Shown here: in pieces, positions 1 to 64,000 of the stretch
How the letters are laid out: each line of letters opens with the position of its first letter
Position numbering within the stretch: the first letter of the stretch is position 1
Assembly: GCA_956465555.1 (NCBI GenBank)
Contig: OY101121.1
Span: forward strand, 520,722-584,721
Direction of reading: 5' to 3'
From: Nitzschia sp. pyKryTriq1
Taxonomy: Eukaryota > Bacillariophyta > Bacillariophyceae > Bacillariales > Bacillariaceae
DNA: 64,000 nt
The notes under the pieces: generated by a model
Database searches by the model: none
What the model saw: the letters and a program-made list of their open reading frames with translations, nothing else
Told to the model about the DNA's origin: nothing
Translations under genes and position numbers: made by a program

Positions 1-3000
1 CAGGGGAAGTCGGAATCGAGCTCGAAGCTCCAGCAGGGACGCGCTTCGTGCCGTTCGAGCACGATCACAGGAACGCCGAACGAAGCGCGGGGGGAAGGAC
101 GCTCTTGCTTCGTCGCGGCATGATAGTCTTGCTACGTCTCGTCACTCGACGGAGGGTCTTGATACTTCGGGAAGCGGTTTGAAGGAGGCGCCATCTACAT
201 CTGAAGTGTCAGAGACGTCAGCCGATAAGACGGACCAAGCCGCTATGAACACCTCCAATCTGTCAACTTCAAGGCACAGAAGTGCTGCTATGAGCACCTC
301 CAAACATAATGATGGTCTGGCAACTTCCCGACACAGCAAGGGCGACGCGGCTCCCCGAAATGAGGATGGTCACAAACAAACTGGGGAGCTACGAAGATCT
401 AGACACAGAAGCCGTGATCCTACTGCGAGATCTAGCAGTAAAATGAGAAGCCGTAGCTCGGATAAATTGACAAGTACCAGTTCGAGTGGTGATCGCGTTC
501 GCAGTGCGAGCAGAGAACGTCGGAGACGTCGTCGCGAGGAAAGGGGAAGTTCCGCCAAGGTAGAAGGAGACGGAACCAATAACAGCGAGCCGGCTGAAAA
601 GGAGGTTGTCGAATCGGCTGACAAGGTGGCAGTTCAACCAGCTGAAACGGTGGTACTTTCACCGGCTGAAAAGGCGGAAGTTCAACCAGCTGAAACGGTG
701 GCACTTCCACCGGCTGAAAAGGCGGAAGTTCAACCAGCTGAAACGGTGGCACTTCCATCGGCTGAAAGTGCGGCAGTTGAACCAGTTGAAAAGGGGGTAA
801 ATCATGGAAAAGAAACGGCCGAGCCCCAAAAATTCGAGGAAGCGAAGAAAGTACAACCGTCTAGTGACGCTCCTGCGAAAGAGACTGAAAGACGCCGGGC
901 CCGCAGAAGCTCTAGCAGGGATGCTACCCGGTCAAGACGAAGCGACAGCAAAGAACGCTCTGGAAGTACTGGTAGAAGAAGTTCCAGCAGAGATGGACGG
1001 CGACCAAGAACCTCCCATGGTGACTCTGCTCCCTCCGAAAGTGCTGAGAAAACAGCAGAAAATGCACAAGCAAGAAGAAGTTCCAGTAGAGATGGACGAC
1101 GACCAAGAACCTCCCATGGTGACTCTGCTCCCTCCGAAAGTGCTGAGAAAACAGCAGAGAATGCACCAGCAAGAAGAAGTTCCAGCAGAGATGGACGGCG
1201 ACCAAGAACCTCCCATGGTGACTCTACTCCCTCCGAAAGTGCGGAGAAAACAGCAGAAAATGCACCAGCAAGAAGAAGTTCCAGCAGAGATGGACGACGT
1301 CCAAGATCTTCCCATGGCGACTCTACTCCCTCGGAAAGTGCCGAGAAAACAGCAGAAAATACACCAGCAAGGAGAAGCAGCAGTCGAGATCGACGGCCTC
1401 GGAGATCGGGAAGAAAACCTGTTGACGAAAATGGTGTCGAGCCAGGAAAGCCAGATGGAAGTTTGCAGGCGGTCGAGAATACCAGTACTCCTGCCGTCGT
1501 AAGTTCAGCTGAAGGGGGCACAGATACCATTACGAAGGCAAATACTTCAGACTCGAAGGATGCTGAATCCGAGCCGAACACAACGGGTGTGCAGAAGAAA
1601 CTGAAGGTCAAAGAGGAGGAGCAACTACAAAATCAAGGACGAAAAGCGCAGGTGGTGTTCCATGAAGACGAAGAGAAAAAGGCAATCGATGCTAAGAAAG
1701 CCCAAGAAGTAAAGGAATTTGTTGTGGAGATTAACCCAGCCCATGCACTTTTGAGTCTCCTGGGGGGCGGCGACAGTGGAGATCAAACCAAGAAATCTGG
1801 CTCTGATCCAAGTGCTGAAGCGTTAAAGTCTTCGTTTGACGAAGGCCAACAAATCAGCGTCGCTGAAAGTGCTTCCATTAAAAGTCAAGTTCAAGATGAT
1901 GATAAATGCGGATCTGCAGCTGACGAAGCATCGGACATCGAGAGCATAAAAGAAGCTCCCTCGTCGTCACCTCGGGATGTCCCAAACCCAGCGGTAAAGG
2001 CTGATGAAAAGGCAGTTGAAGCGGGGAAAGTCGGCACCGATTTACCTGTCGAGAATGAAAGGAGACGGTCAAAGAAATCTGAAAAGACCGCAGTGCCGAA
2101 GACCGCAAATGCGGTTGCTGATCTGCTTGGCTTTCTGGGGTCAAACTATGATGAAATTATTAGTATGGATGACAAAGACTCAGCCCCAAATGCGTTCGAT
2201 CTTTTGGCCAGTGATCAGCCCGAGAACTCGGTAGATTTTTACAAAGGTATCAGCTCGACGACGAGCACCGGCCAGTCTGGGGGGAATGGAGATAGTGGGG
2301 ATGACTATGTCAAGAGTGCTGACAGGTTCAACGATTCGTTTGGTGAGGGAGAGAAGCGATTGCCTCCACCCAGTGTCGCGCCATCGGCGATCATGGACAC
2401 TGAGAAGCAAAAGGCTCGCCGGGCCCGACGAATCGCCCGCATGAACAAAGAAGCATCTGCGGTAGACAACGAAGTCAACAAAACTTCAACTCTTGCGCCG
2501 CCTTCGCTTGCGGGTGACATGCACAGGCTTATGAGAACGCGCAAGCCGAAGACGGAGTCGGACGAAAGCAAGACGAGGGGAGTACAACGAAGCAAGAGTG
2601 ATGAAGGTCCTTGCCTCCAGTCGATGGTCGAGGAGGAAGATGAAGTGAAAAAGCCGCAATCCATGCGCCGCCCTATTCGTCGTACAACGGATGGAGAGAA
2701 CAGTAATGATGACGTGTGCGCAGAGAGTCTTGCTCCACCAAGCCTGGCTCCCATGGCGAAACCTCGATCGAATCTTGTTCCGATGGACAGCTTTGAGGAG
2801 GACACGCGGCGCAAAGTCAGCCGGAAAGAAGTCCGCAAAGCAAAGAAGTTTGCCTCGCTCGATGAAGACGACGATAGTGACTCTGTCGAGATTGTGGTAA
2901 CTGAAACAGCCCCAGCTGAGAAAGCAAAGAGTCGAAGAGGCTTGCTTTCAAAGGCCACGTCCGTCACGAACATGATGGGGAAGACTGGCAAGATCGTTGC

Positions 3001-3037
3001 GAAAAAGGCCGCATCCACTCGAAAGCTGTTTGGATAA
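1..3037 (+). CDS. SR/RD-rich low-complexity repeat protein, 5' end outside the window
   Basis: The frame ending at the TAA at 3035-3037 is open back to base 2, so the gene starts upstream and at least 1,010 residues are visible. No enzyme domain is recognised. The N-terminal third is Arg/Ser rich, with repeated RSSSRD motifs. A 16-residue Pro-Ala-Glu repeat (PAETVALPPAEKAEVQ type) lies at about 640-800, and four 33-residue repeats built on ARRSSSRDGRRPR...SESAEKTAEN lie at 971-1366. The C-terminal third is acidic and basic in patches and carries recurring short motifs: PPS(L/V)A three times, and DLLGFLG and FDLL. It ends in a Lys-rich tail. The composition suggests a disordered scaffold or RNA/cytoskeleton-associated protein, but the function is unknown. 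It converges on the downstream oxidase gene, 155 bp away. Confidence 0.8.
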   Translation, partial: RGSRNRARSSSRDALRAVRARSQERRTKRGGKDALASSRHDSLATSRHSTEGLDTSGSGLKEAPSTSEVSETSADKTDQAAMNTSNLSTSRHRSAAMSTSKHNDGLATSRHSKGDAAPRNEDGHKQTGELRRSRHRSRDPTARSSSKMRSRSSDKLTSTSSSGDRVRSASRERRRRRREERGSSAKVEGDGTNNSEPAEKEVVESADKVAVQPAETVVLSPAEKAEVQPAETVALPPAEKAEVQPAETVALPSAESAAVEPVEKGVNHGKETAEPQKFEEAKKVQPSSDAPAKETERRRARRSSSRDATRSRRSDSKERSGSTGRRSSSRDGRRPRTSHGDSAPSESAEKTAENAQARRSSSRDGRRPRTSHGDSAPSESAEKTAENAPARRSSSRDGRRPRTSHGDSTPSESAEKTAENAPARRSSSRDGRRPRSSHGDSTPSESAEKTAENTPARRSSSRDRRPRRSGRKPVDENGVEPGKPDGSLQAVENTSTPAVVSSAEGGTDTITKANTSDSKDAESEPNTTGVQKKLKVKEEEQLQNQGRKAQVVFHEDEEKKAIDAKKAQEVKEFVVEINPAHALLSLLGGGDSGDQTKKSGSDPSAEALKSSFDEGQQISVAESASIKSQVQDDDKCGSAADEASDIESIKEAPSSSPRDVPNPAVKADEKAVEAGKVGTDLPVENERRRSKKSEKTAVPKTANAVADLLGFLGSNYDEIISMDDKDSAPNAFDLLASDQPENSVDFYKGISSTTSTGQSGGNGDSGDDYVKSADRFNDSFGEGEKRLPPPSVAPSAIMDTEKQKARRARRIARMNKEASAVDNEVNKTSTLAPPSLAGDMHRLMRTRKPKTESDESKTRGVQRSKSDEGPCLQSMVEEEDEVKKPQSMRRPIRRTTDGENSNDDVCAESLAPPSLAPMAKPRSNLVPMDSFEEDTRRKVSRKEVRKAKKFASLDEDDDSDSVEIVVTETAPAEKAKSRRGLLSKATSVTNMMGKTGKIVAKKAASTRKLFG
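971..1366 (+). repeat. Coding minisatellite, four 99-bp units
   Basis: Four head-to-tail 99-bp units start at 971, 1070, 1169 and 1268, followed by a partial fifth. The unit is a multiple of three, so the frame is kept and each unit adds 33 residues. Units differ by a few substitutions (for example SAPSES versus STPSES, RTSH versus RSSH), which points to recent slippage or unequal exchange. Confidence 0.9.
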
Positions 3038-3192
3038 AAAGGTAAATTACTTGTGTAAATGTAAATGTGTAAATGTGAGTGTTAAATAGGGGATACGCTC
3101 TGAACTTTGCTAGTACGCATTGCTACTCCCGCGTATATGCCAAGTACCTTGGTAGGCCTTTTGACAAAAGAAACTAGATTACGTACTGTTGG

Positions 3193-4356
3193 CTATTCCA
3201 GAAGCAATTTTGTGGCGTCCTTGGCACACCCCGTATAAACAGTCCACCCACTGCCTCCATATCCATACGAGTGCACTAGTCGCATGTCATCCGTGGAATA
3301 CTTGGTGTCCACTTCCAAGCGTGACACTGGACGGTAGGGACGGAACCCCGTCCATTCTCCTACTGGTTGTACCTTGTCCGTATCGATTCCTAGATTTTTG
3401 GCATTTTGCAAGAGTCGTTGGCGTTCTTGTGGTCGAATTTGAGTTTCAGTATCGCCCAGCAAGTAACTCCCACCGGCTACGATAATTTTCCCTCGGGGGA
3501 TGAGGTAACTCGGCATCTCGTTGGATCCCCAAGGGGCTTCTTCGGCCATGATACAAGCATCATTGGACATGGTGCCGAATTCCGTCTCATGGATATCCGA
3601 ATTGCGAACACACGATTCGCGATCGTAATGAAATAGTACTCCTCGCGCTCCAACCACTTGATTGTCTTTGCACAAGCTGCCCGCCCCCAGTCCGGTAGCA
3701 TTCAGCACCTTGTTGCATCCCAAGGACCGAGCCGTTTCCAGCACATGTTCTATTGACTCGTAATACTCTCCAGTTTCCACATCTACATCCGCATTGGAAT
3801 CACTATTCACCGTTTCCAGCATGTGCTCTAGCATCCGGGGTGAATCGATAATGGGTGTTTGGAAGAACCAGGCGTGTTTGTATCCAGCCGCCAGCAAGGT
3901 TTCTTGGGTCGGAATCCTCAATTTGTAAAAGGAGTTTTGCCACCACAACATTTCTACTGTCAAATGTTGAAAGGACAGGCGTGGATCCGTTGACCACGCT
4001 GGTAAGGGACTAGTACCTCCTGTCCCATTTTTGTAGTTTTTCGCGATGAAATCTTCCGTTGTGGGTCCTCCATTCTCACGCAGCAACACCACGGCCGGGA
4101 CTGTTTCCACGAGTGGCGACTTTTGGGTTGCCAAGGGATAAAGTTCGTCCAAGGTTTGAATGGACCACCCATCCGTTCGAGGATCGTCGCAATGGAAGGG
4201 CATCCATAGACCTCCGGCACCCTGCGAACAAACGCTGCCGTCCAAAGGATTCTTGGGAGATCGCAGCACCACAGGAATGTTTCGCTTCAACAATTCAATA
4301 GAAGTGCGCAAACCGATCACGCCAGAACCGACGACTAAGACTCGGGAGGTTGCCAT
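3193..4356 (-). CDS. D-amino-acid oxidase family FAD enzyme
   Basis: This single-exon gene encodes 387 residues, the usual size for the D-amino-acid/D-aspartate oxidase family, which oxidatively deaminates D-amino acids with FAD to 2-oxo acids, ammonia and H2O2. The dinucleotide-binding Rossmann motif is at the extreme N terminus (VVGSGVIG, Gly10, 12 and 15). The C-terminal part has the substrate-carboxylate arginine context GFRPYRP (about residue 339) and the DAO signature GYGGSGWT (about 365-372). The first in-frame ATG is at 4356; the open frame continues a few codons upstream only through a non-ATG codon. No PTS1 tripeptide is present (the protein ends KLLLE), so peroxisomal import is not evident. 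Whether it prefers neutral or acidic D-amino acids cannot be told by eye. Confidence 0.9.
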   Translation of the reverse strand: MATSRVLVVGSGVIGLRTSIELLKRNIPVVLRSPKNPLDGSVCSQGAGGLWMPFHCDDPRTDGWSIQTLDELYPLATQKSPLVETVPAVVLLRENGGPTTEDFIAKNYKNGTGGTSPLPAWSTDPRLSFQHLTVEMLWWQNSFYKLRIPTQETLLAAGYKHAWFFQTPIIDSPRMLEHMLETVNSDSNADVDVETGEYYESIEHVLETARSLGCNKVLNATGLGAGSLCKDNQVVGARGVLFHYDRESCVRNSDIHETEFGTMSNDACIMAEEAPWGSNEMPSYLIPRGKIIVAGGSYLLGDTETQIRPQERQRLLQNAKNLGIDTDKVQPVGEWTGFRPYRPVSRLEVDTKYSTDDMRLVHSYGYGGSGWTVYTGCAKDATKLLLE

Positions 4357-4919
4357 GATAATTGAGCTTGTTTGCAAATATTATGCAGTCTATGAAAGAG
4401 CAATGTAGGGCCACAAAAGTGTTGATGATGATTCCGAAAAAAAGGAAAGGGGTTTTCTTTGGACTTTGGAATGGAAAGACACATCAGCGCAGTGAAGCGA
4501 TAGACGGTACTTGTAGACGACTTTATTGCTGTAGTTGCGGTTATTGAGAGATGAAGCGAGAAAAAAAACTCGGAAGAAGGCGAATCGAACGCCAGACAGT
4601 CATCGTCGTCAGTCCTTCACCCGCAGCACTCCAACAAAACTTTGAGTGCTCGCGGAGCTCGTAAGAAAGTATCTTTCCCGTGAGCTGGCGTCAGCGGTGT
4701 TGGGTTTCTCGATTGATTTCATCAACACGACCATGGAATTGCATCATCATCCGAAACCCGAAATGACAAAGAGAGGAAGTATTACCTACCGGTATTGATG
4801 ATTCATTCTTCTAGCAAGCGATGATGACGCTACGGAGGAGCTGACCTATTCCCACAACAACTCATAAATTTCCTTAGCGCCATCTATCGATTTCATAATA
4901 CTGTACAAGACTTTCCACG
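4357..4919. promoter_or_regulatory. Divergent intergenic region between oxidase and plastid gene
   Basis: This 563-bp spacer separates two head-to-head genes, so it should hold both promoters. It contains one palindromic TACCGGTA (4787-4794), an octamer that recurs in intergenic DNA of this window, and an A-rich run near 4560. No TATA box or RNA gene could be supported. Confidence 0.4.
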
Positions 4920-5918
4920 ATGACATCAAGTAGTAACTTTCGAAGAATTCTCGCCTCTGTTTTGGCTTTGGTGCTGACACTGGGTGTACCATCTACAGCG
5001 TTTGTGTCCCCAGCGGTGACCCAAATCTTCATCCATAACACGGTATTTGACGAGCGTCTTTGCTCTACAGCAACCACTTCTACTACGTCTACCACCATGT
5101 TATTTAGCCAACAGCAGCCATCGTCGGACGACGAATTTTCTCGCGAAGTTCGACTACGTGCCGAAGCCGAAAGCCCCTTTGTCAAAGTGCGCTACTTTTT
5201 CTATCTGAATGCCGCAGGAGGTGCCTTTACCAGTCTAGCTATTTCTCTAGCTCGTATAGCGGCCGCATTGGGGGGAGTCAACACTGATTTGATGGACGAA
5301 TCGCTTCGGAATGCGGCAATTGACATTGCTGGACTGGCGGTGGTAGCTGTCTTGTGGCGTCGCGACCAGGAAGCCGAACAATCTCGTCTGAAACGAGCTT
5401 CCAAGGGTGCTGAAATTGCCAAATTGACAGTTCGAGCGTCAAAACAGTTGATGGGAGATGTAGAAGACGGTACCTTTACCACGTCGCTGGCGTCTTTACG
5501 TAGAGGACGAGGGATTGAAAAACGAGTTGTGATCGCGGCGGCGGGAAGCGAGAAAATTGCGCAAGTCCTTCGAGATGCAGAAGCACTACGAGATGAAATG
5601 GATATGAATGATCTAGTGATTGTCCCAGTTGTCATGCCACGAGGGGTCGCCCCTGATATTACCCCAGACCCTGCTAACCCGCTCGCGCCTTGCGTGGCCC
5701 TTCCAGTGACAGTAGCAGGGACCAGCTGGAGGGACTTTGTTCTGGAAGAGGCGGACGAAGCAATCAAACAAGGTGTAAATGTGGAAGAGGATGGAATCTG
5801 TGTTATTTTGAAAAAGAATGGGCGAGTAGGACAGAGGACAAAAGGTATCTTTCTCCAGAATCTAGTCGGCAATGTCGTCTCGCGACGAGAAGCGGGCATG
5901 GATGTCACCAACATTTGA
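4920..5918 (+). CDS. DUF3493 / LPA1-Rep27-like plastid membrane protein
   Basis: The 332-residue protein begins with a signal peptide (hydrophobic residues about 10-24) ending in PSTAFVSP. This resembles the ASAFAP cleavage motif of diatom plastid preproteins, so import through the four plastid membranes is inferred. Residues about 85-160 match the DUF3493 pattern (Low PSII Accumulation 1/Rep27 type): SPFVKVRYFFY, a helix, then a second helix followed by WRRDQEAEQSRLKR. Plant and algal LPA1/Rep27 assist D1 assembly and photosystem II repair. The rest (about 170-332) is a soluble region with VVIAAAGSEKIAQVLRDAE and a conserved-looking C-terminal basic stretch that I cannot assign. No intron is needed. 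The role in PSII biogenesis is inference from the family. Confidence 0.7.
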   Translation: MTSSSNFRRILASVLALVLTLGVPSTAFVSPAVTQIFIHNTVFDERLCSTATTSTTSTTMLFSQQQPSSDDEFSREVRLRAEAESPFVKVRYFFYLNAAGGAFTSLAISLARIAAALGGVNTDLMDESLRNAAIDIAGLAVVAVLWRRDQEAEQSRLKRASKGAEIAKLTVRASKQLMGDVEDGTFTTSLASLRRGRGIEKRVVIAAAGSEKIAQVLRDAEALRDEMDMNDLVIVPVVMPRGVAPDITPDPANPLAPCVALPVTVAGTSWRDFVLEEADEAIKQGVNVEEDGICVILKKNGRVGQRTKGIFLQNLVGNVVSRREAGMDVTNI

Positions 5919-6501
5919 GAGGAATAGATGTAACTGCTCTAATATATATATCACTATAGCTACAGTAAATAAAATAATGGTAATTTGCAGTACATCTCTC
6001 GTGTGCCTTGCATCGTACAGTAAAAGAAGCAATGAATCTCCCCGCCCTGTAGATTGAAAATGAAAAGAACATCTGATAAAAGGCTATCTTCGAAACTCAG
6101 CAGCTCTCTCATACTCCGGTGCAGAGCTTCTCCTTGCCTCTCTCTACTCTACTAGTAGTACCATCCTTCAAGACATGACTTCTTGAAGCAGTAGAGTTAG
6201 TGGTACTCTACTGCTAGTAGAGTAGACAGTAATGAACGCATCATCAGCAGACCCATTCGATTCTACAGAGACGCCAAAGGATGACCGATGATGACGTCAT
6301 ATTTGCAAGTCGGTGAACGATGACCGCACCGCCTCGCTCTCGTCATGACGAGAACATGAGAAAAGATCTTTTGGTCTCGTGATGGATGCGGTAGAGATGT
6401 ATGTATGATTATGTGTGTGGGCCGACAAACAAAACGAGAAGAAAGAGGCCGACAGAAAGCACATTGGTTAGAGCGTAAGAAAAATACAACAAATACTGCG
6501 G
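5919..6501. other. Intergenic region with long inverted repeat
   Basis: This spacer lies between two same-strand genes. Bases 6143-6226 form an imperfect inverted repeat: arms CTACTCTACTAGTAGTACCA and its near-complement, with an inner TTCAAGA/TCTTGAA stem around a short loop. It may be a fold-back repeat or a 3'-end hairpin. Nothing else coding was supported. Confidence 0.45.
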
Positions 6502-7701
6502 ATGGTTTTGTTTTGGTCGAATACGACCAGGAGAATGGCATCTTGTCATCGCCGGCTCGGCGGTCGGATATCGACGTCCACCACATTTGGTCATTCTCTC
6601 ATCTCGCCGCGTCGTTTGTCAATCTACCTCACCTCATGGGCCTTCACGACAATGTATGTGAGAAATGCTCTAGCTTTTCCTGCACCGTCGCTCTCTTTAC
6701 ACTTTCCCACTCCCCAAGTCGGTGGATTGCTCCCGAGAAGACAGTGGCGGCAATATGCCACCGCTATTAGTCAAGAAGATGATGATGTCACAGGCGAAAC
6801 ATCTAAAACAACGGGAGGATCAACTGCCGTCTTATCTCAGCGACCACTTCCCACGGACGCCTCGCACCTCCAAATGATGTCTTTCTACTGCTTTGAGCCT
6901 GTACCGGACCCTTGGGCGAGTCGAAACGAATTATTTGCGTCGGTCCAGTCAATTCCAGGCCTGCGAGGAACCATTTACATTGCCAAAGAGGGCATCAATG
7001 CTCAAATGGCTGTGCCTCCCGGTGATCCCTTGGATCAATTGCTTTCCGCGTGCTCTACGTCTTTACCATTTGATCCTTTTCGGGAAAGTAATAACAAGCC
7101 AAATTTAGGAGACTTGGTGTCCATTGAAACGCCCACTTTCAACCGTCTGATCGTTCGCGTCCGAGATTATGTGTTGCGGGATGGAATAACCAGGGCGGAA
7201 GATGGAAGTGATTCTTCTTTGGATTGGACAGATGCTGGCCCGGAACTATCTCCAGACGAGTGGCATCGAGAATTATCGTCATCTTCGTCGCAAGATTCTT
7301 CTTCCTCTCCCGCAATACTCTTGGATTGCCGCAATCTCTATGAATCGGAGCAAGGGACATTCCAAGATGCCATCCCTCTACAAACGGACAACTTTCAAGA
7401 ATCTTGGCCCGTCTTGAAAGATATGACGAAAGATTTCTCCAAAGACCAGCCCTTGCACATCTTTTGTACGGGGGGTATTCGCTGCGTGAAGGTGGGAGCC
7501 TATCTCAAACAAGAATTGGGTTTTCAAAATGTCAGACGACTGCAACATGGCATCATTGGCTATCAGCAATGGATCCAACAAGAAAAACTCCAGTCTGACG
7601 ACGACGAGACCCTCGAAAGCCTCTGGCAAGGTGAAAATTTTCTTTTTGACAAGCGTCGTTCGGTCGATGATGAGACTTCGTCCGAAGACTCTCGTTTATA
7701 G
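6502..7701 (+). CDS. TrhO-type rhodanese protein (tRNA U34 hydroxylase family, UPF0176)
   Basis: The protein has up to 399 residues. After an N-terminal leader of about 120 residues comes the TrhO N-terminal domain (MSFYCFEPVPDP...GTIYIAKEGINAQMAVP), then a rhodanese domain with LLDCRNLYESEQG and the active-site loop CTGGIRC (about residues 317-323), then a LQHGIIGYQQW segment. Bacterial TrhO (YceA) uses O2 to hydroxylate U34 of some tRNAs; related eukaryotic proteins are annotated only as rhodanese-domain proteins. The leader contains NALAFPAP after a hydrophobic stretch, which could be a plastid-targeting junction, so an organellar site is plausible but unproven. In-frame ATGs at 6502, 6535 and 6652 all remain possible starts. 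It converges on the dehydrogenase gene, 107 bp away. Confidence 0.82.
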   Translation: MVLFWSNTTRRMASCHRRLGGRISTSTTFGHSLISPRRLSIYLTSWAFTTMYVRNALAFPAPSLSLHFPTPQVGGLLPRRQWRQYATAISQEDDDVTGETSKTTGGSTAVLSQRPLPTDASHLQMMSFYCFEPVPDPWASRNELFASVQSIPGLRGTIYIAKEGINAQMAVPPGDPLDQLLSACSTSLPFDPFRESNNKPNLGDLVSIETPTFNRLIVRVRDYVLRDGITRAEDGSDSSLDWTDAGPELSPDEWHRELSSSSSQDSSSSPAILLDCRNLYESEQGTFQDAIPLQTDNFQESWPVLKDMTKDFSKDQPLHIFCTGGIRCVKVGAYLKQELGFQNVRRLQHGIIGYQQWIQQEKLQSDDDETLESLWQGENFLFDKRRSVDDETSSEDSRL

Positions 7702-7808
7702 CAGGCCTTGGTGATCTACACTACTATGTCCAACACAGTATGACAAGCAGCAGTCGTTTAAAAAAAGTCTAGTATTGTATGTCTCTAGAGAAGAAAACTG
7801 CAGTCTTC

Positions 7809-9123
7809 TCATAGCCACTGAGATACGGCTTGTCGACTCCACGCGTAGAGTTCCTCTTGCAATACTGGGTCATAGGTTTGAAGTGACGACCGAGCCACCT
7901 CGCGAGTTGCAACAAATTTCTGCAGGATAAAGACAAAGGTAAAGGCTGCTCCTCCCACCATTGAGTCTCGCATCGGAAGCGACTGATACGTCCAAGCCGG
8001 AAGATTATCCAGCAATGCATTATTATTGGAACCATTATTCCCAAAGGAATTGACATAAAAGTCAGCATCTCCGTCGTTATTCGTATCCAGGATTGCATGC
8101 AAGGTCGAACTCAATCCAAATCCGTCCATGGGAAAGGCAGTCCGCTCGAAGAATTTCTGAAAGGTTTCTCCATTGTTAGCTCCAATATGTGTCCCCACCC
8201 AAGAGGGACACACGCTGACGGCCCGTATCTGGTGGTGATTTCGTAGGGAACGGGCATGGAGAATTTGTGCGAATTTGGAGTTGGCGTATTGTCGTTGACT
8301 ACGAAAGAAGAAGAATCCATGCGATCCGCCCTCTTGGCTAGCAATCGGATCCTTTGTTCCAGCATTTGTGGACAAATCCGACCCATCAACCGACAGATGA
8401 AACCGAGAAGAAATTTGAACCACCTTCGGGCTCTTGGACGCTTTCAGAAGCGGCATGAGTCGTTCCGTCAAGAGAAAATGTGAAAGATAGTTCACTACTC
8501 GTAGCAGAGGGAGAGAGAGAGGGAGAGAGAGAGAATCGTAGCTGTGAGACGCATTTGAGGCAAGTAGAAGAAGCGAAATCCCGTGTTTTACATCGTACAG
8601 TACCTGAAAATGGTAGATCATACCCTTGTTTCGTGGCCCATGTCTTGATCATGCCTTCAAACCCGGTGTGAATTCCTGCATTGTTGACTAGGATATCCAA
8701 ATGATCGTAATGTTCCACCATGTACTTGGAAGCTTCGGCAATCGAATCCAGGTCTGAGAAATCGGCCAATACCGTTTCCACATTGTCTGGCAATTCCTCT
8801 TGAAGTTGTTTCAGTTTCTGTGGGGATCTTCCGATGGCTACGACGGTCGCTCCCAACAACGACAACTTGCGAGTCAAGCCGAGACCGATCCCCGATGTTG
8901 CACCCGTCACCGCGATGATCATTCCTTGTAAGGGTAGATGATCCAACAACACCGCGGATGTACCATTCTCCTCAAACTCCACTCCCATGGATTTCTCCAT
9001 GTATTCCGCAGCGGATGGCAACACCACAGTCTGCCACTCCAAGTCGGGCGAGGGCATACTCAGCAAAGCAGCGACCGCTGCCGCGAGAATGATGGAGCCG
9101 CCCAACAGCCAAGATCCTATCAT
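7809..9123 (-). CDS. Short-chain dehydrogenase/reductase, retinol-dehydrogenase-like, one intron
   Basis: There are two exons: 8604-9123 and 7809-8494, joined across a 109-bp intron (8495-8603, CAG|GTACTG ... GAGTAG|TG) with a CT-rich tract before the acceptor. The spliced frame reads KQGYDLPFSVNYLSHFLLT, which restores the usual SDR segment, and gives 401 residues. A signal-anchor (about residues 2-23) starts at the ATG at 9123. The classical SDR motifs are TGATSGIG (cofactor loop), NNAG and the catalytic YANSK; after that come SVCPSWVGT and a C-terminal hydrophobic segment. It probably reduces or oxidises a lipophilic alcohol or ketone at a membrane (ER or lipid droplet) with NADP(H). The substrate is unknown. 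Intron position is deduced, not observed. Confidence 0.83.
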
Positions 9124-10438
9124 ATTTGCAGACTGGTGGTACCTATGAGTATGAAATGTACGAGTATGCCACTGCTCCCTTCTGACAGGAAAACCGCATG
9201 TGTGGTATCTGTGAGTCTGCAATATGCCATGAGCCTTCGAACGCCGCGATCCGCCCGGTTTTTTGCCATGGTCTTACTATTTGATACCGGTGTGTTTTGT
9301 CGTCGTCGCGTCATTCTTCATCCGATCTTTTCGTCCTACCTTCGTCCGTACTATTGGTCGATCGATTAATTCGAATGAATCAATTCAGTTATGTATTTGC
9401 ATATGTATGTTTTATTTATACACAGGTATCTACCAACTGTAACATTTTTATTTAATGTTGTAGACAACAGGTTCATGCAAGACAGACAGACAGACAGACA
9501 GACAGAGGTGGACAGCAGTGCATTGAACTTCCCCTCACTTCAAAACCCTTGTTGTCAAATCATCTTTGCAAATCAGAAATGTCACTGACATTATCACGCC
9601 ATTTATCGGGGAGGGAGTACATGAATACCAGACGCACACAAGGATCATGTTTCCGCTCCGTCTAGCATCATGGTCGTAGACAATATGGAAGGCGCAAGGG
9701 CAGATGATTCGAGGAAAGGTTGTGATTGTTTTGGGCACGAAAGCGGCGCCAATCATACAAGCCTCCTCCTCAGTCTATTTATGGCAAGTACATACAGAGA
9801 CTGAAGACTAGGATTCTTGGATGAACAAAGAGATGGCGACTTGAAAAAAGGCAGGTGTTTGTACGAATAATAAATAATAATGATAACAACTCAATGCGAT
9901 GATTACGACGGCGATGATGATAATGATCATCTCGCGTCCCCGCCCACCGCCTCCCTTTTTTCCGCATGCGCGCTGCGCTGCGCGCACGCGCTTACGCGCG
10001 CTTTTTTTCTGGTCCCTACAGCCCGAAAATTTGCCGTCCTCGGAGTACGTAAATCACTTTATATTCGCACGTTGGATCATAGTTAGTATAGCTGCCATGC
10101 ATGTGTGACATATTTTTTGATCGCCCGATCATGACGGGATTGCTATTCTCTTTTTTAAAAACAGCAACAATGGGAAAGATATTCATTCAACCGACGCGCC
10201 CCACCCTCCAATCCCACGGGAAAGCTCCGAACCGCCAAATTTCCCTCCTTGTTTGTCACAATTAACCATCCATCCATCCATCCATCCACCAAGCCTCCCC
10301 GCGATGGTAACGTGATCCTTTCCTCTGTCCGTGCTGACTGGTCATCAAAGCGCCACCAGTCGTCAGACGCGTACGCATCAGTAATATACAAATACGATAC
10401 CATCATCATCATCATCGACGACGACGACGACGACGACC
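9124..10438. other. Divergent intergenic region with simple repeats
   Basis: This 1.3-kb spacer lies between head-to-head genes. It holds a (GACA)n run at about 9480-9505, a GC-rich alternating CGCG tract at about 9963-10000, a (CATC)n run at about 10266-10288 and a (CGA)n run that ends directly at the start codon of the next gene. No protein gene or RNA gene was supported. Confidence 0.5.
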
Positions 10439-12013
10439 ATGGCAGCAACCACTCCAGCGCAAAACAAAAACGCACCAGCCTCAGATTCTCCGGATTCGAT
10501 TCCGTCAGTTGCGGAAACATCAGTGGCATCCTCGCAACAAGGAGGTGATGAGGATGATGATGTGAATGAAGAAGAAGAAGTATTTTCTCCTCGACGTCTT
10601 TTCATGAGTGGTGATGACACAACATCATCGTCACTATACCCCATGATGATGATGAATCTATGTCATTTGACAACAACAACGACAACGACATCAACTACAG
10701 GCGACGAATTCAACACAGAAGTGGCCTATTTGGGATCGGAAGTGTCGACTACTTCCTCGGATACCACAGTTATAGCTTCTCGAAATCTTAGCATGAGAGA
10801 ATCATCACCACCATCAACAACATCCAAAGCAGAGGGAGATGTTCCCACAGTGGTAGTTCCATCAGCTTTGGCTGACGAAAATAATGACAATGATGATGCA
10901 ACTCATACGCGACGAGAATATCCCAAAATGACATTCAAGGACCCCTCGGAAGTAGGAGTATCGGGTGCCTCGTGCAGTGGTGCACTCAACTTGACTCATC
11001 GGCAGCTGGCAGAGATCTTTGTGGCCTTTCAACATGAAGGAAAGAAGAAGTGGTCCTCCTCTTGGTCCAAGGAGGAGGAAAGTCCCGCTACTAATAATAC
11101 CACCACCGAAACAGAGGAGCTCGACGAGGGCCGAAGCGATAATCATGATGATGATGATGGTGCGACTGTTCATCTTCCACCACAGCAGATGACACTTCGT
11201 GAGGAATTATTGTTACGAGAATGTGCGGCTCTCAAGAATATTATAGAAGACGATTCTGTCAAGATTACCAATTTGAAACGAGCCATGGAGGCACAACGAG
11301 AAATGAATGCACTCACGGAGATGGAGAAGGAAGACAAAGTGGTGGAGCTCAACATTGCAAACGGAAGGATTGATGCTCTGAAGAGGGAGAAGGAAGTCAT
11401 GTGCGAGAGACAAGAAGAACTCTTGGAGACTATTCACATTTTGAAAATGGAAGTGGACAGGCTTGCCACACTAGAGCAGGCGACCGGCGACCGAAATTGC
11501 GACTTGAATGATGACCATCATCATTATCTCGACATTCAACCTGGTAGTTCCGAGGCAAATGATCGCTACGTTTCATCCATCGCCAAACTTCGTTCAGAGT
11601 TGGAGGCGAAGGAACAAGAGAATGTTCAGCTACGAGCTCAAGCCGAGTATTTCAAGGCGTCTCTGGAATGCAGGACACGCGGAGACGTTGAGGAAACCCC
11701 ATCTGTCACGTCTTCTGCGGCGGAAATCGCTGCTGTATCGGTCGCTTTGGAGGGAATCTCAAAACGACTAGAAGCGATTGAAAAGAAGAAACAAGATGCA
11801 GAAAGTCGATTTCTGGAGGCATTGGAACAGAAGAATGCTGAGATCAATGAGATTCGAGAAAGTTTGCATCTTGAGCGGCGCGACAACGAAACGCTCAAAA
11901 TCTCGCAAGACCCAGACGAAGTCGAGGTTTTATTTCCGAATGGCGTGAAAAACGTGGGGGAGCAGCCACCAATGACCCCGCCTCGAGATTCTTTGTGTTG
12001 CTGGGCGAACTAG
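10439..12013 (+). CDS. Coiled-coil protein of unknown function
   Basis: This single-exon gene encodes 524 residues and starts at an ATG in a good context immediately after a (CGA)n tract. The first half is Ser/Thr/Asp rich and probably disordered, with poly-Glu and poly-Thr runs. A short ordered segment, LNLTHRQLAEIFVAFQHEGKK, precedes it. Residues about 255-500 show long heptad-like stretches (LREELLLRECAALKNIIEDD, EELLETIHILKMEVDRL, ISKRLEAIEKKKQDAESRFL), typical of a coiled coil. The protein ends LCCWAN. No enzymatic domain is visible; a structural or tethering role is only a guess. It converges on the carboxypeptidase gene, 92 bp away. Confidence 0.7.
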   Translation: MAATTPAQNKNAPASDSPDSIPSVAETSVASSQQGGDEDDDVNEEEEVFSPRRLFMSGDDTTSSSLYPMMMMNLCHLTTTTTTTSTTGDEFNTEVAYLGSEVSTTSSDTTVIASRNLSMRESSPPSTTSKAEGDVPTVVVPSALADENNDNDDATHTRREYPKMTFKDPSEVGVSGASCSGALNLTHRQLAEIFVAFQHEGKKKWSSSWSKEEESPATNNTTTETEELDEGRSDNHDDDDGATVHLPPQQMTLREELLLRECAALKNIIEDDSVKITNLKRAMEAQREMNALTEMEKEDKVVELNIANGRIDALKREKEVMCERQEELLETIHILKMEVDRLATLEQATGDRNCDLNDDHHHYLDIQPGSSEANDRYVSSIAKLRSELEAKEQENVQLRAQAEYFKASLECRTRGDVEETPSVTSSAAEIAAVSVALEGISKRLEAIEKKKQDAESRFLEALEQKNAEINEIRESLHLERRDNETLKISQDPDEVEVLFPNGVKNVGEQPPMTPPRDSLCCWAN

Positions 12014-12105
12014 ATACTGTATTTCATCGCATTGTATAAATATTGTACTCCAGCACTATCAATACTTTCTCTCTAGTCCTTATCGAGTGTACCATATGGC
12101 GTTTG

Positions 12106-13689
12106 CTAACCTCGTAGCTTTGTGGAAGCAGACGCGGTGGCGTGGTCCAATTCCATCTCCTCGACATCATGGTGACGGTGAACGACCGATGACTCACCTA
12201 CACGCAACTGGGTACAGTTGGCATTAAAACTGGGATACTTTTCATCCATAATCCAAGCCTTCATAAAGGTAAAGGTCGATGCAGGCTTGTAGGTCGGGAC
12301 CATGTGTCCGGCTCCGCGAATGGTCAAAAAGTCGAAGTCACCCTCGTAGCGTGTGACGTAACCACCCATCTGCTGGCATCCATCGATCGTCCACGGTTCC
12401 CAGTGCTCGATTTCATCCAACCCAAGGTTACTAGTCCAGTTGGCAGTGGCGAACGAGGTAATCGCGGGATCAGTGTCACCATTGTACACCAAGACCCGCA
12501 ATTTCCCATTCACTTCCTGGTAGAATCCACTCAAATCAGGTTCTGTGGGAGTGTAGTCAAAGTCTCCTTCGGCGTTATCAACCTCAAAGAAGGTCGACTT
12601 GACATGAAATGCATCCTTGACTTCCTTCAAAGTAAAGTAATTCTCCATGACTGGGCCACCACCACACGGATAATCATTCAGAGCCCCCTCAATGTTAATA
12701 TTCTTCCTGGATTTCAAGAGTCCGTTCCTGTAGGTGCACTCGTCATACAACGAGTACTCAAAGAATCCTCCTAATTCGTTTTTGATTTTCGCCAATGCCG
12801 CCTTGCATAATTCATCATCCCGACTGTTGGTCGTTAAAAAGTCGGATCGGTCTTGGTGAGCGCAAGCTTTCATGACCATGCGAAAATCTTGCAAGGGAAT
12901 TTGATGGTGCCCGGCCATGAACACGATATGCCAAAAATCTCGAAAGACGCCTCCCCCCTTGGACAGACCCCCACACATTGTAGTCTCCACGCCCAGGCAT
13001 CCGTCTCCAACAGCAAACCCTTGAAGCTGAATCTTGGTCTTGGTCATATCGGTGTAGATGCGACGAGCAAGAGTCGGGATGTAAATGCCGCCGTACGATT
13101 CTCCCGTCAAGTAGAGCGGGAGTTCCAGCAGACAGGGAAACTTTTTCTCAAAAAAGGTCTGGAGCGCCGTGTAGGAGTTGAGACTTGTCAACTCGTCCGT
13201 CCACGCAATACCTCCGCAGGAATGAGACTCCAAATCGTCCCCGCAGTAACTGAATCCCACCGGAGCGGGCTGATCAATAATCAGCAAGTGGCCGAGACGA
13301 GACCACGAGTACGGATTGTAAATGGGAGTCGGAATTCCTGTTTTCTTGTAATCGGGAGTGTTTAACGATTCATCGGACAGCATCAAGGGCCCAAGTTCGG
13401 TGAGGAGACCAAACAAGCTAGAAGCACCCGGTCCACCGTTGGACCAGTAAATCAGCGGCTTGTCGCCAGCGAGATTGTCCTCCGCTTCCACGAGCACATA
13501 ATGTGTGTGGACTTGGCGCCCTTCCAACTCGTAGTCAAGGTAACCAGAATACCATTTCGAGGGTAGAGGCTGGTCGAATCCTGGCATGTGTGTCATCAGG
13601 TCGGGATGATCGCGGAGGTCTCCAAGACCGATGCCAGCAACCGCCGATGCCAGCGCCATCAGCGACAGCATTACGCAGCGTAAAAACAT
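12106..13689 (-). CDS. Serine carboxypeptidase, peptidase family S10
   Basis: This single-exon gene encodes 527 residues. The first ATG is at 13689; a signal peptide (residues 1 to about 20, hydrophobic, AVAG end) sends the protein into the secretory pathway, probably to the vacuole or outside. Family S10 landmarks are in order: the oxyanion segment YWSNGGPGASS (about 82-91), nucleophile GESYGG (about 193-198), catalytic Asp in VYNGDTDPAI (about 403) and catalytic His in IRGAGHMVPTYKPA (about 458). The usual NGGPGCSS cysteine, disulphide-bonded in plant and yeast enzymes, is Ala here. S10 enzymes remove C-terminal residues at acid pH; some plant members act as acyltransferases. Confidence 0.92.
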   Translation of the reverse strand: MFLRCVMLSLMALASAVAGIGLGDLRDHPDLMTHMPGFDQPLPSKWYSGYLDYELEGRQVHTHYVLVEAEDNLAGDKPLIYWSNGGPGASSLFGLLTELGPLMLSDESLNTPDYKKTGIPTPIYNPYSWSRLGHLLIIDQPAPVGFSYCGDDLESHSCGGIAWTDELTSLNSYTALQTFFEKKFPCLLELPLYLTGESYGGIYIPTLARRIYTDMTKTKIQLQGFAVGDGCLGVETTMCGGLSKGGGVFRDFWHIVFMAGHHQIPLQDFRMVMKACAHQDRSDFLTTNSRDDELCKAALAKIKNELGGFFEYSLYDECTYRNGLLKSRKNINIEGALNDYPCGGGPVMENYFTLKEVKDAFHVKSTFFEVDNAEGDFDYTPTEPDLSGFYQEVNGKLRVLVYNGDTDPAITSFATANWTSNLGLDEIEHWEPWTIDGCQQMGGYVTRYEGDFDFLTIRGAGHMVPTYKPASTFTFMKAWIMDEKYPSFNANCTQLRVGESSVVHRHHDVEEMELDHATASASTKLRG

Positions 13690-14286
13690 CGCTTCCAAGA
13701 CGTGCGATTATGAGCAAGATTCCCAATAGTATGCAATAGGGACAATGAGCAACCTATTCTTCAAAACAAGAAAGAAGACAAGACGTGTGATGGTCGGGAG
13801 GAGGAGGAGAAAGATACAAGGAGTCTACAGCGTTGGAACAACGAAAGAGAGGAAAGAGAAAGGACGAAAGATGAAGAAATCAGGAAAGCAGAGCAGAAAT
13901 AAGCCGTCGAGTGAGCGACGAAGGGAGATCTTCCTCCGACCCCTTCGATAGCTTCGTTCGAGTCGAAGGGGTCGTCCCGGTCCACCGAAGAATGAACGGA
14001 TTGTCCATTGTTGAGCTCTCGTCAATTTCGACCGTCCAAAGATCAACATAGTCATGAAACTAGTAGTTGAGTATACAATATCTTCTTTCTCTTGCTACTG
14101 CTACTCTAATAGAGAGCTGACTATTGATTTCTCGTTAGAAGAAGATGCTAGTTAGAATGTAGCACGAGAAGAATCGCTAGAGAGTGTAATAAACGTTTAT
14201 CTATATTGTAGGTCTACTTCCTGTATGATATAAACTTTTAGTCTAAGCGTAGGTCTACTTCCTGGGTATCCTCGGTTGCCTTATTT
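13690..14286. other. Intergenic region
   Basis: This spacer separates two minus-strand genes and includes the upstream region of the carboxypeptidase. A 15-base sequence TAGGTCTACTTCCTG is directly repeated at about 14207 and 14249, near the 3' end of the following gene. No gene was supported. Confidence 0.4.
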
Positions 14287-16161
14287 TTAATTTGGGATAC
14301 GGTCGTACTCGCTTCTTCTGTTGGAAAAGCAAAACTTGACAACAGCTGCTCCGATGAGCGCTCCAAGAACGGCACCCAATCCAAAGGGAACCTGTTGACT
14401 ACTCATAGTAGAAGCCATGGTCGCAGGAGGACAATCCACGCAGACGGGACACGCCACGGTGGGGGCAGGAGTCGGATCAGGAGGAGGAATCCAGTAATCG
14501 CACTTCGCAGTTGTGGCATTCCACCAGCCATTTCCGCAGTCTGGTGGGGGGCCCATAGTAGGGGAGAGAGTGGCATCTCCAAGTGCGAAATCATTCTCAG
14601 GTGGGTTCAAGCAAGCATCCTGGGCAGGAATAGATTTGTCCAAGTTAGGAAAGAGCCCTGCTTCAGCAACGTCCCTCAAGGAAAGAAGCTTTGCGGGGCT
14701 GTCAATGACACCCACATGATGTTCCCCATAGAGCTTCCAGGCGGCAAACGACCAACCGAGACCACGCTCGTAGGCGTAGAGTTGGCGAGCGGCAAAAGAA
14801 GCACGATGACGGGCCCACCAACCCGAACCGATGCTCTCATCAAAGCGGCCACACTGACCGTAATCCTTGAACGAGGTTGCAATGTCCTTGGAGGCACAGT
14901 CGTCAATGCTCAAGTCGAAGCCCGAACCAAGAAAGATGGGCATTTCTTGGAAACATGCGCCGAATTCAAGGGGCGATCGAGCCATACACGACACGGCTTC
15001 GTGATAAAATAGCTTGGAGCGGTCTTCTTGCGATTCTGACGACGCAATATCCGCGACTGCGCTGGTGTGCCCCATGTCAAGAGATCCATACACGTGTTTA
15101 TCAAATTCACCGCTCATCTTGAGGAGGTCGCCGAGGCTCATGGGAATGAAAACAGGAAGCTTGCCAGCTTGGACACGGATAGCGTCGATCACAATCTTGT
15201 TATCGAGTCCGCTGTTCGGGGGAAGCGTCAATGCAAGAATCGTCTCTTGAGTGTACGCATATTTGGCTGCAGCGACCACAGCATCCAGCTCAGCCCCTGT
15301 ACCGACCAACGCGACAATAACATCCAAACCAGCTGTTTCGATATCAAAGAGCAAATCCTCGAAGAGATCCATCACCTTGGCGCCGAACTTGTCTCCTTCA
15401 ACAAAGGCGGCTGTTGGCAAGAGAATCTGGACCGTGTTGAGGCCCAAATCTTTCATGTCTTGAAAATCTTTCAATGAATACCACTCCTTCATTTCATGCA
15501 GAGCCAAAGGGATGCCACCGGTGGCCCAAAGCGCATCCACAAACATACCCGAGAGAGTCACCGAACGAATGGGTTCTCCGTCCAATCGTGGAGTCCGGAT
15601 TGGTATGTCTTCACAAGTCAGTGCCGCTAGACCATTGAATTCACAGGCAAAGGGACTGCTGGCCAAGTCCGGCGACGACTTGTAGGCGGATTCCACCAAA
15701 AACTCCAAGACAGCGAGTGTTTCGGTTGCCGTGATGTTCCCTCCGATATACTGATCCTTGATGGCATTGGCATCCTTTAGGGTCACGTCACCGGTGAAGT
15801 TTCCAAGACCTGCGAGCTCAGCGATGTCCGTAGGCAAGTTCAAACTGAAATGATCACATCATGCATCATGTGCGCAGACAAAAAAGAGGAGCAAAGCAAG
15901 GTTAGAATAATTTGCGGATGACTCGTCTATCTTGTCTACCGGTACGGTAGTAATTTGATAGCCACTCAGCATGGTCAACGAGCAAGTTCAAATAATTGAC
16001 ACGTACCATCCATAGGTATTGCCATCGGGTGGATCCACCACGAAAGCGCCGCGATTCTTTCCACAAGTGGCGGCGAAGAAAGACATGCCAATGTCTTTCA
16101 TTCCAGGTAGAGTCTCCTCATTGAGGATGTTGGTATCGATGGTACATGATGGTGCCGTCAT
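14287..16161 (-). CDS. Membrane-anchored GH5-like (exo-1,3-glucanase-type) protein, probable pseudoenzyme
   Basis: There are two exons, 16007-16161 and 14287-15844, with a 162-bp intron (TG|GTACGT ... TTTCAG|T), giving 570 residues. The fold cues are those of GH5 exo-beta-1,3-glucanases: IRSVTLSGMFV near the start of the barrel, a DF..MK.LGLNTVQI strand where the family has GFN.VRIPIG, and GLGWSFAAWKLY where it has GWVFWSWK. The strand that should carry the NEP acid/base motif reads ILALTLPPNSGLD, so the catalytic Glu seems lost. A Pro/Cys-rich linker, a C-terminal membrane helix (FGLGAVLGALIGAAVV) and a short basic tail follow. No signal peptide is visible after the ATG at 16161, so a further 5' exon may be missing. 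It is likely a surface or ER carbohydrate-binding protein. Confidence 0.65.
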
Positions 16162-16563
16162 GATGGTCAAAGGTGAGAGTATTTATTTGATTATCAATAA
16201 ATTTGGAGACGAGAACCAACACTGTTGGCTACCGGTATGATTTGTGTGGATGTGTGCAGTCTCGATGATGATTCTCGATTCTCGATGATGATTCTCGATT
16301 CTCGAGGATCTTCTCTTTCTTCGTAAAATCATCATCGGAGGCGGCGTTGTTGCACCCTCCTTTTGCATTCTCATCCACACGAAAGATACGTCATTTGTCG
16401 GAGTATCACGCGTCATAGCCGTTACAAGATAGGATCGTTCGAATCGAATATTTTTCATTTACCGGACCACCGGACACACGGACGAACGTCAAACGGTCTA
16501 TCGGTCTGTCACCTGTCAGCTCTCTGTCACTTGAATGACTCATTCGAATAACTCTAGCTTCTC

Positions 16564-16606
16564 ATGGCGCGGGCGCCAACAAACCCTCAACTCTCTCGGA
16601 CACTGT
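16564..16606 (+). repeat. 43-bp fragment shared with the 40-kb LTR-like repeat
   Basis: The stretch ATGGCGCGGGCGCCAACAAA and the following bases to 16606 match, with one difference, the start of both long repeats at about 40054 and 40411. Similarity stops abruptly after ...CACTGT. It is either the end of a decayed family member or a conserved motif within that family. Confidence 0.6.
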
Positions 16607-16855
16607 GCTTCTATTAGAATCACCATTTGGGTTGACGACGAATTCGGAACCATCCAGTAGTTAGTAGTGTGAACCGAAGAAGAATCATCATCATGGGAGT
16701 CGTCGTCTCCTGACTGGGATCCTACTAGTAGTAGTAGCTGATGCATGCACTCGTGCTTTGGTTTTTCTCGAACACGCTACTACAACTACCGGTACATATT
16801 TCTATGTTTTAGCGAAATTTATTGAAGATTCTTCATAGTACATACCGGTACTGCT

Positions 16856-17230
16856 GTGATGACCTTTTAATTAAACGCTAACCGCCTAATTAATAATCTA
16901 CTAGTAGAACAAATAATGTTCTTCGCTCGGTTCATCCGATAAATTCACCTTCCCGCCGACAACTAACAACTGTTCCTTCGTTTCTCCGTACCGGTAAGAG
17001 GGAGTTCACATAATATCTGTCCACGAGTAGCAGAGTTGCGACAACGCAAAATCGTGATGACCTTTAATTATTAAACGCTAAGCGCCTAATTAATGAGCAC
17101 TAAAAATAGAACAATTCGCTCGGTTCATCCGAAGAAGAATACTCGTAAAATGTCCTGCCTGAACAAGCAATACCGTATTCTTCTTCATCAAAAACAAAAA
17201 GAGGGAGATGTTCACATAATATCTGCCTGT
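16856..17230. repeat. Degenerate direct duplication of about 170-195 bp
   Basis: Segment 16856-17022 and segment 17053-17230 share an ordered series of blocks: GTGATGACCTTT followed by AATTA, AAACGCTAA.CGCCTAATTAA, TTCGCTCGGTTCATCCGA, and AGAGGGAG..TTCACATAATATCTG. The blocks are interrupted by substitutions and small indels, so this is an old tandem duplication just upstream of the small gene at 17287. Confidence 0.6.
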
Positions 17231-17286
17231 GCCATAATATATTCGAAAGCATTTCATTCACAAACCCGACAACAACAGCAAGAACG

Positions 17287-17973
17287 ATGACACCTTGTGC
17301 TACTACTATCATGAATATCATCAATCAGTCTTGTGAATCGGCCTCACGAGAGGGCGGGAGTTGCTCTTTTCTTACTAGTACTGGTACGACTACAGCACAA
17401 GAACAAGACGACCGCACCGCGGTGGTGAAGGCTCCTGTCGTTGCCGTCGTCCCGAAGAGAACAGCGCTCGACTGCTGCTGCCCCTCGTATCATCGTCATG
17501 TTACCAATAATCGTGTTGCGAGGACAATTCTTGGTGAAAGCTTTACGAGGACGACTTGGAAGAGCCGCCACCGCCACCAAGCAGCAGCAGCAGGAGCAAG
17601 CAAGAACACCACGAAGAGGGGGGCAGCACCCAACACCAGCAGCACCGCCGTCTGGTGTGCGGATGATTCTTCGAGTGAAAGAAGAGCAACGAGCACGGCC
17701 ACGATCAGCAGCAGCAGCACCACCACCATCTGTCCTCATCCTCAACAGCCGCAGGAAGAAGAACAACAAGAACAAGAAGCAGCAGAAAAAAGACGAGAAC
17801 ACATCAAAAACAACATCAGGTATCGACAAGAATTGCTTAGGGACGATTTGGGATATATCTTTGACGAATTGTCGAGACTCAGGACTATGAAGAAGGAATC
17901 ATCATGGTGTGACTTGGACGGCGACCTTTCCTGCGCAAGTTCAGACGAGGAAGAAGAAGAAGAAGAAGACTGA
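17287..17973 (+). CDS. Small low-complexity hypothetical protein
   Basis: The possible gene has 228 codons from an ATG. The first 150 residues are Ser/Thr/Ala rich with Cys clusters and do not look like a known domain. Residues about 150-215 form a charged helix (QEAAEKRREHIKNNIRYRQE) followed by LLRDDLGYIFDELSRLRTM, and the protein ends in an acidic tail. Several frames are open here because the DNA is compositionally simple, so it may not be a real gene. The helical C-terminal segment is the best argument in its favour. A CAGCAC hexamer run follows at about 17983-18023. Confidence 0.4.
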   Translation: MTPCATTIMNIINQSCESASREGGSCSFLTSTGTTTAQEQDDRTAVVKAPVVAVVPKRTALDCCCPSYHRHVTNNRVARTILGESFTRTTWKSRHRHQAAAAGASKNTTKRGAAPNTSSTAVWCADDSSSERRATSTATISSSSTTTICPHPQQPQEEEQQEQEAAEKRREHIKNNIRYRQELLRDDLGYIFDELSRLRTMKKESSWCDLDGDLSCASSDEEEEEEED

Positions 17974-17982
17974 GGAGTACTA

Positions 17983-18023
17983 GGCAGCACCAGCACCAGC
18001 ACCAGCACCAGCACCAGCACCAG
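17983..18023. repeat. (CAGCAC)n microsatellite
   Basis: About six head-to-tail copies of the hexamer CAGCAC lie just 3' of the small hypothetical gene. Confidence 0.85.
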
Positions 18024-18135
18024 CTAGTACTACTGTACTACGGGGTAGCTAGTACTAGTAGCATCTCATATACTAACAAAAGGAATTAACTCCAAACTGA
18101 TTCCACATGCTAGTATTAGTATACTAGCTATGGTA

Positions 18136-18290
18136 AGCAAGCCCCCCGGCTAGTAGTGAGATGACAGACGACGCTAAATGAGCGGTAGTCCAGCCAGAGC
18201 AGCCTAGGTGCCCGAGAGCCTCTGCCGGGATTGGAATCCCATGCTGGGCAAGCTCAACGCCACCGGAGGTAGTTAACAACAACAACAACA
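18136..18290 (+). mobile_element. Short retroposed LINE tail or SINE with 13-bp target-site duplication
   Basis: The 155-bp insert ends in AGTTAACAACAACAACAAC and is flanked by exact 13-bp direct repeats ACTAGCTATGGTA at 18123-18135 and 18291-18303, the hallmark of target-primed insertion (the first AC may belong to the tail, so 11-13 bp). Its last 83 bp (18208-18290) resemble the 3' end of the LINE remnant at 34731-34812, including GAGCCTCTG, GGGATTG.ATCCC and the (AAC)n tail. It is either a severely 5'-truncated LINE or a SINE that shares the LINE tail. Convincing Pol III box A/B motifs were not found. Confidence 0.75.
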
Positions 18291-18303
18291 ACTAGCTATG
18301 GTA

Positions 18304-18820
18304 CCGGCGGTAGTAACTCTTTATTCGATATACCTCGTAGCATGATACACTTACATCACTCGTAGAAGTACTGTAATTTATTGTTCTCCCGTCGTCGCTA
18401 TGATATATGAGTAGTTTCTCTACCGTGAAGACCTAATACCCGGTTGTAGTAGAAAATGCAGACAGAAATATCATACGAATAAAGGGCTTTGGATTGACTA
18501 CATGGACTGCAACAAAACCGTCCATTCATCGATTAGTTTTCTTCGTCGTTCTTCATTATTCCCCCCCCCCCCCGTGCGTTTGTTTGGGCCAACCACCCCC
18601 CAACACCAAATACACTGATACATACTGTTCGTCATGACAACTACAACTACTCTCTCTCTCTACCGGTACTCGCATCCATCTCATTGCCATCCACAGAACG
18701 AGTACGTACTGTCTGCGTACGTAGACTAGACTATACTTCGTAGACCCTACCCTACAAACAGCAGTTCAAAGGAACGGTGCAAGTATCATACTCCAAGATT
18801 CATTTTTTAACAGAGTCATC
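18304..18820. other. Intergenic region upstream of NEMF
   Basis: This contains a homopolymeric C run at about 18562-18573, a TACCGGTA at about 18661 and pyrimidine-rich stretches. It is the presumed promoter of the NEMF gene; no gene was supported. Confidence 0.4.
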
Positions 18821-21800
18821 ATGGTGAAATCCAAAGTCCGCTTCGATGGTTTGGACGTGGCCGCCATGGTCGCCCACTGGAACCGCGTCGCCCTGGGCCG
18901 GCGGGTTATCAACATTTACAACGGACCCAACGGGGACACGTACTTGTTCAAATTGGACAAACACTCGGGAGAAGCCAGCAACATGCTCTTGTTGCTCGAA
19001 AGTGGGATTCGTTTTCATTCTACCATTGAATCGTACGAAAATCCGGGCATGCCGAGTCCGTTTTGTGCCAAACTTCGCAAACATTTGCGAGGATTGCGAC
19101 TAGAAAGTGTCCAGCAATTGGGTCAGAAGGATCGAGTCATTATGTTGACGTTTGGAAGTGGAGACGCCCAACGTCACACTCTTATTTTAGAGCTCTATGC
19201 ACGAGGAAACATCTTGTTGACCAACTCGAACTATATCATTTTGTCGCTGTTGCGATCGCATGACTACCATGACAATGATGGTGCTAATAATAGCAGTGCC
19301 GGTACTGTCAAGGTGCAAGTGGGACACGCCTATCCTGTCACATACGCAACCACGTCCACAACCACTACAAGTGAGGGTGATGGTTCTTCTTGTTCTTCGA
19401 CGTTGCTGGCATCGACGACCAATCCTCTTGAATGGTACCAAATCAACCGCCCTCCTGCAGCATCAACAGAAGAACAAGAAGAAAAAGAGCAAGCTAATAA
19501 TAATAAAGGCAAGGGAGGAAAAAAGAAAAAAGGAGGTAGTGGCACCGCTGCTGCCGATGTCTATAATGAATGGCGGTCGCTACTCCTTCAATCACCATCC
19601 TCAGGAGTGGCGCACTACAGTCCTTCCCTGATCGAACACTGTCTGCTTTGTGCCGAAATCGATCCGAAAAAACTTGCACCTTCTTCCTTGGACGAGGAGG
19701 GCTGGAAGCGACTTCAAACTACCCTTCAGACGGAAGGGGAACGTATCCTGGCCAATATGGACGTTGTCGACACGAAAGGATACATTTTCTATCAACCCAA
19801 ACCCAAACAGGAGGAAGATACGGACGATGATGAAAAGAAGAAAGACGACGCCAAAAAGATGAAGACAGTACTATCGGCCTATGAGGACAAGCTCTTGCTC
19901 GAATTTCAACCGCACATTTTGAAGCAACACGAGGGTATGCTCCAACTCGAATTCGATACGTTTGATCGTGCCGTCGATGCCTTTTTCGCCAATATTGAAA
20001 GCCAGAAAAGGCTGTTGCGGGCCGAAACCCAACAAGCCCAAGCCGCACAACGATTGGACAAGGTCAAGAGGAACCAAGACCAGCGAGTGGAATTACTATT
20101 GGAACAGCAGGAATTGCTGAAGCAACAAGCGCAACTTGTGGAAACGCATGCCGACATGATCGATAAGGCAATTCAAGTCGTCAATTCGGCGTTGGATAGT
20201 GGCATGGACTGGGATCAATTAGAAGATTTGGTACAGATGGAACAAACCCAAAATCAGAATCCGGTCGCTCTGTTGATCCACCGTTTGGAGCTGGAACACG
20301 ACGCCATGGTCCTCCGACTCGACAAAATTGATTATATCGAAGACGAAGACCATTCCAAAGAACCTTCCAAAACGATGGATGTTACCATCGACTTGAATGA
20401 GACAGCATTTGGAAATGCCAGTACGATGTTTGCCAAATACCGTGCCATGAAGGAAAAGGGTAAAAAGACGATCGAATCCAGTGCCAAGGCTCTTCAAGCC
20501 GCAGAAGAATCCGCCCTGAAACAACTTGCCGATGCCCAAAAACGAAAGAGCCATTTGACCAATGCACTCCAAACCAAGCGAAAGCCATTGTGGTTTGAGA
20601 AATTCAATTGGTTCATCACGTCCGACAATTATTTGGTGATCGCGGGAAGAGACGCTCAACAAAATGAGGTCATTGTGAAACGTTATTTGCGTCCTGGTGA
20701 TGCCTATCTACACGCCGATGTCCACGGGGCGGCATCTTGTATTTTGAGAGCCAAACGTAGACGGACCGGCGGCGTGGACGGCGGCAAGACCCAAACATTG
20801 CCTCTTTCGGAACAAGCCCTACGGGAAGCCGGAAACTTTACCATTTGTCAGTCTTCCGCATGGTCGTCACGGATGGTCACTAGTGCGTGGTGGGTCGAAC
20901 CCCATCAAGTCAGCAAAACGGCACCAACAGGAGAATATTTGACGGTCGGATCCTTCATGATTCGCGGCAAGAAGAACTACTTGCCCCCTTCGCAGCTAGA
21001 AATGGGTCTTGCAGTCTTGTTTCGATTGGGAGACGATGAAGCAATTGCTCGGCATAAAAACGAGCGACGAGACTTTGCATTGATGCAAATGGAAGCAGAG
21101 GACGAGGAAGCTCCCGACCTAACTACAGAATCACAGGTGTCCAAAATTTCTCCAAATCCAAAGGTTGATGATGCGGTCACCGTACAGCCCGTATCCACCA
21201 ACGAGGGGGGCAAAAGCGATATAAACCATGGGCAAAAACAAGGACTTTCTGCTATCACCGACCGGGTACCCGAAGAACCGGATGAGCCTTTGGACGAAGA
21301 GAACAGTGACGGCAACGACGATGAGGAGTCTGAGGACGAGGGGTCTGCCATGGGAGATTCTTCGAACAAAGACGACGGGGTATCCGTGACTTCGTCGAAC
21401 AAGTCCAAGTCCAAGAAGGGCCTTTCTATTCGAGAACGCAAACTTATCAAGAAATTTGGTTCCTTGGAAGCCGCTCAAGCTGCTGAAGAGGAACGACTTA
21501 AATCTGAGCCCAACAACAACGCCAAGTCGAAGGGAAACAATGCTGATGCGAACAATGACTCCGCAGCCCCCAAACGAGGAAAAAAGACAAAAATGAAGCG
21601 GGCGGCGAAGAAATATGCTGACCAAGATGAGGAAGACAGAGAGCTGGCCCTGTTGGCTCTCTATGCGGGAGAAAAAGACAAAAAGAAAGAGAAGAAAACG
21701 GGACCAGAGATCAATGAGACCGCAAAGGAGGCGGCAGCGCAAACAATTGCCATCTTGAAAAAGGACCCATCGCTTGTTGCAGAGCAATTAGCAGTGCCGG

Positions 21801-22519
21801 TGAAAGAGGCGCTCGCTAAATGTGTTATGGTCCAGTCCGATGGATCCGAGGATACGCCCGTGGTACGCTGGGACAAGTTCGATGCCGATGTCTTGGAGCA
21901 ACTGCAAAGTTTGGAGCTCCAGGAGCAACAAGTTGCAGCAGCGAAACGGTTGGCAATCTTGAAAGAATCAACTCGTATCGACAATTTCTCTGCGAGTTTG
22001 GCAGGCATTATCCGCACCATCCGCAAGTATGGCCACGAAGGTCTAGAAACTGAGGTGGTGAAGAAACCCGGTCAAGAAGCCCGTCGAAAGACCAAGGCAG
22101 AGAAAGAGAACGAAAAAGAATCCTGGAAGCAAACACTTGCCGAAGAAGGAGTAGTTGATGAGGATCTGGAGGATGACGCCGTTGACGACACTATCGAACT
22201 TGGGAAGTTGACTGGGAAGCCGCATGCGGATGATTTGATCCTATTTGCTGTTCCCGTGTGCGCCCCCTATCAGACACTATCTCACTACACATATCGAGTG
22301 AAATTGACTCCAGGGAACCAGAAGAGAGGAAAGGCTTCCAAAGCTTGCATTGAAATTTTCCTCAAGGACGGACAGAAAACGGCCTTATCAGAGAGAAGCA
22401 AAGAGCTGATCAAGAAAGTTGCCGATACGGAATGGGTCCACGCGATAAGCGGAGATGTCAAGATTTCAGCAGCGGGTGCCAGCAAAATGAAAAATAAGGC
22501 AAATAAGAAGAAGAAGTAG
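18821..22519 (+). CDS. NEMF/Rqc2 (Tae2), ribosome-associated quality-control factor
   Basis: This single-exon gene encodes 1,232 residues, near the usual 1,000-1,100 of the family. Rqc2/NEMF binds stalled 60S subunits carrying peptidyl-tRNA, recruits the Ltn1/Listerin ligase and adds C-terminal tails to the nascent chain. The NFACT-N domain starts at residue 1 (KVRFDGLDVAAMVAHWN) and contains the conserved QKDRVIMLTFG segment with the Asp104-Arg105 pair needed for tailing in homologues. A long coiled coil follows (about 400-580), then NFACT-R from about residue 588 (KPLWFEKFNWFITSDNYLVI, with HADVHGAAS), an acidic/basic linker, and the NFACT-C domain (about 1120-1232) with VPVCAPYQTLSHYTYRVKL and a Lys-rich end. 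It converges with WDR6, 42 bp apart. Confidence 0.93.
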   Translation: MVKSKVRFDGLDVAAMVAHWNRVALGRRVINIYNGPNGDTYLFKLDKHSGEASNMLLLLESGIRFHSTIESYENPGMPSPFCAKLRKHLRGLRLESVQQLGQKDRVIMLTFGSGDAQRHTLILELYARGNILLTNSNYIILSLLRSHDYHDNDGANNSSAGTVKVQVGHAYPVTYATTSTTTTSEGDGSSCSSTLLASTTNPLEWYQINRPPAASTEEQEEKEQANNNKGKGGKKKKGGSGTAAADVYNEWRSLLLQSPSSGVAHYSPSLIEHCLLCAEIDPKKLAPSSLDEEGWKRLQTTLQTEGERILANMDVVDTKGYIFYQPKPKQEEDTDDDEKKKDDAKKMKTVLSAYEDKLLLEFQPHILKQHEGMLQLEFDTFDRAVDAFFANIESQKRLLRAETQQAQAAQRLDKVKRNQDQRVELLLEQQELLKQQAQLVETHADMIDKAIQVVNSALDSGMDWDQLEDLVQMEQTQNQNPVALLIHRLELEHDAMVLRLDKIDYIEDEDHSKEPSKTMDVTIDLNETAFGNASTMFAKYRAMKEKGKKTIESSAKALQAAEESALKQLADAQKRKSHLTNALQTKRKPLWFEKFNWFITSDNYLVIAGRDAQQNEVIVKRYLRPGDAYLHADVHGAASCILRAKRRRTGGVDGGKTQTLPLSEQALREAGNFTICQSSAWSSRMVTSAWWVEPHQVSKTAPTGEYLTVGSFMIRGKKNYLPPSQLEMGLAVLFRLGDDEAIARHKNERRDFALMQMEAEDEEAPDLTTESQVSKISPNPKVDDAVTVQPVSTNEGGKSDINHGQKQGLSAITDRVPEEPDEPLDEENSDGNDDEESEDEGSAMGDSSNKDDGVSVTSSNKSKSKKGLSIRERKLIKKFGSLEAAQAAEEERLKSEPNNNAKSKGNNADANNDSAAPKRGKKTKMKRAAKKYADQDEEDRELALLALYAGEKDKKKEKKTGPEINETAKEAAAQTIAILKKDPSLVAEQLAVPVKEALAKCVMVQSDGSEDTPVVRWDKFDADVLEQLQSLELQEQQVAAAKRLAILKESTRIDNFSASLAGIIRTIRKYGHEGLETEVVKKPGQEARRKTKAEKENEKESWKQTLAEEGVVDEDLEDDAVDDTIELGKLTGKPHADDLILFAVPVCAPYQTLSHYTYRVKLTPGNQKRGKASKACIEIFLKDGQKTALSERSKELIKKVADTEWVHAISGDVKISAAGASKMKNKANKKKK

Positions 22520-22561
22520 GCCAGCGGGATCAACCTATGAACAGTATCTACAGTAATGCTG

Positions 22562-25500
22562 CTAGCTAGCAATCACACAAAATAGTTCGATACCCAAACC
22601 AGCCACGGCGGCTAGAATCCCATCGCTGTGCTCTCCCACATGCGTAGCAAGAGTATTGACATCACCCACATCAACCGGTAGGTGTTTCACCACTTCCAAA
22701 CGAGGTCTATCATCGCACTGTGATTCGACCAGTCTCCAGAGGGCCAGTTGCTGTGTATAGCCAGTGCTAAGAAAATACTTGCAATTCAAATGAAATGGTC
22801 CCGAAACTCCCTTGACGGCTGAAAAGCTCGCGTCACGCACGGTACTTGTGAAATACGGTTCCACAGCGACGAGTGGAATAACGTCTGTACGAAGCTCGAG
22901 TTGAAATAGCGATACGGATTGATCGTCGCCGCCGGAAAAAATCGTCGCATGAGCTGTAGTAACGCCGGTCGTCTCGATAGATAGAGAGATAGTGTTCGTT
23001 CCCATTTGATGGGCCTGAAACGTGGCAAGCGATCTCCAAGGGCTGGAGCCAAGTTTGGACCAGTCTTTTAAAAGGCCGGTCGCTGATCCAGGGAGATCGT
23101 AGAGCTGAATATCCCCAGCAGTCGTGCCTACGGCAAGGAGGATTCGATTTTGAATGAGGCTCATGGCCAGGCACAGAATGGGCCGTGCGCTTATTTGCAC
23201 CACGAGTCCAGGTGACGGTCTAACGCTCGTATGTTCTGAAATGATGTACACATGACACTGGCCAGCGGAGTCCCCAGCTACTACCAAATGAGTCCGACCA
23301 GGCCCATCCAAGGGAATGCCCTTGGCAACATTGATACGCTGGTCTACCGTCGCGTCACTTGATGCAAATCCGTGCCCTTTACCAAGGAAGCATATACCCA
23401 CGTCATCCAATGATCGGACAGATGGACCATCCTTATTTCTAGCTGTGGCTACGAAGAACTGAAGTGCAAGCTTTCCACCTCCGACAGCAAGCAGAGCCGA
23501 TGATCTATCAATTTGACTGGTGCAAACGGTCCGAACACAGCTTTCTTGGGGTGTCAAGGCAAGGACATGCGTGAGATGCTTATCACGGCATAGTGATATT
23601 TTGGATCCGCAGTCCTCGCTTGCCGTGAAGAGAAAAGTGGCAGCTTCTTGCGTGCCGAGAGAAAAGAAACAAGCATCAAAAATTGTTTCTCCGTGAATGG
23701 AGACGCCATTCTGGAAATCCCTTATAGCCTCATGGTGTCTTGGATTCCCACTCGTTTCAATCTCTTGATGAATCATCATACTATTAGTGCCATCTTTCTG
23801 GCTCACACATACAGCCGTTTGTTGGAGACCTGTCTTTGACACGAATAAGTCATGAATTTGTTGGCGTCCACCCGTTTTGAGTTGAAAGAATTCATAGCCT
23901 GATGAAACGTCCAGCACTCGAAACGTGTTCCCGTAGTAGCCAGCCGCGATGCATGTTTCCGAGTGTAACCAAATTCTGGTGATGCCACTCATGGACCATA
24001 CTGATATCGACAAGCCTCTTTGGAGCGTCAAACCGTTCCGATACGAGTAATGTAGGCATCCATCGTTTCCCGAGGATATAATCCTATCTCCAACCAAAAC
24101 GATAGACGTCACATGCTCCTTGTGATGAACACGTGGAAGTAACGAACTGGCATCAATATTCGAAGAGCTCTTCTCTGGGAGTAATCCCGGGATCTCGAAA
24201 AGAGCAATGTTGCCTCTGCTATCTCCCACGAGCATCTGCCTATGATCATCATCATATGCACAAGTCATCGGCACGCCATTCGTATCCATATTCAACACAA
24301 TCGAAGGATATGGCATCGATGCAATCGGATAGTTTTCTTCGGGAAAGATCCAAAGAGCGACGGATCGGATGTGATAAGATACCAAAATGCGTTGTCCGGC
24401 GATCCATGTCAGGCCCTTCACTGACTTGAGAGATTGAGCAGTAAGGACGCTATGAGTTGTTTTCTCTTCGTGAGATTTTGGGCCGCATTTGATCACGACA
24501 ACATAACCTCTAGTAGTCCCGATCGCCACCCAATCCCCAAATATTTCCATGCAGCAACCATCTGTCGCTGATATACCATGATCCTCCAATAATTTCGAGA
24601 CCCACCAGGGTTCACAATGAGTCCACTCTTGAGTTTCCATGTTCAGCGTTATAAGAGATCCAGCCCTTGTGGCTACCAGAATTTTGCCGTCGTGTATCCA
24701 TTTCATCCCAACAATGACCTGAACTGGTACTTTGCGAGATTTCTTTTTTTTCTTCGTTGTTGATTCCAGACCGGATGGTAAAGTGTCTGAAACACCAACA
24801 TTATCCGTAGCGTCAGCTTTTGGTGGCCGGTCATCAGGAATTCGTATCGACTCTAGTATTTCCAACTCTCGACCTGGGATCCGCTTTGACATATTGTACT
24901 CTACGGCTGTTCCATCGGTTGCACCCACCAAGGCAATATCATGCCAAACGGCTATACTCCACAGTCCACTAGAATGTTGAATGCAAGCTAATGCTGCCCC
25001 TGACTCTGTTGACCATATTCTTGCGGTGGCATCTTCGGCCACGCTGACTACGACTTCGAAGGAAAAGGCTACGCTCCAAACACGTGAGGTGTGTCCCCAC
25101 CCCACCCATATTTCGCCACAAGAAGCCTCTGAGGACAAGCTTTTCGCGCAGGACCATAGTCGAACACTTCGATCATCAGAAGTTGACGCGATGTACTTGC
25201 CATCTTGGGAAAACTGTACAGAATGAATGACACCCGCATGTCCTTCAAGGCAGTAATTAGGAAACATGTGAGCCTCTTCCTGATCGTGAAGCGGCACAGA
25301 CCATACTTGAATTACTTGGTATGCGGTACCAGCAGCCACCCAGACACGATCGTTCTGTTGAAGCATATTCATAGACATTACCAGGCACGATGGTGATCCA
25401 GCAATCCGTCGACGGCAAGTTACTTGCAGGGAGGACGCATCATCGATTGGATACGGAGTGGCACCCCAAAGCTCAATTGTGTGCCGAGCTAGTCCCAGCA

Positions 25501-26041
25501 CAACTGTGCAAGTGCGTCCATCGAGGGAAGTTTGGCCCTTGACATCGACAAGTAGTTTGACATCCCATATCCAATCGGAAACGATTAAGTGTTGTTTCCT
25601 GATACCATCATGGTGAATATCCAACCGTCGCATCTTCGGAGCGATGCCTTCGCTGGCAGCCAGCAGAATGCTACAAAAAGCGAGTTGCTTTCCTCCATAT
25701 ACCACCGCATCCCAGCCCGTCGCTTCGAATGACGATTCTACATCGAGATCGTTTTGTTGGGTGGCGTCATCTCGGAAGGAAACGCCATGAATGGATCCAC
25801 CTTGTATTTGCGGGAAAACAAGTAGCTCATCCTTATCACGACCGCACGAGCAGTATAGATACGAACCCAAGGCCCATATTCTGACAAGCTCGAGTGTTGT
25901 TTTTATTGTGCTTGGATTTTGTCTTTTTCTGTGGAACTGGCGTATACAAACACACCTTACAGGCCCACCAGCACGTGAAGCCTTGTGCAGCCCAGGAAGT
26001 TCATCGGCGATAACATCATTGGGTATTGTAAGTTCGTCCAT
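22562..26041 (-). CDS. WDR6/Rtt10-like WD40 protein, partner of tRNA 2'-O-methyltransferase
   Basis: The single exon encodes 1,159 residues (human WDR6 about 1,120). The only in-frame ATG near the 5' end is at 26041; the frame is open further upstream without another ATG. It contains many WD40 units. The clearest are EGHAGVIHSVQFSQDGKYIA followed by SDDRSVRLWS, then WGHTSRVWSVAFSFEVVVSV with AEDATARIWS, and a C-terminal set with SGGDDQSVSLFQLEL. The H-x-SRVW/AEDATARIW block and the overall length fit WDR6 (yeast Rtt10/Trm734), which pairs with FTSJ1/Trm7 to methylate the ribose of tRNA position 34. The cytoplasmic tRNA-modification role is family inference. A 60-bp fragment resembling its AEDATAR segment lies at 28.2 kb. 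Confidence 0.85.
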   Translation of the reverse strand: MDELTIPNDVIADELPGLHKASRAGGPVRCVCIRQFHRKRQNPSTIKTTLELVRIWALGSYLYCSCGRDKDELLVFPQIQGGSIHGVSFRDDATQQNDLDVESSFEATGWDAVVYGGKQLAFCSILLAASEGIAPKMRRLDIHHDGIRKQHLIVSDWIWDVKLLVDVKGQTSLDGRTCTVVLGLARHTIELWGATPYPIDDASSLQVTCRRRIAGSPSCLVMSMNMLQQNDRVWVAAGTAYQVIQVWSVPLHDQEEAHMFPNYCLEGHAGVIHSVQFSQDGKYIASTSDDRSVRLWSCAKSLSSEASCGEIWVGWGHTSRVWSVAFSFEVVVSVAEDATARIWSTESGAALACIQHSSGLWSIAVWHDIALVGATDGTAVEYNMSKRIPGRELEILESIRIPDDRPPKADATDNVGVSDTLPSGLESTTKKKKKSRKVPVQVIVGMKWIHDGKILVATRAGSLITLNMETQEWTHCEPWWVSKLLEDHGISATDGCCMEIFGDWVAIGTTRGYVVVIKCGPKSHEEKTTHSVLTAQSLKSVKGLTWIAGQRILVSYHIRSVALWIFPEENYPIASMPYPSIVLNMDTNGVPMTCAYDDDHRQMLVGDSRGNIALFEIPGLLPEKSSSNIDASSLLPRVHHKEHVTSIVLVGDRIISSGNDGCLHYSYRNGLTLQRGLSISVWSMSGITRIWLHSETCIAAGYYGNTFRVLDVSSGYEFFQLKTGGRQQIHDLFVSKTGLQQTAVCVSQKDGTNSMMIHQEIETSGNPRHHEAIRDFQNGVSIHGETIFDACFFSLGTQEAATFLFTASEDCGSKISLCRDKHLTHVLALTPQESCVRTVCTSQIDRSSALLAVGGGKLALQFFVATARNKDGPSVRSLDDVGICFLGKGHGFASSDATVDQRINVAKGIPLDGPGRTHLVVAGDSAGQCHVYIISEHTSVRPSPGLVVQISARPILCLAMSLIQNRILLAVGTTAGDIQLYDLPGSATGLLKDWSKLGSSPWRSLATFQAHQMGTNTISLSIETTGVTTAHATIFSGGDDQSVSLFQLELRTDVIPLVAVEPYFTSTVRDASFSAVKGVSGPFHLNCKYFLSTGYTQQLALWRLVESQCDDRPRLEVVKHLPVDVGDVNTLATHVGEHSDGILAAVAGLGIELFCVIAS

Positions 26042-27129
26042 TGCATGACGATGATCGGGGAGCACAACAAATGAAAAGGGTTGCGCCACAAAGCCATACA
26101 AGTATCGGCCATGCAGTGCGGCATGTGTCCGAAAGAAGGGGAAGAGAGGAGAGGATGGTTTGTTTTTTGTGGTGGTGTAATAGTGGCGGGAGATGTTGAT
26201 TGTGGTGGTCAATCATTTGAGTCCACAACCCGGTTTGTTGTCGTCCTGTTGTTGATGTCGTCGCGTCGTCGAGAGAGGTCGTCGCTCGTCGCTCTCGGCG
26301 TGCGGACGGATGTACGCGAATTGATATGGTCATGTTAGTCACATCGGTAGCGCTCGGGTCGAATTCGGGCACCTGCCCAAATGACTGTTTCCGGACGCTT
26401 GTTTCCGACATCGAGTCTTGGGGAATAACGTGGATTCCTGCAGACTCCACCTCTCTCACGCGCGCCTTGTTCTCCGCACCTCCACGTGGAATACCTCATC
26501 TCCATAAGCTATCTACAAGTCCGTATATCCTTATGTACTTGGTCTATGACAGAGCGTGTGATCCCCGATTTGCCGTTATTTTCGAGTAAATTTCGAATTA
26601 CTGGCTCATCGGGGAAGTGCTCGCCCGTACCCTTGGTGTGGGTGGGTGGGAAAGCTTTTACTCTACTATCTATTCCACTGATCTCGATGCTCGAATTGCG
26701 ACGATTTGCAGAATTGTGAGCTCTCGGCTCGTTTGCAGATCGATCTCGAATGATCCTGCGATCATAACTTTCATGATGCCATACTTGCAATTATCCAACC
26801 TCTTTGACTAGATTTATTCGTACGTACACGTACCGGTACCAGGCCAGGTGCATCCAAACGTACCGGTAGACGTACGTACGCACGTACGTACAAGTAGGGG
26901 CGGCGGGTTGGTACGCAGTTGTCGGCCCCTCCCGCCCCCATTTTTTGCATAAAGTTCCTGGAAGCTCCAAAATTCGCGAAGTTCTGGATCGTGGCCGAGC
27001 GTCACGATCCAAAAAGTCGACGACGGACGGACGTGCTTATGGCGGGACTTACTTTAGTCTGCGTTTTTTGGTTTTCTCATCGATCATCGTCTCACAAAAT
27101 CCAAAATCCAAAACCCAATCTTCACAATC
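26042..27129. other. Divergent intergenic region between WDR6 and a membrane-protein gene
   Basis: The 1.1-kb spacer has two TACCGGTA palindromes (near 26831 and 26862) and an alternating ACGTACGTACGCACGTACGT tract at about 26872-26894. Open frames here have no recognisable content. It presumably holds both promoters. Confidence 0.4.
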
Positions 27130-27825
27130 ATGACTTTCTCTAGCAAGAAAAACTATAACCAAGTACACCAACACGATGACTTGGATGATGCACCTATCAT
27201 GGTGCATCGTCCTGTAGTGGAAGTGGTGACTGGTGATGATGACGACAGTGCCATCGATTCTGCCCGACCTTCCTCTTGCTGGAACACTAATCGTTGTGCA
27301 GGGTGCGTCGGTGCCGTGGCGGGATGTTTTACCATGGGACCGTGTGTCGCTGTTATCTGTGCGACAGGGTGTGTGTATTGTGCCAGGACCCAACACGAAA
27401 ATATGGGTGGCGACATTGCCCGAGCCTGCGGCAACATGGGCGTCCAAGCCAATATCATGATTCGCGATCTTGACGACGAGCATCATTTGTGGGAACGCAC
27501 TCGCAAAACGACAAGTCATGTTTGGAAGCGAACCAAAGAGTGGAATGACGAACATCAAATCTCTCAAAAGACCATGAATTGTCTGGTGTCCACTGTCAAG
27601 GCGGGTGTCGAATTTACCAAGGAGCACAAACTCGTGGAACGTACCGCGCAAGGAGTTGGAAATGTCCTTTCTGTGGTGGCCAAGGAAGTTGTTCATTCCT
27701 CTGATAGCAGCACAGCAGCAAACCATGTTGTGGAAGCATTTTCCGATCCAGAAATATATGCTTCCAGCGAAGGAGACATCAACAGTGGAGTCGAGGACGA
27801 GGAAATCCATGTGGAGACAAAATAA
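27130..27825 (+). CDS. Small Cys-rich membrane-associated protein, unknown
   Basis: The single exon encodes 231 residues with an ATG at 27130. An acidic N terminus is followed by a Cys/Gly/Ala-rich hydrophobic stretch (about residues 55-85: NRCAGCVGAVAGCFTMGPC, then VAVICATGCVYC) that could form a tight membrane hairpin or be palmitoylated. Residues about 115-195 are amphipathic helices with repeating HxLWERTRK / HKLVERTAQG motifs, possibly an internal duplication. The C-terminal tail is acidic. I do not recognise the family; peripheral membrane association is inference. Confidence 0.65.
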   Translation: MTFSSKKNYNQVHQHDDLDDAPIMVHRPVVEVVTGDDDDSAIDSARPSSCWNTNRCAGCVGAVAGCFTMGPCVAVICATGCVYCARTQHENMGGDIARACGNMGVQANIMIRDLDDEHHLWERTRKTTSHVWKRTKEWNDEHQISQKTMNCLVSTVKAGVEFTKEHKLVERTAQGVGNVLSVVAKEVVHSSDSSTAANHVVEAFSDPEIYASSEGDINSGVEDEEIHVETK

Positions 27826-28421
27826 TCGCCGTCAAGCTTCTCTGGCCTTGTCGTTGCGTTGGGTGATTTCCCACCATGGATGTATTTACAGCAGCAGGAG
27901 ATTTCTGCTCATCAATGCAAGGCAGGAAGTATAGTTAGATCATGAAACTAATTTTCCTCACGCTGACTATCGATACTGTAAGCTTGAAGCCATGGTATAC
28001 AATGAAAGAAATAACGAAGAAAGAATTAGTTCGACCGATAAACCACTTTCTTCCATTGTAGATATACTGACTGACTGCGACTAACTGACTAACCTACCCT
28101 TTGTTTCTTTCTTCATTTGACTTTGCTCTTCGTGCATCAAGTGTCCCATAGCCTTGCGTCATTCCAAGTCAATCGCTCCACCGACCATGCTCTTGCTGTG
28201 GCATCTTCGGCCACGTTGACAATGGCGCCGAGGAAAAGGCTCACCGAAATCAACCATGTAACCGTTCCAGTCAGTCGATTGACTGACTCCTCGTACTACT
28301 AGAGGAGAATGAATCCACGACGTCGGAATGGGTCGCCTCAACTTGGCGGCGAAAAGCAAACATACAGCAAGTAACCACTTTTCGGCCTTCCTGTTCGCAC
28401 AACGAAATCCTGTGGTTTGTC
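27826..28421. other. Intergenic region containing a WDR6-like fragment
   Basis: Apart from the WD40-like fragment described separately (about 28175-28245), nothing coding was supported between these convergent genes. Confidence 0.4.
28175..28245 (-). pseudogene. Short WDR6-like WD40 fragment
   Basis: On the minus strand this segment reads VNVAEDATARAWSVE, against VSVAEDATARIWSTE in the intact WDR6 gene (about 25005-25065). The DNA is also alike, including an exact GTGGCATCTTCGGCCACG block and the flanking AGGAAAAGGCT. The similarity covers only about 60 bp. It could be a relic of a partial duplication or a gene-conversion patch; convergence is unlikely at the DNA level. Confidence 0.55.
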
Positions 28422-29252
28422 TCAGACAGGATACGGTAGTCGATTGCTACTACTAGAAGTGGCAGGAGATGTGGTGCCAGATGGGCGGGCGCCAGATAGC
28501 TCATAGGTTTCCGATGGTTGTTGCGAAAGTTGTGAAAGCGTTGGAGACAAGGCCGCGTCTGAAGGTGCCGGGTATTGTTCGGGAATCGCTGCCGTTGGTG
28601 GAAATTGTGGTTTTCGTCGACCGCAGCAGCAGTAATCTTCTCTAGGATAGGTCGCTGCTGTCATAATTCCCAGACGACATTCCAAAAGGAAGCCAATTTG
28701 AGGATAGAGAAAGAGCAATGTTAAAACTCCATTCAGTAGAAAGCTCATCACGGGCGACGCAGGGACTTGATTGATTTGTGCCATGGCGACTTGCATATCC
28801 TGATAAAGCTGGAGTGCCAAGAAGCAAAATGCGATAAAATCAGCTGTCAACGCCAGAGCGTGTAGAGCCACCAGCGACTGCCGAAATAGGACGGCTCCAA
28901 TCTGAGACAACAAGGAAGTCGCTAGACATATCCCCAGGGGAATGGACCGCTTTCGATAGTAATCGTCCACTATTCCGGAAACCTCGTCTGAAAATGCATC
29001 ATCGTCAAAGTTGTCATAGGCCAGCTGAACAACCGAATCGCGGGATAGCAGTAGAAATGTTGCATAACCGATGAATGACGAATTTGCCCAAATTACAGCT
29101 CTTCGATAGTCGCAAAAGCATCCACAGCACTTGGATCCCAGCTTTTCCCGCAAGTACATAGGCGTCTCCTCCTCAAGCATAGTAGCTCCTGTGGTGATTT
29201 CCGGAGGGGAAAGTGTCGGAGTGGGTGATGGGATGGCGCTGGTGGCCGCCAT
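28422..29252 (-). CDS. Cys-rich four-helix membrane protein, paralogue A
   Basis: The protein has 276 residues from the ATG at 29252 (good context; the frame is open upstream only via non-ATG codons). The layout is a Pro/Thr-rich N terminus, a juxtamembrane motif SKCCGCFCDYRRAVI, four hydrophobic helices, then LFLYPQIGFLLECRLGIM, TYPREDYCCCG, and a Pro/Ser-rich cytosolic tail. The next gene on the same strand (29913-30620) has the same skeleton, so this is a tandem duplicate of a family of four-pass membrane proteins with two Cys clusters facing the same side. The clusters could be acylated or bind metal. The function is unknown. Confidence 0.75.
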   Translation of the reverse strand: MAATSAIPSPTPTLSPPEITTGATMLEEETPMYLREKLGSKCCGCFCDYRRAVIWANSSFIGYATFLLLSRDSVVQLAYDNFDDDAFSDEVSGIVDDYYRKRSIPLGICLATSLLSQIGAVLFRQSLVALHALALTADFIAFCFLALQLYQDMQVAMAQINQVPASPVMSFLLNGVLTLLFLYPQIGFLLECRLGIMTAATYPREDYCCCGRRKPQFPPTAAIPEQYPAPSDAALSPTLSQLSQQPSETYELSGARPSGTTSPATSSSSNRLPYPV

Positions 29253-29912
29253 TCTGTTCAGTAAGTGAAAGACTGCTGATCCCAAGTCCTTCAGAGAATA
29301 GAGAAATATTACTTTCGACCAGCAGTTCACAGACCAATATTACGATACAAATCGTCGACCGGTATACAAATCGTTAAGAGAGAGGAACAGAAGAGACTGC
29401 AATTAGGCAGAGGAGTGATGGAATATAGTCCAATAATATGCGGTCTATGGTCTATTATGCGTGGTCACGGAAGTAAAAAAAATGGTCATGGTCAACGCTC
29501 TCATCATCTCGCCTGCCGCCGTGTGATTCGAGGCGTTGTACAGTACATACCGCGCTACCGGTAGAGTACTCTGTACCGGTACTGTACTGGTACGAGTACC
29601 TGGCATTACGCATACACTAAAACAGCAGCAAGCAAGGCGAGTGAGGCAAGGACCCTGAAATAGTAAAACATCATTGAGTTCTGACAAATTATTAAAAAAT
29701 CACGATATTTAAATAAAGTTTATGATTGCGTCACTAAAAGGTTACGGTACAAGGTTTGCACAGTACCAGTAATGCAATCAATATCTACTTTCAAGCCCGA
29801 AGGGCAGGAATAAGGTTCCACAAATTTCAAAGCCTTCCGGCCGAGATCGATCCATCTGCAAGCCACTGACTTCGCTGTGGTCGCTCTGTCGACTCCTCGA
29901 CTCGACATAAAC
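29253..29912. other. Spacer between tandem membrane-protein paralogues
   Basis: It is AT-rich with two TACCGGTA palindromes (near 29552 and 29575). No gene or RNA was supported. Confidence 0.4.
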
Positions 29913-30620
29913 CTAGGCTCGTCTCGCACCGGGAGCACAGCAGCAAGAGAACTCCTCGCGAGGATAGGTTTCCACGCTCATGATTCCATTCTTGACTTCG
30001 TACATGAACCCAACGTGAGGATAGATAAAGAGGCAAGTAACAATGGCGTTGACAACGATATTCGGAACGACTGAGATCGTGGTCCCCTCAGTGGACGCCT
30101 CGCTCATATCATTGGCAGTACCGATGCTGGCGATGGTGCCTGCAATAAAACCTCCAATGTACCAGGCAACATTGATACCGACCAAGGGAATACTGTACTT
30201 GTTGGCACCAACCAAGGCACAGATCGAACAGACCAAACTGACACAAGAAAAGATGAGTTGATTTTGGAAGGAATCCTCATAGATCCCCAAGACTACGTCG
30301 TCGTCGATTTGAACGTTAGCGGCAGGGATCGAGGCGGTGGCGGCGATAACGATGATGGAGGCGAGACTAATGCACACGGTGACAATCGCAATGATAATTA
30401 CGGCGCGACGGTAGTCGCAGCAGCAGCCACAGCACTTGGCGCCTTGTTTCTCCTGTTGCCACATGGGGATATTGGACGAAGCGTTACCGGCAGGAACCGT
30501 GACACTACTTGAGCCCGGAGGTGCCATCACGCTGGAACCAGGGGGAGCTGTGACCGAGCTCTTCTTCAGGGGGACCGCCACTGCGAAAGCTTCGTGTTCG
30601 ACGTCTCCTTCTACACCCAT
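29913..30620 (-). CDS. Cys-rich four-helix membrane protein, paralogue B
   Basis: The protein has 235 residues. It shares with its neighbour the motif AKCCGCCCDYRRAVI, four membrane helices, the segment LFIYPHVGFMYEVKNGIM, and TYPREEFSCCC near the C terminus. Its tail is much shorter (it ends APGARRA). The N terminus carries repeated TAPPGSSV/MAPPGSSS units. The strict conservation of CDYRRAVI and YPRE between two otherwise divergent copies suggests functional residues at the membrane boundaries. The family is unnamed to my knowledge; no reaction can be proposed. Confidence 0.75.
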   Translation of the reverse strand: MGVEGDVEHEAFAVAVPLKKSSVTAPPGSSVMAPPGSSSVTVPAGNASSNIPMWQQEKQGAKCCGCCCDYRRAVIIIAIVTVCISLASIIVIAATASIPAANVQIDDDVVLGIYEDSFQNQLIFSCVSLVCSICALVGANKYSIPLVGINVAWYIGGFIAGTIASIGTANDMSEASTEGTTISVVPNIVVNAIVTCLFIYPHVGFMYEVKNGIMSVETYPREEFSCCCAPGARRA

Positions 30621-30997
30621 GTTTATTTTAGATGCAATGATGTGTATTTGAGGCGAGATAGAAGAGAGGTTTTGAACGCTTGGAGTTCAAAGAATGGATC
30701 GATCGACAGATGGAAGAAAAACAGTAATAGGCTTGTATCTTGTCCTGGCACGTGTACGTTTAACTTGTACCGGCGGTACTGTAGCAAGTACCGTCGGGTA
30801 CCAGGTATACAGGTACTGGTTTCAACGGTGCGCTAAGCGCTAAGAACGAAATTTTAAGATGGAAAATCTGAAGATTCGCTGTTTTAGTCGCGGAGGCGGG
30901 CGGAGGGAGTGAGTTGTTGAAGGGGTGTCAGTACTGTCTGTACGACGTACCGGCACAATCGAGGAGTCGTCGTCAGTCATCGCAACTCGCTCCGTAC

Positions 30998-32152
30998 GTG
31001 TAGTCAAGAGATGCGACAGTGTGGTTGGGTTGTTTTGGTAGGGTTAAATGTTGGGTTATATCAATATACATATTTGTATATAGGAATATATAGGACTGGC
31101 GGGCGTTATATATTATATTCAACGCTCTACACGAATATAAAATCTGATAGGGGAGAACCTCCCGTACAATGGGGACAAAACGAGTAGGAAATTCTACGAG
31201 GATTTTTGCGTAGCCGGCGTGACAACCTCCTGCACCAGGAGACTCCGACCACCGGCCGGCCGTTGAGCACGTGCCGCTCTTTTGGACGGTTCCGACTAGT
31301 CTGAGCGAATTCCGACTGGTTCGAACAACAGACATAAAAAGAATATATCACCGCGATAGCGCTAGTAATAGCGACATACAAAAGAATATATCACCGCGAT
31401 AGCGCTAGTAATAGGCAGCGACATACAAAAAGAATATATCACCGCGATAGCGCTACTAGTAATAGCCACATACAAACGAATATATCACCGCGATAGCGCT
31501 AGTAATAGGCAGCGACATACAAAAAGAATATATCACCGCGATAGCGCTACTAGTAATAGCCACATACAAACGAATATATCACCGCGATAGCGCTAGTAAT
31601 AGGCAGCGACATGTTGATTGTCGCCCCAGCAGTAGCCAAACCACCTTCTGACTCACACCATACTTTAGTACTGTACTCGTAATTGACTCCAACGCTCAAC
31701 AAAATCAACAAAATACCTTCTCAAGACGAAAAGGAATGAATAATAAACAGAACTTCGGCGGTCCTCGATCGCGAGTCGTCGAGAGCATCCAAAATCCGAA
31801 GAGATTTCGCTTGTTGTTCTGCCGCCAATAATGATGATGACCCGCTCAGACTAGTCGGAACCGTCCAAAAGAGCGGCACGTGCTCAACGGCCGGCCGGTG
31901 GTCGGAGTCTCCTGGTGCAGGAGGTTGTCACGCCGGCTACGCAAAAATCCTCGTAGAATTTCCTACTCGTTTTGTCCCCATTGTACGGGAGGTTCTCCCC
32001 TATCAGATTTTATATTCGTGTTGAGCGTTGAATATAATATATAACGCCCGCCAGTCCTATATATTCCTATATACAAATATGTATATTGATATAACCCAAC
32101 ATTTAACCCTACCAAAACAACCCAACCACACTGTCGCATCTCTTGGTGTAGT
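30998..32152. mobile_element. Non-autonomous DNA transposon with 303-bp terminal inverted repeats
   Basis: Left TIR 31005-31307 and right TIR 31843-32145 are near-perfect inverted copies of 303 bp each (at least one mismatch seen, near the CTCTACAC/CTCAACAC site). The outer end is CAAGAGATGCGACAGTGTGG. A 7-bp direct repeat GTGTAGT flanks the element (30998-31004 and 32146-32152). The 535-bp core has no transposase; it contains a minisatellite (31332-31612) and a short unique stretch. TIR length and a 7-bp target duplication do not fit the Tc1/mariner, PIF or piggyBac patterns; a P-like, Dada-like or MULE-like origin is possible. The near-identity of the arms suggests recent insertion. Confidence 0.85.
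31332..31612. repeat. Minisatellite inside the TIR element, six units
   Basis: Six copies of a 43-50-bp unit containing GAATATATCACCGCGATAGC and AGTAATAG. From the second copy on, two variants alternate (AGGCAGCGACATACAAAAA and AGCCACATACAAAC), making a dimeric unit of about 94 bp. Confidence 0.9.
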
Positions 32153-32810
32153 GAAGAATGAATCAATAATCATCGCTCGAGTCCAAGAATGGGTGCGCGC
32201 TGGCCAGCTGTCCTGCGAGCATGGTCTGTTACATTCTTCCGCTCACACTTTTGTTGTTCTACGTTGCCAATCATTCATTGGCGACCGACTCCTATATGTT
32301 ATCTGTTGTTCCCACAACAAGACCAAGAAGAAAGTTTGGATCCTACTTATCAGTCAATGTCGTGTTCATTGATGTACAATAGTATTCTGGAATCTCCCGA
32401 TTTTATCTGGATTCTCGTGAAAATTCGAGGAGAACCACGGGTACTCCCTGAGAGCTCGATTTCTTGCTGCAGTACGACCGTCGAGGTGGTAGTCTACTAG
32501 ACAGTGCAACTTTTTGCTGCTTTAGGAGTAGACTACAAAAGGTACATTGCCAAATTTAACAGCTAGTAGGAGACAACTCGTACCAGTACCTTGCTTGACG
32601 GTCGAGAGGGAATCTCTTGCGCCGGAGCGACCACCGTCTCTCCACGCTAGTAGACGCTATTGACATCCCAATGATTCATTGGACTCTTTTTACCCACTGC
32701 GGGATCATCAGTGCTACTGAGCCTTCATTATCGCTTAGAACAGGATCACCTTCCACTTAACCCAATCCTAGAGTACGTACGTTTCGAGAGTATACTTTTT
32801 GTTTCCCGAT
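32153..32810. other. Intergenic region right of the transposon
   Basis: No gene was supported. Open frames are short and without recognisable content. It includes the 3' flank of the following minus-strand gene. Confidence 0.4.
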
Positions 32811-34064
32811 CTATTCCAAAAGCCATGGGTGGTGGTCGAATACGGCATTCAAAAACATATTGTAAAAGGCAAGAGACGGTCCTTCCTCATAATGTCTTCC
32901 ATCACGATTGATCCCTCGTTCCGACTCGGGCCGCTGGTTGGCTTGCTTCCACCAATCGACTACCACCCCCAATTCTCGTTCGGCGACAGTCCTTCTCAGA
33001 ATCGCATTCAAGGTCTCTTGATTGGCCCGATTGCGTCCCCATTCTCGCCATGCAGCCATTTCATTATACTCTTCCGACACTGCCGGACTGGTTCTCCAGT
33101 ACATAACGAGTGATGGTGATGATCGGGGTAGTAGTAGTAGCCGGGTTTGAATGACCTGATGCAATGCGATAATGCCTTGTCGATAAAGCGTCTGATAGTT
33201 TTGAGAAATAGTCAAACGATTGTTGCAGTTGCCCTCGCTTAAATCCCACAAGGAAGATCCCGCCAACACAATTATAGTACTATCCTTGGGTAGGTGCGAC
33301 AACACGTCGGATGGTAAGAAATGAGCGACGCGGTCGGCGGTCGAGCGGGTGGTGCGAGTGTCTTCCTTTCGTAGCAGTCCATTGTTTTCACAATCATGAT
33401 GCATTCCATAAATCTTGAAAAAGGCAAAGTAAAAGAGACCATTGGGGCTGGTACAAATCCCCGATGTGGATTCATTGTAGGGTGCAGTATTTAAAGAAGA
33501 AGAAGAAGAAGAAGTAGTAGTAGTATTAGTAGTGTCATGCACTTGATAGGATCGTGACGAAGAAGAAGAAGAAGTAGTAATAGTATCATTGAAAATTCGA
33601 AAGCCTTCCCATTTGGCGCAAATATGATCGAGGACTATATTTCGATCTAGGCTGTCCCCTAACGTCAAAAAGACGAGAGGCTTACGGGGATGGTAGCGAT
33701 TCTCTCGAATGGCTTGGAGATGATCCGTGATAATGCATCTTGTTCTTTTCCGTGAAACGGAAGAAGTTTCCTTGTGAATCCAATCCCAAGTCAAGCTTCC
33801 ATTGGTCAATTTTTGATAATATCCGTTGCCATCTTCAAATTGACATGTAGTAGTCGTGCTGTTGGTTTTGTTGTTGGTCAAACTTGCAGACGCAGCATCA
33901 GCCCTTGCTTGGAAAGTCGTCCATTCCTCCGATTTGGGGGGATGGATGATGGGGGAAAGAGAAAGAAGGAAACAGCCGACGAACGCTCCCACTTGTAACC
34001 ACCAGAGAAAAGATCTACGAGTACAGAACACCGTGTTCACCAATCTGGGAAACCGAGAGGACAT
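32811..34064 (-). CDS. Type II membrane protein with SGNH/PC-esterase-like fold
   Basis: The single exon encodes 417 residues, with the ATG at 34064. A short basic cytosolic end is followed by one membrane anchor (about residues 19-43, FLWWLQVGAFVGCFLLSLSP) and a lumenal domain, the layout of Golgi enzymes. FLTLGDSLDRN (about residue 135) provides a GDS-type nucleophile block, and RDGRHYEEGPSLAFYNMFLN near the C terminus provides the D-x-x-H dyad of SGNH/PC-esterase proteins (as in plant TBL O-acetyltransferases). A Ser/Thr-rich insert with poly-Ser sits between them. It likely adds or removes ester groups on glycans in the secretory pathway; substrate and direction are inference. Confidence 0.62.
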   Translation of the reverse strand: MSSRFPRLVNTVFCTRRSFLWWLQVGAFVGCFLLSLSPIIHPPKSEEWTTFQARADAASASLTNNKTNSTTTTCQFEDGNGYYQKLTNGSLTWDWIHKETSSVSRKRTRCIITDHLQAIRENRYHPRKPLVFLTLGDSLDRNIVLDHICAKWEGFRIFNDTITTSSSSSSRSYQVHDTTNTTTTSSSSSSLNTAPYNESTSGICTSPNGLFYFAFFKIYGMHHDCENNGLLRKEDTRTTRSTADRVAHFLPSDVLSHLPKDSTIIVLAGSSLWDLSEGNCNNRLTISQNYQTLYRQGIIALHQVIQTRLLLLPRSSPSLVMYWRTSPAVSEEYNEMAAWREWGRNRANQETLNAILRRTVAERELGVVVDWWKQANQRPESERGINRDGRHYEEGPSLAFYNMFLNAVFDHHPWLLE

Positions 34065-34324
34065 TCCATTACATGACACACTTGAAAGGAGCAGTATGTG
34101 CTAAAGGGTTTGTCAAAGTCGGCTCCTTTTGGTAGACTATGTTATGTCATCGTCGCGATCAACGCATGTCGCGAGATATGATGCGAGATCGCATCACTAG
34201 TTCGTTTTCTCGGCCGCGTGAAGACGGACGGCGTACGGAAAATGTTGTACTCATAACCCATTCTTCCATCATTTTTTCGCGCGCGCCGGGCGATCTTTTC
34301 AAACCACGAGAAAAAGAGAAATAA
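34065..34324. other. Spacer before LINE remnant
   Basis: No gene was supported; it contains the presumed upstream region of the minus-strand membrane protein. Confidence 0.4.
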
Positions 34325-34812
34325 TGCATCGCAGACTGGACCATCACGCCGAGGATGTTGAATGCCCTCCGGGGCTTTCACCATCAGGTAGCGCGCAGGA
34401 TTGCGGTGCGCCTCCCGAACAAGCTCCGAGACGGTAGTTGGGCCTACCCGAGGATCGAAGTTGCCCGTAGTGAAGCAGGGCTTTACACCATCGAGCATTA
34501 CATCGCAATCCGACAGAGCAATTTCGTCCACAAAGTGGCAATCCGCCCAATCAAACAGTTATGTGACAATGCAACCCGCCGGAGTGGAGACTCTAGTAGA
34601 CTCTACTGGTGGACCCAACAAACCCTGGAGCTAGACGAAGAAGCACAGGCGGCCGTGGTATCCGACCAGGAATCCGACGGGGAACAGGAGTAGGTACTAG
34701 TCTAAGAATGCACTTAGTAGTCTAGTCTAAGTGCCTGCGAGCCTCTGGTGGGATTGATATCCCGTTCTAACCACGCTCAATGGGACTGGAGACAGTTAAC
34801 AACAACAACAAC
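34325..34812 (+). mobile_element. 5'-truncated LINE: C-terminal end of the RT protein plus 3' tail
   Basis: A plus-strand frame from about 34325 to the stop at 34693 reads ADWTITPRMLNALRGFHHQV, later GLYTIEHYIAIRQSNFV, RPIKQLC and YWWTQQ. This matches, as I recall it, the distinctive C-terminal end downstream of the reverse transcriptase in non-LTR retrotransposons of diatoms and other stramenopiles. The 3' UTR (34694-34812) ends in AGTTAACAACAACAACAAC and is related to the tail of the insert at 18.2 kb. The 5' end is missing, as is usual for LINEs. No clear target-site duplication was found. Confidence 0.65.
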
Positions 34813-35428
34813 TGCTTCCTCTTCCTCTTGATGCTTTTCCCCCAAATGAAATGAACAGTAGAAATGTGCTCGTCGTTGTTGTTGCCGTTGTCGCTATTCA
34901 TTTTTCCTTCTTGGATAACCTGTTTTTGTTGCTACTGTACGTTTCTAGTTTCGGTTTCTCGCCGTTGTTGCTGTTTTCGGGGGAACAAAAAATAGTGAGA
35001 CCAGATTTTTGGAAACGGACCCTTCGACTGACTGCGACTTATCGGTTACCAGTACGAGTACAGTAGGTGAGCGGTCTGTGTTCGTACGGCAGGATGTAGC
35101 ACAATACATCGCATACACGGTACGTAACGGTGCGCCGTACGAGTCCGGTACTCGTAGAGGAGGAGTCGTCGTCTTCATAGCTCTACTACTCTCTACTAGA
35201 GTAGAGGCGTTTGCCACAATAGGAAAAGCGAAAAACGAAAATGATCGCGAGATCATAATAATATCCTCCCTCCAACACACCTCCCTACTCTGAGTAGAGA
35301 CAAAGCACCCTCCGCTCGAAAAGACGCCAGCGGCAGCCGGTGGCGAAATTCTTCAGGAAGATACCTCTTCCGCCACTGCCACCACGAAAACTACTCCAAC
35401 AACAACAGCAGCAGCAGCAAGACCGACA
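34813..35428. other. Intergenic region upstream of the exonuclease gene
   Basis: Low-complexity, with no supported gene. A GCAGCAGCAGCA run lies just before the exonuclease start codon. Confidence 0.4.
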
Positions 35429-37222
35429 ATGGAAAAGCAAGATCGAAAACGACTCAAGAAATTACGCAAACGGGCCTTCGCTGTCCTCCCCGAAGGAGAG
35501 CGAAGTGGTCTTTTGACTCGATTGGAATGGCTAGAATTCCAAAAGTTTGCCGCGATGCTGGGCGCTACGACGGATGATGATGGTGCTACTACTAGCAATA
35601 ATAACAGCGCTGCTGCTGCAGCTGGTGCGGACAACATCCCAGATAATAATAGCACGAGTTCGGTCGGCCCTTTGATTGTCCGAAGGAAGCGCAAAGAGGC
35701 GAACAAAGTGGAAGGATCGCATCATCGGGATCTTGTGGCATGGTTCATGGATCGGATGCGGTACCCTGATGATGATCCACAGTCAAAAAAGAAGCGTGCT
35801 CGAAATCAAAACGATGATGACGATGATCCACTCCAAAATCCAAAAATTCCTTCCTGGGCATCCATCCACAACCCATCTACCATTGGCAACCTCGTTGTGT
35901 TGGAAGTGCAAGTCTCCTCTTCCAAAAATATTAATCAAGAATCATCATCGATTATAGGGAAATGTCAGTCCATTGTGGATGCAGCAGTGTCACAATCGAA
36001 AGGACGCACATCATTGCACTCGCCCACCAAGTGGTTTCAGGGAAATGTTCCCAAGGCCATGTCTGACAGTCTCTTTTACTTTGTGAATACTAGCCAAAGC
36101 AAACGGCCGAAAGTAGAACAAGAAAGTGGTGGTGGGCCGTCTATTGATCAGTTGGTGACGGATATGGAGGAAATGATTTTGCCTCTGGACCAGTGGGGCA
36201 AAGAAGGGTATCCGTTGGCGATCAATCCTGGAAACACAGTCGATCATCATCAAGCCCCATCAATGGTCGCATCGTCGTGGTCGCTTCAAGAATACGATTC
36301 CATCCCAGTTACGGAGGCCAAAGAGTTCGTGGCGAAATTCGGCTTTCGAATCCAGCATCAGAAGGAAGGGGATCAGCAGCTCTATATCAGCACGCAGGCG
36401 TATGGTGCGGATGGAGACGACTCTTCCGAGATTCGTGTGTTTGGTATGGACTGTGAAATGGTGATGACTTCATTGGGTTCCGAATTGGCTCGAATTACCC
36501 TGGTGCAACTCAAATCATTTGAAAACGACAAACTAGAGACAACGACGGTATTAGATGCTCTAGTGAAACCTGAGAATCCAATCAAGGATTACTTGACGCG
36601 TCATTCTGGGATCACGGCAGAGCTACTGAAGCCCGTTTCGACACGATTGCCACAGATCCAAGTAGCACTGTGGAAATTCCTTCGTCCTACTGACATTCTG
36701 GTCGGTCACTCTTTGGAGAACGATTTCCTGGCAGCTCATTATATTCACCCTCGTGTGATTGACACTTCCCTGGTCTTTCAGCACCGCAACAAACGAACGA
36801 AATTTTCCCTCCGGCACATGTCCGCCTCATTGCTCAAAAAGACTATTCAGCAAGGATCTCACTGTAGTAAAGAGGATGCAGAGGCAACCTTGGAGCTAGC
36901 CATTCGGCGAGCATGGTTAAAGGATGGCTTTGCTTTGCCCAATATGGATGAACGCCGGTCGATCCTGGAAAAATGGAACGCCGCCAACGAAATGAAAATG
37001 GTGTGTATTGGTCCCACAGCTTGGCTGCAGACCCATGTGACGAACCAAGCCAATGGCGTTCATGCACTTGGATGCGATTCCATCTCTGATTGTAAGAAGG
37101 CTATATTGGCATGGTCGAAGGGTCCGCGAAAGTCGCATCTCTCTTGGTGCAATTTGAACATTGTGGAGAACTCATCGGATGACGATTTTGGAGCTTTTGA
37201 ACGGCTACTGGTACGAAAATAG
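35429..37222 (+). CDS. REXO/Rex-type DEDDh 3'-5' RNA exonuclease
   Basis: The single exon encodes 597 residues. The N-terminal half is low-complexity and basic/acidic, with a KKRARN nuclear-signal-like stretch. The exonuclease domain occupies about residues 336-495: VFGMDCEMV (ExoI, Asp/Glu), VGHSLENDFLAAH (ExoII, Asp), and HCSKEDAEATLEL (ExoIII, His and Asp). LDALVKPENPI and YLTRHSGIT are typical of the REXO1/REXO5/Rex1 group, which trims the 3' ends of rRNA, snoRNA and tRNA precursors in the nucleus. A C-terminal extension (about 500-597) has no recognisable domain. The exact orthologue (REXO1, Rex3 or REXO5) is not resolved. Confidence 0.88.
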   Translation: MEKQDRKRLKKLRKRAFAVLPEGERSGLLTRLEWLEFQKFAAMLGATTDDDGATTSNNNSAAAAAGADNIPDNNSTSSVGPLIVRRKRKEANKVEGSHHRDLVAWFMDRMRYPDDDPQSKKKRARNQNDDDDDPLQNPKIPSWASIHNPSTIGNLVVLEVQVSSSKNINQESSSIIGKCQSIVDAAVSQSKGRTSLHSPTKWFQGNVPKAMSDSLFYFVNTSQSKRPKVEQESGGGPSIDQLVTDMEEMILPLDQWGKEGYPLAINPGNTVDHHQAPSMVASSWSLQEYDSIPVTEAKEFVAKFGFRIQHQKEGDQQLYISTQAYGADGDDSSEIRVFGMDCEMVMTSLGSELARITLVQLKSFENDKLETTTVLDALVKPENPIKDYLTRHSGITAELLKPVSTRLPQIQVALWKFLRPTDILVGHSLENDFLAAHYIHPRVIDTSLVFQHRNKRTKFSLRHMSASLLKKTIQQGSHCSKEDAEATLELAIRRAWLKDGFALPNMDERRSILEKWNAANEMKMVCIGPTAWLQTHVTNQANGVHALGCDSISDCKKAILAWSKGPRKSHLSWCNLNIVENSSDDDFGAFERLLVRK

Positions 37223-38030
37223 TATTTTGAGGGGCTCCCATTCCCAGTGCACTTGCTGTTTCGTTGGCAGAATCTCATTTTTCTTCTCTCTCGTACTCAG
37301 ATTGACCTGATGCAATGCACGTCGCCCACCACAACGATATTGGTTACCTTTCAGCAAGGGCTGGATCGTGCTCGCGAAACTTTCGCGAAACGACGCGCAT
37401 GCCAAGATCCTCGATCCAGTGTCGGGTGGAGCACTGAAAAGGAAGGCGTTTGGCAGTCAGTTCTCGAAAGTTCCCGTCTTGGTTTGGCATCCTGGATCGG
37501 CTCGTCCAATAGTGCCAGTCTCGTCGAGTCTTCATGAATTCATTCATTGGTTATTCTTTGTTTGTGTCATCTGGATGTGTCGTTACGGCCATAGAAACGG
37601 CGCAAGCTACTCAAACTCTAGACTACTTAAAATGCTCTCTAGGTAGTGGGAACCTTAATCGACTGCTAGCTCGACTTGTTTTGATATGCTCCAACTTCGA
37701 ATCTATTTGAATTTCCGTCACTCTAGATAAATAGTGCATGTATATATTTGTATATATATATATATATTAGCGGTATCAGCCGTCCCATTCATTTTTGATA
37801 TCGGCGCGTGTGCTTAAGGAAATCACGAGGTCCCTCGTCGCGCTCCGCTCGCCATCAGTCCTGGAGTCATCAAATTCGAAAATCATCGGTCGACGATGAC
37901 CGCTACCCTTTCTCGCATTCTCACTGTGTGGGGGTCTCCCATTATTTCGTTCATTGCACTCATTCTCTTGCATCTCGCCTCATCATATCATCGCCCCTGA
38001 AACCGTTGGCGGATATCACATCATACCAGT
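37223..38030. other. Intergenic region
   Basis: It contains a (TA)n-rich tract at about 37740-37768. No gene was supported; it includes the presumed promoter of the sulfotransferase gene. Confidence 0.4.
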
Positions 38031-39821
38031 ATGGCAGCCCGGCGTCCTGCTGTCAAAAGCTCCCAGCAGGACTGGCATCGGCTGTCATTGATAATTCTTA
38101 CTGTGCTCATTTTCGCTACGATGGCGTTGACAATACTGGTCGCCTCGGCGAAAATCCATTCCTTAGAGGCTTCGTCGCTTCATAGGTACCAAGATGGCCC
38201 ACTGCCTGCGGCTCTTTCCTTCTCCAAGAGTCGGCAGCAGAAGCCTCCTGCCAACGACGACGATTCTACCAGCGACATTCCGTCGGCGATTTTACAAGAT
38301 CCAGAACGGCAACCAATTCTAAAAATATTGCGTGAGGCTGGATACGATTTCAGTAATGCCACGCTTTTCACGCCAGAAACGTGGAAGTCACTTCCACGTT
38401 GGACCGATGTAATGGATCTCTACGGGGAACCAAAGATTTTGGGGTTGGAAACCTGTCAAAGATATCGCGAGCTTGTAGCCAACCCAAAGTTACGAGAACT
38501 CGGAGTGGCAGGGATGTTCGACAGTGGGACGAATATTCTTCATAGTAGTAAGTTCCTATGATACGATCAAAGCAGTGTGGTACGAGGTCGCTGCCTGTCA
38601 CTTTATCTCACAGAACTATCTGGGCTGCTGTTGCTGCAATCAGCGCTGGTTCTCAACTGCCACAATGATCAGGTGGATGGGGGAGGAGTGCTTTGGCAAG
38701 GTAAGTACTTTAGCTGGGAAGATGGCATCCAAAATGTGGTTTCAAGTGAGCCCTAATTCTAAATTCGTCTGGTTCAGTTCCATGGTAGGTACCGGCAATG
38801 CCAGTTCATTTATTCGACGATCAACCTGGTCAGCTACAAGCTAAGTACTTCAACTAACACTTTTGGATATTGTTTGTGTAGGGGAAAGCACATGCCGGTG
38901 TCGGAAAGATCACAGCATGTTGCCAAAGGCAATTCCAATAGGATTTATACCCATGTTCTTCCGGTGGTTTCAGTGAGAGATCCATACACATGGTTGCAGA
39001 GCATGTACGTTTCTTCTTTTTTCACGTTTTTTTCGCTCTTCTTCGAAGATTTGATTTACTACTCGCAGCAATCTCATCTTTTGTCACAACCTTAGGTGCC
39101 GACAAGTAAGCAGGAAAGGAGTGGATTGATTGTCGTCAAAAACCCAAGGTCCAGTAAGGCTAACTAATATCCTTGTTATCTCGACGTTTTCGCAGCCTTA
39201 TGCAGTCCAGTTTGACCATTCAACAGACCCGGAAGAGAATCTATGCCCCAACATTGTGCCCTATCCAGAAGACATCAAACTCCATCCTCGGTAAGTTTGG
39301 CCCATCGTCAGAAACAGGTTGTACCTGACGGTTTCTGCATTCTCTTTCTTTCTTGCATGCAGCCTTTGCAGTCGTAGCTCACACCATCTCTCCTTTCTAG
39401 GTACGGAAAGATGAAGTACCTGCCAGCAACCGCAAAGTACATCAAAGGAGTGACAATCAAGTATCTATCGATTGCCCACATTTACAACGAATGGTACAAC
39501 GCGTATGCCAATGTGACGGAGTTCCCTCGTCTTATCGTACGGATGGAAGATCTTATTTTTCATGGAGATGAAGTACTACCCAAGGTTTGTGAGTGTTTTG
39601 GCGGGGTATATAGCCACGAAGTGCGTCGTACCGCAAACGTTGTCAACCGAAACAGTGGTATCGATACTAGTGTAGGCAGTGGTCTCCTACGATCGGTGAT
39701 CAAGTACGGCAACAAGGCATTGCGGCGGAAGCACTATCAGAAGATTCAGCTAGAAGCTGCCAAAGAAGTGCTGGACCCTCATCTCATGGAACTCTTCGGA
39801 TACAGTTACGAAAATCCTTGA
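38031..39821 (+). CDS. Golgi-type PAPS sulfotransferase, seven exons including 7-nt and 10-nt micro-exons
   Basis: The exons are 38031-38547, 38614-38700, 38778-38784, 38882-39004, 39096-39105, 39196-39290 and 39401-39821, all with GT-AG introns of 66-110 bp. The total is 1,260 nt, 419 residues. A signal-anchor (about residues 19-40) makes it a type II membrane protein. The 5'-phosphosulfate loop is VAGMFDSGTNIL (about 159-170); WQVPWGKH (200-207) is assembled from exons 2, 3 and 4; the 3'-phosphate motif is VVSVRDPYTW (about 232-241); MCRQPYAVQFDH is assembled from exons 4, 5 and 6; and CPNIVP follows. The protein probably transfers sulfate from PAPS to a glycan or small molecule. Exon 1 has two in-phase donors 3 nt apart (after 38544 or 38547); the GTAAGT one is preferred. 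Confidence 0.82.
38778..38784 (+). other. 7-nt micro-exon of the sulfotransferase gene
   Basis: TTCCATG is bounded by GGTTCAG and GTAGGT. Joined to the previous G and the next GGGAAAG it encodes Val-Pro-Trp of WQVPWGKH; reading on through it would meet a stop at once. Confidence 0.75.
39096..39105 (+). other. 10-nt micro-exon of the sulfotransferase gene
   Basis: GTGCCGACAA is bounded by CCTTAG and GTAAGC. It completes Met and encodes Cys-Arg-Gln, linking WLQSM to PYAVQFDH in frame. Confidence 0.75.
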
Positions 39822-40046
39822 CTCTCTCGAAGATAGAATATCCAACGCAGACGACGACGACGACGATGATGATGATGATTTTTCCACTGAACATTATACA
39901 CACCTCTAGCATTTATTGATCCATGAGTCTATGCGTATGGTATAGTATGAGTAGATACCTGTCTGTTCGAGACGGAGGACTACAGTTTTCTGTTTGTCCT
40001 CTCCGTTCATATTTTAATCGATTTGATCAAACTCGACTTATTTGAG
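39822..40046. other. 3' flank of sulfotransferase gene
   Basis: A GACGAC/GATGAT microsatellite lies just after the stop codon (about 39851-39880). Nothing else was seen. Confidence 0.4.
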
Positions 40047-41298
40047 TGACCTGTGGCGCAGGCGCCAACAAACCCTCAACTCTCTCGGACACTGTAGACC
40101 GATGGTATAGTACTGTTAGTGAAATAATTCGTTGGCCTATGCCCCTGATCGATTCCGATTTGCGTAGCAGGATCGTCCTCTCTCGGGGATACCCTTGGGT
40201 ACATCTCCTTGCCTCGTCCTTGTCAAGGTGTGAAGGGATGGCGGGCGGGTTTTTAAAGCTAATTAATCTAGAATTCCGAAGTTGGGATTTGCGATACCGA
40301 GGTTGACTCGATGATCTTATGAGGTTCATCGGTCGTCTCTCTTGGTATCGGTTTCGGGTTTGGGTGTTCGTTCGACTTCTTGTCTGTCCTTCGTTCGTTG
40401 GGGGTGGCCATGGCGCAGGCGCCAACAAACCCTCAACTCTCTCGGACACTGTAGACCGATGGTATAGTACTGTTAGTGAAATAATTCGTTGGCCTATGCC
40501 CCTGATCGATTCCGATTTGCGTAGCAGGATCGTCCTCTCTCGGGGATACCCTTGGGTACATCTCCTTGCCTCGTCCTTGTCAAGGTGTGAAGGGATGGCG
40601 GGCGGCCATTGAACTAGAAATCCAGCCTCATCAAGGTTGGGTGGGTCCAAAATATCCCTCCTTTATACCCCGATGCAAGTTCGCCTCCGTCTCCGCTGGC
40701 TCGCAGGGCCTTGAAGGTCGCCGATGACGTGGCGCCGAAGAGTTCGTCTACACCTGGAGCTTTTCCTACCCTACGAGTGGTGGGGTTGAAAGTCCCTTCG
40801 ATCGCGTCGTCGGTGATGGTGAGAAAAGTCCCGAGGTGACCCAACCCAGTAACACCTACCAAGACGAAGCCCTCTTGGGTCTTCGCCAAGGTAATGTTGT
40901 GGACGAATTTGACTTCTCCTTCGTTCAAGGCTACCAACATTGTGGCGTCTCCACCTGAGGCTGCTACCTCGAGCTTCATCGTTTCGGTTGTTGTGTTGTT
41001 CGTCGGTTCGAGATTGTCGAGTGGCCCTTCCGATTTCGCCTTCGCCCATGATCCTTCCTGTTGGATCCGCTCCTGGAGGAAATCCTTCCACTTCGGGTTA
41101 CTAGGTTGCGCCATTGAATGGTTTGAAAGTGGCTTTTAAAGCTAATTAATCTAGAATTCCGAAGTTGGGATTTGCGATACCGAGGTTGACTCGATGATCT
41201 TATGAGGTTCATCGGTCGTCTCTCTTGGTATCGGTTTCGGGTTTGGGTGTTCGTTCGACTTCTTGTCTGTCCTTCGTTCGTTGGGGGTGGCCATGACC
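40047..41298. mobile_element. LTR-like composite repeat, unclassified fossil
   Basis: The element runs 40052-41293, starts TG and ends CA, and is flanked by the 5-bp direct repeat TGACC (40047-40051 and 41294-41298). It consists of two adjacent LTR-like units. The first (40052-40410) is block A (195 bp) followed by block B (about 160 bp). The second (40411-41293) is A, a 528-bp unique insert, then B. Blocks A and B look identical between units, so it is young. No reverse transcriptase or typical internal region lies between the units. A 43-bp piece of block A also occurs at 16.56 kb. The family could not be named. Confidence 0.65.
40614..41114 (-). CDS. Hypothetical 166-residue protein inside the LTR-like repeat
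   Basis: An ATG-started frame fills the unique insert between blocks B and A of the composite repeat. The N terminus is MAQPSNPKWKDFLQERIQQE and the C-terminal end is GIFWTHPTLMRLDF; the middle is rich in Gly, Thr and Ala. I recognise no domain. Its confinement to the insert suggests it belongs to the element or was captured by it. It may not be expressed. Confidence 0.35.
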   Translation of the reverse strand: MAQPSNPKWKDFLQERIQQEGSWAKAKSEGPLDNLEPTNNTTTETMKLEVAASGGDATMLVALNEGEVKFVHNITLAKTQEGFVLVGVTGLGHLGTFLTITDDAIEGTFNPTTRRVGKAPGVDELFGATSSATFKALRASGDGGELASGYKGGIFWTHPTLMRLDF

Positions 41299-41483
41299 TC
41301 ATCATTATCGGGACTCGGAATTCGTGACTCCATTGGATGCATCCCAGTGACGTTTTTGATACCTCGATGTGAACGCGACGATGATGATTTTCGAGGAGGA
41401 GGATATGTGAGCTTCCCGGTTGACCGAAGAGAATGTCATGTCTCGCTCTCTTCTCATAAACACCGATCACCCTTTGGCAGACC

Positions 41484-42155
41484 ATGCCGACGACATGGGT
41501 GCTACTGCTACTTGTGTCGTTGTTCCTTCCAGCGACGACCCAAGGCTTCCTCTTTACGAGCATTGGCCGTCGAAGAATCGCCGACAATGCTAGATTTTTC
41601 AATAGACTGAACATGGAATCGGTTGGTGCTGCATCTTTCATGGAGAAACCTGCACCAACATACTCGGTGCGGGCAGGGACAGATGAGGATGTGGAGCTCT
41701 TTGATGAATGGATGGACCGGAATCGAGAGTTTCATTCGGCCTACAATGGAGAGACGAGAACCAGTCAACTAAAATTCAAGAAAGGCAGCGGCCTTCAGGC
41801 TATCGTGCCAAGTCTAGTGAATGCACGAGTGCTCTTTTTGCTCAGGGACGACCTTCCTGATCCTATCGGCTTTTGTTCATACAACATCCAGTACACAGGC
41901 CTGGGTACCCCTCCATTTTTGTATCTGCAAGACATTTTCATTGGGGAAGGCGGTCGTGGATATGGCGCTGGGCGCTTCTTGATGAACGAATTGGAAAATA
42001 TTGCAAAGGGATCTTTCTGCTCTCATATGACCTGGAATGCGGATCGTAGAAATGTTCCGGCTGTTGAGTTCTACGAGCGTTTAGGGGCTGAGAGAACTGG
42101 AGCCACGGATAATTGGATCCACATGCAGTTGTCATTGAAAGCCGACAAAGCCTAA
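41484..42155 (+). CDS. GNAT acetyltransferase with N-terminal signal peptide
   Basis: The single exon encodes 223 residues. A signal peptide (residues 1 to about 20, LLLLVSLFLPATTQGF) precedes the mature domain; the GF junction may be a plastid-type motif, but this is uncertain. The GNAT fold is indicated by PFLYLQDIFIGEGGRGYGAG (beta-4 plus acetyl-CoA loop R-G-Y-G-A-G, about 155-162), then WNADRRNVPAVEFYERLGAE. The combination L(Q/E)DIF ... W...N..A..FY..LGA resembles the spermidine/diamine and thialysine acetyltransferase group. The substrate is inferred at best. It converges on pirin. Confidence 0.8.
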   Translation: MPTTWVLLLLVSLFLPATTQGFLFTSIGRRRIADNARFFNRLNMESVGAASFMEKPAPTYSVRAGTDEDVELFDEWMDRNREFHSAYNGETRTSQLKFKKGSGLQAIVPSLVNARVLFLLRDDLPDPIGFCSYNIQYTGLGTPPFLYLQDIFIGEGGRGYGAGRFLMNELENIAKGSFCSHMTWNADRRNVPAVEFYERLGAERTGATDNWIHMQLSLKADKA

Positions 42156-42460
42156 CAACTCTCGCAACAAGTGGATACGACGTTGAAGTGTCTAAAGCAG
42201 CAGGGAAAATACAATAAAGCCGAGGAGCATGTAGTAATATAGCAAGCCGGTCTCTGTAGTCAACATGTTACTCCTAGTTTGGATAAAGTTCGGAGCCACC
42301 CACAGATTGGATCCACCTGCCGTTGGTATTGACATCATCTGACGAAGAATAAACTCTGAGCGCCTACTAGATTCAAATTCACAGCACGTGATATTCCTAA
42401 TATTATAGAAGTAGTTCATTCCCTACGCTCAGGAGCAAAAGTGGTCGATCATAATCAGAA
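42156..42460. other. Convergent spacer between acetyltransferase and pirin genes
   Basis: These 305 bp hold the 3' ends of both genes. No gene was supported. Confidence 0.4.
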
Positions 42461-43489
42461 TCAGAATCGACCATTGCGGAAGTCTGTCATGGCCTGTTGG
42501 AGTTCTTCTTTTGTCGACATAACGAAGGGCCCTTGAGCGGCAATAGGCTCATTCAAAGGCTCCCCTCCCATAATCAATAGACTCGTATCCGGTTTCTCGA
42601 CACGAACTCGAAGGACATCGCTCCCGTCCAAGTGCATCACCGCTACATCTTGTGGTCCCAACGCAGATTTCTTTCCCTTGCCTTCTTCACCACTCATGAC
42701 TTGGATGGCGCCACGTCGCACAAATACAATACAGTTGTGATCCGCGGGGAAGGGAATATCGACTTCGGCACCCGCATGGGGCAACATGACATCCCACATT
42801 TGTACCGGCGAAAAGGTCTTGGCTGCTCCCTTCACCTCATCCATCTCACCGGCAATCAAGCGAACTGTCCCCAGCGGATCGGTGCCTTCCTCACGCTTCA
42901 GTGGAAGCTCGACAATGGGAATCTTTTCCTTTAGAAGGGCTTGGTACCGAGGTTTGGTCATTTTGTGCTTTTTGGGAAGATTCACCCACAACTGGCACAT
43001 TTCAAGTGTACCGCCCTCTCGCGTAAACTTCTTGGAATGGTACTCTTCGTGAATGATACCACGTCCCGCCGTCATCCATTGAACATCCATAGGTCCGATA
43101 ACATCATTGTTCCCCTTGTTGTCGCCGTGCTCGATTTCACCTTGGAAGGCGATGGTAACAGTTTCAAAGCCACGGTGAGGGTGCGTTCCCACTCCACGTG
43201 GTTTCCCAACTTTGGAGGTGAAATTCTTGGGGGCGCCATAGTCAAACATCAGCAGGGGACTCAAGTCTTCCTTGAATGCAAGATCCGCAAAGACGGGATA
43301 TACATGGAAGCCATCACCTACCCAATGCTGGTAGGGACGTTCCATGACGCGTCGAACAGATCGATACTTTGGCATGTTGCTGTGACTCGGGCAAGATTCG
43401 GCGGAAACCGAAGCGGTATTGGATGACGAGAGCGCGTTGGTGGGGATGCTGAAGGAAGCGAACAAACCCAAGACTCTGGAAAACTTCAT
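42461..43489 (-). CDS. Pirin family cupin protein
   Basis: The single exon encodes 342 residues (pirins are about 290, so it is extended at the N terminus). The leader MKFSRVLGLFASFSIPTNAL looks like a signal or organelle peptide. The cupin domain contains the metal-site segment THPHRGFETVT (His/His near residues 100-104), then HGDNKGNNDVIGPMDVQWMT, the third ligand region IIHEEYHSKKF and the Glu ligand in LEMCQLWVNLP. Pirins bind one Fe; bacterial and mammalian members can act as quercetin dioxygenases or redox-sensitive transcription cofactors. The secretory leader argues for an organellar form. The role here is unknown. Confidence 0.88.
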   Translation of the reverse strand: MKFSRVLGLFASFSIPTNALSSSNTASVSAESCPSHSNMPKYRSVRRVMERPYQHWVGDGFHVYPVFADLAFKEDLSPLLMFDYGAPKNFTSKVGKPRGVGTHPHRGFETVTIAFQGEIEHGDNKGNNDVIGPMDVQWMTAGRGIIHEEYHSKKFTREGGTLEMCQLWVNLPKKHKMTKPRYQALLKEKIPIVELPLKREEGTDPLGTVRLIAGEMDEVKGAAKTFSPVQMWDVMLPHAGAEVDIPFPADHNCIVFVRRGAIQVMSGEEGKGKKSALGPQDVAVMHLDGSDVLRVRVEKPDTSLLIMGGEPLNEPIAAQGPFVMSTKEELQQAMTDFRNGRF

Positions 43490-44076
43490 TACATCAACTG
43501 CAATGGTAATTTATGAACTTGTCGGTTGTGACAGCTCAAATGACGGGGTGACAGAGACTACAGGTACAAGTACCGGTTGAGAGAGGCGCTCTGTTGTTGT
43601 CAACGTCATGGTGCCGTCCCGCTGTTTTGGCATTTGAAGGCTTTTTGGGAGTGTTTCGCCAGGAATGGGAAAGAAGGCAAGGGCGCGATGATGTCATCGA
43701 AGAAAAATGGCGTAGGGCATATATTCATTCGACTTTGACTTCGAACTCTGCGCGAGAAAGCCGCTGCTGCCGCCTGCATCCTGAATGCATGCCAGCAGCG
43801 CTCGTGGAAAAATGTTTATTCAAATATGTACCGGTACCAGTACTGTACTCGAAATGGGTAAAATAGTGTGGGCTTCGCCATTTCAAAGAGCGCAGCCCAG
43901 CTACTGTAGCGCTCAGCGAGAACAAAAATAAGGAGAAGTTAGTGAAACAATTTCCTATTACCGTACTTGTACTATTATTTGTATCGCATTCCTCTGTTGT
44001 CGTAACTCAACGCACATGACACTCCACACCGCCCCTCCATTGATAATTTGAGAACATAGGTTGAGGTTTAAAAAAA
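43490..44076. other. Divergent intergenic region
   Basis: It contains a TACCGGTA within GTACCGGTACC near 43831 and AT-rich sequence before the next start codon. No gene was supported. Confidence 0.4.
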
Positions 44077-44514
44077 ATGACCGATAAAGAGAAGAAACAC
44101 CATGTATGCTTTGGAGGTATCGATATCCGCACGTACACCATGACCATCGGCGACAATCCTTGTGTCTCGATTGGACCACCCGTCGCTCTCAGCTGGGCCT
44201 ACGAAGAAAAGGGGAAGCAGGATATCGAAGAATATGAAAAGCTCCGAGCGGGTCGACGTAGACAGGGGGAACACCATCTCAAATTGAACTACTATCAGCG
44301 TATCGAAATTATCCAAGAGGTTGGGCTTGGGGAAAAGGAAATCAAGATGGCAGAAAGACAAGTGTTTTGGGATCAAACCAGCAGGTCCTTTTCACAGTAT
44401 TTATGCTATCCACAGATATGGATTGGTGGCGTCCGGGCATCAATTGCCAGGACAAAATGTAAGCGAAAGCTTCGACAATTGAAACAAAATCCAACGCCAG
44501 ACAATGCGCAGTAA
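44077..44514 (+). CDS. Small conserved-looking basic protein, unknown
   Basis: The protein has 145 residues. The core RTYTMTIGDNPCVSIGPPVA, followed by LSWAYEEK, then a charged helix (DIEEYEKLRAGRRRQGEHHL) and QEVGLGEKEI, resembles a small protein family I associate with diatoms (a recurrent xxLGDNPxxSxGPPxxLxW motif). The C-terminal tail is Lys/Arg rich. No catalytic motif is visible. It converges on the plastid gene, 115 bp away. Confidence 0.65.
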   Translation: MTDKEKKHHVCFGGIDIRTYTMTIGDNPCVSIGPPVALSWAYEEKGKQDIEEYEKLRAGRRRQGEHHLKLNYYQRIEIIQEVGLGEKEIKMAERQVFWDQTSRSFSQYLCYPQIWIGGVRASIARTKCKRKLRQLKQNPTPDNAQ

Positions 44515-44629
44515 AAAATATGTGTCATTTCTACTCCTGCTAGCCGCCCATGAAAATCTGGTTGTAAGATGGCAAAAAGTACCGCAGCATTACCGGCACT
44601 CGTAGCGAGCACTAGCATTTGCAGATGGC

Positions 44630-45361
44630 TCATCCACATATGCGTTCCCACTCCTCGCGTCCAATACCTGGTCTGTATGGATCTCTGAAATCTTGCCAGT
44701 CGATCGCCGAAACAATCCATGCGCCATCAGTCCTTTTCTCCAAAGAAAACCCCATGGCCACAAGAAGTTCATCGTCCAATGCACCTCGGAGCCGACATTC
44801 CACCCAACAAGTATCTCCGTAGTCTAAAGGATCCGTCGGAAAAGTAGGTTGATAGTTGCAATCCTCAATACCCATTAATATGGCGAATTGATTGTTGGGT
44901 CGACCAAGAGCGGCTTCGAGTGATGGCGCAAGCTGGATATTTGTTGCGTCTTGGGGTGCCCCAACTGATCTTCGGAGCATATCACGCCAAGATTCCGTGG
45001 AAGTATCCAGTAGTGCTGTAACTCCAGAGAATTGGCTGGTCGGGTGGCGAAGCTCTTCGAGTAAACACGAGACCAGTTCAACGGGACCGAGGAAGGGATT
45101 TGGTGGCCGTCGCCACTGGTTTTGAAGGGCTTTGCGCTCCACGACACCCTTCCGTCGCTTAAACTGCTCCAATTTTAGCGCTTCCATGCTCATCATACTC
45201 TCGTTGCCCATATCTGTCCCCATGAATGGCTTCCAATTCCGTTGAAGTTGTTTATGATGATTGCTCTTAGAAGAATGATGCGTCACAAACGCCCTCGACG
45301 TGGATACAATAACCCATAGGAATAATGTTTGCAAAGTCAAGGTTTCTTGCTTCGTTATCAT
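44630..45361 (-). CDS. Predicted plastid-targeted protein, unknown
   Basis: The single exon encodes 243 residues from the ATG at 45361. A signal peptide (about residues 8-23) ends STSRAFVTHH, an Ala-Phe cleavage motif of the diatom plastid type, followed by a Ser/Lys-rich transit segment. The mature protein has NPFLGPVELVSCLLEELRHP and, at the C terminus, LLVAMGFSLEKRTDGAWIVS, then DWQDFRDPYRPGIGREEWER. The C-terminal half looks like a compact alpha/beta domain of NTF2-like size, but I cannot name it. Plastid location is inferred from the leader only. Confidence 0.7.
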   Translation of the reverse strand: MITKQETLTLQTLFLWVIVSTSRAFVTHHSSKSNHHKQLQRNWKPFMGTDMGNESMMSMEALKLEQFKRRKGVVERKALQNQWRRPPNPFLGPVELVSCLLEELRHPTSQFSGVTALLDTSTESWRDMLRRSVGAPQDATNIQLAPSLEAALGRPNNQFAILMGIEDCNYQPTFPTDPLDYGDTCWVECRLRGALDDELLVAMGFSLEKRTDGAWIVSAIDWQDFRDPYRPGIGREEWERICG

Positions 45362-46352
45362 TTCACCTTATTATTATTCGGACAACTTGGGCTCCAGATA
45401 GAGTAACTGTGATGGGTCGATCGTCTCGCTCACGATTTTGACGATTGTTTTGAATGAGAGTATGTATGAGAATGATGAGGGAGGCGAGGGAGATGCCTCA
45501 TCGAACAAACAAAAACAAATTGCATGCGGGGCTCGGCGGAGAGAGAAACGAAATGACAGGGATGACGTCGCCGAGCCTGCCTTTCTTTGCTTTCTTTTGC
45601 TTGCATGCGGCCGGTCGGTGCGTGGCCGGCTACGGTACTGTCTGCATTGACTCGCTGGACTAAAAGCCCATTGCTAGTCGCGTCGGTCGTCTGCCGTGCA
45701 TAATATTGTTATTGTCGTGGGGTGTGGCGGGGGTCCAGGAGCAAGGCTCGTTTGGTGCACACCCATTGTCGTGCGTGCGTGGTCCTGGGCAGTGATGGTA
45801 CGAATACAGTATACCAGTACGAAGTACTTAGGTCTACCATGATGGAGTAGCTAAAGAACGAAAAAATAGCCAAAGATCTACTGGTTTGCTGGAAGCTTCG
45901 TAAAGCTATTTTTGATATGCCTACACCAGTTTAAGAATAGTAGCCCAAAAGCACTTTTTCAAAAAAAATGCCGAGAAGAGACAGAAAAACGGAGAAAGGG
46001 GCACGACGAGAGTACCAGGTACTAGTCGGCCAGAAAACACGAAGATGCGTTCATATTGTACGGATTGGTACTTGCAGGAACTTTCAGGCTTTGCCTATCG
46101 TCAAGCTCAGAATGAATCAAACTGCTGCTTGTCTGGTCTCTCTGGTCCTTTATAGTAGCTGGTTGTCTCCAATGACCAAGATTTTCAACTCGAAATGTTG
46201 GACGGTGATCAGTCATCGTTGATTTTAGTAGACTTCTAGATCAAAGGTTCCCGGGAAGAACGAAAGGGAGCGAAATGAAAAGTAGTTCGCAGCAATGAAA
46301 ATCTCCTGGAGCAGCCGAACCGAAAATATTCGTTCAGTACGAGAGACGCTGG
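45362..46352. other. Intergenic region
   Basis: About 1 kb. Short open frames at 45438-45663 and 45968-46222 have no recognisable content. No RNA gene was identified. Confidence 0.4.
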
Positions 46353-46790
46353 TCATATTTTCCACATTTTCAAAAACAACTGAGCTTCTCCGAGTGTCGC
46401 GTTTGATTTTGTAGGAGCCTTCGTGGGAGGTTGATATGGAGAGGCAATGATGTTTCGCCTTTGCGTTCGCCCATGATTGGATCGGACCTTGCCACCTCCA
46501 GTCGTTCCTCGTGGAAGAACTTTAGCGTGAGAACTCATCGAGAGAGTTTTACTTTTCTCCTCGTCTGATGTTGAGTCTTCGCCATCGATCAGAGAAGCTA
46601 GGGCCATTAAATGAGGATTAGAAGAAAAGTCAGAGGGTAGACCGGCCATGAAGAGTGGGCACTCGTTAATTTCTTCTTCTTCTTCGTTCTCTCCTCGATT
46701 TTCGCTCGTCAAGACATCACCAATATTTGTATCCGTTGAATCCTGGGTCGTGATCTCTCGATCGACCGTCGCTTGGGAATAGCTGCTCAT
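46353..46790 (-). CDS. Small acidic protein with a conserved-looking CPLFMxGLPSDF motif
   Basis: The ATG at 46790 gives 145 residues; the frame is open to 46943, so a longer form is possible. An acidic stretch (poly-Glu) precedes NECPLFMAGLPSDFSSNPHL and MALASLIDGED, a segment that I associate with small diatom proteins. The C terminus LGEAQLFLKMWKI looks like a second conserved peptide, with a basic RSNHGRTQRRN region between. It looks like two short interaction motifs in a disordered chain. Function unknown. Confidence 0.6.
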   Translation of the reverse strand: MSSYSQATVDREITTQDSTDTNIGDVLTSENRGENEEEEEINECPLFMAGLPSDFSSNPHLMALASLIDGEDSTSDEEKSKTLSMSSHAKVLPRGTTGGGKVRSNHGRTQRRNIIASPYQPPTKAPTKSNATLGEAQLFLKMWKI

Positions 46791-47109
46791 TGTCTTGGGC
46801 AACAAAGAAAGAAATGTGGTGTTGCAAGAGTTGTTTTGACGGAGTAAACGGATGCTGAATGCTCGTCGATGCTCGCTGCATGCTGCATGCGCTGCCATCG
46901 CAGAAAACGAACATCCACGGCGATCGCGCGCACGGTCACGCACGTTGATTTTCGGCGATGTTTATATACGGATACGCATATAAACATATTTTCCCGCCAA
47001 ATTTTGCCTCACTAAAAAGTTTGCTCCCACCGCCGTCGAAAATCGTCTTCCTTCTTCACACGCACGGCACTAGCACAAAACCTGAGGGGCTCGTCGTTTC
47101 TCTATAACC
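46791..47109. promoter_or_regulatory. Divergent promoter region
   Basis: This short head-to-head spacer lies between the small acidic protein gene and the DOT1-like gene; it includes TTTATATACGGATACGCATA (about 46959-46978), which could hold a TATA-like element. Confidence 0.35.
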
Positions 47110-48297
47110 ATGGCACCTTGGCGACGCAACAACCCCGAGAATCAAGTGGACAGCAACTCGACGATGGCGAAAAGTGGAAACGGAAAAGTGACACCCAAAG
47201 CCGCCCGAGCGGTGGTTCCAGGTGATGACGTTACTCCTACGCCAACAGGAGATGTTGCCCCTCCGCTGGTAACTCCGTCGACGACGGCCGCATCCCGGCG
47301 TGACAATGACGCTGAAGATACACCCACCAGCACCAGCAGAGCACGGCGAGCGCTATTTTCTCCAACAAAATCTGCCGTTGAGGGATCCTTATCTTTGGTC
47401 ACACCACAGTCGTCAAAACGCAAACCCGAAGAGAAGGAAATCGATGATGTCGTGGCCCCACCTTCAAAGCGCCGTCTCATCTTCGGCAAGGAAGTCGCCC
47501 TCATCACTTGTCAACCGAACGTGGAGCGTGTCTACAAGATTGTTAAGAGATTAACCGGAAGTATTGGTGGAAATGGAAATGTCGGTCCGATCTATGGAGA
47601 GTTGACCATGGGTAGCATGCAGAAAATGATCAACCTGATGATTGAGCATTGTGGGCTCGATGCCAATAGTCGCTTTATTGATGTGGGGTCGGGCATCGGA
47701 AAACCCAATTTGCACGTCGCGCAATACCCGGGTGTCTCCTTTTCGTGTGGTGTCGAGGTGGAACAGACTCGTTGGGCGTTGGGTTTGTCGTGTTTAAAGG
47801 CAGTTCTGGATGCGGCTGTGGATCAACAAGCCAATGACGCCGAGATCTCGGAGGCTTGCTGCATTCGTGGGAACACTGTTTTTCTACACACAGATATAAC
47901 AGAGGCACACACTTTTGATCCGTTCACGCATGTCTACATGTTCAGTATTGGGTTCCCTCCACCGCTATGGCTGAAACTGTCTGACATGTGGAATCGAAGC
48001 GAGGCGACGTACCTCATCTGCTATCATAGTCCCAAGGATATTGTCCACTCGTATGAGTTCGATGCCGAGCTCATCGCCCAAATGCAAACGTCGATGCATG
48101 GTAGCAAAGAAGGACATATGGGGTATATCTACAAGCGAACCACGTCCAACAGAAAAAGTCAGCGCCCTTCTTGTGACCCGCTCTTCAAGGAGTCGTTGGA
48201 TTTGGTCAACAATGGCCTCTTCGAACTTCAGAGAAACGTCGCTGTGCAATTTGAGGAGACTATGGAGGGTGGTAGAAGGACTAGATCAAGGAGATAG
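47110..48297 (+). CDS. DOT1-like SAM-dependent methyltransferase
   Basis: The single exon encodes 395 residues. The N terminus (1 to about 130) is disordered with basic patches and SPTK-like sites. The catalytic part shows IYGELT (DOT1 YGE motif, about 162-167), RFIDVGSGIGKPNLHVA (SAM motif I, about 188-204), CGVEVEQTRW (acidic ribose ligand) and HTDITEAHTF. These are DOT1-family features; DOT1 methylates histone H3 Lys79 in nucleosomes. The typical NNFAF segment is replaced by FSIGFPPPLW, and a basic tail RRTRSRR ends the protein. Either a true H3K79 methylase or a divergent relative is possible. Confidence 0.72.
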   Translation: MAPWRRNNPENQVDSNSTMAKSGNGKVTPKAARAVVPGDDVTPTPTGDVAPPLVTPSTTAASRRDNDAEDTPTSTSRARRALFSPTKSAVEGSLSLVTPQSSKRKPEEKEIDDVVAPPSKRRLIFGKEVALITCQPNVERVYKIVKRLTGSIGGNGNVGPIYGELTMGSMQKMINLMIEHCGLDANSRFIDVGSGIGKPNLHVAQYPGVSFSCGVEVEQTRWALGLSCLKAVLDAAVDQQANDAEISEACCIRGNTVFLHTDITEAHTFDPFTHVYMFSIGFPPPLWLKLSDMWNRSEATYLICYHSPKDIVHSYEFDAELIAQMQTSMHGSKEGHMGYIYKRTTSNRKSQRPSCDPLFKESLDLVNNGLFELQRNVAVQFEETMEGGRRTRSRR

Positions 48298-48458
48298 ATT
48301 GAAAGTTCGACGGATGAATCGATTGCTAATAAGAAGAAGTAGTCGATAGATCAGGGGAGTGTAGTAGTATCCATATAGCTATATAAAGCAAACTAACAAA
48401 AATTCGGAGCGACAGGTTTTTCGGTCATTCTAATAGATATCTATCATTCAATAAAAAA

Positions 48459-51400
48459 TTACGATGCTTCGGGATCGGCTTCGACCTGGTTCAGCTCCTC
48501 CTGTCTCTGGTGGAGTCGAAGGGCCTCTCGGTGAGCTTGGTACAGGGTAGCTTGCTGTTGGGACTGGAGTTGCTCAGTGAATTTAACGCGAAGGGCGCTA
48601 TCACTGGAAAGCGTCATCTGTAGTCGACGAAGCGTTCCTGTCGCACTCTGCTGCAAGACCTGGTCGGTACGATAGTTCGTCAAACACCATTCCAACATCT
48701 GATAGCAGTTGGGAGTCCATAGCAGCGTGGAGTGATACTCGTGGGTCAAGGAAAGGTTGTGAAGAACCAGACATGCACGATTCAAAATCGCTTCACTGGA
48801 GCAGAAATTTTTCATTGCTTGAACGACCAGACTAGCAATCTCGCTGACCGCTTCATCGATTATTTCTCTCTCGGAACTGTCAGTGACTTCTCTGATCTGT
48901 TCTACACCAGCGGCAATTTCAGCATTGTCTCTGTTCAAACGGACAGCTGTTTGGGTCAAGAGAAAAATGGTGAGGAACGGGAAGAGTTTGAAGTTGTCTT
49001 CATGCAACATCAAGAAGATCGGGATACGTACATGGAATGACGAGATTGATCAGAGCAAAAAGAGCACGGAACTGAACTTCTGCAGAGAAGGGGTGACGAA
49101 GCATGGCGTTGCATGTTGCCTTGATACCTCCGAGCTTAACAAGCTCGGCCTTCTGAGAGGGGGCCAAGGCAATGTTGACAAGAGCCCAACAGCTCATAGC
49201 CTGGAGAATGTCGTTATCTTCGAAACGCTGCATAGCCTCCACCACGACTGCAATTCCGCTCTTTGGATGAGCTGTATGTTGTCCACCGAAGATACCCGTA
49301 AGAACCATGGAGCTGTGAAAAAGCATTCCCTCCCTACCTCCTAGTGGACGGGCCAGTAGGACGATAGTGTGGAGTGCTGCAATGTGGAGCTGCACGCTGT
49401 CTGGAAACAAAACCATTTCCCGAAGGACAATATCTGTTAGACCAGCTCGCTGAGCTGTTTGGCGTTGCTGCTCATTCTCCAAGATAAACGGTAAGACCTT
49501 CAAGCAAAGCGTCTGAATTCCTTCCACGTCACTGAAAGATACCATCCAATTCACGATGGAATAGATGGCACAACTCCATGACAAATCCAGCGATCCAGGT
49601 TCCCCTGATGCGGATGGACCAAGTAGCCTATTCGTGATCATGGAGTATCCAAGCTTAGGTTTCTTTTCCTTCTTCTCTTTACTCTTGCTTCGCTTTCTCT
49701 GAATTTGGGGGGAAGTAAATATAATCCGACACAAAGAGTTAGAATCCATGTGCAATCAAAGGCATTCCATTGAGGAATGTCATCGTTGGGTGTTTATGTA
49801 CCTTCTTGGTTGCTTCTTCTGTTGGCATGGAAGCGACACCAGCGACCACTTGTTGTGGCTCTTCGCTCGAGCTGCTCTCAGCGGACGATATGTCGCTCTG
49901 GGCGTCATCTTTCGAAGCCCCCCTTGCTCGAGCCAAGAAATCCTGACCAACCAAAATTTGTTGGTTTTTGGTTCCTGCTACACGATAGTCAATGAAGGAA
50001 GGGGCTCTTCCGTTCAAGGCATCCTCTCGGATTTGCGAAAGGTATTTCATGCATCGTACAAAGGAAGTGTACAATAGACGATACTTGTCCGGGAGGTGCG
50101 AAGCCGGCTGCTGTACTTCTTTTCCGAGAGAGCAGAAAGAGTCCGAGGAAGCAGAATCGTCCATATCGTCTTGGTCGTCGCCGTCATTTATCTCAGCCTT
50201 GAATGGTTCTACCAAACATAGCACGCGCCAAAGTTCCGGCTGGAATGTAAAGGTTTGTCTCCAATCCCTGGAGAGGGGCATAGTCAGCACATCCAAAATG
50301 TCAGGCGGCTGAAGGAATGTCAGGACATGGGCCATGATATCCGAGCCAATCGTCATGATATGAGGTTGAGGCTGACAATGGTCTTGTTGGTGATGCTGTT
50401 TCAAGGGAGCAATTGTATCTTTCCCTGTTCCCATGCTCAATCTTGGCCAGGGACTCGGGTGGATCACCCGAGACTGTCCAACGACGGCTTTGCGTCTGCG
50501 GATGGGGGGTCCCAGCGCATGCCGTTGGCTTTCTAGGACTTTGGTCTTGGCTTGGAGATAAGTGGCTTCGTAGCCATCTTCAGAAGATCTAGAAGAGATC
50601 GACGGTGAAGAGGAACGGGAGTGGCTGAATGTGAAGCCCCTTGCCTCTCCATCTTCTCCGTTCTCCGAAGTAGTACCGGATGAGAAATCGGCAATTTCCG
50701 ACGAGGAGGAGTCGCTAGACTCGTTCCCTTGATCTTCGGCGGCCTTCATGGAAGCACTACCAAACTGACCACTGTCTTTGGGGACTCCTCGGTACCTCTT
50801 TGATTTCTTCCTACCCATGCCTTCCGATGAGGACATCGAGGGTGAAGAGCTTGACTCATCGTTTTCTTTAGAGTCAGCAGACCCCATATAGCCTCCCTCT
50901 GTTCCACTACCAGAACTTCCTTCTGGCGATGGCGATCCTCGTCCTCGCTCTTCGTTGGTGCTTGGACACTTGGACTTAGACCGTTTGATCTTCTTCTTGG
51001 GTTCTGCTACATCTTCAGCGCCACCACTGCCATTATTCATCGGGTATCCATGTTTGCCCTTGATGTGCATCTTCATCGTTTGCTCCTCGGAAGACGAGGT
51101 TTCGGTGCCTTGGCGGGTCGATGAGGCTCCAATATTACGTTTGGGTAGTCGGCTGAAGGTCTTTCGAATGGTGTGGTAACCTGGTTCGTGATGCCGTTGC
51201 AGCAAGCCATCGTGAGTGCCCCCCTCCCCTCCACTTCCGGAGGAAGAGTTAGTTTTGTCGGCGTTCGGAGGAGACATTCGAGAGGCCACCACCGTAGCTG
51301 GGCCGCCTACTGTGGACAAACGATCCGATCCATCGTCTCTAGGAAGTTGTAAAGTCGATCCATCGTTAGCCCTTCGAAGTAGCTCGCTGCTATGAGTAGC

Positions 51401-52261
51401 AGCAGCGGCAGCAATGGTAATGTTATGGGCGGCAAGAAGAGCATGGTGATGGTTGTGATGTCGATGTCGGTGGTGCCCACCACTACGAGTAGCTGCGGTT
51501 GCTGTTGGATCTGGTTGGGCTGGAGAGAGCGCCGCGGCACTAGTCTCAGAAGAAAGCACTCCTGCATCATCGTCGCCCACACTTATGGTTCCACCCACAC
51601 TGGCATGGTCTCTCGAGGAATCTCGATCATCACCCGACGAAGTTGCAGTTCCTGTTTGTGTCGTGCTCGCACCAGTCGCTGTGACAACATGCCCACTTTC
51701 ACCCGTTCCAGTTCCAGCATCGTCCGAAGAACCACCACTGGTGCGGCTGCTGTTGTTGTTGCTGCAAGAGTTTCTGTTTCTGACAGAAGTAGCATGGTGC
51801 GCTGCTGCTGGTCGTGTGACTGTTCCCCCGCCGCTTCTGCCTGAACTGCTCGAGTCCTCCTCTCCACCCGAGCCAGAGGAGCTTTGGTTGTTGTTACTTG
51901 CTGCTGCTTTGAACGCCGAGTCCACCAGCGAGTTGGAAAACGCATCCGCGGCCGTGCTATTGGATTCGTCCGTATTGTCTCGGAGGATAGACTCGCCATG
52001 TGATAACAGCTCCATAGCCCCGGTCTTCGTCAAGGTCCGCTTTCTGCTCTCACTGTTCACCATCGAACTTCTCCCATTCATAACATAACTATTATGAGTA
52101 GTGCTAGGAGTTGTTTCGTCCAATGACTGGTGCTGTGGAAGTCTCGATTGCCTCTCCATGGTATCTGTCGTGCACTGTTCACTGATACTTGATGTGTTAG
52201 TATTGTCTTGCCTCTTGGAAAGAGCTTTCATGCTTTCGTTTCTTATTACTTGTTGGTTCAT
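48459..52261 (-). CDS. F-box/armadillo-repeat protein, long paralogue, three exons
   Basis: The exons are 49802-52261, 49032-49698 and 48459-48946, giving 1,204 residues. Introns of 103 and 85 bp have clean ends (AAG|GTACAT...TTCAG|AGA; CAT|GTACGT...ACAG|CT). Residues 1 to about 620 are extremely Ser/Thr/Asp rich and probably disordered. An F-box-like segment follows (about 635-690: DIMAHVLTFLQPPDILDVLT with DWRQTF and LWRVLCLVEPF), then a Lys-rich hinge, then armadillo-like helices: INWMVSF-type and ARPLGGREGMLF, QAMSCWALVNIALAP, FRALFALINLV, LHNLSLTHEYHSTLLWTPNC, RRLQMTL. It could serve as an SCF ubiquitin-ligase substrate adaptor. The shorter paralogue lies head-to-head at 54.3 kb. Confidence 0.75.
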
Positions 52262-54329
52262 GGTCTACTGTGCCATTGAATTGATTGTATGAGTATGTAT
52301 TGAAAATTAGCAGCCTTACCTGCTGGTACATCGAACGCGTGAATTCTGTAAAGGGCGTGAAAACGAACCGAGGACCCATCAACCGACCAAACCTCAAAGG
52401 TCAACAACAGGTCAAAAAGGTTCTTTATCTCGGATGAATACTCGTAAAGGAGGCTGCCAAAACAAAATGTGAACAGCAGATGTTTTGACAGATGGCTTGA
52501 GTCCCATAATTGCGGTGGGACCCAATGATTCATCACGTTAAATGAACCATGTGTTCGTCACGAACATCTGTAGTGCGCACTCCGAAGGGTAGATTTAAGG
52601 CGTTTTGTGGCAGATGGTGACATCTTCCCCTTCCCCAAAAATCGATTCGGCAGCTGCCCAGCACCTGCTGCTAGAGAATACATATTATGGAGGCACAAAA
52701 ACACGCACTTCATTCATGAAACAGCTAGCAACAACAACTCAACCTTGATTTAGCTTGGTACTGGTACCTGGTACCGACCGCTACCAGCACTAACTGTAGA
52801 CTGGAAATGTGCCTATCGTGCTGGCATTCGTTAATCAAGGTCGCATAACCTTGAATCTCTGTGGCTACGACACATCATCATTCCGGTCCCCGCCTGCTTG
52901 TTTTCTCGACTGATTGGACTCAACAATTTTGGCTTTTCGGAGCTCCGGAACAATGCAAACGCTTAGCCCCTCTAGTGCCGTATCCCTAGCAAAACTGTCT
53001 AGATAGTCATTGTCCATGATTTTGAAACAAGTAGTTCCAAAATAACAATTCATTTCTAGCTCATAATTTTCACTTTCAATCATTCTTGTTGACTGCCCGT
53101 ACATAGGGCACATTCCCACTGAAGCTTCCATGAAGACATTGGATTTCTTGACCGATTCATTGAAGAGGAAGAGGGAGACAATGATGATGATGATGATGTA
53201 GTCTAATGATAACAAAAGACATCATATGATGTACTGTGATGTGGATGTTTGCCATCTTCGCCTTCCACCTTTGGACACTTTGCCCTTTTTGGGACTTCGA
53301 CTCCCTGGATTAAATGGGTCGCGCACACACACCGCGCCGGTACGAATGACAGTTTCTACGAGGCCTACGAAAACACGAGGCGCAATCCAGTCTACTCGTA
53401 CAGTGCTTATCGGCACGCACTAACTGTAGAGCCGTACGTACAGTTGCTGGAAGAATGCGCAAGAAATTATTACCAGCTTGTAAGGTTGTCACATTACTTA
53501 ACATGAGAGGTGCGTCACCGTCACGACCCTGTTCTCTGTGCAGTTTTTCTTAATGCCTTCGACTGTTGTTCGGAGTTTCTAGAAGATGATGTCATAATCA
53601 TTAATCGACCAAGCGCTATAAATCACGAACACGGCGCAACCGATCCATAAATCAAAGGGAGAATTCGTCTCGACTATTTTTTAAATATTTTAGTCAGTAC
53701 GCTAGTACGTTTCTCAATTTAAATTAATGGCTTTGCACATTGCATAATAATTATATTTTGAATGATTTTAATTCCGGGCGGAAACCAGACGCTTTAATGT
53801 TGAAAAGTCAATGGAGTTGATTGATTTCACATCCGGATGCCTGGCACTACTCTGTTATGTTTCCAGAACTTGAAGAACAGTTCTGTCCTCTTTATGTAAC
53901 TACAGAACGTTTAATTAAAGGTCGAAGTTCTAAATGCTAACCGACGACGCGAGTGGACCAGATTATGTGGACAGAAGGCCCGAACCATCAGAGAAACATC
54001 ACGAATCATCGCGAAATCTTGTTCTGCCAATTCGCATGAAGTTTACCGCAGGTGCTGGTAGGGAAAGGAATAGGTGGAAGTTTACCGCCTACCATGAGTA
54101 ATAACTACTCGTACATGACAAGCGTCAAGAAAACGTCAACACAGTTTGGCCTCTATCGCATACGTAGTACGTAGAGTAGTAGGTAGAACCCTCTATTGCA
54201 CGCACACATTTTAATAACTCCGCCCCCAGCACAACAACCTAAGAGTCGCATTCCATCTTCATCCATACCGGTAGCACCAATCGATCCCACATTAGGTGCA
54301 ACCGACATAATTTCAATCGAACAACGACG
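52262..54329. other. 2.1-kb spacer between head-to-head paralogues
   Basis: It holds both promoters of the F-box/armadillo pair. A short minus-strand frame (52865-53131, 88 codons from ATG) has no recognisable content. One TACCGGTA lies near 54266. AT-rich stretches occupy about 53670-53770. No RNA gene was identified. Confidence 0.4.
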
Positions 54330-56503
54330 ATGGACGCCTTCGTGAAAACGAGGCGGAATCGCAAAACTCCGGAGGCGCGGGAAGAACAGAAGCCAGCATA
54401 CAAGTCCAGCACGTCATCGCATAGTACTAATAGCACAACAGAGCATCACAGAGCATGGGCCGTGTCTTCTTCAAGCGGAAGATCACCGTTCGAATCGCCG
54501 AAGCGATCGAGCGACGGAAGTGAAAGCTCTTCTTTCTGTGATCTTGGTTCGTCGTCATCTTGTGAGGACAGACAGAGTATCTGCTCCTCCCCACTCTCCG
54601 AGTCTTCCTATTGCAGCCTTAGTTCCGACGAAACAACTGTCGTCCATGCGGAGACGTACAACCCAGCAAACGATTACTCAAATTCAACCATGCCGTCCAG
54701 TTGGTTACACACCTCCAACGCTGGACGGGACACGGGGTCGCCTCTCTTCCTTCTAGATACAGATGTCATGGCACAGGTACTGACTTTCTTGGAGCCTTCC
54801 GAGATTCTTGGTGTCCTAACGATGCCTCTCTGTAAAGCGTGGGACAGAAGCTATGGATCTCAGCAGGATCTTTGGAAAACGCTATGCCTCTTGGAGCCTT
54901 TCAATGCAAAGGTCGGCGACGAGGTAGATGACGACAGCAGCAGCACTGACTCCTTCGCTTCGCTACCAGCGGAGCCCGCGATTAACATCTTTGGGGAATA
55001 TCGATTGATGTTCACCTCCTTTGTGCGCTGTGTACGCTATCTAGACCGTATTCAAGAAGACACTCGGAAAGGAAAAGCCCCATCGGTCATCGATTACGGC
55101 CAGAGTGGTTTCCCCCATTTCGGTATGAGTAGAAACCTGAAGAAGTTTCTCGCAAAGAGAAAGGGGGCGTTTGATTCGGACATTGAAGCCTCGTCTGCGG
55201 ATAAGAACACAAACCCCGTGGGAGTCACAGATGACGGATATCGCAAGGTAAGATTGCCGTTGTTGAGGCACACACAAGCTGATGGAAGATGGATCCTACT
55301 TCGATATTATCATTGTTTACTAACTAATCCCTCCTTTTCTACTTTTAGCGCCGCGCCGAGCCTGCCGAAACCATGGCGAAAAAGCCTAGGTTTGGCGATC
55401 CCATGATAACGAGGAATCTTCTCGGTCCTCCTGCTTCCAAAAGTGCACCTTCTCAGCTTCAGCTAACAAGATCTTGTGCTATCTTTTCCATTGTGAATTG
55501 GATGGTGGCATATCCGGATGTTGAAGGAATCCAGATCAAATGTGTTGCTACTTTGCCGGTCCTCCTCGAGGACGAGGCCCAGCGGCTCACCGCTCAGCGC
55601 GTTGGCCTGGTAGAAGTTGTCCTTCGAGCCATGCTCAGATACCCGGACTGCCTAAAGCTGCATGTTGCGGCATTTCACGCGATGGTCTTGCTTGCTCGTC
55701 CATTGGGTGGCCGAGAAGGCATGCTGTTTGACAATTCGAATGCGGAATCCTCGACCAGCAGCAGCCCGGGATTGCTAGCCCGTTCACCTTCGCCAGTACG
55801 CGGCGGCTCATCTTCTCTCAGCGGGTCCAACTTGAATGGCATCAATGGAGTGATTGTCATGTTGGACTCAATGCGTCACTTTGAGAACGAGGCCGAGCTT
55901 CAAGCAATGGCCTGTTGGGCCATGGTAAATCTTGCGTTGGTACCTGCCCAGAAGACCATGATCCTGAGTCTCGGTGGTATTGAGGCCACTACCAACGCTA
56001 TGCGCCGCCACCCCAAGGACTTTGATGTGCAATTCCGAGCCTTGTTTGCACTCATCAATCTTGTCGTTGCCTCCAAGATACCGAAGCCTCTGAGCTTTTC
56101 CAACGGCCCTCTAGGCCCAAACACTGAGAAGGATGTACTAGATGCCACGGTCAACCAAGTCTCGAGCCTGGTTGTAATAGCCATGAAAAACTTCTGCTCC
56201 AGGGGCACCATGTTGAACCGGGCATGTCTCGTCCTTCATAACCTTGCACAAAGTCAGGAATATTTGTCTGTTCTTTTATGGACACCCCAATGCTATCAAA
56301 TGTTGGAGTGGTGCATAGCCAACTACCCTACAGATCCCGTCCTTCGACGCAGTGCCACGGGCACACTGCATCGTCTGCAAGTCCTGTTATCGGATAATCA
56401 GTCGTTGAGAAGTCGATTTTTAGAATCCATCCGCGCGCAGGACGAGCTCGCCTCAATACAAAACAATGCTCCTCCTCCCGTGCCGGGTGGTCAGTATGTA
56501 TAA
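54330..56503 (+). CDS. F-box/armadillo-repeat protein, short paralogue, two exons
   Basis: The exons are 54330-55247 and 55349-56503 (101-bp intron, AAG|GTAAGA...TTTTAG|CGC), giving 690 residues. A Ser-rich N terminus of only about 135 residues precedes the F-box-like segment (DVMAQVLTFLEPSEILGVLT, LWKTLCLLEPF, about 142-195). A hinge with basic MAKKPRFG leads to armadillo-like repeats: FSIVNWMVAYPDVEG, ARPLGGREGMLF, QAMACWAMVNLALVP, FRALFALINLVV, NFCSRGTMLNRACLVLHNLA, LWTPQCYQMLEWC. The first intron sits at the same place as in the long paralogue; the second is absent. Its proposed adaptor role is the same, by family inference. Confidence 0.78.
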
Positions 56504-56842
56504 ATGATTCTACTACTAGACTGTAATTGTACTGTCAGTCATTCGCTCGCACGAGTATGGTAGTCTACTAGAGTTTCGATCGTAATGTCAGTAGTAGTAG
56601 TGGTCGCAGAAAGATAAAACTCAGGAACCAAGACGTCCAGCAAGGGCCGATACGTAGTTCAATGATGAAAGTTCTAGTCGTCAAATGAATGGGGTCATTG
56701 TTATCAGAGCAAAAACTGGAAACTCTGATGAGAGGGATGTGACATGCATGGGATCAATAAGACTACAATGATAACTTGTATGACAAATAATACTCATAAT
56801 TATTAATATTTTCAACGACGATCATAGCTGGGAAGATGATAA
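56504..56842. other. Convergent spacer
   Basis: It contains the 3' ends of the short F-box gene and of the ankyrin/AAA gene. No gene was supported. Confidence 0.4.
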
Positions 56843-58992
56843 CTACATTCCATTGACGATCGCATTCTGCACATCTTCCACCGTGACAAAGATTTCTTCT
56901 GGCGTAAACGCTGGCATCTTGGGTGTTCCCGGCGACATCATCTTGATAGGACTCATTGACACCTTGGACGCATCATCGTTAAAGTTGACGCGCTTACGTA
57001 GCTCCGCCCGTACTCCACTCAGCAGCAGCTCACTGATACGACCGTTTCTGTCCAATCTCCAATCCTCGTCGGTGTTCGTTCGAATCAACTCGGCCAAGTA
57101 TTCAACAGTCACGCCGTCGCCGGCAACCAAACCCTTATCGGCCATCTTCGTTAAGAACATGCGCGCGATCTGACTGGGAGTTGGATCTGGGAATTCAATG
57201 CGAGTCAAGAAGTAGCCCTTGAAGCCGATCTCACTCGACAAGATACGCTGAAGATCCAAAGCGGAACCAGTAACAATTACGAGGGGGCTTCCACTTGGCA
57301 AAATACGGGCAATTTCTCGCAATGCAGCTCCTCCGTGATCACGACCTCGCGGGCGAGCAGCTGACGGGAGCAGGGTGTACGTTTCATCCAGCACCAAAAC
57401 TCCACCCTTGGCGGCATCCAGGACACGACGGGTCTTGAAAATGGTACGAGCTTCCGACTTGCGATCAATCAAATCGTCACGCCCACAGGTGGCAAAGTTT
57501 TTGCTCTGAACGGCACCGATCTCGTACAAGACATGGGCCAAGATTCGTGCCACAGTGGACTTGCCGACTCCTGGGTTTCCCTCGAGGGCCAAGTGCATGG
57601 GTAGATTCTGCGAAGCGCCTGGGGTGGTCTTTTGCAACTCAATGGTTCTGCGAAGACCGCGGATCTGGTTCTTGACCGCCTCCAAACCAACCAATTTGGA
57701 AAGGGCGACTTCCACGGCATCGTCAGGAGGGCACAGAGCATCCTCGATGAGCTGGGCCTCTTCTTCGTTTTCATTGCGTGCCATGAAACCATCTTCCGTG
57801 GCACCAGTAATCGGAGTGTTGTCGGCAGCAGCAGCCTTGCGAACCTGTCGAGTAAAAGCAAAAATAATAGGGGGAGTAAAATTAGCATCCATTTCGAAAT
57901 GTTCGTGTCGATTCATTCTTTCATTCATTCAGTCATCTTTTCATGTCACGTACTTGTTCCATCATCAAGTCCAAAGTCCCAGCTTGCGTAGGGTCGATAC
58001 CCGCCGAGTAGAGTGCGTGAGGGATTCCTTCTCCAATGTCCATCAACAAGGCCAAGACATCCTCCACTTCCTCACTCGATCCAGCACTAACTTCTTGCTG
58101 ACGAGCGATTTCTCGTTCAGCAGCCTCGCAGCGCCTCTTGGCCTTCTCCAAAAGGTCATCCTCGTTGGGAGGAACACTCTTTCCCTGCAACAAGGCAACA
58201 ACGTTGGGGGAGGCTCCGTCGGCAATCGCCAAATCCAAAGGCGTGTTGTTATCGTTATTCTTTTGGTGGGCTCCCTCGGGATACGCCTTGTACAAAGCCT
58301 CCACGACTTCCATGGGGGCGTTGTAGTGGGCGGCATAGTGCAAGGGAAGGTTTCCATGGTTGTTCTTTTGAGCAGCTCCCTCGGGGTAGACCTTGAGCAA
58401 GAGCTTCTCCACCTCGAGAGGTCCCTTCTTCCAAGCGGTAAAGTGCAAAGGAAGATTTCCGTAGTTATTGGTCAACGAAGCGGCCTCGGGATAGGCTTCG
58501 AGCAAGGCCTCTATACATGGTAAATGATAGCAAGGTAGGAAATGAAAGGAAGTGCCCAATGATATTAATTGTATGGTGAGAAGGTGTATTCACGCATACA
58601 GACCACGCCAAAAGATGAACGTTATTTGCAATCATCCGTCATCACGGGCAATACTCTGTACTTACCGGCTACTTCCATGGGAGCACGAAACGAGGTTGCC
58701 GAGTGGAGAGGGAGGTTACCACGGTCATTCTTGATCTGCGCCTCATGCCTGTAATAATAATAATAACAATAAAGTAGACGCAAAATACAAACAAAAATCA
58801 TAGGTGAGCCCGAGGAAGCAATTGTAACGCACGGACGATTGATTCATTCAATCATTCTTATGAAAGCAATGCTCGGACATGGTGGTAGGTATCCACTCAC
58901 TTGGTAGCAGGATCGGTGGCGCGGATGATGGCCGCTTTCCATCCCTTGGCCAGTTCGTGCAAATCCGTATAGTCTGCTTTATTCGGTGGCAT
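56843..58992 (-). CDS. Ankyrin-repeat CbxX/CfxQ-type AAA ATPase, paralogue 1, four exons
   Basis: The exons are 58901-58992, 58666-58748, 57954-58510 and 56843-57844; introns 152, 155 and 109 bp; 577 residues. After MPPNKADYTDLHELAKGWKA come four or five ankyrin-type repeats of the NxxGNLPLHxA form (NNYGNLPLHFTAW, NNHGNLPLHYAAH, NNDNNTPLDLAIADGA). A helical linker follows, then the AAA domain: LVGLEAVKNQIRGLRR, Walker A GNPGVGKST (333-341), Walker B VLVLDET (393-399) and FPDPTPSQIARMF. CbxX/CfxQ AAA proteins remodel partners; the plastid CbbX of the red lineage activates Rubisco, but this protein lacks a plastid leader. The ankyrin part probably selects a protein target. Walker B has Thr where the partner paralogue has DEA. 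Confidence 0.85.
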
Positions 58993-59641
58993 GGTGAAAG
59001 AGTTGTTATTAAAATGTTGCTGAGGAAAGCAAATAGCCCAACAGCAAAGAGGAAGGATGAGGATGATGATGATACGGCACAAGTTGTTGAAACAAACACA
59101 CAAACACAAAACGCGGAGCCAACACGGAAGTGGAGGGAAGCCGGACGCCCGCCGAGCCAGCACCGCGCAGCTCTGCTCGTTGACAATGTATGTGTGTCGC
59201 GGGCCGGCCTTATACATAGGCGTTCGAGCCCTAAAATATTAAATTCTCAACGGATCAAAAGCTCGGCGCCAAACGCATGCCTTGCCTCATCCTATCGGAA
59301 GCAGTATCGCAAGGTGCGCCGCCGCCAAAACTACTGACGGAGCCCTCGTGTCTTTCATATCATATTGAGGTTCACTGAATTGTTTGTCGTGGGCGTTAGA
59401 TTTGTCTCTGTCACTTACGGCTTCCGAGACTGAGAGCAAATTATTTCTCTAAGGACTACAACAACCAAGAGAAACCTCATCTATCACAAAGAATCAAGAA
59501 TCGTCTCTTGCTTGTTGTTGCTGCTGTCGAAGAAGACTCTCTAGCAACGTGAACAAAGATTGAGCTGTTGTTGTTGTGTCGTTTTTGCAACCCATAAGTT
59601 ATAGTCATACGTACCGTTGGAGACAAAGTTGAGAAATCATC
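58993..59641. promoter_or_regulatory. Divergent spacer between ankyrin/AAA paralogues
   Basis: The 649-bp head-to-head region is presumed to drive both genes. No gene was supported. Confidence 0.4.
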
Positions 59642-61733
59642 ATGTCGGACACCAGGCTTCACGATTTTTGCAAAGGGTTTGGAGCCTTGCTGAGCCGTAG
59701 TAAGGTAAGAGACAACCATGGTGTGATCGATTCATTGATGGATTGATCCCAGATGCTGGCACACAAGCGTGGCTGAGCCGATCCACTTGCGAAACGTCAT
59801 TGTTGATGATTTTTCTTGGTGGTCGAGGTCCACCGACGTGGAGCATGAATCTCCACGAGAAGAATGTTCGATACGACGTCACTAATTGCCATTCCACTTC
59901 TGTGTCCTTACCCCCTTTTTCTTTCCTCCTCGCACAACAGCAACCCTCCTTTCCGGAAGAGGCTTCTCGTTTGAACGACCGCGGAAATCTTCCCCTTCAT
60001 GCGGCTTGTTCGTTTCAAGCCACCGCTGACGTAGTGGAATGTTTGCTCCGTGCCTATCCCGGTGGTGCTTCGCAGCCCAATGGAGTCGGGAACTTGCCGA
60101 TCCACCAAGCTGCCATGTGGCAGGCTCCGGTCGAGACCGTGGAGATGTTGCTGGCCCGTCACCCCGAAGGAGCCACAGTGCGAAATCAGTATGGGTCCTT
60201 GCCTCTTCACATGGCGGCTTCCAACCGCGCCACCCCGGAAGTGGTCAAGATCTTGATCGAAGCGTACCCGGATGCCTTGCATTTGCAAAACGACGATGGT
60301 ATGACTCCCTTGGATCTTGCCATTGCCGATCAATCCATGGTCAATGATCAAGTGATTGCCATGTTGGAAGGACGTCCTCCTCCTCCCGAAATGACTCGTC
60401 GTCAAAAGGCGGAAAAGTACGAGGAACGTGCGAACATGCTCGAAGCCAAGCTTCGCGGAATGCGCAACTCGGGCGGTGCGACTTCGGGAGCCGCTGGGCG
60501 CTCCAGCAACAGTCTCAAGCTCGCCTTGGCTGCCGTCCGAAAGTTGGCGGATCGTTTCCCACACTCTTTGTATGCCGCCGGTATGGACCCGAACGAGTTG
60601 GAAATTGCCTTTTCGGATCAATTGGAAGGAGGCAATAAGGTGGACGCGGAACAGATTCTCTTGGAAGCCATTCGAAAGCGCGTCAAGCCATCGAAGGATG
60701 CACGTGGAATGTCCATTGAGCGCTCTGTAGGTCCCCGCGATCGCGTCGAGGAACTCTTGTCGTCGATTATTGGATTGGATCACATCAAGAGTCAGGTATG
60801 TTTAACGAGTTTCGTCATGGACTAGTTTGTTTTGCACCTGCTTGTGTACTTACTTTATTTCAACAACAACAGCTTCGTGGATTGCGTCGTACCGCTGAGA
60901 TTTGCGATTTGAAGGAATCCTTGATCCCACCTGGTGGTGCTCGAGGACGGACTCATCCCTTGAATATGATCCCCCCAGCTTTGGCGGAAGACACTGGTCG
61001 TCCCACTGCCCACCACATGGTCTTTTTGGGAAACCCTGGTTCGGGTAAGACTGCCGTGGCCCGTCTGTTGGCCAAGGCGTACCACGAGCTTGGTATTCTT
61101 CGCAAGCCCAAGTTTTTGGAAGTTGAGCGCATGGACTTGGTAGGACGTGACCGAGCTACAACCACCATGAAGACGAAGGAAGTGATTGATGAAGCACGTG
61201 GTGGTATCTTGTTTATTGATGAGGCCTTCACTCTTGGCATGGCCTCTCGACGCAACAAAATGGATACAGGTGCGGACTGCATGGCGGAGATTGTCAAGAG
61301 CATTGACGAATCTAGAAAGAAGAACGGAGACGATGGCCATCCGTTGATTATCTTGGCTGGCTTCCCTGTGGAAATGAATACATTCCTCGTATTTAACGGC
61401 GAAGTTCGCAAACGATTCCCTCTGACCTTTGAGTTCCCCGATTACACATGTCTGGAACTTGCCCAAGTCTTCCTCGATTTGGCCAATGCCAAGGGATTCG
61501 AATTGGCGGACGATCTCAAGCCATCCACCATTGCCCGACTATTGGAAGAGGAGACACATGCATTATGGCGCAGTGAACGAAATGGACGAATCAGTGAAAT
61601 GCTACTCACAGGTTGCCGATCTGAAGTACGAAAGAGAATGCGTATCGCACAAATGGAGGACGACCTGGACTTTGATCCGCAATTGATTGTCAAGTCGGAC
61701 GTGGAAAATGTCATCCGACAAGACTTCAAGTAG
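59642..61733 (+). CDS. Ankyrin-repeat CbxX/CfxQ-type AAA ATPase, paralogue 2, three exons
   Basis: The exons are 59642-59704, 59941-60795 and 60873-61733; introns 236 and 77 bp; 592 residues. Exon 1 encodes the short MSDTRLHDFCKGFGALLSRS head. Exon 2 carries ankyrin repeats (NDRGNLPLHAACSF, NGVGNLPIHQAAMW, NQYGSLPLHMAAS, NDDGMTPLDLAIADQ), then a helical linker with RFPHSLYAAGMDP, matching IPHALYSAGIDP of paralogue 1. Exon 3 carries the AAA domain: Walker A GNPGSGKTA (359-367), Walker B ILFIDEAFTL (418-427), sensor-like LIILAGFPVEM and a C-terminal NGRISEMLLTGCRSEVRKRM. It is probably an active ATPase. The intron between GL..IKSQ and LRGLRR lies at a different place from those of paralogue 1. 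Confidence 0.87.
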
Positions 61734-61873
61734 TAGTCGAATCGTGTTGGACACGAAGATTACCCAGCAAGGATGGTATGGTTGTTTGTCCCGTAGTGAA
61801 AAATATTATAAGTGAAGTAACATGAGTTTAATAATTGATACGGCAACGTTTGGTGTAACTCGCATTATACTTT

Positions 61874-63745
61874 CTATTCGACTGGTGTCGCATACCAATT
61901 GAGCCATTCGTACTCTTGTAATACTTGGTGAGCTCGCTGACTCCATGTCTGTAGCTGTTCGACTGTTGGGGCTTCCTCTTCCTCCTCGTCACCTAATAAT
62001 ACACGTTGGTGAAGAAGCTGCGGGATCGCACGCCACACTGCTAGATCCTTGGGAGTCCCACTCCGGGCTTTTTGGGTGAGTAGCTCAACGGCTTGGATAT
62101 TGTTGTCGCAAATCTCCACAATGATTTCGTCTACACTTTGATCCTGTGCTCGATCGATCCATGTCTGGACCTCTTCCGCTGGTTGGTCGAGTTTCTGAGC
62201 CAACGATGTCACGTCATCCACGTTCGCCAATTCCCTCCAATTGTGGATTTGACATTCTCTCATCAGTTTGGTGACAAGCTTTGCCATATCCTCAGTCGTC
62301 GAATTTTGAATGCATTCGCGTAATTCGTCTCGATCTGGTTCGGTCGGTGTCACTAACTTCCATTCGGAACTACGATCTGTTCCATTCTGACTGCTGGATC
62401 CCTGCAACCGCCTTAGAGCCGCCTGGGCTTGACGTGCCTGTCGTTCGGCAGCAGTATAATCTTGCAAGTGTTCCATGGCATGTTCCACCGCAGCAATAAC
62501 TTCGGCCGCCTGTTCCCCGTTGGCCACTTCTCCGTTGGCTTCTTGCTCCTGCCGCAAATTTTCCAAGGCTTTCTCCGACAGTTGCTGAGCCCGACGCCGC
62601 AGAAAAGTCCAATTCTGGTCCGGCAAGAGTTCCTGGTACATCTCTGGAATGCTCGAATGATCGGGAAATATGTGAACTAGACTCCACAAGACACGTGGAG
62701 ATAACAGCGCCAAGTTTTCAGGTCGTAAAGCTTCAGTGTTCGATGCATGAATCCCCTTGAGCACAGCCTCCAACACATCCCGCGGAATACAATCTACTTG
62801 CTCCTCCGTCTTGGTCTTGTCGACAGAACCCTGATAGGAGACAACTAATACCGAGGTAGATCCCTCTCGGACCTCCTTTGTGTACTTCTTGGCTTGGATC
62901 GCTGCCAAGCGAGAAAAGGCTCTTGTCGTTTCGTAACTTGCTTGCACCGCATTTTTCATTCCCTTCCGAAGGACTTGCCCCATCTTTCCTGAATCATTCA
63001 AAGCTCCTAGCAATGCTTCCGACATGTCTGATGATTTGTTGTTGTTGTTGGCATTATTCGCAATAATCCGGCTGGGATTGGCTCGTTTGCGGCTGGTGAT
63101 GCTCTTGGGCGGGGCGACTGCGGATCCATCTGCCAATCGCCGGCCTTGCCCAACGGAAGACGTGAATTTCGGAGCCTGTTGTTTTGCTGTGGATGATCGT
63201 TTCGACGAAGAGGGCGAGGCAGAAGACTTTGAGACTGCTGCTGCTGCTACTGTTCGTGATCGCTTGGAAGGTTGCTGCTGTTGCTTGAGCAGTTCTTCTT
63301 GTGCTTGGATCACAGCAGGCATGTTTTCTGTGGCTCGTTTCGCTGCAGCGCGCTTGGATTTGCGGCCAGCGCTACTGGCTGACGATTCGGGTGGTGCATG
63401 ACTCTGGGTAGCTTTCCCAGTGCATTTTTCCGATTTCCCCTTGGTAGTACTAGTACCAGCATTATTTTTAGCAGCAGCAACTGGAGCAGCACTGCCAAAC
63501 TCGACTTGAATTCGCTCTTGATTTTGTAGAATTGCCTGAATACTAGAAGATTGCGCGGCATCATCGCTGCTGGCTTCGGCAATAAGCTTGGGCGGGAAAC
63601 CATATTTCAACGAAGAGATGGAGATCCCATACTCCGCCTCGGCGATTTGGTACAGCTCGCGAGTGGTAGCCGACGGAGGCAACTGCACGATCTTTCGTCC
63701 TTGTCGCGACGTCAAGCACAAACTCCACTTGGTACTGTCACTCAT
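61874..63745 (-). CDS. Protein with ubiquitin-like (OTU1/YOD1-type) N terminus and unknown helical C terminus
   Basis: The single exon encodes 623 residues from the ATG at 63745. Residues about 5-80 look like a ubiquitin-like/UBX-type domain (QGRKIVQLPPSATTRELYQI, then SISSLKYGFPPKLI, reminiscent of the N-terminal domain of the deubiquitinase YOD1/OTU1). No OTU protease follows. A low-complexity Lys/Ser/Ala-rich middle (about 90-250) precedes a helical domain with RPENLALLSPRVLWSLVHIF and a further predicted helical region with acidic and Gln-rich patches. A role in ubiquitin/Cdc48 pathways is a guess from the N terminus alone. Confidence 0.65.
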   Translation of the reverse strand: MSDSTKWSLCLTSRQGRKIVQLPPSATTRELYQIAEAEYGISISSLKYGFPPKLIAEASSDDAAQSSSIQAILQNQERIQVEFGSAAPVAAAKNNAGTSTTKGKSEKCTGKATQSHAPPESSASSAGRKSKRAAAKRATENMPAVIQAQEELLKQQQQPSKRSRTVAAAAVSKSSASPSSSKRSSTAKQQAPKFTSSVGQGRRLADGSAVAPPKSITSRKRANPSRIIANNANNNNKSSDMSEALLGALNDSGKMGQVLRKGMKNAVQASYETTRAFSRLAAIQAKKYTKEVREGSTSVLVVSYQGSVDKTKTEEQVDCIPRDVLEAVLKGIHASNTEALRPENLALLSPRVLWSLVHIFPDHSSIPEMYQELLPDQNWTFLRRRAQQLSEKALENLRQEQEANGEVANGEQAAEVIAAVEHAMEHLQDYTAAERQARQAQAALRRLQGSSSQNGTDRSSEWKLVTPTEPDRDELRECIQNSTTEDMAKLVTKLMRECQIHNWRELANVDDVTSLAQKLDQPAEEVQTWIDRAQDQSVDEIIVEICDNNIQAVELLTQKARSGTPKDLAVWRAIPQLLHQRVLLGDEEEEEAPTVEQLQTWSQRAHQVLQEYEWLNWYATPVE

Positions 63746-64000
63746 GACGCACAAATAATAGTCTACTCAATCTCTATAAGGACGCTTCAAGGCTGAAGCT
63801 GCAAGAAACATGGACGTTCAATGTTGCTTATGTACAGAGGGACTTGAAGGTTCTGGAACCCACTTGTTTGTGTCCTGTTATTGACTACCACGAGAGACGA
63901 GAGTGGTATGGACGAAGACTCATCATGAATCCATCATCATGAACGTCGTTTCCAATTTTCTCTCGTCTCGGTTTATTTTTTGTCAGTCCTCGACTTGCCC
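63746..64000. other. Upstream flank of the last gene
   Basis: It is presumed promoter sequence of the ubiquitin-like protein gene; no further gene was supported before the window ends. Confidence 0.35.

What the first reader, a model, noticed from the sequence alone, without database searches (positions are those of the whole stretch)
38701..39195. Two micro-exons (7 and 10 nt) build the signature of a sulfotransferase
The conserved WQVPWGKH motif can be read only if TTCCATG (38778-38784) is used as a 7-nt exon; the downstream MCRQPYAVQ segment needs GTGCCGACAA (39096-39105) as a 10-nt exon. All seven exons sum to 1,260 nt with intact frame and GT-AG borders. Micro-exons this small are rare and easily missed by gene predictors, which would truncate the protein or lose its PAPS-binding core. 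Two of them in one gene with ordinary short introns raises the question of how they are recognised.
Basis: partly seen in the sequence, partly recalled or inferred. Interest (0 to 1): 0.8.

Follow-up and report, generated by a model that had tools for sequence, protein, structure and literature searches.

The report
Two micro-exons in a diatom gene
A diatom gene that looks like a membrane-anchored sulfotransferase appears to need two tiny coding pieces, 7 and 10 letters long, to spell two of its most conserved protein stretches; related genes in the same genome carry the same stretches unbroken, which supports the tiny exons, although no RNA evidence was available.

Summary
The two micro-exons are in the sequence as described and are very probably real. 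With TTCCATG (38778-38784) and GTGCCGACAA (39096-39105) the frame is open and every intron is GT-AG; leaving out either or both gives frameshifts and stops. The genome holds at least 12 further loci of this family. In 10 of 11 aligned paralogs each disputed stretch is uninterrupted and matches the spliced reading without a gap. The model outscores the other in-frame solutions enumerated. Shuffles reach the observed fit in 21 and 1 of 20,000.

Corrections: intron 1 most likely ends at 38643, not 38613, so the coding sequence is 1,230 nt (409 aa). The sulfotransferase label rests on weak Pfam matches. A donor 4 nt downstream would bypass either micro-exon in frame, but would lose a residue invariant in the aligned paralogs.

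New: intron 3 falls at exactly the site of an intron in one paralog and intron 4 within 1 nt of one in another; introns 2 and 5 were seen only here. The micro-exons may have arisen when new introns landed 7 and 10 nt from older ones. Splicing is probably stepwise, by intron definition (inference).

The parts
38031..38547 (+). exon 1 (517 nt): N-terminus with a hydrophobic stretch (residues about 18-40, by eye) and GMFDSGTNIL
   Evidence: open frame, GTAAGT donor; aligned with paralogs
   Evidence: with acceptor 38643 the 10 residues after GTN align gap-free with 11 of 11 aligned paralogs; mean family score 399.9 against 387.1
38644..38700 (+). exon 2 (57 nt): ...LVLNCHNDQVDGGGVLWQ
38701..38777 (+). 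intron 2, 77 nt, GTAAGT donor, CTAAT branch-point-like motif at about -21; position seen only in this gene among 12 aligned members
38778..38784 (+). 7-nt micro-exon TTCCATG (completes V-P-W)
   Evidence: best of 5 internal-exon and 24 single-intron solutions; 21 of 20,000 shuffles as good; stretch uninterrupted in 10 of 11 aligned paralogs
38785..38881 (+). intron 3, 97 nt, GTAGGT donor, CTAAC at about -24; same codon and phase as an intron of the paralog at C3:1.80 Mb (L020)
38882..39004 (+). exon 4 (123 nt): GKHMP...VSVRDPYTWLQS
39005..39095 (+). intron 4, 91 nt, T-rich (46%); 1 nt from an intron of the paralog at C11:697 kb (L021), with which it shares a 12-mer near the 3' end
39096..39105 (+). 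10-nt micro-exon GTGCCGACAA (completes M-C-R-Q)
   Evidence: best of 13 internal-exon and 16 single-intron solutions; 1 of 20,000 shuffles as good; the Cys it encodes and the Tyr of the following PY are invariant in 11 of 11 aligned paralogs
39106..39195 (+). intron 5, 90 nt, CTAAC at about -32 and CTAAT at about -28; position seen only in this gene among 12 aligned members
39196..39290 (+). exon 6 (95 nt): PYAVQFDHS...LHP
39291..39400 (+). intron 6, 110 nt
39401..39821 (+). exon 7 (421 nt) with PRLIVRMEDL and the stop codon

Best explanation
A probably functional diatom gene of a family of at least 13 loci, likely Golgi-type membrane-anchored carbohydrate sulfotransferases, has seven exons, two of them micro-exons of 7 and 10 nt that are most likely included constitutively. 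Shown from sequence: the micro-exons restore the frame and spell family-conserved residues. Inferred: each flanking intron is short (77-97 nt) with its own donor, acceptor and branch-point-like motif, so the spliceosome can pair the two ends of each intron (intron definition). The two introns beside a micro-exon are removed one after the other, since factors could hardly sit on both sides of 7 nt at once. Inferred origin: introns 3 and 4 are the older ones (or lie at favoured sites), and introns 2 and 5 inserted 7 and 10 nt away later, leaving micro-exons without changing the protein. The confidence given is for the two micro-exons as part of the main transcript; the order of splicing and the origin are less sure.
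For: Exact splice borders and open frame. Each stretch is uninterrupted in 10 of 11 aligned paralogs and aligns gap-free; W and K, and C and Y, are invariant in 11 of 11. Best score among the enumerated alternatives. Shuffle controls 21 and 1 of 20,000. Introns 2, 3 and 5 carry CTAAY about 21-32 nt before their 3' end; intron 4 has CTCAT at about -19 and is T-rich; all four are of ordinary length for the 14 introns of five family members (71-182 nt). Intron 3 coincides exactly with an intron of L020, and intron 4 lies 1 nt from one of L021 and shares an exact 12-mer with it (20 of 2,000 shuffles reach that score). Removal of the two introns one after another has been proposed for a 1-nt exon in Arabidopsis, citing a 9-nt exon of potato invertase (PMC4674806, abstract and passages).
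Against: No RNA evidence and no homologue from another species. The shared intron sites rest on one exact and one near match among five intron-bearing members; the chance estimate (0.003) was made after seeing the data. The tree does not resolve the target with L020 or L021 (five of nine inner branches open), so independent insertion at favoured sites is possible. Intron 3 shows no clear similarity to its counterpart in L020 (149 of 2,000 shuffles as good), and the 12-mer shared by intron 4 and L021 is one of five pairs tested and could reflect a common splicing signal. Introns 2 and 3, and 4 and 5, do not resemble each other (1,988 and 247 of 2,000).
Confidence: 0.85

Rival explanations
1. 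No micro-exons: a donor 4 nt downstream (38705 and 39009) joins exon 2 to exon 4 and exon 4 to exon 6 in frame, giving WQGKGKH and QSMYPYA.
For: In frame and stop-free; the best of the single-intron solutions, with mean family scores 370.5 and 376.1. Both micro-exons are 1 mod 3, the same as a 4-nt shift.
Against: Loses the Trp and the Cys that are invariant in 11 of 11 aligned paralogs and shortens the protein by one and two residues; the micro-exon model scores 399.9. It leaves the splice borders around TTCCATG and GTGCCGACAA unexplained.
Confidence: 0.05
2. Decaying gene: the micro-exons are relics and the gene is a pseudogene.
For: The branch is fairly long (1.37 against a median of 0.84). 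A high-copy repeat lies about 230 nt downstream.
Against: 409-residue open frame through six introns, family-conserved residues retained, GT-AG borders throughout.
Confidence: 0.05
3. Regulated switch: the micro-exons are alternatively included, by skipping (frameshift, probable RNA decay) or by +4 donors (in-frame, probably inactive protein), tuning enzyme level.
For: Skipping breaks the frame while the +4 donors keep it. Exon skipping and intron retention are reported in the diatom Phaeodactylum (PMC5859163, abstract and passages).
Against: No expression data; a GT at the fifth position of a donor is ordinary, so +4 donors are expected by chance, and one micro-exon length in three is 1 mod 3.
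Confidence: 0.1

Closest known systems
Plant micro-exons of 1-15 nt (PMC8831610, Nat Commun 2022; search listing with start of abstract, and passages seen)
   Same: Very small internal exons with canonical borders, often missed in annotation, said to be evolutionarily conserved; more than 2,000 identified
   Different: Supported there by RNA-seq; [quoted passage not shown] Here: a diatom, one gene, no RNA
Arabidopsis APC11 1-nt exon, and potato invertase 9-nt exon as cited there (PMC4674806; abstract and passages seen)
   Same: Exons far too small for exon definition; removal of the flanking introns one after another proposed
   Different: Splicing was tested with constructs for APC11; here the two micro-exons in one gene are inferred from sequence
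Sulfotransferase families PF00685 and PF13469 (Pfam)
   Same: Some paralogs give weak matches; a GTN loop, an R-x7-S motif and a late R-x-ED stretch are present (comparison of motifs recalled)
   Different: The target has no Pfam match and none of its family is among the genome's listed PF13469 matches; no credible relative in PDB sequences and none confirmed in viral contigs or prokaryote genomes

Membership tests
Micro-exon (internal coding exon of 15 nt or less) | Bounded by AG upstream and GT downstream, 15 nt or less | tested here: met
   7 and 10 nt, GT-AG on all four flanking introns
Micro-exon (internal coding exon of 15 nt or less) | Keeps the frame and encodes residues expected from homologues | tested here: met
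Micro-exon (internal coding exon of 15 nt or less) | Present in mature transcripts | not testable with these tools
   no RNA data held
Micro-exon (internal coding exon of 15 nt or less) | Conserved in other species | not testable with these tools
   no other eukaryote genome could be searched; scans of viral contigs and prokaryote genomes confirmed no relative
Sulfotransferase superfamily | Match to a sulfotransferase profile | tested here: inconclusive
   target: none; of the 11 rows of A1, 4 match PF13469 (best E 0.0013), 2 match PF00685 (best E 0.00042) and 1 matches PF17784 (E 0.15); L020 scores 19.9 bits against a PF00685 cut-off of 22 and L005 14.7 against a PF13469 cut-off of 27; 5 of the 7 proteins of that call had no sulfotransferase match
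Sulfotransferase superfamily | 5' and 3' PAPS-binding motifs | tested here: inconclusive
   a GxFxS/TGTN loop (GSTA in L004) and an R-D/N/H-P stretch with Ser eight residues after the Arg (Ala in L006) run through the alignment; equating them with PAPS-binding motifs is recalled, no structure was made
Sulfotransferase superfamily | Sulfotransferase fold and activity | not tested

The most novel reading that the evidence does not exclude
The gene is a snapshot of micro-exon birth: in a family with several intronless members, new introns inserted twice beside pre-existing introns, 7 and 10 nt away, creating two micro-exons in one gene that an unspecialised intron-definition spliceosome can handle; each can also be bypassed in frame by a +4 donor, so they could act as splice switches.
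Probability: 0.3. Interest if true: 0.6.

Novelty: new member of a known kind. Interest (0 to 1): 0.4.

Why it matters
Micro-exons are well studied in animals and plants; the literature searches made here showed no paper on them in diatoms (also the 20 listed papers), in a library that lacks most subscription journals. If real, this gene shows that a stramenopile with short introns splices exons of 7 and 10 nt, that gene finders are likely to misannotate it, and that paralogs within one genome can reveal both the exons and their likely origin. It gives a small, testable substrate for the order of intron removal around micro-exons.

Tried and rejected

Introns as copies of a repeated intron family: a DNA search of 38614-39821 in the own genome found only itself at E 0.001 (that search skips very common words), and pairwise scores among the 14 family introns reached 25 against a shuffled maximum of 26. 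A closer test of five pairs with dinucleotide shuffles gave one suggestive pair, intron 4 with the neighbouring-site intron of L021 (20 of 2,000), and four unremarkable ones (149, 1,988, 247 and 1,987 of 2,000).

Relatives outside this genome: none confirmed in viral contigs (41 pattern matches) or prokaryote genomes (15 pattern matches); in PDB sequences only weak coatomer matches over part of the protein (E 1.2 and 1.4 with the target; E 0.037 to 0.18 with the profile), taken as chance. Metagenome contigs had a cap of zero and were not searched.

Chance of two exons of 10 nt or less if six introns fell at random in 1,230 nt: 0.018; a post-hoc figure for one gene picked out because of them.

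Literature: 'microexon' with 'diatom' gave one paper, on mouse synapses (listing only); 'micro-exon' with 'Phaeodactylum' gave none; a search needing two of microexon, stramenopile, oomycete, brown alga, dinoflagellate and haptophyte gave 3,461 papers, and the 20 listed had no 'microexon'. Searches were read as listings only, apart from the three papers opened with 'find'. No whole paper was read.

Full report
Observation. Both segments are at the stated places, all six introns are GT-AG, the sum is 1,260 nt and the translation is one open frame of 419 residues. Leaving out the 7-nt exon, the 10-nt exon or both gives a frameshift and internal stops.

Independent support from paralogs. The window lies in an unnamed 40.65-Mb genome in 20 contigs. 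Protein searches found 12 further loci of the family (the tool calls its counts for large families lower bounds). One of them, L009, repeats L008 and was left out of alignments. Eleven paralogs were aligned with the target. Seven of them (L004, L005, L006, L007, L011, L014, L016) are uninterrupted over the matched region, so they show the protein without any splicing assumption. At WQVPWGKH 10 of 11 paralogs are uninterrupted (L020 is not), and at SMCxxPY 10 of 11 (L021 is not); all 11 align with the spliced target there without a gap. In the 11 paralogs the Trp and Lys of VPWGKH, and the Cys and Tyr of MCRQPY, are invariant; Val and Pro are kept in 9 of 11 each and His in 10 of 11; Met, Arg and Gln of the 10-nt exon vary.

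Chance and alternatives. In 20,000 dinucleotide shuffles of each stretch, a 7-nt exon with AG and GT borders that fits the family as well as TTCCATG arose 21 times, and a 10-nt exon as good as GTGCCGACAA once. Enumerating in-frame, stop-free solutions (internal exon up to 70 nt, introns of at least 40 nt), the micro-exons rank first of 5 and of 13, with a mean family score of 399.9; the runners-up score 386.5 and 386.2. Among 24 and 16 solutions without an internal exon, in the ranges scanned, the best score 370.5 and 376.1. These two use donors 4 nt downstream (38705 and 39009) and would keep the frame as WQGKGKH and QSMYPYA, losing the invariant Trp or Cys.

Correction. After the GTN motif all 11 aligned paralogs have 10 residues up to and including the N-C (or N-L) pair. 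The coding sequence is then 1,230 nt and 409 residues. The upstream acceptor may still be used at times.

What the protein is. The target has no Pfam match and only chance-level PDB sequence matches. Of the 11 rows of alignment A1, 4 match Sulfotransfer_3 (best E 0.0013) and 2 match Sulfotransfer_1 (best E 0.00042); L020 reaches 19.9 bits against a cut-off of 22, and 5 of 7 paralog proteins scanned had no sulfotransferase match. Against the label, none of the family's loci is among the 12 Sulfotransfer_3 matches listed for this genome. For it, the conserved GTN loop, the RDP stretch with Ser eight residues after the Arg, and the late RxED resemble sulfotransferase motifs (recalled), and the paralog L011 carries a glycosyltransferase sugar-binding domain (Gly_transf_sug, E 2e-9, over its cut-off) in front of the family domain. 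An N-terminal hydrophobic stretch suggests a type II membrane protein (read by eye). The most likely reading is a Golgi carbohydrate sulfotransferase; this is inference. No relative was confirmed in viral contigs or prokaryote genomes.

How the micro-exons are probably spliced. The four introns beside them are 77, 97, 91 and 90 nt, within the 71-182 nt of the 14 introns modelled in five family members. Introns 2, 3 and 5 carry CTAAT or CTAAC about 21-32 nt before the 3' end, and intron 4 has CTCAT at about -19 and 46% T. Each intron thus has what intron definition needs, with no special signal apparent, though the sample is small. Because factors could hardly occupy both sides of a 7-nt exon at once, the two introns are probably removed in turn, as proposed for a 1-nt exon in Arabidopsis (PMC4674806, abstract and passages). 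A plant survey likewise says that the machinery cannot assemble at both splice sites of a micro-exon simultaneously (PMC8831610, passages).

Where they may come from. Paralog L020 has an intron in the Trp codon of VPW at exactly the position and phase of intron 3; paralog L021 has one 1 nt from intron 4. Introns 2 and 5 were seen in no other aligned member. One exact coincidence together with a second match within 1 nt has a chance of about 0.003 if introns fall at random, but this was computed after the fact. Intron 4 and its neighbour in L021 share an exact 12-mer near the 3' end, which 20 of 2,000 shuffled pairs match in score; intron 3 and its counterpart in L020 show nothing clear (149 of 2,000). 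The simplest reading is that introns 3 and 4 are older and introns 2 and 5 inserted beside them, creating micro-exons of 7 and 10 nt. Against this, the tree does not place the target with L020 or L021, and the 12-mer may be a common splicing signal, so repeated insertion at favoured sites is not excluded.

Known or new. Very small exons are known in plants and animals. Two searches for micro-exons with diatom terms gave one irrelevant paper and none, and the 20 listed papers of a broader search held no 'microexon'; the library lacks most subscription journals. I therefore rate it a new member of a known kind, with the birth of micro-exons beside older introns as the more novel reading. The finding rests on sequence alone; RNA evidence is the missing test.

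Noticed in passing
window 40054-41295 (G000:C7): A high-copy repeat begins about 230 nt downstream of the gene: two 195-nt copies (100% identical) and two 165-nt copies (99%) in the window. Its first 359 nt gave 77 matches in the genome (40 of 215 candidates scored), 12 of them full-length and 100% identical, the window's own included, which suggests a recently active mobile element.
   Followed up: partly
window 38548-38643: Two possible intron-1 acceptors 30 nt apart (38613 and 38643), both in frame; homology favours the second.
   Followed up: yes
L011 (G000:C9:1.85 Mb): A family member fused behind a glycosyltransferase sugar-binding domain (Gly_transf_sug, E 2e-9) in one open frame: a glycosyltransferase joined to a putative sulfotransferase.
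   Followed up: partly
L008 (G000:C1:4.12 Mb) and L009 (G000:C3:2.99 Mb): Two copies of one paralog on different contigs whose three printed forward frames are identical, while the loci as a whole are not: a recent duplication or an assembly duplicate.
   Followed up: no
G000:C11:697-714 kb (L021, L005, L004): Three family members within about 17 kb, one with introns and two intronless over the matched region.
   Followed up: partly
window 35294-37222 and 41460-42155, + strand: Neighbours: an RNase_T-type exonuclease and a GNAT acetyltransferase (Pfam).
   Followed up: no
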